Part shown: positions 1 to 57,187 of the stretch, piece by piece
How positions within the stretch are numbered: the first letter of the stretch is position 1
How the letters are laid out: each line of letters starts with the position of its first letter
From: Halanaerobiales bacterium
Lineage (GTDB): Bacteria; Bacillota; Halanaerobiia; Halanaerobiales; M55B127
Direction of reading: 5' to 3'
DNA: 57,187 nucleotides
NCBI GenBank assembly: GCA_018334565.1
Contig: JAGXLU010000011.1
Coordinates: forward strand, 1 to 57,187
Translations under genes and position numbers: made by a program
Notes under the pieces: model-generated
Databases searched by the model: none
What the model saw: the letters and a program-made list of their open reading frames with translations, nothing else
What the model was told of the DNA's origin: nothing

Positions 1-72
1 TTAAATTTTACTATAATATCACTACATTGTCAAGATATATGAGATATTCATTATTTTATTGAATATTTTGTA

Positions 73-1629
<1,557 letters not shown>

Positions 1630-1635
1630 TTTTTT

Positions 1636-1664
1636 ATTATAATATATATTTGTGACAATTGCAA
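1636..1664 (-). promoter_or_regulatory. Sigma-A promoter of the serS T-box transcript
   Basis: On the minus strand a -35 box TTGCAA (1659-1664) is separated by exactly 17 bases from a consensus -10 TATAAT (1636-1641). This places the transcript start about 30 bases into the spacer, just before the T-box leader. Confidence 0.75.
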
Positions 1665-1677
1665 TAATATTTAAAAT

Positions 1678-2208
1678 TTAATTGCCCTTCCGATTATAAT
1701 CAGTATTATAATAATCTTCTTCTAAAATTGACATTACAACAATTGTTATATATTTGTCTTTATAAAAATACCTGTCTCTTATTACTCCTTCTTTTATAAA
1801 ACCATTTCTTGTATAAAATGCTTCGACCTTTTTGTTAGAAAGAAAAAAATCAAGCCATAGTTTATGAAAATGTAGTTCTTCAAAAACATACTCCTTAAAT
1901 AATCTTAGAAATTCACTTCCATACCCATTGTTTTTATCACTAATAACAATCCTTTTAAGTTCAATGCTTTTATTTTTACTATTTAATCCCGCAGTAATAG
2001 CATAACCAATTTTTTTATTATTTTCATTTGTAATTATTAGATGTAAGGTATCATTGCCTTCAATAATGTCTTTATGTTGGTCTTTCGTATATTGAAAAAC
2101 ATTATCTTTATTCTCTACATCTCCTTCTAATTTTATAACAAATTCAAGATCTTTTTCTTGGGTTTCTCTAATATTAATTTTTTTTGAACTTTTTAAAATC
2201 TTTGCCAT
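1678..2208 (-). CDS. GNAT-family N-acetyltransferase (RimJ/RimL-like)
   Basis: 176 residues. The N terminus (INIRETQEKDLEFVIKLE) is the usual first strand-helix of RimL-type GNAT proteins. Acetyl-CoA loop residues are seen around ISDKNNGYGSEFLRLF, and the C-terminal FYTRNGFIKEGVIRDRYF segment is typical of the family. It probably transfers an acetyl group to an amine on a protein or small molecule; the substrate cannot be told. A good RBS (AAGGAG) precedes the ATG. It lies downstream of nothing obvious and is transcribed toward the serS promoter, so it is probably monocistronic. Confidence 0.85.
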   Translation of the reverse strand: MAKILKSSKKINIRETQEKDLEFVIKLEGDVENKDNVFQYTKDQHKDIIEGNDTLHLIITNENNKKIGYAITAGLNSKNKSIELKRIVISDKNNGYGSEFLRLFKEYVFEELHFHKLWLDFFLSNKKVEAFYTRNGFIKEGVIRDRYFYKDKYITIVVMSILEEDYYNTDYNRKGN

Positions 2209-2332
2209 AACTTAATCTCCTTAAAGATAATTATTGTTAAACACTTACTATTTTACTCAAATTAATTAAGGTAAAATAAAAATACAAAACAATAAAAGAA
2301 AAAACAATAAATATAAACAAGGAGTGATATAT

Positions 2333-2440
2333 ATGTTAAATCATGGAAATCGTGATTTTAGAGATTTTTTCAATCTATCCAAAAAACCAATAAAAGGAAA
2401 TCGTGATTTTAGAGATTTTTTTAAAGAAAATAAAAATTAA
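2333..2440 (+). CDS. 35-residue microprotein with an internal duplication
   Basis: A small ORF starting ATG TTA AAT CAT, with a strong RBS (AAGGAG, 7-8 bases before the ATG), runs 36 codons to TAA and is followed 13 bases later by a strong intrinsic terminator. The product is basic and aromatic and contains the motif GNRDFRDFF twice, spaced 17 residues apart, ending in a Lys/Asn-rich tail. The two motif copies are encoded by a perfect 26-base direct repeat (2345-2370 and 2396-2421). I see no signal peptide or membrane segment. I do not recognise the family. The RBS plus terminator make it look like a real mini-transcription unit, but it could be a regulatory RNA with a fortuitous ORF. Confidence 0.55.
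   Translation: MLNHGNRDFRDFFNLSKKPIKGNRDFRDFFKENKN
2345..2421 (+). repeat. 26-base direct repeat inside the microprotein gene
   Basis: Two identical copies, 2345-2370 and 2396-2421, lie 51 bases apart (17 codons), so the repeat keeps the reading frame and duplicates the peptide motif GNRDFRDFF. Perfect identity at synonymous positions points to a recent duplication or to selection on the nucleotide sequence. Confidence 0.9.
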
Positions 2441-2453
2441 CAAACTATCTAAT

Positions 2454-2486
2454 AAAGGAGGTGGGAAACCACCTCCTTTTATCTTT
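2454..2486 (+). terminator. Intrinsic terminator of the microprotein unit
   Basis: AAAGGAGGTGG (2454-2464), loop GAAA, then CCACCTCCTTT (2469-2479), followed by a T-rich tail (TTATCTTTTT). An 11-bp stem with a GNRA tetraloop. It could also serve transcripts from the other side. Confidence 0.85.
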
Positions 2487-2825
2487 TTATTTCTCATCTA
2501 CTGAACTTGTTATTAACTTTCCTTCCCTCTTATTATTTTATATTATATAACATCCGTTTTAACATAATTATTTTTTGATCTCCTATAAAGTTTCATTCCT
2601 ATATGGATTAATAATAAGAAATCCTCTCTTATAATCATCTTTTATCTAAGTTAATAGTCCTAGAATATTCAAAATCATTCTTTACAAAAAGAGCTTCTAA
2701 TATATCTAAATCTGCTTTGCTATAACTTAATAGCTTAATTCATATTTAATTATTTTTATTTTTTTAAATAAATGTTCTAATTGTTCTATACGAACTATTA
2801 TAATAAACTTCTTAACAATAATATT
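2487..2825. other. Intergenic stretch, possible minus-strand gene remnant
   Basis: About 340 bases without a convincing gene. On the minus strand two short open stretches in different frames read like protein. One near 2735-2815 contains IEQLEHLFKKIKIIKYELSY. The next, about 2635-2735, contains KADLDILEALFVKNDFEYSR. This could be a frameshifted relic, but open runs of 30 codons are common in DNA this AT-rich, so I give it little weight. Confidence 0.2.
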
Positions 2826-2853
2826 CGGGTTTCCCTTTTGAAAGAGAAACCCG
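2826..2853 (-). terminator. Hairpin ending the ornithine operon
   Basis: CGGGTTTC ... GAAACCCG forms an 8-bp GC-rich stem just after the alr stop codon on the minus strand. The tail is AT-rich rather than a pure T run, so termination may be partial. Confidence 0.6.
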
Positions 2854-2866
2854 TTGAATAAATCTT

Positions 2867-3994
2867 CTATTTATATATTCTTGGAACCCTTTTCGTTATA
2901 TCACAGGTAATCTCATAATTTATTGTGCCAATGATATCTGCCATATCCGTTGCAGAAAATTCTTCATTTCCCTGTTGACCAATCAATATAACCTCGTCTC
3001 CTACGTCCACATCTTTAATATTTGTTACATCTACCATAAACTGATCCATACATATCCTGCCTCGAATGGGTGCGCGCTGGCCTTTAATTAATACTTCTCC
3101 TTTATTGGAAAGAAGTCGTGAATAACCATCTGCATATCCCATCGGAATTGTGGCTATCTTTGCTTTCTTTTCCGTTATATAAGTAGCCCCATAACTTATC
3201 CCTGTTTTAGGGGGTACTTCTTTTAGATATATTATTTTAGCCTTCCAGCTTAAAACTGGTTTTAACTGAAAATCTTCATCTACTTCATGTGATGGTCTTA
3301 AACCATACATCATAATCCCAGGCCTTACCATATTTAAAGCCATTTCTGGAAGATCTATTATCGTAGCACTATTAGCAGCCTGTTTGATCGGTATATTAAT
3401 ATTTTCTTCTTCTAATTTATCAATTACCATTTGAAAAAGATCCCACTGATTATAGGTATACTGTTTATCTTCTTCATCAGCTTTTGCAAAATGAGTCATT
3501 AATCCTTCAACTTCTAAATGTTTAAATGAGTTAACTCGTTTGATAAAATTTACTGCATCCTCGGGAAATACTCCAATCCTTCCCATCCCAGTATCTATCT
3601 TAACATGAACTTCTTTTAATAGACCCTTTTCCCCTGCAAGTTCATCTAATCTTTCAGCACTTTCTAATTTAGAAACAGTAGGAATTAAATCATACCTTAT
3701 TAATATAGGAATCTGTTCTGATAATACTTCCCCTAAAATCTGGATGGGGAGTTCAAATCCTCCCTCTCTCAGCTCTCTACCCTCTTCAGGTAGAGCGACA
3801 GCCAACCTATCTGCACCTGCCTCTACTGCTGCTTTTGCAACCGGTAATACACCATGACCATAAGCATCAGCTTTTACAACAGCCATTATTAAGGTGTCCT
3901 CAGGCACATTTATTTTGACCTGTTTTAGGTTAAATTTTATATTATCTAAATTTACTTCTGCCCAAACAGGTCTTGTGAGTTTACTCTTCTTCAT
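2867..3994 (-). CDS. alr: Alanine racemase (ornithine-operon copy)
   Basis: 375 residues, fold-type III PLP racemase of the classical Alr type. Lys41 in KADAYGHG should carry PLP. Tyr268 in GISYGATY is the opposing catalytic base, Arg224 in VRPGIMMYG contacts the cofactor, and GRICMDQFMVD is the usual C-terminal domain motif. It is the last gene of the ornithine operon and overlaps oraE by 14 bases, so co-translation is likely. OrtAB releases D-alanine, and Alr would convert this to L-alanine for Ald, which fits the context well. A second possibility is that it also racemises ornithine, because the dedicated racemase Orr is not here. Identity as an Alr-type enzyme is secure; the physiological substrate is inferred. 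Confidence 0.93.
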   Translation of the reverse strand: MKKSKLTRPVWAEVNLDNIKFNLKQVKINVPEDTLIMAVVKADAYGHGVLPVAKAAVEAGADRLAVALPEEGRELREGGFELPIQILGEVLSEQIPILIRYDLIPTVSKLESAERLDELAGEKGLLKEVHVKIDTGMGRIGVFPEDAVNFIKRVNSFKHLEVEGLMTHFAKADEEDKQYTYNQWDLFQMVIDKLEEENINIPIKQAANSATIIDLPEMALNMVRPGIMMYGLRPSHEVDEDFQLKPVLSWKAKIIYLKEVPPKTGISYGATYITEKKAKIATIPMGYADGYSRLLSNKGEVLIKGQRAPIRGRICMDQFMVDVTNIKDVDVGDEVILIGQQGNEEFSATDMADIIGTINYEITCDITKRVPRIYK

Positions 3995-6185
3995 TATAGT
4001 CTCCTCTTAAAGATTTAACCACAAATGTCGCTACATCATCTCCATGAGTCCCGCGGCCATATCCAGCATCGAGGCCGGCTTTTACAGCCATTTCATTATT
4101 GACCTGGGTGCCGCCTGCAATTAAGATCAGATCATCTCTAATACCTTTTTCAACACAGAGATCATTTAATTTTTTCATATTGGTCCTGTGAACTTCATTA
4201 TGACTAATAATCGTACTTATTAATATCGCATCTGCATTTGTCTCTATAGCAGCATCAACAACCTTGGATATAGGAACTGAAGTTCCTAAATAAGTTACTT
4301 TTATACCAAATCTTTCAATACCCCCGTGTTTAATATCAATAATCTCTCTCATACCAACGGAGTGTTCGTCTTTACCTACAGTCGCTGCAACAACACTTAA
4401 TGAATTTTCGTCTACAAAACCTCTGATCTCGTCATAAGGTAGGGCCTCTTCTTTTTCGGGGATTTCTAATTTGTTTTTATCGATAGAAAAGTCAACCCAC
4501 CCCTTTACTTCACATACAGTCCCTTCAGCTGGCTGCATAACTTCTTTATGAATAACTTCAGGATCATTTAAGTTCATCTTCTTGGCTATCTCAATAGATG
4601 CGTATTCAGCCACCGCTTCACTCTCTGGTATAAACATTGTTATATTAACCCAACCGTCTCCCAGCCATTGTACTTCTGGTTTGACCATATCATTTTCACG
4701 GAAATCTTCTGTTTTTTCCAATCTTTTTTCAACATTATCTTCCGGATCTAATTCATCTATAAAATCTATTTTATCAGGATTATGCAGTGTGCAACCACCT
4801 ATTAAATCACAAGGTTTATCCAGATCTTCAGGTAGATTATTATATCCAAAATGATCGCAGACCGGTGCCATGTAATCATCATCTCTTTCAACTATTGAAT
4901 TAGCAGCTACTCCACCATCTTTTTCTCTTACAATTCCATCACCATTTCTTTCTGGATATTCACCCGAATCAACAAAAAATCCTTCAGCAACTGCCTGGAA
5001 GTAACCTCCTACTTCAAGAATTTCTTCCATAAATAAAATGGCTCTTTCTTTTAATTCTCTTGACTTTTCTTTTAAATAACCCTCATCAGTTTTTAGCTCT
5101 ATTAGATCTTTTAGTCCATCCATACCTGCGAAGGCCTGTTTAGCAGTATCAACTGCTTGAACATTAAAGTAATGCCAGGGCACATTTCTCCCCTCATCAG
5201 GGGTGATTGTGCTTTGTAGATCTGCTGATGTTAATTCGGAAAGGAGTAAGTTTAAAGTATGAGTCACTGTAGCTTCTCTTATTGATGATTCCATATATTT
5301 TGTATTCTGTTGTGCTCTAAATTTAAATTCATCAAATAATTCCCTGAGTGCAATTGCATATGGTAAATTTAATCTTAAATCAGGAGCTGGTGGTGCTACA
5401 GGTGGAACTGTTGATAGTGAAATCTTGTCTTTAGGCATACCAGCTTTTACAGAAAACATGGAGTTTATAGCGTGTTGAACAAAAAGTTCAGGCATAACTT
5501 TCCAGGCCTGCCGAGCTGTCGCATTTGCATTATGGGCACCATCAATTTGCAGCATACCAGTAGAAGCCATAATCTTTTTAGCAGCCGCGGCATCTACAAA
5601 AGACCTGTACATATTTACATCTCTGTAGAGTACATTATACTGAGGATCCTGATGAGCTCCATTTACACCTTCTTCCGCAAAAAGCACAGCAATCTCTGAT
5701 CCGGCTACACCACTAACATAGGAATGGAAATTAATCGGCCTACCCACTTCATCTTCAATATAATCTAAAGCCTTGCGGGTAGCTCTAATCTGTTTCCTCG
5801 TAATAGGTATGCCACCTACACCTTCTGGTGTGCCTTCAATTAGACCATCAAAATGGCTCTGTCCAGCTGTTCTTATAACCATAATATGGTCAGCTCCATG
5901 CCAGGCTGCCATTCTCATTCTTCTTATATCATCTTCAAAACGACCGGAAGCTATCTCAGTTGTAATAACCGGTTCGGGTTGTGGATCAATATTATTAAAA
6001 CTTCTGGCAGCCGGAAGGGGCACACTATTTTTTAAGCCCTCAGAAGTTTCTTTATATTGAAAAGAGCCTATCTTTTGATCTTCTACTTTCTTTCTCCAGG
6101 TCCAACCTCTGCGACGGGGGCGATAACTTTTTATGTCTTTTAATATTTCTTCTATATCAATTTTCTTTTCCGGATTCAAATCCAT
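3981..6185 (-). CDS. oraE: D-ornithine 4,5-aminomutase large subunit
   Basis: 734 residues, the size of OraE. It is a PLP- and adenosylcobalamin-dependent enzyme that moves the terminal amino group of D-ornithine to C4, giving (2R,4S)-2,4-diaminopentanoate. The TIM-barrel part (about 80-400) is followed by a linker and a C-terminal Rossmann B12-binding domain. In that domain DEHSVG supplies the lower cobalt ligand His608, and Lys619, eleven residues on, matches the lysine that holds PLP in the characterised Clostridium enzyme. The GTSV and AGGTQ loops of the B12 fold are visible. The ATG overlaps the oraS stop by one base (TAATG), consistent with a stoichiometric complex. Confidence 0.96.
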   Translation of the reverse strand: MDLNPEKKIDIEEILKDIKSYRPRRRGWTWRKKVEDQKIGSFQYKETSEGLKNSVPLPAARSFNNIDPQPEPVITTEIASGRFEDDIRRMRMAAWHGADHIMVIRTAGQSHFDGLIEGTPEGVGGIPITRKQIRATRKALDYIEDEVGRPINFHSYVSGVAGSEIAVLFAEEGVNGAHQDPQYNVLYRDVNMYRSFVDAAAAKKIMASTGMLQIDGAHNANATARQAWKVMPELFVQHAINSMFSVKAGMPKDKISLSTVPPVAPPAPDLRLNLPYAIALRELFDEFKFRAQQNTKYMESSIREATVTHTLNLLLSELTSADLQSTITPDEGRNVPWHYFNVQAVDTAKQAFAGMDGLKDLIELKTDEGYLKEKSRELKERAILFMEEILEVGGYFQAVAEGFFVDSGEYPERNGDGIVREKDGGVAANSIVERDDDYMAPVCDHFGYNNLPEDLDKPCDLIGGCTLHNPDKIDFIDELDPEDNVEKRLEKTEDFRENDMVKPEVQWLGDGWVNITMFIPESEAVAEYASIEIAKKMNLNDPEVIHKEVMQPAEGTVCEVKGWVDFSIDKNKLEIPEKEEALPYDEIRGFVDENSLSVVAATVGKDEHSVGMREIIDIKHGGIERFGIKVTYLGTSVPISKVVDAAIETNADAILISTIISHNEVHRTNMKKLNDLCVEKGIRDDLILIAGGTQVNNEMAVKAGLDAGYGRGTHGDDVATFVVKSLRGDYNEEE

Positions 6186-6559
6186 TAACTTTCACCCCCA
6201 TCAAATAATTTTTTAAGTTCCTCTTTATCATATTTTTCATTCCCGATATCTAGCCCTACTTCTTTAATAGACCTGTCTTCTTTTTTTGCCATCTTATATA
6301 CAACATGTCCTGCACCTTTGCCTAATAGATCTGCTTGAACTACCTGATTAACAATGGCTTTAGCATCTAAACTATTAAATCCCATTCTGAGTAGTACAGA
6401 TCTTTCTATAGAAGCAGAGGTGTGTGTTTTAGATAGATCAATTAATGGATCTATTACATCTTCCGCCAATTCCCAAAATCGTGCTTTTAATTCTTTATCT
6501 GATAAACCTTCAAGGTGACTGCGCCTTTCTTCAAAGTCATCTTCTCTATTAATAGGCAT
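6185..6559 (-). CDS. oraS: D-ornithine 4,5-aminomutase small subunit
   Basis: 124 residues, matching the small subunit of the OraSE heterotetramer. The helical sequence (LKARFWELAEDVIDPLIDL ... SIERSVLLRMGF ... GAGHVVYKMAK) is characteristic of OraS. It packs against the OraE barrel and is needed for activity. It lies directly before oraE with a one-base overlap and 30 bases after the mutL-like gene. Confidence 0.95.
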   Translation of the reverse strand: MPINREDDFEERRSHLEGLSDKELKARFWELAEDVIDPLIDLSKTHTSASIERSVLLRMGFNSLDAKAIVNQVVQADLLGKGAGHVVYKMAKKEDRSIKEVGLDIGNEKYDKEELKKLFDGGES

Positions 6560-6589
6560 CAGAACACTCCCTTTCTAAATCAATTTACT

Positions 6590-7924
6590 TTAATTTTTAA
6601 AATCAAGGCTCTGTTTTAATAATTTCAAGGCAACCTTTGGGTATTTTCTACTCATCAAACCCATAGAAGCCATTATATAATGATTGTCTATAAGTGCTTC
6701 GGCTGTTTGGGGAGGAAATAGAGCCTTTTTATTCACATCCTTAACTCCTTCTAATATCTCTTTACCCTCTTTTAATCTGGTCAATGCTCCCCCTGTACCT
6801 ATTACCCATTTTACAGCTGTTAGGTCTTTACCTTCAGCTACAGTAGTTCGACCACTGGGCCCATAAAGATCTCTATATTTCCCACAGTGCCTCTCAATTG
6901 CTGTTAAAGCAGCTTTCTTTGCCAGATGGAAAATATATCTCTCTTCCTCCTCATCTCGGGGAATCGGAGCCAGATCTTCTCTTTTTTCTAACTCAACATT
7001 ATCTTCGATCATCTCAAAAACGTGCTTAGCATTTAAATAAACTCCCAAATCCCCTTCAACCGTTCTTTTTGCCTCCGGTTCAGGGCTAATTAATAATTCT
7101 TTAACATTTAAAGAATCTTCAGTCACCGAATGAACATCTGTAGTAGCTCCACCCACATCAATAGTAACCAGATTCCCAATATCTTCTTTGAGCAGCTGAG
7201 AAGCCTTCATTACAGCCCCGGGAGTGGGCATCATATCTATAGAAAGCATCGATTTGATTTTAGACATACCGGGTGCTCTCACTATATGTTTAGCAAAAAC
7301 ATCATGGATTATACTGCGTGTTTCCTCAATATTTAAAGTGTCAATCTCAGGATAGACATTCTCAGCTATTATTATATGTTTTCCTCTATCTTTAAAAATC
7401 TGTTTTACTTCTTGTTGCAAAACCTTATTCCCTGCATATATAAACGGTACATCAATATCCAATGAACTTAATTTTTTTGCATTATATAATATTACATCTT
7501 CTTCACCATAATCAACTCCTCCGGCCAATAAAATTATATTGGGCTGGATTTGTCTTAATTCTTCTAATTGGAAATCACGTAATCTCCCCGCTGTAACCTG
7601 CTTGATTACAGCCCCGGCACCCAAAGCAGCCTCTTCTGCTGCTTTAACAGTCATGTTTTTTACCAGGCCATGAACTGTCATTTTAAGACCGCCGGCTGCA
7701 CTGCTTGTTGCCATAAACTCTTTATAATTTAATTTATTTATATTTATTTTCTCTTCCAAATCTGAAATAGCTCCCTTTAACCCTACAGTAACATCTCCTT
7801 CTAAAACAGAAGTGGGTGCAAAACCCTGACCAATAAAATCAGGGCTCTTAGTATTAATCTTATCAAAAGCATTAACTAAAGTAGTAGTGCTTCCTATTTC
7901 AGCTATTAATAGATCAACTTTCAT
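6590..7924 (-). CDS. MutL/GlmL-family protein, probable aminomutase reactivase
   Basis: 444 residues of the ASKHA (actin-like ATPase) fold. Its phosphate loops include an N-terminal IAEIGSTTTLVNAF, IDVGGATTDVHSV in the middle and IGTGGALTRL near the C terminus. This family accompanies B12-dependent mutases (glutamate mutase, ornithine aminomutase). It is thought to release damaged cobalamin or act as a chaperone, though it is not a catalytic subunit. It sits between ortB (3-base gap) and oraS, so it most likely serves OraSE. The role is inferred from family and position. Confidence 0.88.
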   Translation of the reverse strand: MKVDLLIAEIGSTTTLVNAFDKINTKSPDFIGQGFAPTSVLEGDVTVGLKGAISDLEEKININKLNYKEFMATSSAAGGLKMTVHGLVKNMTVKAAEEAALGAGAVIKQVTAGRLRDFQLEELRQIQPNIILLAGGVDYGEEDVILYNAKKLSSLDIDVPFIYAGNKVLQQEVKQIFKDRGKHIIIAENVYPEIDTLNIEETRSIIHDVFAKHIVRAPGMSKIKSMLSIDMMPTPGAVMKASQLLKEDIGNLVTIDVGGATTDVHSVTEDSLNVKELLISPEPEAKRTVEGDLGVYLNAKHVFEMIEDNVELEKREDLAPIPRDEEEERYIFHLAKKAALTAIERHCGKYRDLYGPSGRTTVAEGKDLTAVKWVIGTGGALTRLKEGKEILEGVKDVNKKALFPPQTAEALIDNHYIMASMGLMSRKYPKVALKLLKQSLDFKN

Positions 7925-7927
7925 ATT

Positions 7928-9355
7928 TTAGCCTCCTGCAACTTGTAGATCAAATTCCTTTTCTAGTATTTCTTTTGTTTCTACTTTTGATTTTTTAATC
8001 TCATCAGCCAGGAATTCAAGATCAACTTTTTCTATTACTTCAACTTTGGTTTCTTCAAATACTTTTCGTAAATATGATCTCTTTAACTTCTCTAAATCAA
8101 CATCTCTGGCCTTTATTTGAGAAGGATGTTCGGGTATGATTACTGATTTACCAGCTTCTTCTTGATCAGGATCTCCATTTTTTACCTCAATACCATTTTC
8201 TTTCGCAAAATTCAACTGAGCCATAGGGTGTTTCCCTGCTCCGGTGTACTCTGTTTCTTGTACAACTATTATTTGATCTTCATTCATCTTCTGAGCTAAA
8301 TCAAAGGCAGCTGCCAGTGAAGTATTACCAGCCGGCCCTCTTTCCATTCCTTCAATTTGAGCCAGTGCTTCTGTAATATAAAACACCTCACCCTGTTTAA
8401 CAGTTACATATTCGTCCATATACCGTAAGGCTCTGGCTGCATTAAGGGGCACATCCGCTCTATCCGGCCAGGTTGCAAAAGGCACTCCAAATCCTGTATG
8501 GCCTGTAGTAAATGACTTTCTATTAAAATCATGGTCACTTGCCATGTGTAGGCCGCTCAGATCAACGCTAGCAGCTACTATCTTTGTTTGATCCGCTCCA
8601 GCTTTAATTAGTCCACGGGAAGTACCTGTCAAGTTTCCTCCCCCGGCATGTGTTATAATGACGACATCTGGATTTTTGCCCTCTCGCTCTTGTAGCTCTT
8701 CCACTATTTCATAACCTAATGGTTCTACGCCTGCAATACCAAAAGGGGTATAAAGAGAGGCATTAAAATAGCCCGTATCCTCCAACACCCGCAAAAATGT
8801 ATAAAACAATTCAGGTCCAACACTAAGTTGGAGTACTTCTGAACCATATGCCTCACATTTTCTGCCTTTTTCAAGTATTTCAGGTTGACCAACCCCACAA
8901 CTGTCAAAAACCTCCTGTACAATAATAGTCTCTAAATTACGCATAACTGCCTGTGAAGCAACTGCTGCTCCATAATTACCACTGGTTGCAGCAACTACAC
9001 CAGGATAACCTTCTTTGTCAGCATGGTAAACAGAAACCGAGGCTCTTCTGGCCTTGTAACTACCAGATGGATTGGCAGCTTCATCTTTTAGAAAAATTCT
9101 GGCACCTTTACCTGAAGGAGCCAACTTTCTTGCCAATTTACTGATGTTTTTAAGTTCTATAAATGGTGTTTTGCCAACTGCTGTTTCACTTTGTATTTTA
9201 ACTATCTCATCCAATTTATATCCAACTTCTGACATCATTCTTTCATAGTCAAAGCCCACTTGACCGGTAGAAAACTGTGCATAGTCTATACCGACCGCTT
9301 TTTTCATTATCTCATTTTTTCTTGCCATAACTGAATTGTAATCATTTGCTGCCAA
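7928..9355 (-). CDS. ortB: 2-amino-4-oxopentanoate thiolase, PLP subunit
   Basis: 475 residues, fold-type II PLP enzyme (threonine synthase/cysteine synthase relatives). Lys101 in NPSGSYKARR is the PLP lysine, and HAGGGNLTGTSRG is the glycine-rich phosphate loop. With OrtA it cleaves 2-amino-4-oxopentanoate with CoA, giving acetyl-CoA and D-alanine. Adjacent ortA (3-base gap) and the surrounding ora and ord genes make the assignment strong compared with other fold-type II enzymes. Confidence 0.94.
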   Translation of the reverse strand: MAANDYNSVMARKNEIMKKAVGIDYAQFSTGQVGFDYERMMSEVGYKLDEIVKIQSETAVGKTPFIELKNISKLARKLAPSGKGARIFLKDEAANPSGSYKARRASVSVYHADKEGYPGVVAATSGNYGAAVASQAVMRNLETIIVQEVFDSCGVGQPEILEKGRKCEAYGSEVLQLSVGPELFYTFLRVLEDTGYFNASLYTPFGIAGVEPLGYEIVEELQEREGKNPDVVIITHAGGGNLTGTSRGLIKAGADQTKIVAASVDLSGLHMASDHDFNRKSFTTGHTGFGVPFATWPDRADVPLNAARALRYMDEYVTVKQGEVFYITEALAQIEGMERGPAGNTSLAAAFDLAQKMNEDQIIVVQETEYTGAGKHPMAQLNFAKENGIEVKNGDPDQEEAGKSVIIPEHPSQIKARDVDLEKLKRSYLRKVFEETKVEVIEKVDLEFLADEIKKSKVETKEILEKEFDLQVAGG

Positions 9356-9358
9356 TCT

Positions 9359-9667
9359 CTACACCTCCTCTTCTCTAAGTATTTCCCTTATTTGAGGCCC
9401 TACCTGTAATAATTCTGGTATCATTTTGCCAAATTTATGTTCATAAGGTGGGTTTGCTTTAATTAACTCGCCCTTGTGGTTTCTACCTATTACTGTCACT
9501 ATTTCAACCTCGTCTCCTAGCTCAGCACCTTCTTTTAAGAAACCTTTTACCTTTAACTCTAAAGGCACTTTTTGAGTGTCTTCAGGTACCTGGGGAGCTC
9601 TCTCTCCAGCAGGAAGAACAACTCGATAGATTTGAACCCAACTTCCAGCTTTTATAATTTCTCCCAT
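9359..9667 (-). CDS. ortA: 2-amino-4-oxopentanoate thiolase, small subunit
   Basis: 102 residues, small beta-rich protein partnering OrtB. The start GEIIKAGSWVQIYRVVLPAG and the segment RAPQVPEDTQKVPLELKVKGFL are characteristic of OrtA. It has no catalytic motif of its own and is required together with OrtB in the known clostridial enzyme. It lies between ord and ortB in a tight operon. Confidence 0.93.
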   Translation of the reverse strand: MGEIIKAGSWVQIYRVVLPAGERAPQVPEDTQKVPLELKVKGFLKEGAELGDEVEIVTVIGRNHKGELIKANPPYEHKFGKMIPELLQVGPQIREILREEEV

Positions 9668-9693
9668 ATGAATACCTCCAAATTTAATTAATT

Positions 9694-10728
9694 TTATTCC
9701 ATTAATTTACGCGCGTCACCAATCATTGCTGCTGGTACAGGCAAATCTTTCATTGTTACTAAACCTGCCTTAGCATTGACAATAACCGGAATCATATTGA
9801 TTGCAACTGCCATTGTTCCGATTCCACCGGGGATTTCAGGTTGTATTGACATATTAATATCAGGTGTTCCTTTGATTTTAATATAATCACCAGTTTCTGT
9901 CCCTTCTTTTTCTGGATGAATTTGTTGTGGGTGTTCAAGTAAAATAACTTCTTTACCATCACTGTAACCTCTGGCAATATGTCTACAGCCCGCTACCATA
10001 CCAGGTTCAACCTTAACATGAGGTGTTTCTCGATGTGTCTCAGATACAATTGGCTCCCTACTTTGTTCTATTTTATCTAATTTGATTCCTAAACGGTCAG
10101 CAATCATATTGATTGATTCTAAGAAACCAATATGGCCTACAATTGATCCGTCCTTAATGCCTTTTTCAAATTCTTCTACAGTTGTTCCTACACCTTGGGT
10201 CTGCATAACTGTAGGGCCAAAAGGTGATAAATCATTAATTCTGGATGCTTCTATCTTCTCAACCCTGGGACAAGCTCCACTTAAAGCGATGATCATTAAA
10301 TCTAATACAAAGCCCGGATTGATTCCAGTACCAAGTACAGAAACCCCATATTCTTGAGCTAATTTATCTATTTTTTCGCTTAATTCTTTTGCCTGTACTT
10401 TCGGATAAGCCATTTCTTCTGCAATTGAAATTACATTAACTTTCTTTTTTACTATCTTTTCAATCTGAGGATATACATCTTTAACAAAAGAAGAAGTGGC
10501 CTGTAAAACTACATCAACATCTTCAGTTATTACACTCATTGGATCATTGGTAACCTTTACTCCAACTTCATTATCCAAATCAAAAAATTCACTTACATCT
10601 TTACCTGCTTTGGATTCACGATGAGCAATAGCACCAACTATTTCTATTCCTTCTTTGTCAACTAAATACTTGCCCATTCCACTTCCCATGGAACCCATGC
10701 CCCAAAGAACAACTTTTATATTTTCCAT
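9694..10728 (-). CDS. ord: 2,4-diaminopentanoate dehydrogenase
   Basis: 344 residues, NAD(P)-dependent amine dehydrogenase related to dihydrodipicolinate reductase. The Rossmann loop is GMGSMGSGMGKYL near the N terminus, and the GTGINPGFVLDLM segment is typical of Ord. It deaminates 2,4-diaminopentanoate at C4, yielding 2-amino-4-oxopentanoate, ammonia and NAD(P)H. It sits between ald and ortA, in pathway order. Confidence 0.94.
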   Translation of the reverse strand: MENIKVVLWGMGSMGSGMGKYLVDKEGIEIVGAIAHRESKAGKDVSEFFDLDNEVGVKVTNDPMSVITEDVDVVLQATSSFVKDVYPQIEKIVKKKVNVISIAEEMAYPKVQAKELSEKIDKLAQEYGVSVLGTGINPGFVLDLMIIALSGACPRVEKIEASRINDLSPFGPTVMQTQGVGTTVEEFEKGIKDGSIVGHIGFLESINMIADRLGIKLDKIEQSREPIVSETHRETPHVKVEPGMVAGCRHIARGYSDGKEVILLEHPQQIHPEKEGTETGDYIKIKGTPDINMSIQPEIPGGIGTMAVAINMIPVIVNAKAGLVTMKDLPVPAAMIGDARKLME

Positions 10729-10756
10729 ATGAATCTCCTCCTATTATATCTTTTTC

Positions 10757-11878
10757 TTAGAATCTTTCTAAAACGTCTTTAAGTGGTGTATATTCCATAT
10801 CAAATGCTTCAGCAACTGCTTTATATGTGATTTCACCTTGATATACATTAAGACCTTTTGCTAATGCTTTATCTTCTAACATAGCCTCTTTATATCCCTT
10901 ATTTGCTAACTTTATGCCATAAGGTAATGTGCAATTTGTTAGACCAAAGGTAGAGGTTCTAGCAACCGCACCCGGCATGTTAGCTACTGAATAATGAACA
11001 ACACCATGTTTGGTAAAAACCGGATCAGCATGTGTGGTCGGATAGGTTGTTTCAATACAACCACCCTGATCGATAGCTACATCAGCGATTACGGAACCTT
11101 CCTGCATCTCTTTTATCATCTCTTCAGTTACTAAGTCAGGAGCTTTTGCACCTGGAATTAATACCGCACCAATTACTAGGTCGGCATCTTTAATTTCATT
11201 CTTGATATTGTGTTGATTGGACATAACAGTTTTAACTCTTCCATTAAATACATCATCAATATATCTCATTTGACCGGGATCTATATCTAATATCGTTACA
11301 TCTGCTCCCAATCCAACTGCCATCTTAGCCGAATTCATACCTACAATTCCACCACCAATAACAACTACTTTAGCTGGACTTACACCAGGAATACCACCAA
11401 GAAGTACTCCTTTACCTCCCTGAGGTTTTTCTAAAAATCTTGCACCTTCCTGAGTAGCTAAACGACCAGCTACCTCACTCATAGGTGTAAGAAGTGGTAA
11501 GGAACCATCTTCTAATTGAATAGTTTCATAAGCTATTGATACAACATTTTTTTCCATTAATGCTTTGGTCAACTTTTCTTCCGCCGCTAAGTGCAGGTAT
11601 GTAAAGAGAATTTGGCCTTCTTTAAAGTAATCATATTCTTCCTCCAGTGGTTCTTTTACCTTCATAATCATATCTGATTTATCAAATACGTCTTTGGGAG
11701 TCTCTAACATTTCAGCACCAGCTTTTATATATTCTTCATCATTGATTCCACTGCCTAGCCCTGCATTTTTTTCGATCACTACATTATGACCCTCATTAAC
11801 AAAAGCCTTTACTCCTGCTGCAGTAATTGCAACTCTGTTTTCATTACTCTTAATTTCTTTGGGTACACCAATAATCAA
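10757..11878 (-). CDS. ald: Alanine dehydrogenase
   Basis: 373 residues, normal length for Ald. The N-terminal [19 protein letters not shown], the catalytic lysine in MKVKEP, the catalytic histidine in TYLHLA and the Rossmann loop [15 protein letters not shown] are all present. It oxidises L-alanine to pyruvate and ammonia with NAD+. It is the first gene after the sigma-54 promoter at 11930-11945, and the last gene of the same operon is alr. Together they would drain the D-alanine made by OrtAB. Confidence 0.96.
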
Positions 11879-11929
11879 TTAAATCAGCTCCTTTTATTTA
11901 TACTAATTTTTTATTCACATATTAATACT

Positions 11930-11945
11930 TGCAATTATCATGCCA
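11930..11945 (-). promoter_or_regulatory. Sigma-54 (-24/-12) promoter of the ald-ora operon
   Basis: On the minus strand the sequence TGGCATGATAATTGCA matches the consensus TGGCAYG-N4-TTGCA at every position, with the invariant GG and GC ten bases apart. It lies in the short gap between the dctM stop and the ald RBS, so it gives the catabolic genes their own activator-dependent start. Confidence 0.9.
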
Positions 11946-11965
11946 GAATCTTATCTGTATCTTAT

Positions 11966-13255
11966 TTATCCCCAGCTCAAACCTAAAAGTCGAGGTATCC
12001 ATAGAGTCAATTGCGGTAAATATGATATTAATAGAAGAGCCCCTATCTCAGCTAAAATGAATGGAGCCACTTCTTTGATCGCTTTTTCATATGGTACTTT
12101 GGCAATTTGCGCACCAACCATCAATGTCATGCCCATTGGAGGTGTTGCATTACCAATATTAACATTTACCATCATTATCATTGCAAAGTGTAAAGGGTCA
12201 AAACCCAATTGTACCATGACCGGAGTTACTATCGGTGCTAAAAGGACCACTGCTGGACCAATATCTAAAAACATCCCGACTAGCAAAAACAAAACATTAA
12301 CCATTAGTAATTGAATAATATGACTTTCACTAAAGTTAATCATCGCTGAACCCAAGGTCTGAGTTAAGCCACTATAAGTAACTACCCAGCCTAAAATATT
12401 AGCAGATCCAATTAAAAAGAATACGACCCCAGATAAGACAACACTATTTACAAGGGCTTCATAAATTTCTTCCCAACCTAAGTTTTTATATACAAAAACA
12501 CCGACTAAAAAAGCATATAAAGCAGCTAGAGCACCTGCTTCAGTAATTGTAGTCACTCCTGTTAATATTGCTCCCAGGATAATAAGTGGAGTTAATAGAG
12601 CCCAAACTGCATCTTTGGTTGCTGCCCATTTCTCAGCCAGCGAATACTTTTTCTCTGTGGGATAATTCCTTTTAATTGAAGTAACTGTACTTATTAATAA
12701 AAGAGCCAGCCCAATAATAATACCAGGAAGTATACCGGCCGCAAACATAGAAATAACGGAAACTTCCTTAAACATGCTAGCATACACGATCATGATTAAA
12801 CTAGGTGGAATTATAGGGCCGATAACAGAGGAAGATGCTGTAACAGCTGCACTATAACCGGCTCCATAGCCTCTTTTTTTCATAGCTGGTATTAAAATAT
12901 TTCCAATTGCAGCGGTATCTGTAACCGCTGTACCGGTAAGCCCGGCAAATAATATACTGGCTCCGATGTTTACGTGAGATAATCCACCTCTAAACCTACC
13001 CATAAAGCTTAATGCAAAATTTACAATTCTTTCAGTCATACCACTCCTGTTTAAAAATTCGGAAGTTAAAATAAAAAGTGGTATTGATATCAATATAAAA
13101 TCAGAAACTGCTGCCAACAGTCTGGTAGACATTATAGTAAAAAAGCTTGTTCCACCGGCCGTAAATAAACCGAACATACCAGCCAAACCTATCGCATAAG
13201 CAATAGGCACACCAATAGCTATAATAACAAAAAATATAACGAAAACATATAGCAT
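11966..13255 (-). CDS. dctM: TRAP transporter large permease (DctM type)
   Basis: 429 residues, highly hydrophobic, about 11-12 membrane helices. GIPIAYAIGLAGMFGLF, SIPLFILTSEFLNRSG and the C-terminal NIGNATPPMGMTLMVG are family motifs. It is the ion-coupled channel subunit, working with DctQ and DctP to import an organic anion or amino acid. Context suggests ornithine, arginine or a derivative, but the sequence does not prove the substrate. Confidence 0.93.
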   Translation of the reverse strand: MLYVFVIFFVIIAIGVPIAYAIGLAGMFGLFTAGGTSFFTIMSTRLLAAVSDFILISIPLFILTSEFLNRSGMTERIVNFALSFMGRFRGGLSHVNIGASILFAGLTGTAVTDTAAIGNILIPAMKKRGYGAGYSAAVTASSSVIGPIIPPSLIMIVYASMFKEVSVISMFAAGILPGIIIGLALLLISTVTSIKRNYPTEKKYSLAEKWAATKDAVWALLTPLIILGAILTGVTTITEAGALAALYAFLVGVFVYKNLGWEEIYEALVNSVVLSGVVFFLIGSANILGWVVTYSGLTQTLGSAMINFSESHIIQLLMVNVLFLLVGMFLDIGPAVVLLAPIVTPVMVQLGFDPLHFAMIMMVNVNIGNATPPMGMTLMVGAQIAKVPYEKAIKEVAPFILAEIGALLLISYLPQLTLWIPRLLGLSWG

Positions 13256-13277
13256 ATTTTCCTATCTCCTTCCTGAT

Positions 13278-13802
13278 CTAATTCCCTACTTCTTCCATAA
13301 TTTCTTCTGTTAAATCTAGTTCAATGCGTTCCTCTATCATAGAAGGTGCTGTGAATAGATGTATTAAGTGTATAAAAGCACTAACCGGAATGGCTGCTAC
13401 CAGCCATTTTGAACTAATCCTCAATTTACCGGTAATCATATAGGTATCATTATTATTCAGTGTTTCCAACAAACCATAATAAAATAAAGCTCCTATAAAT
13501 AAAAATATCAATACAAATATGATATATCTCATTACTCTTTCAACGTTTTCGGGCAGTGCTTTTATCAATCCTTCCACACCCATGTGTTGATTCCTTTTAA
13601 AAGCAGCTGCAATCCCGAACAGAGCACTCCAGATCATTAAGATCCTTTCTACAGGTAAGGGCCAGGGCAGAGGACTCCCCAGTATATAACGGAAAAAAGC
13701 CCCATAAACTGCTATAATTAATATTATTGCAATAAACAATGAAGCCAGTTTAATTGTAACATCATCTAAAAAATCACTCAGTTTTTCAATTTTATCTAAC
13801 AT
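13278..13802 (-). CDS. dctQ: TRAP transporter small permease (DctQ type)
   Basis: 174 residues with four predicted membrane helices and the DctQ hallmark around RYILGSPLPWPLPVERILMI and FKRNQHMGVEGLI. It forms the membrane complex with DctM, 22 bases downstream. A strong hairpin separates it from dctP. Confidence 0.92.
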   Translation of the reverse strand: MLDKIEKLSDFLDDVTIKLASLFIAIILIIAVYGAFFRYILGSPLPWPLPVERILMIWSALFGIAAAFKRNQHMGVEGLIKALPENVERVMRYIIFVLIFLFIGALFYYGLLETLNNNDTYMITGKLRISSKWLVAAIPVSAFIHLIHLFTAPSMIEERIELDLTEEIMEEVGN

Positions 13803-13821
13803 CAGCTCACCCCTTCTCTAT

Positions 13822-13858
13822 ATAGCAGGGAATCCCCATTGATGGGGATTCCCGCTAT
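13822..13858 (-). other. Intercistronic hairpin between dctP and dctQ
   Basis: ATAGC-A-GGGAATCCCCAT and ATGGGGATTCCC-GCTAT form a 17-bp stem with one bulged base and a 2-base loop. There is no T run on either side, so it is more likely an mRNA stabiliser or partial attenuator than a full terminator. It would give more binding protein (DctP) than permease. Confidence 0.7.
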
Positions 13859-13873
13859 CATTATTACTGACTA

Positions 13874-14953
13874 TTATTTTACACCATAATTTGAAATTAT
13901 TTTATTATCAACTTCTTCACTAACTCGGGCTGCTTCTGCCCAGAATTCGTCTACTTCTTCTTGAGGAATACCAAAGTCTTCTGTTATCCATTCATAGAAA
14001 GCTGGCCTTAGTACTTCTTTCCATTCATCCATAACTTCTGGTGGTGGGTTATATGTGTCATCAAATTCTTCTTTAGAGGTTTCCCAGCCAAGTAGAGACT
14101 GCTGTGCATTAATACCTCTTGCCATATCTATTGCCTCTTGTGATGTTGTTAATATTATATTTTGCTCATGTTCTGGTAAGCTTTTAAACCATTTATCACT
14201 GACGGACCAAACAGCTGTATTAAAAATGAATTTTGTCCAGGAAGAATAATCATTAACTTCCCAGAATTTTGAAAATTCATTTACATAAGGTGCATTAAAC
14301 TGACCATCGGCAACTCCACTAGCCAGGGCAGTTGTGACATCTCCCCAAGGAAGTGGTACTGCTTCGGCACCTAAAGCTTCAATCATTGCTAGCTGAGCTG
14401 CATTGCCGCCTTCAGTTCTTATTCTTAGTCCCTTCATATCTTCAGGAGTCTTAATTACTTTTTTATTATTTGTAAAGGCAACAAATCCGCCTCCATCATC
14501 ATATATACCCAGATGTCTTAAACCAGTTTCTTCTCTGGCTTCTTCCATAAATTCAGCAAAGTAATCACTGTCAAAGAAATTCCAGGCAGAACGATAATTT
14601 TCAAAAACATATGGAGAATACATTAGCTGATATTTGGGAAAGAATGTGGCAAATACTCCACCATATGCTACTGATGATTGAACTGTATTACCATTTACGG
14701 TTTGTCTTGTAACCTCCTGTACTCCCCCTAATGAACTATTGCCAAATATCTTAACGTCAATAGATCCATCTGATCTGGTTTCCACCATGTTCTCAAAGTA
14801 TAGTAATGAAGCTGCTATTCCACTAACCTGAGTGTCTGTTATTGTATAGTGAGAAATAACCATTTCATAATCAGCTGCAGAAACTAGACCGCCAAAAACC
14901 AACAAAAGTGACAAGACAAGTGATAAAATTATTAAGCTTTTACTTTTAAACAT
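13874..14953 (-). CDS. dctP: TRAP transporter substrate-binding protein (DctP type)
   Basis: 359 residues. A clear signal peptide (LIILSLVLSLLLVFGGLVSA, then ADYE) precedes a periplasmic-binding fold. Family features include VQEVTRQTVNGNTVQSSVAYGG, GLRIRTEGGNAAQLAMIEALGA and the conserved Arg in that motif, which usually binds a substrate carboxylate. No lipobox cysteine is seen. It captures the solute for DctQM. Confidence 0.93.
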   Translation of the reverse strand: MFKSKSLIILSLVLSLLLVFGGLVSAADYEMVISHYTITDTQVSGIAASLLYFENMVETRSDGSIDVKIFGNSSLGGVQEVTRQTVNGNTVQSSVAYGGVFATFFPKYQLMYSPYVFENYRSAWNFFDSDYFAEFMEEAREETGLRHLGIYDDGGGFVAFTNNKKVIKTPEDMKGLRIRTEGGNAAQLAMIEALGAEAVPLPWGDVTTALASGVADGQFNAPYVNEFSKFWEVNDYSSWTKFIFNTAVWSVSDKWFKSLPEHEQNIILTTSQEAIDMARGINAQQSLLGWETSKEEFDDTYNPPPEVMDEWKEVLRPAFYEWITEDFGIPQEEVDEFWAEAARVSEEVDNKIISNYGVK

Positions 14954-15060
14954 TATTTTTTTATTCCCCCTTTTAAATTTTCAACAACCATCATCTAATA
15001 AATTAATACTATATATTTACCAATCACCCCCTTATTGATGCAAAATATTTCACCTTTTTA

Positions 15061-16740
15061 TTAAAATTTTTGCAGCGATTTTTTGGTAATTGATTTTATG
15101 AGCTCTGGAAGTACCTGCATGGTGTAAGGAATATGCACCCTTTCGAGATATTTATGAGCTCCTTTTCCATGTACACCGACATCTGCTACAGGTAAATTCA
15201 ATTTTCTAACAGCTTCAATGTCTATCTTCCAGCCTCTTCCCCAGTAAGGCATGTTGTTTTTTAAAATCTCTTCGTCCTTTTTATCTCCCTGAAAAGCAGC
15301 ATAACTAGCATCAGATAAAAAAGGGAAAAAGTCTTTGATTATTATATTATAATCATGTCCGTCTAAATTATGATTATTAATCGCCTCTTCTACAATGGAA
15401 TTAAACTTTTTAAATTTCGGATCATCTATATTAGGATCCTGAGGCGGATAAAAAGGAGGAACTAGAAATACAACTGCAGCTGGACCTTCTAACTCAGAAA
15501 GTTCCCATATCCTTTTAATAATTCTCAAAGAATGTATACGCAAATCTTTGATTCCTTCCTTTTTTACCTGAGAAAGAACATTTTCAATCTCAGCCTCAAC
15601 TTTTTCTTGAATATATTTGTTATGAACAATGTCCAGAAGTTCTTCAAAAGTATAACAATCAATATCTAAATTGAGTTCCATATCCTGTTGAGGATGATAA
15701 CTCTTATATACCCTAAAATTGCCTTTTATCCAATCCAGAGAAGATCTGATACTGTCCTCCACTTCTTCTTTAAAAATATCCATTGTCTCAGCCACACCCC
15801 TATTAAAGCTTAAAAAATTATAATAGGAGAAGCCTTCGTAAGGAAGCTGTCCATTATATTCCACCTTGAGATCCTCCTGTTTTAAAGAAACAGGTGGATC
15901 TGTTATTCTGTCCTGATATTTATCAGCCAGCTCCATATTATTATCCAGTCTGGAAGTTAATTCCGACATTAATAGATTGACATCAAAACCACCAAATACA
16001 TCACCTACATGGGATCCTTTGCCCACCACATAAAGAGCAGGTACTAATTTACCTAACGTACCCATATATACATATCTATGGGAAGGATTGGTGCCTATCT
16101 CATCAGTTGTATAATCAGTATTAATGGCTCCAATATAGTTTAAATCTTCTTTCTGAGCTAATTCCACTAAGGGTTTAGCAATATTTAACATCCCTAAAGA
16201 ATCAGCTTCTTCATTGACTGTTATAATTACTAATACATTTCCAGGTAAATCTTCAGTATCTTCTGAAAACTCCTTGAGTAATTCTAATTCTAGAGCAACA
16301 CCTGATTTCATATCAGCTGCTCCCCGTCCAAACAACCATTCTCCTGAATTAAGATCTTTTTTTACCTGTTCATTCAGATCTCTTTTTTTGAATTTCTCCA
16401 TTAATTCATAGGGTTTTGTCGCCAATTTCTTAAGATCTCTATATTCTCCTATATCTACTGTATCCATATGTCCGATATATACTACTGTGTTATTGTTATT
16501 ATTGTCTCCTTTGACTAAAGCAGCCAGGTTAAATCTTTTCATATTATCATCTCTTAATGGTAGTTTTAAAAGATGATCTGGATTTTTTTTATAGTACGGC
16601 CACTCTTCTAGCTTATCATGGATGAAGTTTCCTATCTCAATTACACCTTGAGTGTTACTGACGCTCTCAATATTAACCAGCTGTTCTGTAAGTTTTAAAA
16701 TATTCTTTCCCCGGTTGGTTAAATCAACTTTTTTGTTCAA
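15061..16740 (-). CDS. M20-family metallohydrolase, RocB-like
   Basis: 559 residues from a TTG start (LNKKVDLTNRGKN) with an AGGAG RBS ten bases upstream. Longer in-frame starts run back through the promoter and are rejected. Zinc ligands are visible: HMDTVD, GRGAADMKSG and NEEADS. The length and the long insertion after the catalytic core match RocB, a protein of arginine catabolism whose reaction is not well defined. It may hydrolyse an acylated or peptide-bound form of arginine or ornithine. Its own sigma-54 promoter lies 66 bases upstream, and it is followed by the TRAP genes, so it is part of the ornithine regulon. Confidence 0.85.
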   Translation of the reverse strand: MNKKVDLTNRGKNILKLTEQLVNIESVSNTQGVIEIGNFIHDKLEEWPYYKKNPDHLLKLPLRDDNMKRFNLAALVKGDNNNNNTVVYIGHMDTVDIGEYRDLKKLATKPYELMEKFKKRDLNEQVKKDLNSGEWLFGRGAADMKSGVALELELLKEFSEDTEDLPGNVLVIITVNEEADSLGMLNIAKPLVELAQKEDLNYIGAINTDYTTDEIGTNPSHRYVYMGTLGKLVPALYVVGKGSHVGDVFGGFDVNLLMSELTSRLDNNMELADKYQDRITDPPVSLKQEDLKVEYNGQLPYEGFSYYNFLSFNRGVAETMDIFKEEVEDSIRSSLDWIKGNFRVYKSYHPQQDMELNLDIDCYTFEELLDIVHNKYIQEKVEAEIENVLSQVKKEGIKDLRIHSLRIIKRIWELSELEGPAAVVFLVPPFYPPQDPNIDDPKFKKFNSIVEEAINNHNLDGHDYNIIIKDFFPFLSDASYAAFQGDKKDEEILKNNMPYWGRGWKIDIEAVRKLNLPVADVGVHGKGAHKYLERVHIPYTMQVLPELIKSITKKSLQKF

Positions 16741-16805
16741 TAAAACCACACTCCTAAAAATTTTTTGCACTATTTTATTATATATGTACACATATATAAT
16801 AGTTA

Positions 16806-16820
16806 TGCATATTACATGCC
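16806..16820 (-). promoter_or_regulatory. Sigma-54 (-24/-12) promoter of the rocB-like/TRAP operon
   Basis: Minus strand GGCATGTAATATGCA: GG and GC exactly ten bases apart, and a near-consensus match (cGGCATG-N4-aTGCA). It lies between the activator gene and the M20 gene, with a likely activator site at 16846-16884. Confidence 0.8.
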
Positions 16821-16845
16821 GTTTTTTTAGTGTGTTAGACAAAAA

Positions 16846-16884
16846 ATTGTGGCCCCAATAATAAACTAGTATTAGTACCACAAT
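16846..16884. promoter_or_regulatory. Dyad upstream of the sigma-54 promoter, probable activator site
   Basis: ATTGTGG (16846-16852) and CCACAAT (16878-16884) form a perfect 7-base inverted repeat with 25 bases between. It lies about 30-60 bases upstream of the -24 element. This is the right kind of place for an enhancer of the Fis-type HTH activator encoded next door. The function is inferred. Confidence 0.5.
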
Positions 16885-16910
16885 CATAGTTTTTATGCAT
16901 ATATTAATAT

Positions 16911-18320
16911 TTATATTTTATCAGATTCTATGTTATATTTATTCATCCTGTACTGTAAACTCTGTCTCTTTATGCCAAGATGTTTTGCGGTTCTGGTAAT
17001 ATTTTTGCCATTCTTCTTTAAAGCTTCAATGATATATTCTTTTTCCACTTTATCCATTTTCTCAGGCAGGGTTCTTTGATTATCAATTTTTTTGGCCTCT
17101 TTTTGGTTGTTAATGTCAATTAAAAACGGCTTAACATTTTCTTTTTTTATATAATCTTCACCACTTAATATATTTATTGCACCTTCAATAACATGTTCCA
17201 ATTGCCTGACATTGCCCGGCCAATCATAGTTATAGAATATCCTTTTTACTTCATCGCTCAAGCCTTTTATATTGCTGTTAAATTTATAGTTAAATCGTTC
17301 AATAAAATATCTAGATAAAAGTAATATATCATCACATCTTTCTGATAAGAGAGGCAGTTGTAATAAAACAACAGCCAGTCGATAATATAAATCCTCTCTT
17401 AAGCTACCTTCTCTAATCGACTCTACTGGAGACTTATTGCTGGTAGCTATAATTCTTACATCAACACTTATATCTTTTTTCCCGCCTACTGGTCGAACTA
17501 AATCATCTTGTAAAACCCTTAAAAGCTTAGCCTGTAAGGCCGTGGACATCGAATTAATCTCATCCAATAAAAGGGTGCCCCCATCCGCTTGTTCAAATAA
17601 ACCCTTTCTATCAATTGCACCGGTAAATCCTCCCTTTCTCGTCCCAAATAAGATGCCTTCCAGTAAATTTTCTGGTAAAGCAGCACAATTTTGAGCAATA
17701 AAAGGCTTGTTCTGTCTTCGACTGTCACTATGAATGCTTTGGGCAAACAATTCCTTCCCGGTGCCTGTTTCTCCCACAATTAAAATAGATGAGTCTGTTC
17801 GGGCAGCCTGCCTGGCGTAATTGATAACCTGTTTTAATTTCTTGTCTTCACCTTTTATATCTTGAAAGGTAAAATACTTACTAATTTCTTTATCTAAATT
17901 ATCCTCTGTATATAATTTTTCTTGTAAACTTACTATCTTATTATATAACTTTCTGATCTCTGTAATATCACGGGCTATTTCTAAAGCCCATAAACTACCA
18001 TTCCCTAAATGAATTGGAATCGTACTGTTTATAGTTATAATCTTACGGCCAAATTTGTTTAGATATTCCTGCTGGTTGTTTTTTATTATTTCTTTATCCC
18101 TTAATGTTAATAATAAAGTGCTGTTCTCTTCATTAAGAGAAGGAAATACTTCATCTATTTTTTTCCCCACTACAATATCTTTATCCATGCCTTCTAATTC
18201 AGACATTTTTTTATTATATATAATCGTCTGTCCTAACTCATTAACAACATGGATTCCTTCATCTATGTTATCCAGAATCTTATCCAGGTTTTGGGCAATT
18301 ATCTGGTTTTTTGTTTTCAA
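16911..18320 (-). CDS. Sigma-54-dependent transcriptional activator (RocR-like)
   Basis: 469 residues from a TTG start behind AGAGAGGGGG. A PAS-type sensor domain (about 10-125) probably reads ornithine, arginine or a metabolite. The AAA+ domain (about 150-390) has Walker A GETGTGKE (183-190), Walker B TLLLDEI, and a sigma-54 contact loop reading GGFTGA rather than the usual GAFTGA. The C-terminal Fis-type HTH is at about 435-465 (NITRTAKHLGIKRQSLQYRM). It should hydrolyse ATP to open sigma-54 promoters at 16806 and 11930. RocR is the closest named type by layout, but I have not aligned it. Confidence 0.9.
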   Translation of the reverse strand: MKTKNQIIAQNLDKILDNIDEGIHVVNELGQTIIYNKKMSELEGMDKDIVVGKKIDEVFPSLNEENSTLLLTLRDKEIIKNNQQEYLNKFGRKIITINSTIPIHLGNGSLWALEIARDITEIRKLYNKIVSLQEKLYTEDNLDKEISKYFTFQDIKGEDKKLKQVINYARQAARTDSSILIVGETGTGKELFAQSIHSDSRRQNKPFIAQNCAALPENLLEGILFGTRKGGFTGAIDRKGLFEQADGGTLLLDEINSMSTALQAKLLRVLQDDLVRPVGGKKDISVDVRIIATSNKSPVESIREGSLREDLYYRLAVVLLQLPLLSERCDDILLLSRYFIERFNYKFNSNIKGLSDEVKRIFYNYDWPGNVRQLEHVIEGAINILSGEDYIKKENVKPFLIDINNQKEAKKIDNQRTLPEKMDKVEKEYIIEALKKNGKNITRTAKHLGIKRQSLQYRMNKYNIESDKI

Positions 18321-18577
18321 AATAATTGGCCCCCTCTCTTAATGACTAATTCTCTATAAAAGATATTTTTCCTTCAATAAACATAGCTGCAAAACAAAAC
18401 TTCACTTCAAAAATTATTTATCTGGTTCTCTTGAGGTTTTCTGTTTCTAATATTATTTCAGGTTGTTGGGTATTATCACTTATAAGATTTTGCTTTTTAT
18501 ACAATATATTTATATGATCTTCAAACTCCCGGACTCACTTTTTAAGAAAATTAACAAAATCTGCAAGCATAATTAAA
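18321..18577. other. Spacer upstream of the activator gene
   Basis: About 260 bases between the activator start and the terminator of the next gene. I see no gene and no -24/-12 element, so the activator is probably made from a housekeeping promoter that I could not place. Confidence 0.4.
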
Positions 18578-18602
18578 GGGAGGTGTTTTGACAACACCTC
18601 CC
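18578..18602 (-). terminator. Terminator after the parvulin gene
   Basis: GGGAGGTGTT and AACACCTCCC form a perfect 10-bp stem with a 5-base loop. On the minus strand it is followed by TTTAATT, about 50 bases past the stop codon of the upstream gene. Confidence 0.8.
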
Positions 18603-18650
18603 ATCATATTACAATTAATAACACTTATAGTTGTTTATTGGAAACTAACT

Positions 18651-19682
18651 TTATAGTTTTTTCTCTATCTTTGCCTTATCTCTTAATTCTCTTTGGAATT
18701 GGCTCCATAACTCCTGACTTTTTTGGTTTAAGAGCTGTTCGCGGATATTCTCTTTAACCTCTTCAAAGCTTTGTACGCCGGCTTCTTTTCTGTCAGTAAC
18801 TTTAATAACATGGAAACCATATTGAGTTTCAACAACCGGACTAACTCCTCCTACTTTAAGAGCAAAAACTGCATCTTTGAATTCCTGAGCTACACTACTG
18901 CCTCTGCTTATCATACCTAGTTCTCCACCCTGTTCAGCAGATGGTCCAGTTGAATACTCTTTGGCTAATTCAGCAAAGTCTCCGCCATCTTTTACTTTTT
19001 GTAATACTTCTTCAGCAGTTTCTTTATCTTCTAGAAGTATATGACTGGCTGCTGCCTGCTCCTGAACTTTAAAAGAATCTTGGTTCTCATCATAATAGGC
19101 TTTTACTTCTTCATCTGAGACTTCAGCTTGATTTTCAATATCTTCTTTAAGCTTATTTATAAGCAGTTGATCTTTGTTCATTTCAAAAAAAGTTTCCTTA
19201 TAAGCTTCCAGAGATTCTATGCCCTGTTGCTTTAAGGCTTCCTCTAATTGAGCATCGTCCATATTATTTTGCTCTTTGATGCCTTCTATCTGTTGGTTAA
19301 ATATCTCATTCATTTCTTCCTGATCTAATTCAAGGTCTCTCTCTTTTGCTTCCTGAGCCAATAGCTTTTCATTGATTAGTTGATCTAACTTGATTTTTTG
19401 GAACTCTTCTAATACTCCCTGACCTGGTTCAGTTTGCAGTAAAACCTGTGTAAATTCTGGAAATGATTGATATAAGGTCATTATTAAATTTTGCGTACCT
19501 GCATATTGCTGCAGCTCCTGAACACTAATCTCTTCATCATTTACAACAGCTGCTACATCAGATTGGGTTCCCTCATCAGTTGTATCTGAAACTTCTCCAT
19601 TTTGAGCTATTGCTGGAAAAGCAATTAACAAAGTTAGAACCATAACTATTGATAATATTCTTTTATAACGCATAAATTTCAT
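18651..19682 (-). CDS. Exported SurA/PrsA-like peptidyl-prolyl isomerase
   Basis: 343 residues. A basic start and hydrophobic signal (RYKRILSIVMVLTLLIAFPAIAQ) lead into a SurA-N-like helical chaperone region (about 40-200). One parvulin domain follows (about 210-310), with ASHILLEDKETAEEV, GGELGMISRG and YGFHVIKV. It helps fold secreted proteins outside the membrane. There is no lipobox cysteine, so unlike Bacillus PrsA it is probably released or otherwise anchored. The ATG at 19682 has the better RBS spacing (GAGGAG); an ATG 9 bases later is possible. Confidence 0.9.
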   Translation of the reverse strand: MKFMRYKRILSIVMVLTLLIAFPAIAQNGEVSDTTDEGTQSDVAAVVNDEEISVQELQQYAGTQNLIMTLYQSFPEFTQVLLQTEPGQGVLEEFQKIKLDQLINEKLLAQEAKERDLELDQEEMNEIFNQQIEGIKEQNNMDDAQLEEALKQQGIESLEAYKETFFEMNKDQLLINKLKEDIENQAEVSDEEVKAYYDENQDSFKVQEQAAASHILLEDKETAEEVLQKVKDGGDFAELAKEYSTGPSAEQGGELGMISRGSSVAQEFKDAVFALKVGGVSPVVETQYGFHVIKVTDRKEAGVQSFEEVKENIREQLLNQKSQELWSQFQRELRDKAKIEKKL

Positions 19683-19755
19683 TCACTCTCCTCAAAATTT
19701 TTTTAATTATTGAAATATAGTTTTAAATTAGCTACGGGTACATATAGTCAAAGTA

Positions 19756-19831
19756 TGGCTCCCCGAGTAGGACTCGAACCTACGGCTCGATGGTTAACAG
19801 CCATCTGCTCTACCAGCTGAGCTATCGGGGA
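19756..19831 (-). tRNA. tRNA-Asn (GTT anticodon)
   Basis: Minus strand begins TCCCCGATAGCTCAGCTGGT and closes with TCGGGGA-G-CCA. The anticodon loop is CTGTTAA within the stem GATGG/CCATC, and the T loop GTTCGAG is normal. The 76 bases include an encoded CCA end. All four arms pair. Confidence 0.97.
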
Positions 19832-19859
19832 ATGCAAAATGGCAACTTTCATTTCATAT

Positions 19860-19888
19860 ATTATAACAATAATATGACGATTTGTCCA
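19860..19888 (-). promoter_or_regulatory. Promoter of tRNA-Asn
   Basis: Minus strand TGGACA (19883-19888), 17-base spacer, TATAAT (19860-19865). The start would fall about 20 bases before the mature tRNA. Confidence 0.75.
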
Positions 19889-19930
19889 GCCATTATGATT
19901 CTCAATAGTTAAAATTGCTACCCAGCCTTT

Positions 19931-22225
19931 TTATTTAAGAAGTAAAAGTTCATCTGATTCAATTGTAATGTTGATTTGACCATTCTTCGCTTGATATTTT
20001 CTATCAGTTAAAAGATTTATTATCTCATCTTTACCCACTTCTAAAGAAATTTCTTCTGCCTGTTCAGAAATATTGACTAATCCAATAATTTTTTCTTCAT
20101 TTAGCTCTCTTTCTATAATTAATACATTACTTTTATTGTTTTGTATAGACAAGTTGATGCGCCCCTCTTTTAAAATATTATTAGCATGCCTTAATTGAAT
20201 CAGTTTCTTATAAAATTCTAATAACTGATCATTCGGCTTGTTTGAATAAGGCCTCTTCTGCCAGATCATTGTGCGCCTGTTATCAGGATCCTGTCCACCT
20301 GCCATGGCTATTTCATCTCCATAATAAACCATAGGTGCTCCTGGAAAGATAAATTGAAAAAAGACTGCTTTTTTAAATTTGTTGATATCCTTACCAACTG
20401 CATTTAAAAATCTTTCTGTATCATGACTACCTATTAAATTAAGCAGAGAGTTAAAAGCAGGTGTTGGATACTCAGCCTTTATTTTATTTGTTTCATCGAT
20501 AAATTTATTTATAGTCCAACTTTCATTTAAAAGTTTCAAAACTGCATCTCTAAACCTATAATTCATTACACCATCAAATTCATTTCCTTTTAAATATTGA
20601 CTGGCATCTCCCCAAATTTCTCCAGCAATATAGGCGTCAGGATTTATGTCCTTAACATGCCCCCTCCAATCGATCCAAAATTCAGGATTTCTATCTTTTA
20701 CTTCTGTAGGAACATCAAGTCTCCATCCATCTATACCGTCTTTAGGATTCCCATCACCGTTAGGGTCCATCCATTCTTTTGTAATATCATATATATATTC
20801 TCTTACCTCCTCATTATTAACATTGATTTTAGGTAATGAGCCAAAGCCTGCCCAGCATTGATAGTTGGGTTCTTTACCCTGTGTCCTCTGCTCATATAAG
20901 GTGGTGATAGGATAACTTTCTATATAATACCAGTTCCAGTATTTTGAGTTTCTCCCTTTATTTACAACATCCTGAAAAGCATAATGTTCATACCCAGTAT
21001 GATTAAATACACCGTCTAAAATAATCCTTATTCCATGTTGATGGGCCGTTTTAATAAAGTCTATAAATAGTTGGTTGGAAGCCTCCGGATCATCTTTAAT
21101 CGCAAAATTATCATCGATGAATTCATAAGTGGATGAATTGTACTTATGATTTGATGTTGACTCAAATATAGGGTTTAGATATATCGTGTTAATACCCAAA
21201 TCTGTTAAATAATCCAGGTTGTTTTCAATCCCCTGTATATCCCCACCATATAAGACATGCCAGCCTGATTTAGGATTTATCTGGTTACTATCATCTGTAA
21301 ACTTTTCTGAGTCAATATAGTGATGATCACTTGCTTTTATACCCTGGTGCCAATCTGGCACGATATTTTTGTATCTTTCTTCATTATTTTTATAGGTTTC
21401 GATATATTCAGGATCGTTCTCCTTATTACCATTGCTGAACCTCTCTGGAAAAATCTGATAAAAGACAGCCTGTTTTATCCACTCAGGAGAATTAAACAAT
21501 AGACTATCTTCTTTATTAAATTTAAACCAATCAGCCATAGTGATCGCAATTCCATTTTTGCCATACCAGTATCTGGTATCTGCATCATCAATAACAAAAC
21601 GGTATTTAAAGCTATCATCCTTAACCTCTATTTTTTTATGCCAGTAATCAAACTGTCCATCATAAGTTAAAAAGTTCATATATTCTACCTGATAACCATC
21701 TTCATCAAAATAATTTAGCCTGACCGCTTCTACATCATTAACTGCTGTTTGAAATCTTATCTCTATAATATTTTCTTGCGTCCTTGTTATATGAGCTGTG
21801 GTTGTTTGGTCATGCCAGAGGGCATTTTTAATAATCTCTCCATCGCCCACTTCACCCTCTCGCTCAATCTGCTGACCCACATTGATAACCGAGTTCAATC
21901 CACCAAATCCATCTGCAGTATAATCTTCACTGTGGGGATCCTTCCTCCAAGTTGTGCCATTTATGACAAATTTATATTGGTAGGTCCCTGGTTTTAAAGG
22001 TATTGTAATTTCATAAACACCATCATTATCCTGATCTTTCATCTCGAAGTCCTTGGTAGCCCAATTATTAAAAGAACCGGCCAGATAGACAGAGCTAACC
22101 TCTTCTACTTGTGGTTCATATTTAAATACAACTTCTTTTATGCCCGGAGCAACAGCGTTAATATTTATAGATAATAATATTACCACTAACAAAACAAATA
22201 ACAAACCACCTAATAATTTTTTCAT
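19931..22225 (-). CDS. Exported GH13 alpha-amylase/neopullulanase with two N-terminal carbohydrate modules
   Basis: 764 residues from the ATG at 22225 (RBS GGAGGG). A start ten codons upstream is rejected because it would bury the signal peptide. A hydrophobic leader (GLLFVLLVVILLSI) is followed by a CBM48-like module (YLAGSFNNWA ... YQYKFVINGTTW). A CBM34-like N domain comes next, ending near RYWYGKNGI. The GH13 barrel then shows all four conserved regions: DGVFNHTG, GWRLDVPTEV (nucleophile Asp), GEIWGD (acid Glu) and IGSHDTER. It likely cleaves starch, pullulan or maltodextrins outside the cell. Confidence 0.93.
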   Translation of the reverse strand: MKKLLGGLLFVLLVVILLSININAVAPGIKEVVFKYEPQVEEVSSVYLAGSFNNWATKDFEMKDQDNDGVYEITIPLKPGTYQYKFVINGTTWRKDPHSEDYTADGFGGLNSVINVGQQIEREGEVGDGEIIKNALWHDQTTTAHITRTQENIIEIRFQTAVNDVEAVRLNYFDEDGYQVEYMNFLTYDGQFDYWHKKIEVKDDSFKYRFVIDDADTRYWYGKNGIAITMADWFKFNKEDSLLFNSPEWIKQAVFYQIFPERFSNGNKENDPEYIETYKNNEERYKNIVPDWHQGIKASDHHYIDSEKFTDDSNQINPKSGWHVLYGGDIQGIENNLDYLTDLGINTIYLNPIFESTSNHKYNSSTYEFIDDNFAIKDDPEASNQLFIDFIKTAHQHGIRIILDGVFNHTGYEHYAFQDVVNKGRNSKYWNWYYIESYPITTLYEQRTQGKEPNYQCWAGFGSLPKINVNNEEVREYIYDITKEWMDPNGDGNPKDGIDGWRLDVPTEVKDRNPEFWIDWRGHVKDINPDAYIAGEIWGDASQYLKGNEFDGVMNYRFRDAVLKLLNESWTINKFIDETNKIKAEYPTPAFNSLLNLIGSHDTERFLNAVGKDINKFKKAVFFQFIFPGAPMVYYGDEIAMAGGQDPDNRRTMIWQKRPYSNKPNDQLLEFYKKLIQLRHANNILKEGRINLSIQNNKSNVLIIERELNEEKIIGLVNISEQAEEISLEVGKDEIINLLTDRKYQAKNGQINITIESDELLLLK

Positions 22226-22985
22226 ATTATCTGCCCTCCATTCCTTGATAGTCACTATATTATTTTAATTAAACAAAACAGTTTTATTTCCTCTATTGTT
22301 AAACACCAGATGAATATCATTAATCAAATATAAAACATTAATCAAATATAAAACATTTTAAATATTGGCAAAATCGTAAGTTTAATTAATATACAAATAA
22401 ATACGCCTTATTCGTAAAACGAGTGGGCTTATGAAAAAATACCATATGATAATTTCTCTCTGACTTGCCTTGCTTTTATCAGCAATTAAAGACAGACTTC
22501 TTTCTTAAAAATAGATCTTAAACTGGGGTTGCTCTTTTTAAAACTTAATATAAAATATTTATTAATAATTTTCTCATCACAACTTAAAGCAAATGCAAGC
22601 AAAAAACACCTAACTCTTTTTTGATTTGATATGTCTGGTATATACGATTTTTTCTATTAAAATTATCTTAAAATATTATTATGGTATGAATAAAAAAATT
22701 TTCAAAATATGTTTTGCCTTTTCTCCAAATTTAGCAAAAACACACAAGGAAACCAGGCCTATATATCATTAAAGATAGTTGCTCTTTATAAATTGGACTT
22801 TAAAAGAAATAATGTTGTTATATCAATAATCAAGTACATCATCTAGTTAAATGACAGCTAAAATCACAATTGAAAATTTTAAAAATCATATCAATTTTTA
22901 CTAAAATATCTTGTAATTTTATAATCAACAAAAGCTTGTGTTATTTTAAAACTACATTGATGTTTTTAATTAATTAAAATTTTTT
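22226..22985. other. Long AT-rich non-coding region
   Basis: About 760 bases with no convincing ORF on either strand. I noted an 18-base tandem duplication (TTAATCAAATATAAAACA, twice, about 22319-22354). There is also an imperfect stem-loop near 22403-22430 (GCCTTATTCGT / ACGAGTGGGC). Neither matches a known RNA family that I recognise. Confidence 0.4.
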
Positions 22986-23014
22986 TTGCTCTTTAATGAA
23001 GGCTGTTATATAAT
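22986..23014 (+). promoter_or_regulatory. Promoter of the oad operon
   Basis: TTGCTC (22986-22991), 17-base spacer, TATAAT (23009-23014), about 40 bases before the first start codon. Confidence 0.75.
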
Positions 23015-23056
23015 GACTTTAATTAATAAATAGAAAGTAATGAGGTGTAATGATTA

Positions 23057-23305
23057 TTGAAAGTATTATTTATAAGTATGACTGGAATAATGGTAGTTTT
23101 TGCCTTTCTCTTTTTTTTATATCTTATCTTATTATTAGTCAAAAAGATATTCTATAAAGAAAAAACTGAAGTTCAAAAAGATAAGATCGTTAAAAGCAAT
23201 GATATTCCCGAGGAAGTAGTAGTAACAATTTTGACCACATTAAAAAAATACAGAAACAGAGACTTAAACAATAAAAAAGTAAGCATCACAAAAAGGAGGT
23301 CATAA
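23057..23305 (+). CDS. oadG: Oxaloacetate decarboxylase gamma-type small membrane subunit
   Basis: 82 residues from a TTG start with RBS GAGGTG. One N-terminal membrane helix (MVVFAFLFFLYLILLLV) and a short charged cytoplasmic tail are the whole protein, the architecture of OadG. It anchors and helps assemble the sodium-pumping decarboxylase. Sequence similarity in this family is weak, so the call relies on the helix plus the operon that follows. Confidence 0.8.
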   Translation: MKVLFISMTGIMVVFAFLFFLYLILLLVKKIFYKEKTEVQKDKIVKSNDIPEEVVVTILTTLKKYRNRDLNNKKVSITKRRS

Positions 23306-23308
23306 ATA

Positions 23309-23728
23309 TTGGAAAGCTATATAGTTGAAGTTAACAATACTGAATATGAGGTCACCATTAGAGAAAATGACAGGGTAGCAAATAATGATAAAATGAAGAA
23401 AGACAATCAAACAGAGGTTGATAAAACTTCAGAACAAAAAACAAAAAAGAAAAAGAACCAGCCCGAAAAAAAAGATCAAAGAAAACAAGCTGACAGTGCT
23501 GAAGGTATTGAAGTTACTGCACCTATGACAGGAAAGGTCCTATCTGTTAAAGTAGAAAAGGATAGTAAGGTAAAAAGAAATCAAGTAATTATGACCTTAG
23601 AAGCCATGAAGATGGAAACAGAGATAGTAGCCCCGGCAGATGGTATTATAAAAGAAATATTGGTTTCTGAAGGCAGCAAATGTAAACAGGAGGATACCTT
23701 AATAGTAATTGAAGATGGTGGTAAATAA
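23309..23728 (+). CDS. Biotin carboxyl carrier subunit of the decarboxylase
   Basis: 139 residues from a TTG start behind AAAGGAGGTC. A short N-terminal domain is followed by a Lys/Glu/Gln-rich linker (about 25-65). A biotinyl domain (about 67-138) carries the biotinylated Lys101 in EAMKMET, and the prior Pro-Met (APMTGKV) is typical. It shuttles carboxybiotin from OadA to the membrane subunit OadB. Its stop overlaps the oadB start (TAATG). Confidence 0.92.
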
Positions 23729-24843
23729 TGTATTTAGATCTTGTACAGGGGTTAATTACGGAGTCGGGAATATACAATTTAACTTATAAAGAAATAATCA
23801 TGTTTGTGATTGCCGGGATTTTAATATATCTAGCAATAGAGAAAAAGTACGAACCTCTGTTACTATTACCTATAGCTATCGGTATGATATTGGCAAATCT
23901 ACCGATGTCTGGTCTTATGAAAGAAGGCGGACTTTTATATTATATATATAAAGGTGTTGACCTTGGCATATATCCACCCTTGATATTTTTGGGCATAGGT
24001 GCCATGACAGACTTCGGACCACTTATTGCAAATCCAAAAAGTATTTTGCTGGGAGCAAGTGCTCAAATAGGGATATTTTTTACTTTGATCGGTGCCAGAC
24101 TGCTTAAATTTTCATTACCCGAAGCTGCTTCCACATCTATAATTGGTGGAGCTGACGGTCCTACCGCGATATTTTTAACCTCGCGTCTCTCTCCTGAACT
24201 ATTAGGAGCAGTTGCTATAGCAGCCTATTCATATATGGCGTTAGTCCCGATTATTCAACCACCCTTAATGAAATGGCTGACTACAGAAAAAGAAAGACAA
24301 ATAAAAATGTATCAGCTAAGAGAAGTTTCCCGGGTAGAAAAACTGCTATTTGCCTTTTTAGTTATGGTACTTGGAATATTATTCATCCCCTCAGCAGGGG
24401 CTTTGCTCGGCTCTTTGATGTTAGGGAATATATTAAAAGAAAGTGGTGTCACCGAACGATTAGCTGAAACCGCTAGAAATTCTTTGATAAATATCGTTAC
24501 CATATTTTTAGGAATAAGTGTAGGAGCAAAAACTCAGGCCGAACTTTTCTTGACCTGGCAGACTTTGATGATTATTGGCTTGGGTTTGATAGCTTTTGCT
24601 ATCGGTACTATTTCAGGTTTGCTATTCGCAAAACTTATGAATAAATTTTCTAAAACGAAGGTCAACCCTTTAATCGGTTCAGCGGGAGTTTCAGCCGTAC
24701 CGATGGCAGCCCGGGTAAGTCAGAAAGTTGGATATGAAGCTAATCCCAGCAACCATTTATTGATGCATGCCATGGGGCCTAATGTTGCTGGGGTAATAGG
24801 TTCAGCAACGGCAGCCGGAGTCTTATTAACACTGGTCGGTTAA
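23728..24843 (+). CDS. oadB: Sodium-pumping decarboxylase beta subunit
   Basis: 371 residues, about nine to ten membrane helices. [10 protein letters not shown] holds the conserved Asp of the Na+/carboxybiotin site, and [16 protein letters not shown] plus [14 protein letters not shown] are family signatures. It decarboxylates carboxybiotin and exports Na+. OadB and methylmalonyl-CoA decarboxylase beta are near-identical families; the neighbouring OadA decides for oxaloacetate. Confidence 0.94.
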
Positions 24844-24891
24844 ATTAATTTCTGTTTTTGTATATATATTGAATCTATAAGGAGGGATATG

Positions 24892-26217
24892 ATGCAGGTT
24901 AAAATAACGGAAACAATTTTGAGAGATGCCCAACAGTCACTCATAGCTACAAGGATGAAGACCGAAGATATGCTTGAAGTTTTAAATGATTTAGACAATA
25001 TAGGTTACCACTCCCTCGAGATGTGGGGTGGGGCAACATTTGACAGTTGTATGCGCTACCTTGATGAAGATCCCTGGATTAGATTGAGGAAAATTAAGTT
25101 AAGAAGTAACAATACAAAGCTGCAGATGTTATTAAGGGGACAGAACATATTGGGATATAGGCATTATCCCGATGATGTTTTAGAGAAATTTGTAGAAAAA
25201 GCGGTTGATAATGGTATAGATATTGTGAGAATATTCGATGCCCTTAACGATGTCAGAAATATGGAAAAAGCCATCGAGTTTACAAAAAAATATGGGGGTC
25301 ATGCTCAAGGCTCTATAGTTTATACAACCAGCCCTATCCATGATATAAAACATTATGTAGAAACTACTAAAAAACTCGTAGGTTTAGGGATAGATTCACT
25401 TTGTTTAAAAGATATGGCCGGGCTATTAACACCATATAGATCATATGAATTGGTTAATAGTTTAAAAGAGGTAACCGACATACCGATTCAACTACACAGC
25501 CATAATACCAGTGGAATGGCAGCCATGACTTATCTAAAAGCTATTGAAGCGGGCGCTGATATAATCGATACTGCAATATCAGCTCTAGCTTCCGGTACTT
25601 CTCAGCCACCTACAGAATCTATGGTAGCTTCTCTTACAGGAACTAAGTATGATACCGGTATAAAATTAAGCGAAGTTGTAGATATAGCTGCATATTTTAG
25701 AAATATAAGAGATAATTACAGTGATTTTCAAGGATCATTTGCTACAGACCCCCGCGTTATTACCAATCAAATTCCCGGTGGAATGCTCTCTAATTTAAGA
25801 AGTCAGTTAAAAAGCCAGGATATGTTTCATCTTTATGATGAGGTGCTAAAAGAAGTACCCAGGGTCAGAAAAGATCTTGGTTACCCACCGCTTGTAACAC
25901 CCACAAGCCAGATAGTTGGAACTCAGGCTGTATTTAATGTTGTAAAAGGAACAAGATATGAATTGGTATCCAAAGAGACAAGGGATTATGTTAAAGGAAT
26001 GTATGGAAGGCCTCCGGGAGAAATAAATCCAGAACTTAAAGAGAAACTACTGGCTGGAGAAAAAGCAATAGACTGCAGGCCAGCTGAAACTCTGGAAAAT
26101 AAGTTTGCAGAAACGCTAAAAGAGGTCCAGGATTTTATAACCAAGGAAGAAGATGTTTTATCTTATATGTTATTTCCTGATGTTGCAGAAGAATTTTTAA
26201 AAAGACATTACAGATAA
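24892..26217 (+). CDS. oadA: Oxaloacetate decarboxylase carboxyltransferase subunit
   Basis: 441 residues from the second of two adjacent ATGs (RBS GGAGGG; the first is too close). It is a pyruvate carboxylase-type carboxyltransferase barrel: TETILRDAQQS with the metal Asp, SLCLKDMAGLL with the catalytic Lys, LHSHNTSGM with the metal His pair. It moves CO2 from oxaloacetate to biotin, giving pyruvate. It stops after the barrel and lacks the C-terminal biotinyl domain found in many OadA proteins, which here is a separate gene. Confidence 0.94.
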   Translation: MQVKITETILRDAQQSLIATRMKTEDMLEVLNDLDNIGYHSLEMWGGATFDSCMRYLDEDPWIRLRKIKLRSNNTKLQMLLRGQNILGYRHYPDDVLEKFVEKAVDNGIDIVRIFDALNDVRNMEKAIEFTKKYGGHAQGSIVYTTSPIHDIKHYVETTKKLVGLGIDSLCLKDMAGLLTPYRSYELVNSLKEVTDIPIQLHSHNTSGMAAMTYLKAIEAGADIIDTAISALASGTSQPPTESMVASLTGTKYDTGIKLSEVVDIAAYFRNIRDNYSDFQGSFATDPRVITNQIPGGMLSNLRSQLKSQDMFHLYDEVLKEVPRVRKDLGYPPLVTPTSQIVGTQAVFNVVKGTRYELVSKETRDYVKGMYGRPPGEINPELKEKLLAGEKAIDCRPAETLENKFAETLKEVQDFITKEEDVLSYMLFPDVAEEFLKRHYR

Positions 26218-26554
26218 ACAAGATTAATCTCTTTTTAAACATGATATGCTCTTTTAATTAATTAAGATCTTGATGAGTGATGAATTTATTTTAAAAAATT
26301 ATCGTTATCTCTTAACACAATAATATTTAACAATAACCAAAGTTTATAATCTCAAAACATTTTTAGAGTAAAGAACAAAAAATATAACTAGAAGAGACCT
26401 TATAATAATAGTTCGCAGGCTTAAATAAAACCCCTTACTTTATTTAATTATGCCTGCGGCTTTTGCTTTTTATGCTAAAATAACAAACAAAGCTGTTCAA
26501 AGCTGTTCAAAAATAAATATAACTCAGTAAACTGTATGTGCCTTTTCTGTAAAG
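26218..26554. other. Intergenic region after oadA
   Basis: About 340 AT-rich bases holding the operon terminator (26414-26469) and a short tandem duplication (AAAGCTGTTC twice, about 26490-26509). No ORF with an RBS was seen. Confidence 0.4.
26414..26469 (+). terminator. Probable terminator of the oad operon
   Basis: CGCAGGC-TTAAATAAA and TTTATTTAA-ttat-GCCTGCG pair into a 16-bp stem with a small internal asymmetry, followed by GCTTTTGCTTTTT. It lies nearly 200 bases past oadA and could also work for the converging gene. Confidence 0.65.
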
Positions 26555-27115
26555 CTAATTATTATAATTCTGCAAAAGACTTAAACTTGACCTGAGAGAA
26601 AAAACAGCATATATCAATAATATGATAGAAATAATTAATAGTTCAGTAATCAGTAATAGCCCTATTAATATATATATAGCAACAAAAAGAAAAGAAAGAT
26701 AAATAGCCCATTTTTTCTTTTTTAACAGACCATAGATCATCAGTGTTTTCAATAATAAATAGGGAAATATGATAAGTAAAGAAGCAAGTGAAAAAAAACC
26801 GATCATTGTACCCATTTCTCCTGCCAGAAATCCCTGGTAACCTAAAATAAAGATAAATATGAGAATAATTGCTCCTACAAGCAATTCAATTATAGTAGTG
26901 ATAATAAGAAATATTCCCTGATGAGGCGATTGATCTTTTTTAAAATTAACTACTCTTTTGAAATATGTTATCAGTAAGCCTGTTATGATAAAAATACAGG
27001 CTAATAAAACAGCAAAAACCTCTAATGACCCTTGCTGGTTATAGTTGCTAATTTCAAACCCAAGACCAATCAATCCAAAAATAATGAAGGCTAAGCCTAT
27101 AATTTTTCTAATCAC
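26555..27115 (-). CDS. Small multi-pass membrane protein, unknown function
   Basis: 186 residues from a GTG start. Roughly five hydrophobic segments (for example GLAFIIFGLIGLGFE, AVLLACIFIITGLLI, VGAIILIFIFILGY, LSFLFVAIYILIGLLLI) are separated by short basic loops. I recognise no family motif. It is downstream of gyrA on the same strand, separated by a 27137-27212 inverted repeat, so it may be transcribed separately. Confidence 0.65.
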   Translation of the reverse strand: MIRKIIGLAFIIFGLIGLGFEISNYNQQGSLEVFAVLLACIFIITGLLITYFKRVVNFKKDQSPHQGIFLIITTIIELLVGAIILIFIFILGYQGFLAGEMGTMIGFFSLASLLIIFPYLLLKTLMIYGLLKKKKWAIYLSFLFVAIYILIGLLLITELLIISIILLIYAVFSLRSSLSLLQNYNN

Positions 27116-27136
27116 TAACCCCGCTCCTTAATAGTA

Positions 27137-27212
27137 AAAATCCCCTTCTGCTTATTGAATGGTTCTTTTAAACCAAAAATGAATACATTATACATTAGGA
27201 AAAGGGGATTTT
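27137..27212 (-). terminator. Long-range inverted repeat after gyrA, possible terminator
   Basis: AAAATCCCCTT and AAGGGGATTTT are perfect 11-base inverted arms 54 bases apart. On the minus strand the second arm ends in TTTTT. A smaller hairpin (GGTTTAAAAGAACC) and a TATAAT sequence lie in the loop. It could end gyrA transcription or be part of a leader for the membrane gene. Confidence 0.5.
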
Positions 27213-27244
27213 AAAAGTTGCTCTTTTTTTAATTTAATTTAATT

Positions 27245-29734
27245 TTATTCTCTTTTTATTTGTTTATTCTTCTCTGTGCTTTCTTCTTTTTGTTCTGCCT
27301 TTTCTGCTTCTTTTTTATTTAGTTTGCCAAGAGAAACCACATGGTCAGCTTCACCTATATTAATTACCTTTACTCCCATTGTATTACGACCCGTTTGAGA
27401 TATTTCTTCTACCCTGGTTCTTATAATTATACCCTCGGCAGTGATTATTATTATTTCATCATCCTCATTTACAATTTTGGCAGCGGCTATTGGACCATTT
27501 TTTTCAGTAATATTTAAGGTAAGTATTCCTTTACCATAGCGCCTTTGTATCCTATAATTACTTAGTTCTGTGCGCTTGCCATATCCTTTTTCACTTATAA
27601 CCAACAGGTCAGAACCCTCTGAATCGAGCCCCATATCTACTAAATAATCCTCTTCTTTTAAATCGATACCCTTAACTCCCTGGGCCACTCTTCCTACCGG
27701 TCTTATATCATTTTCCTTAAATCTAATTGCTTTACCGAGATGGGTAATAAGTATAATGTTTTCATCCGCCTTTGTGCTTTTTACTTTTATTAACTCATCA
27801 TTTTTCTGCAGTCTGATTCCTATTATTCCAGTATAATTACTATCATATTCTATAAGAGGTGTCTTTTTAACTCTCCCCTTTTTGGTGGCCATGGTTAGAT
27901 ATTTGCTCTCCTCAAAATTATTAAGGGAAATCACAGAACTAATTCGTTCATCCTCCTGTAAATTAAGCAAATTAACTATTGCTGTCCCGCGCGCCTGTCG
28001 GCTGGCCTGGGGAATTTGATAACCCTTCATCCTATATACCAAGCCTTTGTTGCTGAAAAAAAGAAAATAATTATGAGTCGAAGTAATAAATACATCTTCT
28101 ACAAAGTCTTCTTCTCGAGTTGTAGTTCCTATAATACCCTTACCACCTCTTCTTTGACTTCTGTAGGTAGCTACTGGCATTCTCTTTATATATCCCTCTT
28201 TAGTCATCGTCACTACTACCTGCTGTTCTTCTATAAGGTCTTCTAGTTCAAGATCAGTTGTCTGGTTAAGAATTTTTGTGCGCCTTTGATCACCATATTT
28301 ATCTTTTATTTCTGTAATTTCATCCTTGATTATTTCTAATAATTTTTTCTCACTATCTAAAATTTCTTTATAATATTTTATCTTTTGTTTTAATTCCTGA
28401 TGCTCTGAATCAATTTTATCTCTTTCAAGGGCTGTCAACCTTTGCAGTCTCATTCTTAATATTGCATTGGCCTGTTCTTTAGATAGATCATATTTATCAA
28501 TCAACTTTTGGCGGGCATTATCAACATCCGGGGCCCTCCTAATTATTTGAATGACAGCATCGATATCATCTAAAGCAACCATATAACCTTCTAGTATATG
28601 GGCTCTTTTGCCTGCTTTATCTAAATTATACTGGGTTCTATTAGTAATTATTTCTTTTTGAAATTCAAGATAATGATCTATAATTTCTTTTAGACTTAAT
28701 ACCTTTGGCTCATTATTGACTATAGCAAGCATAATAATGCTGAATGTGATCTGGAGTCGAGAATGTTTAAATAACTGATTTAAGACGATTTTAGGATTTG
28801 CACCTCTTTTAATTTTAATTACAATCCTCAACCCTTTTCTATCCGATTCGTCTCTAATATCACTTATTCCATCAATTTTTTCATCCCTTACCATATCAGC
28901 AATTTTCCCTATTAATCTGGCTTTATTAACTCTATAAGGCAGTTCGTTGACTATAATCCTATCAGCAGAATTTTCATTTTCTTCTATTTCAGTTTTTGCT
29001 CTTACAGTTACCTTGCCTCGCCCCTTTTTATAAGCCTTATAGATAGGACCTTTACCCATTATTAAACCGCCGGTTGGGAAATCAGGCCCCTTAATAACCT
29101 CCATCAATTCAGCTAACTCAATATCTGGGTTATCTATAACCCTAATAATCGCTTCGATCACTTCTGTTAAATTATGGGGTGGAACACTTGTAGACATACC
29201 AACCGCAATTCCAGAACTACCATTTGCTAATAGATTGGGAAAACGAGAGGGCAGTACTTCTGGTTCTTTTAGACTATCATCAAAATTGGGTTTAAAATTA
29301 ACAGTGTTTTTATTCAAATCTCTTAATAATTCTGTAGATATTTTACCCATTCTTGCTTCTGTATAACGCATGGCTGCAGCAGAATCTCCATCCACTGAGC
29401 CAAAATTACCATGTCCATCAACTAATGGATATCTGTAAGAAAAGTTCTGGGCCATCCTCACCATCGTATCATAGACAGCTGTGTCTCCATGAGGATGGTA
29501 TTTCCCCAATACTTCACCCACAATCCTTGCAGATTTTTTATGTGATTTGTTAGCAGTAATACCTAAGTCATGCAGGGCATATAATATACGCCTGTGCACC
29601 GGTTTGAGACCATCTCTGACATCCGGCAAGGCTCTACTAACAATAACGCTCATTGCGTAATCTAAAAATGCATCTTTCATTTGATCATCTATATCTACCT
29701 GTACTACGTTCTTGCTTTTAAATTTATCAACCAT
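27245..29734 (-). CDS. gyrA: DNA gyrase subunit A
   Basis: 829 residues. The winged-helix DNA-cleavage domain has active-site Tyr124 in [10 protein letters not shown]. The quinolone-resistance region reads [10 protein letters not shown], with Thr where many bacteria have Ser. The C-terminal beta-pinwheel contains the GyrA box QRRGGKGI, which marks gyrase rather than topoisomerase IV ParC. It ends in a Lys/Glu-rich tail. It lies 25 bases after gyrB. Confidence 0.98.
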
Positions 29735-29759
29735 TTTTTAAACCTCCTTCATCTTAAAT

Positions 29760-31709
<1,950 letters not shown>

Positions 31710-31712
31710 CTA

Positions 31713-31961
31713 CTAAATAATCTCTGACATCCTCTTTTTTAAAGTCTTTGAAGATATTATTGATAAGTATATTTTTTCCCCTGTTAAAATAAATGATCTT
31801 ATCTCTTTACCTTCTTCAAAATAATTTATAATAAAACCTTCTTCACGGATTATCTCAAAAAATTCTTTTGTTATATCCGAATCCTGACTGGATTCTATAT
31901 CACCTATAAAAACTACATCTGTTTTTTTTATCATATTTCCTCTACCGATGTGTAAAAACAA
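31713..31961 (-). CDS. remB: RemB/YaaB-like DUF370 protein
   Basis: 82 residues from a TTG start (FLHIGRGNMIKKTDVVFIGD) with RBS AAGGTGG. An upstream in-frame start would overlap recF and break family length. The FLHIGRG beginning is a DUF370 hallmark. The Bacillus homologue sits at the same place between recF and gyrB and has been linked to regulation of matrix genes. The role here is unknown. Confidence 0.85.
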   Translation of the reverse strand: MFLHIGRGNMIKKTDVVFIGDIESSQDSDITKEFFEIIREEGFIINYFEEGKEIRSFILTGEKIYLSIISSKTLKKRMSEII

Positions 31962-31978
31962 TTTATCCACCTTCTTTT

Positions 31979-33112
31979 TTAACAACAAGCTTTTGTTATA
32001 ATACCGTCTTTTACCTTAAATAAACAACTGTTACTGCTGTTTTTCTTTTTTAACAACTTAGTTATATCTTCTGTATCAGTAGTTGTGATTAAAGTCTGGA
32101 TTTTATCATCAATTATTGAAAGAAGGGTGTTTCTTCTTTTTTTATCTAATTCAGAAAATACATCATCTAAAAGAAGGACTGGATATTCTCCACTTTCAGA
32201 TTTCATAAGTTCTAATTCCGCTAATTTTAAGCCAAGAGCAACGGTCCTCTGCTGACCCTGGGATCCAAATTTTCTGACATTCATCCCATTAATTTTTAAT
32301 TTTAAATCATCACGGTGTGGACCGGATAAGGTATATCCCCTCTCTAATTCTTCTTTTTGCTTTTCTTTTAATTTCCTTAAAAATATATTTTTAATCTCTT
32401 CTTTTTTATGTTTTTCTTCTATCTTTAAGTTGCAATCATACTCTATGTTTAAATTTTCATTACCAGAAGTCAATTTTCTCTGTGCCAGACGAGCTAGAAT
32501 CTTCAATTTTTTTAATACTTTTAATCTCTTAAATATTATACTTGCACCTTTATCTGCTAACTTATCATTCCAAACTTCTAATAAATCTAAATCCTTTTTT
32601 TCTTTATAATACATCTTCTTTAATAATTTGTTCTTTTGTTTCAAAATATGCTCATATTCTTTCATTAAATGATAATAATAGGAGTTGACCTGAGAAATTT
32701 CCAAGTCTAAAAACTTCCTTCTGTTACTTGGTCCTCCTTTTATAATTTTTAAATCCTCTGGGGAAAAAAGTATTACATTAAGATTTCCTATTAAATCAGA
32801 CATCTTCTCCAGAGGATTATTATTTATTTTTATCAATTTATTTCTATTTTCAATCCTATATGATATTTTAAGATCAAAATTAGTTTTTATGATTTTTAAC
32901 TGGACTAAAGCTCTATCTTTATTCCACTGGATAAGTTCACTATCTTTATTTGTTCGATGGGACTCTGTTGTTGCCATTAGATAAACAGCTTCTAATAAAT
33001 TTGTTTTACCTTGACCATTATTACCTATAAAAAAATTTAAATTTGAATTTAAATTTAAGTATGTATTATCAATATTTCTATAATTTTTTAGAACAATTTT
33101 TTCAATATACAT
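31979..33112 (-). CDS. recF: DNA replication and repair protein RecF
   Basis: 377 residues, SMC-like ATPase. It has Walker A GNNGQGKTNLLEAV near the N terminus, signature LSGPHRDDL, and Walker B VLLLDDVFSELD. It loads RecA at single-strand gaps with RecO and RecR. Gene order dnaN-S4-recF is the usual oriC-proximal arrangement. Confidence 0.97.
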   Translation of the reverse strand: MYIEKIVLKNYRNIDNTYLNLNSNLNFFIGNNGQGKTNLLEAVYLMATTESHRTNKDSELIQWNKDRALVQLKIIKTNFDLKISYRIENRNKLIKINNNPLEKMSDLIGNLNVILFSPEDLKIIKGGPSNRRKFLDLEISQVNSYYYHLMKEYEHILKQKNKLLKKMYYKEKKDLDLLEVWNDKLADKGASIIFKRLKVLKKLKILARLAQRKLTSGNENLNIEYDCNLKIEEKHKKEEIKNIFLRKLKEKQKEELERGYTLSGPHRDDLKLKINGMNVRKFGSQGQQRTVALGLKLAELELMKSESGEYPVLLLDDVFSELDKKRRNTLLSIIDDKIQTLITTTDTEDITKLLKKKNSSNSCLFKVKDGIITKACC

Positions 33113-33116
33113 TTTA

Positions 33117-33332
33117 TTATCCGCTCACTTTTAAAGTCTCCTCAATTCCCATTACATTGACTATATCTCCAGATTTTAGTTTTCTTCCTCTTCTCTTTTC
33201 TATTTTGTTGTTTACTCTAACTTTACCGGTTTGAATTGTTTCTTTTGCTTGACCACCTGTAGAAACAACATTGGCCCATTTTAAAAATTGATCAAGCTTT
33301 ATTGTCTGACTATTTATCTTTACTTTCTCCAT
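33117..33332 (-). CDS. S4-domain RNA-binding protein (YaaA type)
   Basis: 71 residues consisting of one S4 RNA-binding domain (IKLDQFLKWANVVSTGGQAK, VRVNNKIEKRRGRKLKSGDIV). The Bacillus homologue between dnaN and recF is linked to 50S ribosome assembly. It is four bases from recF and probably co-translated. Confidence 0.92.
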   Translation of the reverse strand: MEKVKINSQTIKLDQFLKWANVVSTGGQAKETIQTGKVRVNNKIEKRRGRKLKSGDIVNVMGIEETLKVSG

Positions 33333-33351
33333 TTTTATATTTTACTCTCCT

Positions 33352-34476
33352 TTATTCATTTTCTTGATTACCAGGTCTAATAGGCATTATCAAGTATATA
33401 TAATCTTCATTTTCTTTTTCTTTTTTTCTAATTACAAATGGATTTAATGCTCCAATGAGATCCAAATAAATTTCCCCCTCCAATACATTAAGAACATCGA
33501 GTAAATATGAAGCATCTATACTTATTTTATGATTTTCTCCTTCTAGTTGAATTGGAACTTCTTCATGTGCACTACCGATATCTGATGATTCTGATTCAAT
33601 CACTAATTTATTATCCATACTCTTTAAATTCACTATATTAGAATCATTTCTGGCAATTAAAGAAGCTCTTTTTACAGCTGACTGTAAATAATCTTTTTTT
33701 ACGATGATTCTACTTTTTCTTTTATCAGGAATAACCTGTTCATAATTAGGAAAATCACCTTCAATCAATCTTGATACTACCATAATATCATTAAAATTGA
33801 AACTAATGTAATTATCATTGACTTTTATTTTTACAGTACCTTCTTCTGGTAACAAATTACTTAGCTCTTTAACGGTAATCCCTGGAATAATAACATCTAG
33901 CTTTTCTTCTATATTATTCTCATTATCAACTTTAGTATAAGCAAGTCTGTATTTGTTTGTAGCCACCATCCTAGTTTTTTCATTTTCTATTACCATAAGA
34001 ATTCCCGTTAATACTGGTTGAGATTGGTCGCTTGAGATTGAAAATTTTACTTCATCGATAATTCTTTTGAGTTTTCCTGCCGGCATTTCTAATTCAATCG
34101 GTATACTCACATCAGGTAATTCAGGATATTCTTCTGGATTAAAACCATTTATAAAGAAGTCTGAGTTCTCACAATTGACTTCTGCTCGGTATTTTTCTAA
34201 ATCTGCTGTAAATTCAATTTTTTCGTCAGATAATTCTCTAACAATATTTTTTAGTTGTACTGCGGGCAATACAATTTCTCCTTCTTTTTTTATCTCGGCT
34301 GGAATCCAGTTTTCAATTCCAATCTCTAAATTAGTACCCATCAGATGAATACCTTTTTCTTTGTTTGCTTCAAGTTTTAATCCCTTCAATATAGGCATTG
34401 TATTACTTGAGGCACAGGCATTAACTATAACATTAAGGCTCTGATAAAGATCTTTCTTGTCAATTTTGAAGTTCAT
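33352..34476 (-). CDS. dnaN: DNA polymerase III sliding clamp
   Basis: 374 residues, three repeats of the clamp fold, ending YLIMPIRPGNQ as is typical. It encircles DNA and tethers polymerase. It follows dnaA after a 250-base spacer and begins the dnaN-recF-gyr string. Confidence 0.97.
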   Translation of the reverse strand: MNFKIDKKDLYQSLNVIVNACASSNTMPILKGLKLEANKEKGIHLMGTNLEIGIENWIPAEIKKEGEIVLPAVQLKNIVRELSDEKIEFTADLEKYRAEVNCENSDFFINGFNPEEYPELPDVSIPIELEMPAGKLKRIIDEVKFSISSDQSQPVLTGILMVIENEKTRMVATNKYRLAYTKVDNENNIEEKLDVIIPGITVKELSNLLPEEGTVKIKVNDNYISFNFNDIMVVSRLIEGDFPNYEQVIPDKRKSRIIVKKDYLQSAVKRASLIARNDSNIVNLKSMDNKLVIESESSDIGSAHEEVPIQLEGENHKISIDASYLLDVLNVLEGEIYLDLIGALNPFVIRKKEKENEDYIYLIMPIRPGNQENE

Positions 34477-34726
34477 CAGCTAACCTCCTTTTTTAGATAG
34501 TTGTTAACAAAAAATATAGAGTTTTATTTATTTATTTATTTATTTAAACTAGTAGTAATAGTAGTAGGGAGTGTGGATTTGTGAATAAGTACGTTGAAAG
34601 CCGTTATTTATTACTTAAGGTATGTAGATAAGTTGTACATAAAGCTTGAATAGTTATAAACATATTAACATATTAAATTTATTAACAATTGTTCCACAAA
34701 ATATTAACTAATTTATTAACATTTTT
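34477..34726. other. dnaA-dnaN spacer
   Basis: 250 AT-rich bases. Contains six tandem TTTA units (34523-34546), a run of AGTAGTA repeats next to it, and one DnaA-box-like TGTGAATAA (34580-34588). It could be the second lobe of a bipartite origin, but there are far fewer boxes than upstream of dnaA. Confidence 0.45.
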
Positions 34727-36118
34727 TTAAGCATTATTTATTCTTGCTATTATTTTGTTGGTTACTTTGGCGAATTCCTGATCTTCCTCTATCCTCTTTT
34801 CTATTTTATTATAAGCATGGATTACTGTAGTATGATCCCTGCCCCCAAATTCTTCACCGATATGAGGGAGCGATAAATCGGTAAGCTCTCTGGATAAATA
34901 CATTGCAATTTGTCTGGGGAAAGCAATTTTTTGTGTTCTTTTTTTGGAGGTCATATCTTCTTTTTTTAAATTATAATAATCCACGATGATATTTTTAATC
35001 AAAGCAATATTTATTTCTTTTGGTTCCTCATTTTCTATAATGAGGTCCTGGAGGGCTTTCTCTGCCAAGTCAATATCTATTTCCTTATCTACTAGAGAAG
35101 AATATGCGATTACCTTAATAAGAGCACCTTCTAATTCCCTAATATTAGATTGAATATTATCAGCTATGTAAATAACAACTTCGTTGGGAATTTTTAAATT
35201 CTCCAAATCTGCTTTTTTTCTAAGTATTGCTATCCGCGTTTCCAAATCTGGTTTTTGAATATCTGTTATTAAACCCCATTCAAACCGCGATCTTAATCGC
35301 TCTTCTAAAGTTGGAATTTCTTTTGGGGGTCTATCACTTGAAATAATTAGCTGCCTGTTAGATTCATGTAAAGAATTAAAAGTATGAAAAAACTCTTCTT
35401 GAGTTCTTTCCTTATTAGCTAAAAACTGAATATCATCTACCAGTAAAATATCTATGTTCCTATATTTATTTCTAAAAGATGATGTTCTATCATCTTTGAT
35501 GGCATTTATTAATTCATTTGTAAATGTTTCGGAAGAAACATATACTACTTTATTGTCAGGATTATGTTTTAATATATAATGGGCAATAGCCTGCATTAAA
35601 TGTGTTTTACCCAGTCCAACATCTCCATATAAAAAAAGTGGATTATATGCTTTTGCAGGTGCTTCTGCAACAGCCAGAGCCGCCGCATGAGCAAATCTAT
35701 TTCCATTCCCTACTACAAATGAATCAAAAGAATATTTAGGATTTAAATTTTTATTTATATTATATTCTTTCTTTTTTTCTTTTTCTAATTTCTTTTCAGG
35801 GTTTTCTTTTTCATATTGTTTAGTGTTTTTTCCTTCTTTTTTTTCTTTGTCTTTTAGATCCTCTTCGGTATAAAATCTACATTTTAAGTTTGTATCGGTT
35901 AAATTTTGGATAACATTTGTGATTAATTGATTATATCTGGTTTCTATCCAGTCCTTTATAAAATCATTGGGAACTTTGATTAGTAAAATATTATCTTGCA
36001 TATCAACTGGTTTTGTATTTGAAAACCACGTTTTAAAACTGGGATTACTCAATTTATCTTTTATTTCATTTAGAGTTTGGTTCCAAATATGTTCCATTTC
36101 TTCTTGAGAAATTGCCAT
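34727..36118 (-). CDS. dnaA: Chromosomal replication initiator DnaA
   Basis: 463 residues. Domain I (about 1-85) binds helicase partners, and domain II is a Lys/Glu-rich linker (about 88-125). The AAA+ domain III has Walker [14 protein letters not shown] and Walker [11 protein letters not shown]. Domain IV has the DNA-binding [15 protein letters not shown]. It binds the boxes at 36167-36601. RBS AGGAGGT precedes the ATG. Confidence 0.98.
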
Positions 36119-36620
36119 TTACATACCTCCTGTGTCAATCAAGCAAATAATGTATAATCACAATAGTTATCCCCAAAAACATCTGATAAAGGGTAGTTAT
36201 CAACAGTTTTGTGGATAAGTTGCCCTCTTATCCACAGGTTTAAGTTCTTTGTGATTAGCTAAATAAAAGTAAACATAACTATTTTTGAAAAAAATCTGTT
36301 TAAAACCACAATAAGATTTCCACAAAAAATAATAAAAAGAACAATAATTTCAATAATTGTCAACATTATGTTAATAGATGTGGATAATAATGTGGATAAT
36401 CAAGTTAATTGTGGATAGAACAGCAATTAGATGTTGATAAATTAATTAACAGTGGTTATAATTCTTGTAAAATTATTTAATTGAAGTTATAATAGTAATT
36501 ACAGAAATAGCTCAGATAATTACTTATTGTCAATCATTATTATTTTAACAGATTATTAACAATTATTCAACAAGAATTAGCGGCTTGAAAGTTGTGGATA
36601 AAGAGAATAAGCAATTCCTA
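36119..36620. other. Replication origin region (oriC)
   Basis: The 640-base gap between divergent dnaA and rnpA holds a cluster of DnaA boxes in both orientations. Perfect TTATCCACA matches are at 36210-36218, 36228-36236, 36379-36387, 36391-36399 and 36593-36601. One-mismatch boxes are at 36167-36175, 36197-36205, 36410-36418 and 36432-36440. The surrounding sequence is very AT-rich and would melt easily. Gene orientation diverges on both sides, as expected at an origin. Confidence 0.9.
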
Positions 36621-36671
36621 ATTTTAAAAACATCTCAGGTCTCTTTTATTAGGGGGCTGTTACAAAAATTC

Positions 36672-36700
36672 TTGACTCTAGTAGTTAAATAACATATAAT
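36672..36700 (+). promoter_or_regulatory. Promoter of the rnpA operon
   Basis: TTGACT (36672-36677), 17-base spacer, TATAAT (36695-36700). A near-perfect sigma-A promoter 60 bases before rnpA, leaving no room for rpmH between promoter and rnpA. Confidence 0.85.
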
Positions 36701-36762
36701 TTAAACCGTATGAGAGTTGATATTATATTTTTTTCTTAAACTTATTCTTAGGAGGAAAGTAT

Positions 36763-37095
36763 TTGGAAACCCTCAAGAAAAAAAAGGATTTTGATAAGGT
36801 ATTTAATGATGGAGACTCTAGAGCTTCAAGATATTTTGTTTTATATTGGAAGCCAAATACCAGGGAGCAGAACCGCTATGGTTTTTCGATCAATAAAAGA
36901 GTAGGAAAAGCAGTAGTTAGAAATAAATTAAGAAGGCGATTGAAGGAAATAATTAGAAACAGGCTGAATACAGGACATTTGGGGTTTTATGATATTGTTA
37001 TTATAGCCCGTAAACCTGTAATTAGTTTGGACTTTCATGAAATCCAGGACGAGCTGCATAGATTATTTAAAAGAACGGGATTAATTGAGAAATAA
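36763..37095 (+). CDS. rnpA: Ribonuclease P protein component
   Basis: 110 residues from a TTG start with a strong RBS (AGGAGG). The RNP motif (RVGKAVVRNKLRRRLKEIIR) is clear. It binds P RNA and helps mature the 5' ends of tRNAs. It is the first gene of its transcript here; rpmH, which normally precedes it, is absent. Confidence 0.96.
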   Translation: METLKKKKDFDKVFNDGDSRASRYFVLYWKPNTREQNRYGFSINKRVGKAVVRNKLRRRLKEIIRNRLNTGHLGFYDIVIIARKPVISLDFHEIQDELHRLFKRTGLIEK

Positions 37096-37110
37096 AGGAA
37101 GTGTATTAAA

Positions 37111-37320
37111 ATGAACAGGATAATTTTATGGATTATTAGATTGTATCAGAAGACAATTTCTCCCTGGACGCCACGGACCTGTAGGTTTTATCCAACCTGT
37201 TCTGTATATTCTTATCAAGCAGTAAAAAAATACGGTGTACTAAAAGGTGGATTAAAAAGTGTTAAAAGGATTGCAAGATGTCACCCCTTTAATCCAGGTG
37301 GCTATGATCCACTTAAATAA
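37111..37320 (+). CDS. yidD: Membrane protein insertion efficiency factor YidD
   Basis: 69 residues. [20 protein letters not shown] and [15 protein letters not shown] are the family signatures. A small amphipathic protein that assists YidC-dependent insertion. Tight operon with rnpA and yidC. Confidence 0.95.
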
Positions 37321-37339
37321 TAATTAGGAGGAAAGAATT

Positions 37340-37990
37340 ATGTTTGGATGGTTAATAAATGGAATAGTTGAGGCCTTACAATTTTTAAATGGAATAGTAC
37401 ATAATTATGGTGTTACTATTATCCTATTTACATTGATAATAAAGCTATTATTATATCCCTTAACTGCAAAACAAACTAAGTCCATGAAGGCTATGCAAGA
37501 TTTGCAGCCCGAGATGGATAAAATCAAGAAGAAAAATAAAGATAATAAAGAAAAACAACAGGAAGAAATGATGGAATTATATAAAAATAATAATGTAAAT
37601 CCAGCAGCAGGTTGTCTGCCTATGATACTACAGCTAGCGATACTTATTCCTCTATATAGAGCAATTTTAAGTTTAAGTGATATACTAACAGAAGAGTCCT
37701 TTTTATGGATAGGTACTTTAACCAGTGGATCTTTAGCGGAGCCTGATGTTGCTATTGTTTTAGTAAATGCTGTAGCCATGATTGGTCAAACTTATGTAAC
37801 TCAAAAGATGCAATCTGGCGGTAATTCTAAAAATAATATGATCATGTGGATTATGCCCGCTTTTATTATCTTCATTGGTTTTCAGCTACCCTCGGGTATC
37901 TTATTATATTGGTTTACTTCTACAGTCTTCACAGCAATACAGCAATATGTAATATCTCAAGAACCTTTAAATAAGGAGGTTGCTGAATAA
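37340..37990 (+). CDS. yidC: Membrane protein insertase YidC/SpoIIIJ
   Basis: 216 residues with about five membrane helices: short YidC type without the large extracytoplasmic domain. The cytoplasmic hairpin (MKAMQDLQPEMDKIKKKNKD) and NPAAGCLPMILQLAILIPLY are typical. It inserts membrane proteins, alone or with Sec. There is no lipobox cysteine near the start, unlike Bacillus SpoIIIJ. Confidence 0.95.
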   Translation: MFGWLINGIVEALQFLNGIVHNYGVTIILFTLIIKLLLYPLTAKQTKSMKAMQDLQPEMDKIKKKNKDNKEKQQEEMMELYKNNNVNPAAGCLPMILQLAILIPLYRAILSLSDILTEESFLWIGTLTSGSLAEPDVAIVLVNAVAMIGQTYVTQKMQSGGNSKNNMIMWIMPAFIIFIGFQLPSGILLYWFTSTVFTAIQQYVISQEPLNKEVAE

Positions 37991-37992
37991 TA

Positions 37993-38622
37993 ATGAAGAA
38001 AAAGTTATATAAAGCCAAATCAGTCAACGAAGCAATCAAAAAAGGGCTCAAAGATATGGATATAGATCGAAATCAGGCTGAAATAAATATTATTGAACAG
38101 GGCAATAAAGGTTTTTTAGGACTTATCGGCAAAAAAAAGGCAGAAATAGAAATTATAGTTGAAGATGATCCTGTCACAAAGGGTAAAGATTTCTTAGAAA
38201 ACTTATTTAGTAAAACCAATATAGATGTTGATATAGAAGTAAAAGAAGCTGAGACCAATCAGGAACAGGTTGTTTATGATCTGCATTCACCTGATTTGGG
38301 TATTGTAATAGGGCGCCGGGGTGAAACCCTTGATGCCCTACAGTATTTAACATCTCTGGTTGTTAATAAGAATACAGAGCAGTATTATCGAATTATTATA
38401 GATGCTGAAGGATATAGAGATAGACGGGAAAAAACCCTGGAAAGATTGGCTCATAAACTAGCTCAGAAAGCCGTTAAAAAGGGCAGAAAAGTTGTTTTAG
38501 AACCGATGCCGCCACATGAACGCAGAATAATTCATATCACCTTAAAAAAAGATTCCAGAGTAAAATCATATAGTGAAGGTGAAGAGCCATTTAGAAAGGT
38601 TATGATTGAAACAATAGATTAA
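37993..38622 (+). CDS. jag: RNA-binding protein Jag (KhpB)
   Basis: 209 residues: N-terminal Jag domain (KAKSVNEAIKKGLKDMDI), KH domain (GIVIGRRGETLDALQYL), and R3H domain (MPPHERRIIHITLKKD). It binds RNA and is always coupled to yidC. Overlap-level spacing with yidC. Confidence 0.95.
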   Translation: MKKKLYKAKSVNEAIKKGLKDMDIDRNQAEINIIEQGNKGFLGLIGKKKAEIEIIVEDDPVTKGKDFLENLFSKTNIDVDIEVKEAETNQEQVVYDLHSPDLGIVIGRRGETLDALQYLTSLVVNKNTEQYYRIIIDAEGYRDRREKTLERLAHKLAQKAVKKGRKVVLEPMPPHERRIIHITLKKDSRVKSYSEGEEPFRKVMIETID

Positions 38623-38673
38623 ATTACTTAATTAGTTATAACAGTAATGATAATGACTATTATATTAAATTTC

Positions 38674-38706
38674 CCCAGTAGGTGGTCCTGCTGGGTTTAA
38701 TATTTT
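38674..38706 (+). terminator. Terminator between jag and mnmE
   Basis: CCCAGTAGG and CCTGCTGGG form a 9-bp stem with one G-T pair and a TGGT loop, followed by TTTAATATTTT. Confidence 0.75.
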
Positions 38707-38722
38707 AAAGGGGGTTAAAAAA

Positions 38723-40114
38723 ATGAACAATTTAAAAGAGGATACTATTGCTGCAATAGCAACTCCCTTTGGTACTTCTGGTACAGGGAAAGTTCGCATT
38801 AGTGGGCCACAAGCTATTGATATTTCATCAAAAGTGTTTGAAGCATCTTCGTGTATTGATCTTAAAAATGCAGATTCTCATACTGCTCATCATGGTTATA
38901 TAGTTGATAATAAAAGCGGAGAAACTCTTGATGAAGTATTAGCTATTGTTATGATCAGTCCCCGGTCATTTACAGGGGAAAATGTGGTTGAATTCGATTG
39001 TCACGGGGGCATGGTGCCTTTAGAATCTGTTTTAGAAGTAGTATTAAAACAGGGAGCAAGAATGGCGGAACCGGGTGAATTTTCACGCCGAGCTTTTATG
39101 AATAATAAATTAGATATGGCTCAGGCGGAGGCAATTATTGATATAATAAATTCGAAAACTGAAAAAAGCCTAACTATAGCTGTAGAACAGTTAAAAGGTG
39201 GATTATCACAAAAGGTCAATGAAATCAAAGAGAAAGTAGTTACACTTCTTGCTCATTTAGAGGCCTCGATTGATTTTCCGGAAGATGAAATAAAGGGTTT
39301 TTCCTTTAATCAATTAAAAGAACGGATAGATAGCATTGAAAAACCTATTAAAAGACTTATTAAAACGGCCAAACAGGGGAAATTATATCAGGAAGGTATT
39401 AAAACAGTGATAGTTGGAAAGCCAAATGTCGGCAAGTCAAGTTTATTAAACTATTTGTTGCAGGAAAACAGGGCTATAGTTACTGATATACCTGGTACAA
39501 CACGTGATGTTATTGAAGAGTATATTAATTTAAATGGTATTCCCCTTAAGATTATCGACACGGCTGGTGTGCGTGAATCAGAAAATCTTGTTGAGCAAAT
39601 AGGTGTTAAAAAAACAAGGGATTCTCTCAAAAAAGCAGATCTAGTTCTGATGATGCTTGATGTCAGCCAGGGTTTGACCGAAGAAGATATTAAAGTATAT
39701 GAATTAATAAAAAAACAGCCAACTATTGTAGTGGTTAATAAGACAGATTTAGAAAAACAAATTAACTTAGATAGAACAGAAAAGAAATTTAAGGAACACC
39801 CGCTTCTCTATATATCGGTAAAAGAAGAAGAAGGTCTAGAAGAATTAAAAAATACTATTTTAGAAGAAATTTTACATGATAATATAAATGTAGAAAATGA
39901 TATTATGGTTACTAAGGTTAGACACCGGGAGGCTTTAAATAATGCCCATGATTCAATAAAAAAAGTAAAAAAATCCTTCAACAATGGTGTGCCAGTAGAT
40001 TTTTTAACCATTGACTTAAAAGATGTATTATTCTACCTGGGTACTATAACCGGTGAAACTGTGACAGATGATATTATTGATCAAATATTTAGTGATTTTT
40101 GTTTAGGTAAATAA
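38723..40114 (+). CDS. mnmE: tRNA modification GTPase MnmE
   Basis: 463 residues. The tetrahydrofolate-binding N domain is followed by a helical domain with an inserted G domain ([32 protein letters not shown]). The C terminus ends CLGK with the catalytic cysteine. With MnmG it builds the cmnm5 modification at wobble uridine 34. Confidence 0.97.
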
Positions 40115-40133
40115 TGAGGAGTGTTGTAAAAAA

Positions 40134-42041
40134 ATGGCAAAAGATTATAATTATAATAAAGTGTTTAAAAAAAAATATGATATCATAGTTATTGGAGCCG
40201 GGCATGCAGGTTGTGAGGCCTCTCTGGCACCAGCCAGAATGGGCTTTGATGTACTTACTATGACAGTCAACCTTGACCATGTGGCTTTTATGCCCTGTAA
40301 TCCATCCCTGGGTGGCCCTGGTAAAGGGCATATAGTAAGAGAGATAGATGCTCTGGGTGGTGAGATGGCTATTAATATGGATGAAACTATGATTCAAATA
40401 AGGATGTTGAACACGACAAAAGGGCCGGCAGTACATGGTTTAAGGGGGCAGGCAGACAAAAAAAAGTACCACCAGAGGATGAAACAGATTTTAGAAGAAA
40501 AGAAAAATGTGGATTTAAAACAGGAAATTGCAGAAGAGCTAGTTGTCAAGGATGGTAAAATCAAGGGAGTTATTACCAAAACTGGTATATTATTCAAAGC
40601 TAAAAAAGTGGTAATTACTACCGGCACCTTTCTTCAAGGTAAAGTCATTATTGGGGAAGCAACCTTTAATGCTGGTCCCAACCAGCAATATCCAGCTAAT
40701 GAGTTATCAAAATCACTGGTAAATATTGGATTAAATTTACGTAGATTTAAAACAGGGACCCCTCCCAGAATCAATAGACGTAGTATTGATTTTTCTAAGA
40801 TGCATGAACAAAAGGGTGAACAAGGTTTAACTTTTTCTTTTGATTCACCCCCTTTTGAACGTGAACAGGTTTCCTGTTATTTAACCTATACAAATTCAAA
40901 AACACATAAAATAATTCAAGAAAATAAGATGCGGACTCCTCTATTCAGTGGCATCATAGATGGTGTAGGTCCTAGATATTGTCCTTCTATTGAAGATAAA
41001 GTAGTAAGATTTCCCGATAAAGAAAGGCATCAAATATTTTTGGAACCGGAGGGAGAATTAACCGGGGAGTATTATGTATCAGGCCTATCAACAAGTTTAC
41101 CTGAAGATATACAGTATGAGATCTTAAATACAATTCCTGGTTTAAAGAAGGCTGAAATCATGAGAGCAGGATATGCTATTGAATATGACTGTCTTGACCC
41201 AAATGATTTAGAACTGAGTCTCCAGACAAAAAAAATAAGCGGGCTCTATTCGGCCGGACAAATTAATGGGACTTCTGGATATGAGGAAGCAGCTGGACAG
41301 GGCCTTATAGCAGGTATTAATGCCGCTTTATCATTACAGAATAAGGATCCGTTGATTTTAGATAGATCTCAAGCATATATTGGTGTTCTAATTGATGAAC
41401 TTGTAACTAAAGGTACGGATGAACCATACAGAATGATGACTTCCAGGGCAGAATATAGATTGATCTTAAGACAGGATAATGCTGATTTGAGGTTGAAAGG
41501 CATCGGATATAAGTTGGGATTGATCTCTGAGGATAGATATCAAAAATTTTTAGAGAAAAAGAAAGATATTGAGAGGACTTTAAAGTTTCTCAGAAATTAT
41601 CAGGTTACCCCAACACCAGAAAACAAAAAACGGTTAAAAAAACTGGGGAGCGGAGCACTTAAAAAACCTGTTGTCCTTGCCAAACTATTAAAAAGGCCGG
41701 AATTAGAATATGAAGATTTAAAATATTTTGCATCAGAGTTGCCAGATGTAGATCAAGAGATTAAGGAGCAGGTTAGTATTCAGACCAAGTATCAAGGTTA
41801 TATAGATCGCCAAACGTCCCAAATAGAACAATTCAAGAAAATGGAAGACAGGATTATACCGCAAAGTATCAATTACAGTAATTTAGAGAATCTAAGATTA
41901 GAGGCTAGAGAAAAGTTAAAAAAAATAAAGCCACGTTCATTAGGACAGGCTTCCAGAATATCAGGGGTCTCTCCTGCTGATATTTCGGTATTAATGATAT
42001 ATATAGAGCAACAAGAAAGAGAGAAAGATGATGAATTCTAA
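40134..42041 (+). CDS. mnmG: tRNA uridine 5-carboxymethylaminomethyl modification enzyme MnmG
   Basis: 635 residues, FAD protein. The N-terminal dinucleotide loop is [19 protein letters not shown], and the family signatures [17 protein letters not shown] and [18 protein letters not shown] are present. Partner of MnmE, 20 bases upstream. Its 3' end overlaps rsmG by 14 bases. Confidence 0.97.
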
Positions 42042-42753
42042 GGAGCTAAAGCAATTTATTAATGATGGATTTAGTAAACTAAATATCAATTTGCGGCAGA
42101 AACAGATAGAAAATTTTTATAATTACCTCAAATTTTTGATTGCTGAAAACAAGAAATATAATTTAACTTCTATTATTGATCCGAAGAAGATTATCACACT
42201 TCATTTTTTTGATTCAGCCGGATTATTTTTAAATAATGATATTAAAGGCAAGGTTATTGATATTGGTACCGGGGCCGGCTTCCCCGGTTTTGTTTTGAAA
42301 ATAGTTAGGCCGAATATTGCGATAACCTTAGTAGAATCAAGCTTAAAAAAGGTGAATTTTTTGAAAATGCTACAAATAGAGCTAGATTTATATGATAATA
42401 TTAAAGTAATACACAAACGGGCTGAAAGTCTTGGGCATGATAAAGATTATAGGGAAAGATATGATTTTGTTTGTTCCAGGGCGGTTGCACCTTTAAATGT
42501 CTTGTTAGAATATACAGCTCCTCTTTGCAAAAAGGCAGGATTAATATTATTATATAAGGGTCCTGCTTATAAAAAAGAACTTAATGGAGCCCAAAAAGCG
42601 ATTAATTTATTAAATCTTAGATTAAAAAATATATATAAAATTGATATCCCTTTTTTAGAAAAAGAAAGAGAGATTTTAACTTTTGAAAGGCAGGGTTTAT
42701 TAGCAGATAGATATCCCAGGCGGCCAGGAATTCCCAAAAAAAGGCCTCTCTAG
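42028..42753 (+). CDS. rsmG: 16S rRNA 7-methylguanosine methyltransferase RsmG
   Basis: 241 residues. SAM-binding motif [10 protein letters not shown] and the conserved [10 protein letters not shown] are present. It methylates G527 of 16S rRNA. The start overlaps mnmG; two ATGs in tandem are possible. Confidence 0.96.
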
Positions 42754-42875
42754 GCAGGAAAGTCATTGATTATAAAGAATATTTTAATAAGAAATATAAA
42801 TATAGAAGATAAGAAAATTTGTTGTTAGTAATCATAAGAATAGTAATAGGTTCAAACTGATAAGGGGGTGTTTAC

Positions 42876-43637
42876 TTGGCTAAAAAAATTGCAATTGTAA
42901 ATCAGAAAGGCGGTGTAGGCAAAAGCACTACAGCGATTAATTTAGGAGCCGGGATATCAGATTTAGAAAAAAAAGTTCTATTAGTTGATGTTGATCCACA
43001 GGGTAATGCAACAAGTGGTGTAGGATTGGAAAAAAGCGAGTTAAAGCACAGCATATATGATGCGTTGATTAATGATAAACCGCTTATTGATATTATACAA
43101 CCAACCGGACACAACAACTTCTTTATTTTGCCGGCAAACATTGATCTGGCCGGGGCTGAGATAGAACTAGTTTCTCTTATGTCGAGAGAAAGCAGATTAA
43201 AAAACAGGATTAAAGAAGTTGATTCAGATTATGATTATATATTTTTTGACTGCCCCCCTTCTCTTGGTTTGTTAACCTTGAATGCTTTAACTGCAGCTGA
43301 TCAATTAGTTGTGCCTATTCAGTGTGAATACTATGCATTGGAAGGGCTAGGCCAGTTGATGCAGACTATTGAATTAGTTCAAAGTAATTTAAATCCTGCA
43401 TTAAGGTTATTAGGGGTTGTTTTAACAATGAACGATGTACGCACAAACCTTTCAAGTCAGGTAATTGAGGAAGTAAAAAAATATTTTGGTAAAGATGTTT
43501 TTAATACTATAATTCCCAGGAATGTAAGGTTAAGTGAAGCTCCAAGCTTTGGTGAACCAATAGTAAGTTATGATCCAAAATCACGTGGAGCTAAAGCCTA
43601 TAAAGAGTTAGCAAAGGAAGTGATTGAACGTGAGTAA
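42876..43637 (+). CDS. parA: Chromosome partitioning ATPase ParA (Soj)
   Basis: 253 residues from a TTG start with RBS GGGGGTG. The deviant Walker A is KGGVGKST, and DVDPQGNATSG and FFDCPPSLG follow. It works with ParB and parS in origin segregation and DnaA control. Overlaps parB by eight bases. Confidence 0.97.
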   Translation: MAKKIAIVNQKGGVGKSTTAINLGAGISDLEKKVLLVDVDPQGNATSGVGLEKSELKHSIYDALINDKPLIDIIQPTGHNNFFILPANIDLAGAEIELVSLMSRESRLKNRIKEVDSDYDYIFFDCPPSLGLLTLNALTAADQLVVPIQCEYYALEGLGQLMQTIELVQSNLNPALRLLGVVLTMNDVRTNLSSQVIEEVKKYFGKDVFNTIIPRNVRLSEAPSFGEPIVSYDPKSRGAKAYKELAKEVIERE

Positions 43638-44490
43638 AAAAAGGTTGGGTAAAGGATTAGATGCCTTGCTATCCAAAAGTCAGGGAGAAAAAAGAGAACA
43701 CGAAATCAAGGAGATCGATATAAACAAAATAAAACCGAATCCCTATCAACCCCGCAATAACTTTTCTAAAGATACTTTAAAAGAATTAGCGCTATCTATT
43801 GAGAAGAAAGGTGTACTTCAGCCGATTACTGTTAGAGAAGTTCAATATGATAAATTTGAACTAGTTACAGGTGAGAGAAGATGGAAAGCGGCAAAACAAG
43901 CTAATCTCAAAACCATTCCCGCTATTATAAGAGAATTCAAAGATAATGAAATGATGGAAGTTGCTTTAATAGAAAATTTGCAGCGGGAGGATTTAAACCC
44001 AATTGAAGAGGCTCATGCATATAAAAAAATGATACAAGAACTTGATATAACACAGGAGGAAGTTGCAGAAAGGGTATCGAAAAGTCGTTCAACTATTTCT
44101 AACACTATAAGGTTATTAAATCTGCCTCCATCGGTTCAGGATATTGTTTCACGTGAAACATTATCTATGGGACATGCAAGAGCTCTGCTACCTCTGGAAA
44201 CAAAAAAGCAGATAAAATTAGCAAAAAAAATTGAAAAAGAAGGTCTTTCGGTTAGAGAGACTGAAAAGAAAGTAAAAGCAGAACTTGCCAGGCAAAACAG
44301 CGGCACACAAAAAAAACGAAAAAACGAAAAACAGCTTGAACCTAAATGGGTGAAAGCAAGAGAACAGCTGGCAGAAAGTTTAGGCTTGGACGTTGATATA
44401 AAAGAAAGAATAGGCAAAAAAATTGTTTCAATAAAATGTAAAGATTATAATGAAATGAAAAAAATATTAGAAAAATTAGATCTATTGTAA
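43630..44490 (+). CDS. parB: Chromosome partitioning protein ParB (Spo0J)
   Basis: 286 residues from the GTG at 43630 (RBS AAGGAAG); an in-frame TTG six bases earlier is too close to the RBS. The CTP-binding domain has TGERRWKAAK and ENLQREDLNPIEEA, and the HTH is VAERVSKSRSTISNTIRLL. It binds parS and spreads as a clamp. One parS lies inside its own coding sequence. Confidence 0.97.
   Translation: MSKKRLGKGLDALLSKSQGEKREHEIKEIDINKIKPNPYQPRNNFSKDTLKELALSIEKKGVLQPITVREVQYDKFELVTGERRWKAAKQANLKTIPAIIREFKDNEMMEVALIENLQREDLNPIEEAHAYKKMIQELDITQEEVAERVSKSRSTISNTIRLLNLPPSVQDIVSRETLSMGHARALLPLETKKQIKLAKKIEKEGLSVRETEKKVKAELARQNSGTQKKRKNEKQLEPKWVKAREQLAESLGLDVDIKERIGKKIVSIKCKDYNEMKKILEKLDLL
44145..44160. 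promoter_or_regulatory. parS site inside parB
   Basis: TGTTTCACGTGAAACA, the perfect 16-base palindromic ParB site, translated within the parB frame as VSRET. Confidence 0.97.
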
Positions 44491-44505
44491 AAAAGAACAG
44501 GATAA

Positions 44506-44521
44506 TGTTTCACGTGAAACA
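44506..44521. promoter_or_regulatory. parS site downstream of parB
   Basis: A second perfect TGTTTCACGTGAAACA, in the parB to trkA-like gap, 361 bases from the first. Confidence 0.97.
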
Positions 44522-44542
44522 TTATCAAGCTGAGGTGAAAAG

Positions 44543-45202
44543 ATGTTTGTAATAATTGTGGGCGGAGGTAAAGTGGGCTCATACCTTATAAAAGAGTTTT
44601 TAGAAAAAGAGTATGAGGTTCATGTTGTTGAAAATAATAAAAAGAACTGTAGATCATTAAAAAAGAAATATGGCGTAAAGGTGTTTTGTGGTGATGGAAC
44701 ACAAGAACAGTTATTGGATCAGGCAGGTATTAATGAGGCAGATGTAGTTTTGGCAGTAACAGGAGATGATCAGGATAATTTAGTAATATGCCAAATGTCT
44801 GAAAGGAAATTTAATGTTCCGCGAACTTTTACCAGAGTTAATACTCCTGGCAACGAAAAACTATTTGACTGGCTGGGTGTTAATGTGGCCGTAAGTAGTT
44901 CTTCGATATTAACGGCACTTGTTGAGCGGGAAGTAACTATTCAGGACCTTAGTGTAATTTTAAACAAGGATCATGATAAAATTGAACTTTTAAGAATAAC
45001 AGTTGATGAGAGCTGTAAATTTATAGATAAAAAATTAAGGAATATAGACTTTCCTTTAGAATCGGTTTTAGTAACAATATTGAGAGGCGATGAAAGCATA
45101 GTGCCTAGGGGAGATTCTATCATTAAAGAAAATGACCTTGTGATTGCTTTAACAAAAAGAGAATATAAAGAGGAGTTAATTAGTTTGTTTAGTGGAGGTT
45201 AA
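44543..45202 (+). CDS. TrkA-type K+ channel regulatory protein
   Basis: 219 residues: an RCK N domain with nucleotide loop VGGGKVGSYLIKEFLE and the acidic residue at the end of the second strand. A TrkA-C ligand domain follows (ELLRITVDESCKFIDKKL ... VPRGDSIIKENDLVIAL). It probably gates a KtrB/TrkH-type potassium transporter in response to a nucleotide. No channel gene is adjacent. Confidence 0.9.
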   Translation: MFVIIVGGGKVGSYLIKEFLEKEYEVHVVENNKKNCRSLKKKYGVKVFCGDGTQEQLLDQAGINEADVVLAVTGDDQDNLVICQMSERKFNVPRTFTRVNTPGNEKLFDWLGVNVAVSSSSILTALVEREVTIQDLSVILNKDHDKIELLRITVDESCKFIDKKLRNIDFPLESVLVTILRGDESIVPRGDSIIKENDLVIALTKREYKEELISLFSGG

Positions 45203-45207
45203 ATCAT

Positions 45208-45894
45208 ATGATTGGGACAATAGTTAATGTACTAGCGATAATAGCAGGTAGTATTCTGGGCTTTTTAGTGAAGGGAAAGCTTCCCGAACGATTTCAAAAT
45301 ATTGTAATACAGGGGATAAGTCTTGCAGTTCTTATAATAGGTTTGCAGATGGCCTTTACTGTTGAAAGTACCAAAGGAACTTTGATTGTAATATTCAGTT
45401 TAGTTATTGGTGGTATAATTGGTGAATTATTACGAATAGAAAGTGGATTAGAGGTTCTTGGTGAGAAAATACAAAAAAGATTTGGTAGTGATGATGGATT
45501 ATTTGTGCAGGGTTTTGTACAAAGCAGTTTAATTTATTGTGTGGGTGCAATGGCTATTATGGGGGCAATCCAAGATGGTCTAAATAATGATCCTTCAATA
45601 TTATTTACAAAGTCACTATTAGATGGCACAGCTTCGATTGCGTTTTCTGCGACTTTTGGAATTGGTGTATTGTTTTCCAGCATACCGGTTTTGCTTTATC
45701 AGGGATCCATCTCTTTACTAGCTTCATGGGCTCAGACTCTATTAAATCAAGATGTTGTTGCCATGATGACCGCTACAGGAGGACTATTGATTATGGCTAT
45801 TGCATTTAACATGTTGTTTAATATGAAGATTAAGATAGGTAACTTGTTGCCTTCGATTTTTATTGCCATCATTATTGCTCAATTCTTTTTTTAA
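45208..45894 (+). CDS. DUF554 (YdfK-like) membrane protein
   Basis: 228 residues, about seven membrane helices. IGTIVNVLAIIAGSILGFL, YCVGAMAIMGAIQDGL and SILFTKSLLDGTASIAFSA are typical of the DUF554 family. Its function is not established. Five bases after the TrkA-type gene. Confidence 0.88.
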   Translation: MIGTIVNVLAIIAGSILGFLVKGKLPERFQNIVIQGISLAVLIIGLQMAFTVESTKGTLIVIFSLVIGGIIGELLRIESGLEVLGEKIQKRFGSDDGLFVQGFVQSSLIYCVGAMAIMGAIQDGLNNDPSILFTKSLLDGTASIAFSATFGIGVLFSSIPVLLYQGSISLLASWAQTLLNQDVVAMMTATGGLLIMAIAFNMLFNMKIKIGNLLPSIFIAIIIAQFFF

Positions 45895-46060
45895 ATCAAA
45901 ATAAAAGTGGTTGTTTATACAGACTTATCTGGAAAAACATGGAAGCTAATAGAAATAAAAGTAATATAATGGAAAAATAAAGATTGAATTTATTTATAAG
46001 AAAGGATTTTAAATAAAAATTAGCTTATAAGTCCCGAAATTTATTTGGGAGGTGTGGATC

Positions 46061-46434
46061 TTGTTTGAGAAAAATGAGATGGTGAAAAAAATGATATGAA
46101 TACAGTTTTTGGCAGGCAATCATTATTTGATTGGGAAGTTACCACAAAAGTCCCGATAAGATTAGGAGGGTAGATCACAGGTACGATTGATGCTGATGGA
46201 GAAGCTTTTATGGGGAAACAGGCTAAATTCAAAGTGATATAGAAGGTCGTGAAGTTGAAGGGAATATAGTTGCAAGAAAAAATTGAAGATTTTAAAGATA
46301 GGAATTTTAAAATGTGATATCAAGGCAAAAAACTGGAAATTGAAGAGGGAGGGAGTTTTATAACTAAGAGTTCATCCTTATTGGATGATGAAAAAGAAGC
46401 TAATTCTGGCAATGAAGAAAAAATATCTAGCTAA
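46061..46434 (+). pseudogene. Decayed bactofilin gene
   Basis: RBS GGGAGGTG and a TTG start are intact. Reading across frames recovers a bactofilin: start FEKNEMVKKNDMNTVFGRQS, then ITGTIDADGEAFMGKQAKF, DIEGREVEGNIVARKKLKIL, and CDIKAKKLEIEEGGSF. The regular beta-helix repeat and the EIEEGGSF ending are characteristic. Broken by about four single-base deletions (near 46087, 46218, 46280 and 46330, most in A runs) and an in-frame TAG at about 46171. Bactofilins form membrane-linked polymers that shape cells; here the product is lost unless these are sequence errors. Confidence 0.8.
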
Positions 46435-46457
46435 ATAAAATAAAATTAAAAAAAAGG

Positions 46458-46486
46458 TTGAAATTTAAGGAAAAAGAGTTTAAAAT
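46458..46486 (+). promoter_or_regulatory. Promoter of the gcv operon
   Basis: TTGAAA (46458-46463), 17-base spacer, TAAAAT (46481-46486), placing the start just before the glycine aptamer. Confidence 0.65.
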
Positions 46487-46519
46487 TAAAATACAAGGAA
46501 AAATAATATTTGGGATGAA

Positions 46520-46630
46520 ATTCAGATGAGAGATCTTATTTAAAAAGGCGCCGAAGGAGCAAAGCTTTATAATAAAAGCTGAAACTCTCAGGCAGAAGAA
46601 ATCTGAAGGGACCAAACTCTGGACTTACCA
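46520..46630 (+). promoter_or_regulatory. Glycine riboswitch (single aptamer)
   Basis: Core GCGCCGAAGGAGCAA (about 46549-46563), then a P3 stem-loop, then ACTCTCAGGCAGAAGA, GAAGGGACC and CTCTGGA. These are the conserved elements of one glycine aptamer. I see only one full aptamer, not the tandem pair of Bacillus. The following terminator shows how it acts: glycine should favour read-through into gcvT. Confidence 0.92.
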
Positions 46631-46634
46631 GAAC

Positions 46635-46672
46635 AGGGGAGTTTAAGGTGACTTAAACTCCCCTGTTTTTTC
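46635..46672 (+). terminator. Riboswitch-controlled terminator before gcvT
   Basis: CAGGGGAGTTTAAG, loop GTGA, then CTTAAACTCCCCTG and TTTTTT: a perfect 14-bp stem. It is the expression platform of the glycine riboswitch. Confidence 0.92.
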
Positions 46673-46702
46673 GTTATTATTTAAAATGGGGGGGTGAAAA
46701 AG

Positions 46703-47794
46703 ATGAAAAAGACTTCTCTTTATGATGAACACTTAAATCTGGGAGCTAAGATTATTAACTTTGGCAGCTGGCAGATGCCTGTTCAATATTCGGGTATTAT
46801 TGAAGAGCATAAGGCAGTAAGAAATGCTGCAGGTCTTTTTGATGCTTCACATATGGGTGAAGTACTTATTTCAGGTAAAGATGCCTTAAACTTAGTACAA
46901 AGATTAATTACCAATGATGCCTCACAGATGAAAGCAGGCAAGGTAATTTATTCACCAATGTGTTATGAAGATGGAGGTATTGTAGATGACTTATTGGTAT
47001 ATAAGCTCGAAAATGACCAATATATGATGGTGGTTAATGCATCTAATACAACCAAAGATCTAAGATGGATTAATAAAAATGCTGAATTATTTGAAAATGT
47101 TGATGTTGTTGATAAATCAGAATATTATGCTCTCATTGCACTGCAGGGACCACTTTCGCTTCAAATAATCTCATCAATTATGGATGAGGGTATGGATAAG
47201 GGTATTTCAGATTTAAAATATTATTCTTTTGTTAAGACTGAAGTCAATGGCATTGATGCTATAGTTTCAAGAACGGGCTATACAGGAGAGCTGGGATTTG
47301 AAATATACCTAGAGAAGGGGAAGGCAGCTCCAGTCTGGAGCATGTTGTTAGAAGCAGGAAATAAAAAGGGTCTAAAGCCTGCTGGATTGGGAGCGAGAGA
47401 TACTTTAAGGTTGGAAAAGGCGATGTGTCTATATGGAAATGATATAGATGAAACAACCAATCCATTAGAAGCTGATTTAGCCTGGACGGTCGAATTAAGC
47501 AAAGAAGATTTCAATGGAAAAAAAGAATTAGAGAAAGTCAAAGAAGCTGGTATTGATAGAAAATTAGTTGGTTTTGTTATGTCTGAGAGGGGAATACCCC
47601 GTCATGGATATGAAGTTAAGGTCGAAGGAAAGGTTGTTGGAGAAGTTACAAGTGGAAGTTATTCTCCAAGCCTTGATAGAAATATTGGTTTAGCCTATAT
47701 AGATAAAGAATATACTTCTATTGGTAGAAAAATTGATATATCTATAAGAAAAAGAGATGTAAATGCTAAAATAGTTGAAAAACCATTTATATAA
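46703..47794 (+). CDS. gcvT: Glycine cleavage T protein (aminomethyltransferase)
   Basis: 363 residues from the ATG at 46703 (RBS GGGGGGG); a GTG nine bases upstream lies inside the RBS. GLFDASHMGE, DDLLVYK, and RTGYTGELGFEIY with the folate-site residues are present. It transfers the aminomethyl carbon to tetrahydrofolate and releases ammonia. Confidence 0.97.
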   Translation: MKKTSLYDEHLNLGAKIINFGSWQMPVQYSGIIEEHKAVRNAAGLFDASHMGEVLISGKDALNLVQRLITNDASQMKAGKVIYSPMCYEDGGIVDDLLVYKLENDQYMMVVNASNTTKDLRWINKNAELFENVDVVDKSEYYALIALQGPLSLQIISSIMDEGMDKGISDLKYYSFVKTEVNGIDAIVSRTGYTGELGFEIYLEKGKAAPVWSMLLEAGNKKGLKPAGLGARDTLRLEKAMCLYGNDIDETTNPLEADLAWTVELSKEDFNGKKELEKVKEAGIDRKLVGFVMSERGIPRHGYEVKVEGKVVGEVTSGSYSPSLDRNIGLAYIDKEYTSIGRKIDISIRKRDVNAKIVEKPFI

Positions 47795-47811
47795 AAAGGG
47801 GGATTTATAAG

Positions 47812-48195
47812 ATGAGTACACCTAATGATTTATATTATACTGAAAATCACGAATGGATTTCATTAGATGGTGAAGAAGGTGTTGTTGGTATTACCGAACA
47901 TGCACAGGAAGAGTTAGGTGATATTGTTTATGTTGAGTTACCTACAGTTGACGAAGGGCTGGATCAATTTGAAGAGTTTGGGGTAATTGAATCTGTAAAA
48001 GCTGTTTCTGATGTTTTTACTCCAGTCAGTTGTGTAGTTACAGAAATTAATGAAAGTTTAATGGACCAACCTGAGTTAATAAACGAAGACCCATATGGAG
48101 ATGGTTGGTTAATCAAAGTAGAATTAAAGGATAAATCAGAATTGGATGAATTAATGGACAGCAATGAATATAAGACTTTCCTAGAGGGGGAATAG
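47812..48195 (+). CDS. gcvH: Glycine cleavage H protein
   Basis: 127 residues, one lipoyl domain. Lys63 in ESVKAVSDV is the lipoylation site. It carries the aminomethyl group between GcvP and GcvT. Confidence 0.97.
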   Translation: MSTPNDLYYTENHEWISLDGEEGVVGITEHAQEELGDIVYVELPTVDEGLDQFEEFGVIESVKAVSDVFTPVSCVVTEINESLMDQPELINEDPYGDGWLIKVELKDKSELDELMDSNEYKTFLEGE

Positions 48196-48198
48196 TAA

Positions 48199-49536
48199 AT
48201 GGACTATGTCTCCAATACTGTAACAGAAAGAAATGATATGCTAAAAGAAATAGGGGTGGAGACAGTTGAAGAAATTTTTAACTCTATTCCTGAAGAAGTT
48301 AAACTACAAAGAGGGTTAAAAGTCTCGGGAGGAATGTCAGAGCTTTTTCTCAAAGATTATATGAAGGAAATTTCTGAGAAGAACTCCTCTTTAGTTGGCT
48401 ACACTTCTTTTTTGGGGGCGGGTGCTTATGATCACTATGTGCCCGGCATTATTGATCATCTAATATCCAGGCAGGAATTTTATACTGCATATACGCCCTA
48501 TCAAGCGGAATTAAGCCAGGGCACATTACAAGTAATCTATGAATATCAAAGCATGATTTGCGAATTAACAGGCATGAGTGTTGCAAATGCTTCGCTTTTA
48601 GACGGCGGTTCAGCTACAGCTGAAGCAATCCTAATGGCAGCGAGAATCAGCCGGAATAAAAAAATATTATTATCAGCCGGTCTTCATCCTGCCTACAGAG
48701 AAGTTGCACATACTTATGGTGTGCCTAAAAACCTGGATTTTGTTAAAATTGGATTAGAAGGTACTACAACTAATTTAACTGAATTGGAAGAAAATTTAGA
48801 CAAAGATGTTGCTGCTGTTGTTGTTCAATATCCTAATTTTTATGGATCTATTGAAGATATGGAAAAAATCCAAAAATTAAAACAACAATACAAAAAAGTA
48901 CTATTAATAGTAGTGGCTAATCCCATAGCCTTGGGTCTATTAAAATCCCCAGGAGAATTTGGGGCTGATATTGTTACGGGTGAAGGCCAACCTCTTGGAA
49001 ATACATTAAATTATGGAGGTCCTTATCTGGGTTTTCTTAGCTGTAAAGATGAAAGAAAATATATAAGACAGATACCAGGAAGAATAGCTGGTGCGACTGA
49101 AGATGCTGAAGGAAATGTGGGTTATGTGTTAACTTTACAAACTAGAGAACAGCATATTAGAAGAGAAAAAGCAACATCTAATATGTGCACTAATGAAGCA
49201 TTAAATGCCGCTATATCGACTATTTATATGGCCACAATGGGCAAAGCAGGATTAAGAGAAGTAGCCGAAAAATCATTTAAAAAAGCCCACTATCTGGCTG
49301 AAAAAATAGATGAGCTAGATAAATTTAAAGTTCTAAATATGAATGATTTTTTCTACGAATTTAAAGTTGAAACAAAACTGTCTGTAAAAAAAGTATTATC
49401 TGATCTAAAACAAGAAAAAATATTGGGCGGAGTGAATTTGTCCAGGTTTGACGAAGAAGGCATCTTATTAAGTGTTACTGAAAAAAGAACAAAAGAAGAA
49501 CTAGACAGATTAGTTCAATTAATGGAGGCGATGTAA
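48199..49536 (+). CDS. gcvPA: Glycine dehydrogenase (decarboxylating) subunit 1
   Basis: 445 residues, the N-terminal half of a split P protein (YTPYQAELSQGTLQ, DGGSATAEA, GEGQPLGNTLNYGGPYLG). It pairs with GcvPB to decarboxylate glycine onto GcvH. Confidence 0.97.
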   Translation: MDYVSNTVTERNDMLKEIGVETVEEIFNSIPEEVKLQRGLKVSGGMSELFLKDYMKEISEKNSSLVGYTSFLGAGAYDHYVPGIIDHLISRQEFYTAYTPYQAELSQGTLQVIYEYQSMICELTGMSVANASLLDGGSATAEAILMAARISRNKKILLSAGLHPAYREVAHTYGVPKNLDFVKIGLEGTTTNLTELEENLDKDVAAVVVQYPNFYGSIEDMEKIQKLKQQYKKVLLIVVANPIALGLLKSPGEFGADIVTGEGQPLGNTLNYGGPYLGFLSCKDERKYIRQIPGRIAGATEDAEGNVGYVLTLQTREQHIRREKATSNMCTNEALNAAISTIYMATMGKAGLREVAEKSFKKAHYLAEKIDELDKFKVLNMNDFFYEFKVETKLSVKKVLSDLKQEKILGGVNLSRFDEEGILLSVTEKRTKEELDRLVQLMEAM

Positions 49537-50973
49537 ATGGCTGAAAGATTAATAAAAGATTATTCCAGTCCTGGCAGAAAAGGATATTCATTACCTCCGT
49601 TAGAAATACCCGAGGTAGATATGGGGGATTACATTAAAGAGTCCTACTTCAGAGATGAATTAAAATTACCTGAAGTAAGTGAAGTAGATGTGGTTAGACA
49701 TTATACTGCTTTATCAGAGCTGAACTATGGAGTAGATTCGGGTATTTATCCTCTTGGTTCCTGTACTATGAAATATAATCCTAAAAGAAATGAGGATATA
49801 GCCAGAATAGAGGGTCTATCTCAACTACATCCCTATCAAGATGAAGAAGATTTACAGGGTTCATTTGAATTTTTATATGAATTAAAAAGGGATTTAGCTG
49901 AAATAAGTGGAATGGATGAGATGACCTTACAACCATCTTCTGGAGCACACGGAGAACTAACTGGGCTTTTAATAATAAGGGAATATTTTGAAGATAAAGG
50001 TATAGAAAAAAGCAAAGTAATTGTACCTGATTCAGCCCATGGTACGAATCCTGCCAGTGCTGTTATGGCTGGTTTTGATATTGTTGAGATAGAATCCAAC
50101 AAGGACGGAATGGTGGACATCGATGAATTAAAGGAAGCGGTAGATGATAAAGTTGCTGCTCTTATGTTAACTAACCCTAATACACTTGGGATATTTGAAA
50201 AAGACATAAAAGAGATTGCCGATATTATTCATGATGCGGGTGGCTTGTTATATTATGATGGTGCAAATCTGAATGCTATAATGGGTTATGCAAGGCCGGG
50301 CGATATGGACTTTGATGTTTTACATTTAAATTTACACAAAACATTTTCTACTCCTCATGGAGGTGGGGGTCCCGGTTCCGGCACAGTAGGAGTCAAAGAG
50401 TTTTTAAGACCATACTTACCAAGACCGGTTCTAAAAAAAGATGCTAAAAATTATTACTGGGATTATGATAGGCCTAAGTCAATAGGTAAAGTTCATGCTT
50501 TTTATGGAAACTATGGTGTTTTAGTTAAAGCCTTTTCTTATATCAAGACTCTTGGAGGGGAAGGGCTTACCAAGACTACAGAAAATGCAGTTTTAAATGC
50601 AAATTATATGAAGGCAAAATTAAAAGAAGAATTTTTACTTCCTTATCAAGAAAATAGTCTACACGAGTTTGTTTTATCAGGTGTGAAACAAAAAGAAAAA
50701 GGCGCAAGCACACTTAATATAGCCAAAAGACTGCTGGATTATGGGCAGTATGCACCTACAATATATTTCCCATTAGTAGTCAAAGAAGCAATGATGATCG
50801 AACCAACTGAAACAGAAAATGTTGACACGTTGAATCGATTTATAGAAACATTAAAGAAGATATCCGAGGAAATTGAAAAGAATCCGGAGCTTGTAAAAAA
50901 TGCTCCCCATAATACTTCAGTTAGAAAGTTAGATGAAGTAAAAGCAGCAAGACAACCTAATCTAAGATGGTAG
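49537..50973 (+). CDS. gcvPB: Glycine dehydrogenase (decarboxylating) subunit 2
   Basis: 478 residues, the PLP-carrying half. [18 protein letters not shown] holds the PLP lysine. No L protein (lpd) follows, so it must be encoded elsewhere. Confidence 0.97.
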
Positions 50974-50994
50974 GCAATTAGACTAAAAGTATTT

Positions 50995-51018
50995 AAGCGG
51001 CCTTTGGGCCGCTTTTTT
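50995..51018 (+). terminator. Terminator of the gcv operon
   Basis: AAGCGGCC, short loop, GGCCGCTT, then TTTT. GC-rich perfect stem just after gcvPB. Confidence 0.92.
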
Positions 51019-51088
51019 GCATCACATTGCTTTAATTATTTTAATATTATATAATAATTGAAAGAGCAAGAAGACGAGGGGTAATAAA

Positions 51089-51628
51089 ATGTTAGAAGAA
51101 AATTATTTAGACCAGGTAGATAAAGAATCACAAAAAAAATATAAAGAGGCTTCCAATTTTTTAGATATTGGTAAGCTTGAAGAGGCAGAAATAGCATTTA
51201 ATGAGATTTTACAAGAAAAAGAGTTTATACCTGCTGTTAATAAATTGGCTGTAATAGAAATCTATAAAGACAATCTGGGAAATGCACAGAAAATAATAGA
51301 AGATGTATTGGAGGAAAATCCAGAATATGTACCTGCTATAACAAACCTTGGCAGTATAGAAAAGAAAAAAGGCAATTTAGAAAGAGCAAAATTACTATAT
51401 AAAAAATCTATTGATTTAGAACCGGAATATGGGAATGCTTATAATAACTTAGGTGTTATATATCGAGAACAGGGACAATATTCTAAATCTGTAAAATATT
51501 TAAAAAAAGCCCGCAAAAAGGGTTCTTTTTCTGTTAAATTTGATGATAAGCCTTTTTACAAGAACAAAGGCTGTCTATTTATAATAGTACTGGTTATAAT
51601 CATAATTTTATTTTTCTTATTTGTTTAA
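51089..51628 (+). CDS. TPR protein with a C-terminal membrane anchor
   Basis: 179 residues. About four tetratricopeptide repeats (for example FLDIGKLEEAEIAFNEIL, YVPAITNLGSIEKKKGNLER, NAYNNLGVIYREQGQYS) are followed by a tail anchor (FIIVLVIIIILFFLFV). It would be a cytoplasmic scaffold held to the membrane; its partners are unknown. Confidence 0.85.
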   Translation: MLEENYLDQVDKESQKKYKEASNFLDIGKLEEAEIAFNEILQEKEFIPAVNKLAVIEIYKDNLGNAQKIIEDVLEENPEYVPAITNLGSIEKKKGNLERAKLLYKKSIDLEPEYGNAYNNLGVIYREQGQYSKSVKYLKKARKKGSFSVKFDDKPFYKNKGCLFIIVLVIIIILFFLFV

Positions 51629-51642
51629 GAGGGGTGATAAAT

Positions 51643-51822
51643 TTGGCAGATTTAAAGTTAAAAGACAGGGTGATAATGAAAAAGCAGCATGCTTGTGGTG
51701 CTAATAGCTGGAAGGTTATCAGGGTTGGTATGGATATAAAAATAGAGTGCGAAAAATGTCATCATATAGTGATGATGCCCAGAAGAAAATTCGAAAAAAA
51801 ATTAAAAGAAGTTATAAGATAA
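51643..51822 (+). CDS. DUF951 small protein
   Basis: 59 residues from a TTG start (RBS AGGGG). KKQHACGANSW and IECEKCHHIVMMPRRKFEK give a His/Cys pattern that probably binds zinc. It sits directly before ychF, as in many Firmicutes; its function is unknown. Confidence 0.85.
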   Translation: MADLKLKDRVIMKKQHACGANSWKVIRVGMDIKIECEKCHHIVMMPRRKFEKKLKEVIR

Positions 51823-51831
51823 GGTGATATT

Positions 51832-52923
51832 ATGGAAATTGGAATTATTGGGCTGCCGAATGTAGGAAAATCAACTTTGTTTAATGCTTTAACTGAAGCA
51901 GGTGTTTCAGCTGATAATTATCCATTTTGTACTATAGATCCAAATATTGGAGTTGTAGAAGTTCCCGATAAAAGATTAGATAAGTTGTATGAATTATTTT
52001 CACCACCTAAAAAAATACCTGCAACAATTAAATTCTTAGATATTGCAGGGCTGGTCAAAGGAGCTAACAGAGGAGAGGGCTTGGGGAATCAATTCCTCTC
52101 TCAAATCAGTGAAGTAGATGCTATAGTTCATATTGTTAGGTGTTTTGAAGATCCAAATGTAACCCATGTAGACAGTAAATTGGATCCAATCAGAGATATA
52201 AAAATTATAAATAGAGAATTGATTATGGCTGATCTTGAAACAATAACTAAAAGAAAAGAAAAGACAGAACGTATGTTGAAGTCTGGTGAAGATAAATATA
52301 AACGAGAGTATAATAATTTGATTAAACTAGAAGATAATTTAAAGCAGGGCATACATGCTCGAAATATAAAATTAGATGAAAAAGAAAGAAAGCTAGTAGA
52401 AGAATTATTTTTATTAACCTATAAAAAAGTTATCTATATTGCGAATATCTCAGAATGTGATATAGGGAAAGACGAGATAGATTGCGTAGAGAAGATTAAT
52501 GAATTTGCAGAAGAGAACAATACAGAAGTTGTTTCCATTAGTGCTAAAATTGAAGCTGATATTGCAGAACTACCGCAAAATGAAGCCCGATTTTTTTTAG
52601 TAGATATTGGTCTAAAAGAAACCGGCTTAAACCGAGTAATTAGAGCATGTTATAATTTGATGAATTTGATAACATTCTTTACTGCTGTCAAAAAGGAAAT
52701 AAGGGCCTGGACTATTAAGAAAGGCACAAAGGCTCCTCGGGCTGCAGGGAAAATCCACAGCGATATGGAGAAAGGTTTTATTAAAGCAGAAGTGATTCAA
52801 TGGGATAATCTATTATCCGCAGGTTCTATTAGTAATGCGCGAGAGAAAGGAATGCTAAGCATTGAAGGGCATGATTATGAGATACAGGATGGCGATTTTT
52901 GCTATTTCAAATTTAATGTTTAA
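51832..52923 (+). CDS. ychF: Redox-regulated ATPase YchF (Obg family)
   Basis: 363 residues. Opens GIIGLPNVGKSTLFNALT and carries the YchF G4 variant that favours ATP, a coiled coil (about 140-200) and a TGS domain. Binds ribosomes and ATP; linked to stress control. Confidence 0.96.
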   Translation: MEIGIIGLPNVGKSTLFNALTEAGVSADNYPFCTIDPNIGVVEVPDKRLDKLYELFSPPKKIPATIKFLDIAGLVKGANRGEGLGNQFLSQISEVDAIVHIVRCFEDPNVTHVDSKLDPIRDIKIINRELIMADLETITKRKEKTERMLKSGEDKYKREYNNLIKLEDNLKQGIHARNIKLDEKERKLVEELFLLTYKKVIYIANISECDIGKDEIDCVEKINEFAEENNTEVVSISAKIEADIAELPQNEARFFLVDIGLKETGLNRVIRACYNLMNLITFFTAVKKEIRAWTIKKGTKAPRAAGKIHSDMEKGFIKAEVIQWDNLLSAGSISNAREKGMLSIEGHDYEIQDGDFCYFKFNV

Positions 52924-52939
52924 TATCAGGTGTTAAAAG

Positions 52940-52968
52940 TTGCATTTTCAAATTTTCAATGCTATAAT
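52940..52968 (+). promoter_or_regulatory. Promoter of the rpsF operon
   Basis: TTGCAT (52940-52945), 17-base spacer, TATAAT (52963-52968), consensus -10. Confidence 0.85.
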
Positions 52969-53005
52969 GATAAAGAATTGTGTTCTGTGATTTTATAAAT
53001 CAAAT

Positions 53006-53049
53006 CCATGCTTCATAAATACAAATATGAAGCCGCTTAGACCACATGG
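53006..53049 (+). promoter_or_regulatory. S6:S18-type autoregulatory leader
   Basis: CCATG pairs with CATGG and TTCATA with TATGAA, enclosing the asymmetric bulge GCCGCTTAGACCA. The layout (two helices with a CCG-containing bulge just before the rpsF RBS) matches the known S6:S18 leader, where excess S6-S18 complex represses its own operon. Confidence 0.75.
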
Positions 53050-53064
53050 AGGGGGTGAATCAAA

Positions 53065-53361
53065 ATGACAAAAATAAGAAATTATGAAACAGCAATAGTC
53101 TTGAAACCAGATTTAGAAGAAGAAAAAAGAGAAGAAATTATTGAAAGAATTAAATCTGTAATTACCGATAATGATGGTGAAATTAAAGATGTTGATCATT
53201 GGGGCAACCGACAATTAGCATATGAAATTGAGAATTATAGAGCTGGTTATTATAGTTTTATTAAATTTGAATCCACATCTGATGTTTTAGAAAAGTTGGA
53301 ACATAATTATCGTATTTTAGCTGAGATAATACGATCTTTAATTGTTAGGGAAGAAGATTAA
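53065..53361 (+). CDS. rpsF: 30S ribosomal protein S6
   Basis: 98 residues (NYETAIVLKPDLEEEKREE, DHWGNRQLAYEIENYRAGYY). It pairs with S18 in the small-subunit platform. RBS GGAGGGGGTGA. Confidence 0.97.
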   Translation: MTKIRNYETAIVLKPDLEEEKREEIIERIKSVITDNDGEIKDVDHWGNRQLAYEIENYRAGYYSFIKFESTSDVLEKLEHNYRILAEIIRSLIVREED

Positions 53362-53378
53362 ATTAAGGGGTGGATTAA

Positions 53379-53810
53379 TTGTTAAATCATATCGTTTTGA
53401 TTGGGAGGTTGGTTAGAGATCCGGAACTTAGGTATACCAGCAATGGTACACCAGTTGCTAACTTTACATTAGCTGTAGAAAGGAATTACCGAAACCGCGA
53501 GGGAGAAAGAGATGTAGATTATATTAAGATTGTAACCTGGCGCAAACTGGCAGAAAATGTGGCCCATCACTTGGGCAAAGGTCGACTTGTTGCTGTAGAA
53601 GGTTCTCTACAAATAAGAAAAAGCCAGGGCAAAAATGATAATAGGACATATATTAACCCTGAAGTTATTGCCAATAACGTTCAATTTTTAGATTGGCCAA
53701 ATGATGGGAAAAATAAAGAGAACAATTCTGATTATACAGAAGATGCTTCTCAAGATACAGAGGAAGAACAAGTAGATTTATCTGATGATGATTTTGAAGT
53801 ACCGTTCTGA
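53379..53810 (+). CDS. ssb: Single-stranded DNA-binding protein
   Basis: 143 residues from a TTG start. An OB fold (IGRLVRDPELRYTSNGTPVANF) and an acidic tail ending DDDFEVPF, the hub for repair partners. The group II intron relic begins a few bases after its stop codon. Confidence 0.97.
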   Translation: MLNHIVLIGRLVRDPELRYTSNGTPVANFTLAVERNYRNREGERDVDYIKIVTWRKLAENVAHHLGKGRLVAVEGSLQIRKSQGKNDNRTYINPEVIANNVQFLDWPNDGKNKENNSDYTEDASQDTEEEQVDLSDDDFEVPF

Positions 53811-53818
53811 GTGAGTCG

Positions 53819-55231
53819 TTGCAATTTGAAAATAGGTTAATACAACAATCAATAAAACAGGTTTTGGAACCTATTTGTGAAGCTAAATTTTATAATCATA
53901 GTTATGGATTTAGACCAAACAGAAGTACAAAACATGCTATTGCAAGATGTATAAGATTAGTTAATAGGTCTAAACTGCATTTCACTGTTGATGTTGATAT
54001 TAAGGGTTTCTTTGATAATGTTGAACATGGGAAATTAATGAAACAATTATGGAGCATGGGAATACAAGATAAAAATCTCATATTAATTTTAGGTAGACTA
54101 TTAAAAGCTAAAATTGAAGGAAAAGGTATTCCAACAAAAGGAACTCCTCAGGGTGGAATAATTTAACCCTTATTAGCGAATGTAGTTCTTAATGAACTGG
54201 ATTGGTGGATTAGCAATCAATGGGAAACATTTAAAACAGACCATAATTATAATAATGATAGTAACAAATATAGAGCCCTTAAGAAAAGCAATATGAAACA
54301 AATGCATATTGTAAGATATGCAGATGACTATAAAATATTTTGCAAAGATTATGAAACAGCAAGCAAAATAAAAATTGCGGTTTGTAAATGGTTGAAGGAA
54401 AGACTTAATCTTGAAGTTAGTCAAAAGAAGACTAAAATTACTAACTTAAAATCTAGAATAACAAAAGAAACAAAAAGCAGATTAGCATACAAATTGAAGA
54501 AACAAATAAAGGTAATACAAAAAGAAAGCACTCAAAAACAAATTGCAAAACTTAAATCTATGATTTTAGGTATGCAAAACTATTATTCAATGGCAACATT
54601 AGTTAGCTATGATTTTCGAGAAATTGTCTTTAAAGTTAATAGAGTTTTAGAAAATAGACTTTGGGCGAGTTTAAGTAAAAAAAGGTAATGAGTCTAATTT
54701 ATACGAAAAATTATATTTCGAATATAATTCAAAACCTTATTATGTAGTTGGATTAAGAATATTTCCGATTTCAGCTGTAAAAACAGATCATCATATGAAT
54801 TTTTCACAGGAAATTTGTGATCACACTGTAAAAGGAAGAAAAAAATCCATAAAAGGTTGAAAAATGTTTTACCATATATATTAAATTATTTAGTTGAGAA
54901 TCCTATCAAGGGTGAAACAATTGAATATAATGATAATAGGATTTCCAGATATTCAGGCCAAAATGGATGTTGTTATATTATAAGTAGACCTTTATTAATT
55001 GGAAATATTGAATGTCATCACAAAAACCCTTACTGTAAAGGTGGGGAGGATAATTATAGAAATTTAATCTTAATTTCTAAAAATATCCATAAATTAATCC
55101 ATGCTAAAAATCAAGAAACTATTCAGAAATATTTAAATAAGGTAAATAAAATGTATTTTGATGACGAAGCCTTAAGTAAGCTAAACAAATTTCTCTCAAA
55201 AGTAGGAAATGAATGTATCAAAATGGTTTAA
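53819..55231 (+). pseudogene. Group II intron reverse transcriptase/maturase-HNH, broken
   Basis: An N-terminally truncated RT: RLIQQSIKQVLEPICEAKF, YGFRPNRSTKHAIAR, GTPQGGII and the catalytic RYADDYKIF box, then maturase domain X (about 54470-54688). A C-terminal HNH endonuclease follows (ECHHKNPYCKGGEDNYRNLI). A single TAA (54164-54166) replaces the serine after GTPQGGII. Frameshifts at about 54688 and in an A run near 54841 split the tail. Otherwise the frame is open, so decay looks recent. Confidence 0.9.
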
Positions 55232-55244
55232 AAACGTGATGGAA

Positions 55245-55276
55245 CGCCGTGTGAATAGGAAACTATCGTGTACGGT
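55245..55276 (+). ncRNA. Group II intron domain V remnant
   Basis: CGCCGT/ACGGTG basal helix, GAATAG/CTATCG distal helix and GAAA tetraloop. Position just before the intron 3' end is right; distal pairing is imperfect. Confidence 0.7.
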
Positions 55277-55344
55277 GTGAAATGGGGGAAAAGTTGGAGA
55301 TAATATCAAAAACTTACCTATCATTATAAAAAGGAGGCTTTAAA

Positions 55345-55557
55345 ATGGGTAGAGGAAGAAATAGGTCTTGTTTTTTTTGTTCTAAAGATAAAGAAATAGA
55401 TTATAAAGACCTAAAAACTTTAAATAGATATATTACTGATAGAGGCAAGATTGTACCCAGAAGAATAACAGGTAATTGTTCTAAACATCAACGTGATATC
55501 ACAAAAGCGATTAAAAGAGCAAGGAAATTAGCATTATTACCTTATGTAAAAGAATAA
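55345..55557 (+). CDS. rpsR: 30S ribosomal protein S18
   Basis: 70 residues. [20 protein letters not shown] is the S18 core. The CFFC plus the cysteine of GNCSKHQ suggest a zinc-binding form. Normally adjacent to ssb, here separated by the intron relic. Confidence 0.97.
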
Positions 55558-55583
55558 TTTATAAAATGTGTTATAAATATCAT

Positions 55584-55615
55584 GGGGGGTTAATCAAAAC
55601 CTCCCTTTATATTTT
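55584..55615 (+). terminator. Terminator after rpsR
   Basis: GGGGGGTT (55584-55591) pairs with AACCTCCC (55598-55605) across a short loop, followed by TTTATATTTT. Confidence 0.75.
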
Positions 55616-55657
55616 AAATAATCTTTAATTTTGATATCTAGAGGTGTAAATAATACT

Positions 55658-56551
55658 ATGTTTAATCAAACAGTAAAGGACAGCATAAAAGCAATCTTAT
55701 ATCTTTTAATATTAACATTAGTGAATTTATACCTGCCATTTTTGAGTGTTATAGTAATAATTTTATGGCCTATACCTGTTGCCGTAATTACAACCAAGTA
55801 TAACTTTAATGCTACAGCAGGTGTTATAGGTGCTTCTGCTCTTATAAATGGGATATTTTTTGGTCCAGTAATGGGATTATTAGCACTTGTAGGATATGGA
55901 TTAATAGGATTTGTTGTTGGACTTCTTTTTAAAAAAGAAATAGAACCGCTACGGGCTTTAATTATAACAGTTGTCACAGTAGCTTTTTCAAATATTATTT
56001 TATTATTAATTTCTAGATATATGCTAGGCATCAATTTTCAAAACATAATAAATGAAATTACTAAAATGGTGAATCAAACTACTGGTATGGGGGATATGGA
56101 AGATTTAGTTATTAATCAGATCCAACTTCTACAGAGGATATTTCCCGCCTTAACATCAATTTCAGCTATAATTATGGGGAGTTTGAACTATTATCTCACC
56201 AATTGGTATATAAATAAGACTGGTTTTAGTATATCTTCCTATAAAAAGATAAAAAACTGGTTTTTACCTCGTTGGCCTATTGCCCTGGGTATTGTTGTTT
56301 CCTTAATATTGAAAAGAAATATAATTTTTGTAAATTTAAACATTGTATTGTTATTTTTAGTTTTAATTCAGGGTTATGCGGTTTGCCTATATTTTATTGA
56401 TAATAAAACCAATAGATCTATTATAAAAGTAATTTTTACAATTGTGGTACTCTTTATTCCTTTACTGCCGCCTATCATCATTTTATTGGGCTTGATAGAT
56501 TTTTGGTTTGACTTTAGAAAGATTAAATTTGCTAAAATTGAAGACGAATGA
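55658..56551 (+). CDS. DUF2232 (YybS-like) membrane protein
   Basis: 297 residues from ATG 55658 (RBS AGAGGTG). About eight membrane helices, with the family pattern LPFLSVIVIILWPIPVAVI and GFVVGLLFKKEIEP. YybS lies between rpsR and rplI in many Firmicutes; its function is unknown. Confidence 0.85.
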   Translation: MFNQTVKDSIKAILYLLILTLVNLYLPFLSVIVIILWPIPVAVITTKYNFNATAGVIGASALINGIFFGPVMGLLALVGYGLIGFVVGLLFKKEIEPLRALIITVVTVAFSNIILLLISRYMLGINFQNIINEITKMVNQTTGMGDMEDLVINQIQLLQRIFPALTSISAIIMGSLNYYLTNWYINKTGFSISSYKKIKNWFLPRWPIALGIVVSLILKRNIIFVNLNIVLLFLVLIQGYAVCLYFIDNKTNRSIIKVIFTIVVLFIPLLPPIIILLGLIDFWFDFRKIKFAKIEDE

Positions 56552-56572
56552 AGATAAAGGAGGTTTAAAATA

Positions 56573-57031
56573 ATGGAAATTATTTTAAGAAAAGAAGTGG
56601 ATAAACTGGGATCTCCGGGAGATGTTATAGAAGTTGCCGATGGATATGGTAGAAACTATCTGATTCCAAGAGGATATGCAATAAGAGCAACCGAGTCGGC
56701 TAAAAAGAGATTAAAACATGAAATTGAACGAGCTGCAAAGAGGAAAGCAGAAAAGACCGGAGATGCCAAAAAGCTTAAAACTAAACTTGAAGAAGATAGA
56801 TTTATTTTTCCTGTCAAAGCAGGAGAAAAGGGAAAATTATTTGGCTCAGTTACTACTAAAGATATCAGTGAAGCTGCAGCAGAAAAAGGTTATGAAATAG
56901 ATAAAAGGGATATATCTCTTGATGAGAATATCAAAAAATTGGGTGTGCATAAAGTCCCAGTTAAATTGTTTGATGATATATATGCCAATTTAATAGTTGA
57001 AGTTATCGAGGCAGAAGAAGAGGAAGAATAA
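56573..57031 (+). CDS. rplI: 50S ribosomal protein L9
   Basis: 152 residues: N domain with KLGSPGDVIEVADGYGRNYL, a long central helix, and the C domain ending NLIVEVIEAEEEEE. Good RBS AAAGGAGG. Confidence 0.97.
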   Translation: MEIILRKEVDKLGSPGDVIEVADGYGRNYLIPRGYAIRATESAKKRLKHEIERAAKRKAEKTGDAKKLKTKLEEDRFIFPVKAGEKGKLFGSVTTKDISEAAAEKGYEIDKRDISLDENIKKLGVHKVPVKLFDDIYANLIVEVIEAEEEEE

Positions 57032-57058
57032 AGAAAAATTCAAATATTTTAGAAAGTT

Positions 57059-57082
57059 AAAGCCCCTTAAAACGGGGCTTTT
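57059..57082 (+). terminator. Terminator after rplI
   Basis: AAGCCCC (57060-57066) pairs with GGGGCTT (57074-57080), followed by TTGTTGTTTG. The likely intron start follows within a few bases. Confidence 0.85.
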
Positions 57083-57084
57083 GT

Positions 57085-57187
57085 TGTTTGACAGGCATGC
57101 ACTTAATCCATAGGGTGAAAGTCCTGAATTCCGAACAAGATTTAAAAATTAGCTGAATACAAGGGTGTCGTGGGCGACCACGAATCT
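57085..57187 (+). mobile_element. 5' end of a second group II intron, cut by the window edge
   Basis: From about 57085 the sequence has the domain I features of bacterial group II introns: ATAGGGTGAAAGTCCT, then GAACAAG, then AAGGGTGTCGTGGGCGACCA and CGAATCT. The exact start is uncertain. It lies right behind an intrinsic terminator, a preferred site of group IIC introns, though the class is not proven. The rest lies outside the window. Confidence 0.75.

Follow-up and report, generated by a model that had tools for sequence, protein, structure and literature searches.

Does a 35-residue reading frame with two copies of a nine-residue motif, in a 57,187-nucleotide stretch of a Halanaerobiales genome (contig JAGXLU010000011.1; the whole stretch is called the window here), encode a protein that the cell uses, and if so, for what? 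Very small proteins usually escape annotation, and functional leads for them are rare. Our best explanation, to which we give a probability of about 0.5, is that the gene specifies a monocistronic cytosolic microprotein, expressed from a probably activator-dependent promoter that it has in common with the encapsulated ferritin (EncFtn) operon, and that its product is a bivalent docking peptide.

The ORF extends on the forward strand from the ATG at 2333 to the TAA at 2438–2440, and its 35-residue product is MLNHGNRDFRDFFNLSKKPIKGNRDFRDFFKENKN. The two nine-residue motifs account for 18 of the 35 residues and are joined by a linker of 8 residues. The protein contains 4 Arg, 5 Lys, 4 Asp and 1 Glu and has no hydrophobic stretch; as judged from its sequence, it is basic, soluble and devoid of a signal sequence. 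Both in this genome and in its congeners, the gene is located between a divergent GNAT acetyltransferase gene and a convergent alr gene (Table 1). A sequence-only reading of this locus had credited the ORF with its own ribosome-binding site and a textbook terminator. Indeed, an AAGGAG lies upstream of the start quoted in that reading, and the 11-bp terminator stem lies in a region with two terminator-like sites, far above the 0.2 expected from shuffles.

Table 1. Features of the microprotein locus (positions in the window)
Feature	Position	Strand	Evidence and remarks
GNAT acetyltransferase gene	1678..2208	-	PF13302/PF00583; divergent, shares the intergenic region with the microprotein gene; promoter element 27 nt from its ATG
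23-bp promoter element TGTTAAACACTTACTATTTTACT	2235..2257	+	Match to TGTTAAAYRNTTACTWTTTWACT with 0 mismatches; near-dyad GTTAAA...TTTTAC; roughly -49 to -27, provided that the -10 is correct
Predicted -10 hexamer TAAAAT	2272..2277	+	14 nt after the element; inferred from spacing conserved in nine promoters
Ribosome-binding site AAGGAG	2319..2324	+	Sequence; GGAG site at the equivalent place in all five homologues
Microprotein gene	2333..2440	+	Conserved ORF with two GNRDFRDFF motifs; dN < dS where estimable, changes biased to third positions in four species; G014 has a diverged homologue
Repeat copy 1 (GNRDFRDFFN)	2345..2373	+	Sequence comparison of 29-nt copies
Repeat copy 2 (GNRDFRDFFK)	2396..2424	+	28/29 nt identical to copy 1
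Intrinsic terminator	2454..2479	+	11-bp stem, then a T-rich tail; relatives also have stem-loops after the ORF

The window also contains a T-box leader (RF00230, 132 bits; 1409–1618, reverse strand) upstream of a seryl-tRNA synthetase-like gene (73–1401, reverse strand), and a glycine riboswitch aptamer (RF00504, 64 bits; 46515–46613, forward strand).

The same small ORF is found in three of the four sampled congeners (E values of 1e-12 to 1e-14), the genome of the fourth being 62% complete, and in these congeners the ORF again has its own ribosome-binding site and a stem-loop after the stop codon. Between the four genus species, the differences at the first, second and third codon positions are 8/4/16, 7/3/15, 7/4/11, 2/2/8, 5/2/14 and 5/3/16, with dN of 0.07–0.21 and dS of 0.5–3.7 or saturated. 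Thus the frame, whose absence from relatives the sequence-only reading would have taken as refutation, is conserved there under coding selection. Because the pattern of selection follows the codon frame, we infer that the ORF is translated and that the microprotein is a conserved, selected protein.

To delimit the family, a DNA pattern consisting of a ribosome-binding site and two motifs in relaxed form (Arg in any codon, F/Y and D/E/N permitted, 5–15 linker residues) was scanned against 84,980 species genomes. Only Halanaerobiales yielded convincing small ORFs in frame, namely the MAGs Tobar18m-G9, M55B127, SRR6193124_bin.36 and Soudan_29, and a profile search of 59 genomes of the class and 399 of the phylum yielded the identical set. 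A diverged member, MIDISTRDFRKFFGNCETKNSQVKERDYREFFNKKK in genome G014, has only 41% identity; we nevertheless take it as a homologue because it keeps R-D-[FY]-R-x-F-F twice, as well as the length, the ribosome-binding site, the terminator and the promoter. Scan matches in Prochlorococcus, Bacteroidota, Woesearchaeota and Desulfobacteraceae were out of frame, within long repeats or not gene-like; weak profile matches in the class (E values of 0.01–0.5) were rejected after reading, and single-motif RD[FY]RxFF matches in other Halanaerobiia were due to chance or inside large ORFs. We found no match in Pfam, NCBIfam, PHROGs or PDB profiles, none in phages or plasmids by tblastn or in viral contigs by the pattern scan, and nothing on the microprotein in a literature search. 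The family is genuine and new and, in these searches, restricted to a few salt-loving Halanaerobiales. Like other lineage-restricted bacterial microproteins, it is shorter than 50 residues, monocistronic and without known homologues, with its own promoter and terminator and a narrow range, but it consists of two soluble copies of a charged and aromatic motif rather than of a single transmembrane helix.

The repeat had been described as a perfect in-frame duplication with unusual identity at synonymous sites. The duplication is in frame, the copies lying 51 nt (17 codons) apart, but it is not perfect, since the last Phe codon is TTC in one copy and TTT in the other. A 26-nt word of the repeat has two occurrences in the window and none besides at ≤3 mismatches; 100 shuffles gave 0. 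The synonymous identity is real (1 of 27 nt differs between the motif copies) but is peculiar to this genome (G000): the copies differ at 4 of 27 nt in G002, at 6 in both G003 and G001, and at 13 in G014. The first Arg codon is CGT in both copies here and AGA or AGG in the congeners. In the simplest reading, this looks like recent homogenisation in this lineage, in which one copy overwrote the other. The motif duplication itself predates the genus on the protein comparison, because conservation at the protein level holds for each copy separately, and a check of repeat number, which had been proposed for related strains, gave two motifs in all five genomes with no variation.

The most informative feature of the locus, a promoter in common with the EncFtn operon, was invisible to the sequence-only reading. 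A 23-bp element with the consensus TGTTAAAYRNTTACTWTTTWACT is found upstream of all five copies of the microprotein gene, exactly 14 nt before the -10. Exact matches to the consensus occur twice in the 2.16-Mb genome, before the microprotein gene and, on another contig, ∼110 nt before an operon that encodes EncFtn (TIGR04535, PF22277) and a family-1 encapsulin shell (NF041155, PF04454). G003 has the same two exact sites, while the EncFtn copies of the element in G001 and G002 have 2–3 mismatches. In all nine aligned promoters, from microprotein and EncFtn genes together, 14 nt separate the element from TAAAAT, TATTAT, TATACT or TATAAT, and the bases that flank the element are dissimilar between the two promoter groups.

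A pattern that combines the core of the element, the spacing and the -10 had 11 matches with 0 mismatches in the 59 class genomes, although the pattern was derived in part from promoters that it later found, so that its fair measure is its rarity elsewhere. Eight of these matches are the microprotein and EncFtn promoters of G000–G003, exactly two per genome, and one is the microprotein promoter of G014; G008 and G024 have one each, leading to unrelated sequence. A reversed control pattern at ≤1 mismatch had ∼40 matches in all 59 genomes, which implies that chance would produce about one exact match. Among the remaining weak matches, those to the longer form of the element were mostly within coding frames or lacked a -10. 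One-mismatch matches to the promoter in Halanaerobium were rejected; they lie before an aminopeptidase-like gene, whose -35 (TTACAA) is an ordinary one, and before a transporter lipoprotein-like gene. Halanaerobium genomes (e.g. loci L187, L189, L191 and L194) have a conserved TGTWAAARATTTACTTACAATTT...TATAAT before the aminopeptidase-like gene, which is element-like but has TTACAA as its -35.

In the promoters that carry the element, the -35 hexamers at a 17-nt spacer are all poor (TATTTT, TTTTTA, TTTTTT, TAAACA and similar), and because of this we read the element as a putative activator site that would replace the -35 contact. The dyad within it, GTTAAA-N9-TTTAAC, is exact in three promoters, and its right half is not kept in G014. 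A resemblance to Rex or Crp/Fnr sites was also weighed; the element fits them poorly.

Because the microprotein gene and the EncFtn operon share the element with exact spacing, the microprotein is probably co-activated with the iron-storage nanocompartment, and the use of the same promoter as iron-storage genes suggests that it may act in the response to iron or redox stress. The sequence-level case for co-regulation is good; the promoters do not represent four independent events, because the four congeners are related. The association of the genes across genomes is weak and confounded by ancestry: EncFtn is present in 33 of the 59 class genomes and the microprotein in 5, all of which have EncFtn, which leaves 28 EncFtn genomes without the microprotein. 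Moreover, the microprotein gene is outside the EncFtn operon in every genome, on a different contig in G000–G003 and ∼16 kb away in G014. Neither EncFtn gene of G014 has the element, and one has a Fur-like box. Since Fur-like boxes are found in many other Halanaerobiales EncFtn promoters and are absent from the four genus promoters, the shared control seems to belong to this genus (G000–G003). In G014, the gene upstream of the microprotein gene is ferritin-like with a rubrerythrin domain, and DUF5698/DUF2179, hcp and a Crp/Fnr-type regulator gene come after it; this neighbourhood speaks for a link to iron, oxidative or nitrosative stress, and does not name the encapsulin.

Several further features of the EncFtn operons were recorded. 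The operon of this genome lies at 3721–4875 of locus L211 (contig C19), and its EncFtn ends in GLNIGDMK. G014 has two separate EncFtn and encapsulin operons (C29:25752 and C4:8594; L209 and L208), one directly after riboflavin-synthesis-like genes and the other after a lipoate-protein-ligase-like gene. In the EncFtn 5′ leader (L151, L150), a short palindrome, GCATGAAGGATATTCATGC or TGAAGGATATTCA, closely follows the predicted -10; it is partly kept in G000 and G003 and is possibly a second operator.

We propose that one transcription activator would bind the element and switch on the microprotein and EncFtn units together, probably under iron or oxidative stress. Each x-R-D-[FY]-R-x-F-F motif would form a short amphipathic helix with its aromatics on one face, and the two helices, on a basic flexible linker, would allow one peptide to hold on to a symmetric partner protein at two of its copies; this partner might be EncFtn, the shell or another protein of the iron-storage or stress response. 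AlphaFold, run on five sequences, places helices at residues 9–15 and 27–31, over the motifs, with low to modest confidence (mean pLDDT 69, pTM 0.20), and in such helices F9, F12 and F13 (and F26, F29 and F30) would be on one face. Two helices on a lysine-rich linker suggest bivalent docking to a symmetric partner. Our best guess is thus a soluble bivalent docking peptide for an iron or redox partner, which we hold less firmly than co-activation.

The microprotein does not resemble encapsulin cargo. The EncFtn-type loading peptide (GLNIGDMK, GLDIGDMK or GLNIGNMK) is found neither in its C-terminus (...RDFRDFFKENKN) nor in any homologue, and the gene is not encoded in the encapsulin operon; judged by these usual criteria, it is not family-1 cargo. 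Compared with EncFtn and family-1 encapsulin systems, it has the same promoter element and spacing in all four congeners, but its gene is not linked to theirs, it carries neither ferritin nor loading-peptide sequence, and the majority of genomes with EncFtn lack it. The possible roles that the sequence-only reading had listed included a small regulator, which is possible, and a signalling peptide, which as a secreted product is not suggested by a charged, signal-less sequence. A toxin-like peptide was also listed, but a hydrophobic toxin is not suggested by this composition either: type I toxins are likewise small with a strong terminator, but they are short hydrophobic, usually transmembrane, peptides, and the microprotein has the charged residues counted above and is a single copy conserved across species. 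An Rfam search of the window, which would miss unknown antitoxin RNAs, found no antitoxin RNA family.

A less probable alternative is that the microprotein belongs to a stress regulon and acts on a target unrelated to encapsulin, for example as an anti-regulator or protease adaptor, or by stabilising another enzyme, so that it would have only the inducing signal in common with EncFtn. The genes share a promoter with neither physical linkage nor strict co-occurrence, and the G014 neighbourhood is one of general oxidative and nitrosative stress, as this alternative would have it. However, the regulon detected in the genus consists of only two units, EncFtn/encapsulin and the microprotein, and this favours a closer functional tie. 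One form of such a tie, a new class of stand-alone bivalent EncFtn accessory peptide, in which a 35-residue two-helix tether, co-activated with EncFtn and its shell by a regulator that replaced Fur in this genus, would bridge or gate symmetric subunits and control iron loading or release, seems to us unlikely.

The element might instead belong to the divergent GNAT gene, as its promoter or operator, and merely overlap the promoter of a microprotein that is an unrelated resident. All four genomes of the genus retain the divergent GNAT gene, which may be co-controlled by the element, as its ATG lies just 27 nt away. We consider it improbable that the element serves GNAT alone, since the G014 microprotein gene has no adjacent GNAT and yet has the element, again 14 nt ahead of its -10, and EncFtn, the second site of the element, has no neighbouring GNAT.

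The earlier reading had also allowed for an RNA, and a functional small RNA or dual-function transcript would be consistent with a short monocistronic unit that has a strong terminator and a 207-nt stretch that folds with z = -3.0. This z is due to the terminator, however; the leader and coding region without it fold no better than shuffles (z of -0.3, 0.2, -0.15 and 1.0), a result that covers three species (G000, G002 and G003), and the substitutions obey the codon frame, which makes this reading very improbable. An attenuator leader peptide, with which the anatomy of ribosome-binding site, short ORF and terminator would agree, can be dismissed from gene order, as alr is convergent here and in the congeners and there is therefore no co-directional downstream gene to attenuate.

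Thus, the preferred reading, a docking peptide co-activated with EncFtn, provides this microprotein with a testable lead, a rare promoter architecture in common with the iron-storage operon of an encapsulin. Should this link prove false, the gene still encodes a well-delimited, selected two-motif microprotein, a model of the duplication and homogenisation of a short motif. If it is true, encapsulated-ferritin systems would gain an accessory encoded apart from them, and this would be a genus in which control of EncFtn may have passed from Fur to another activator.
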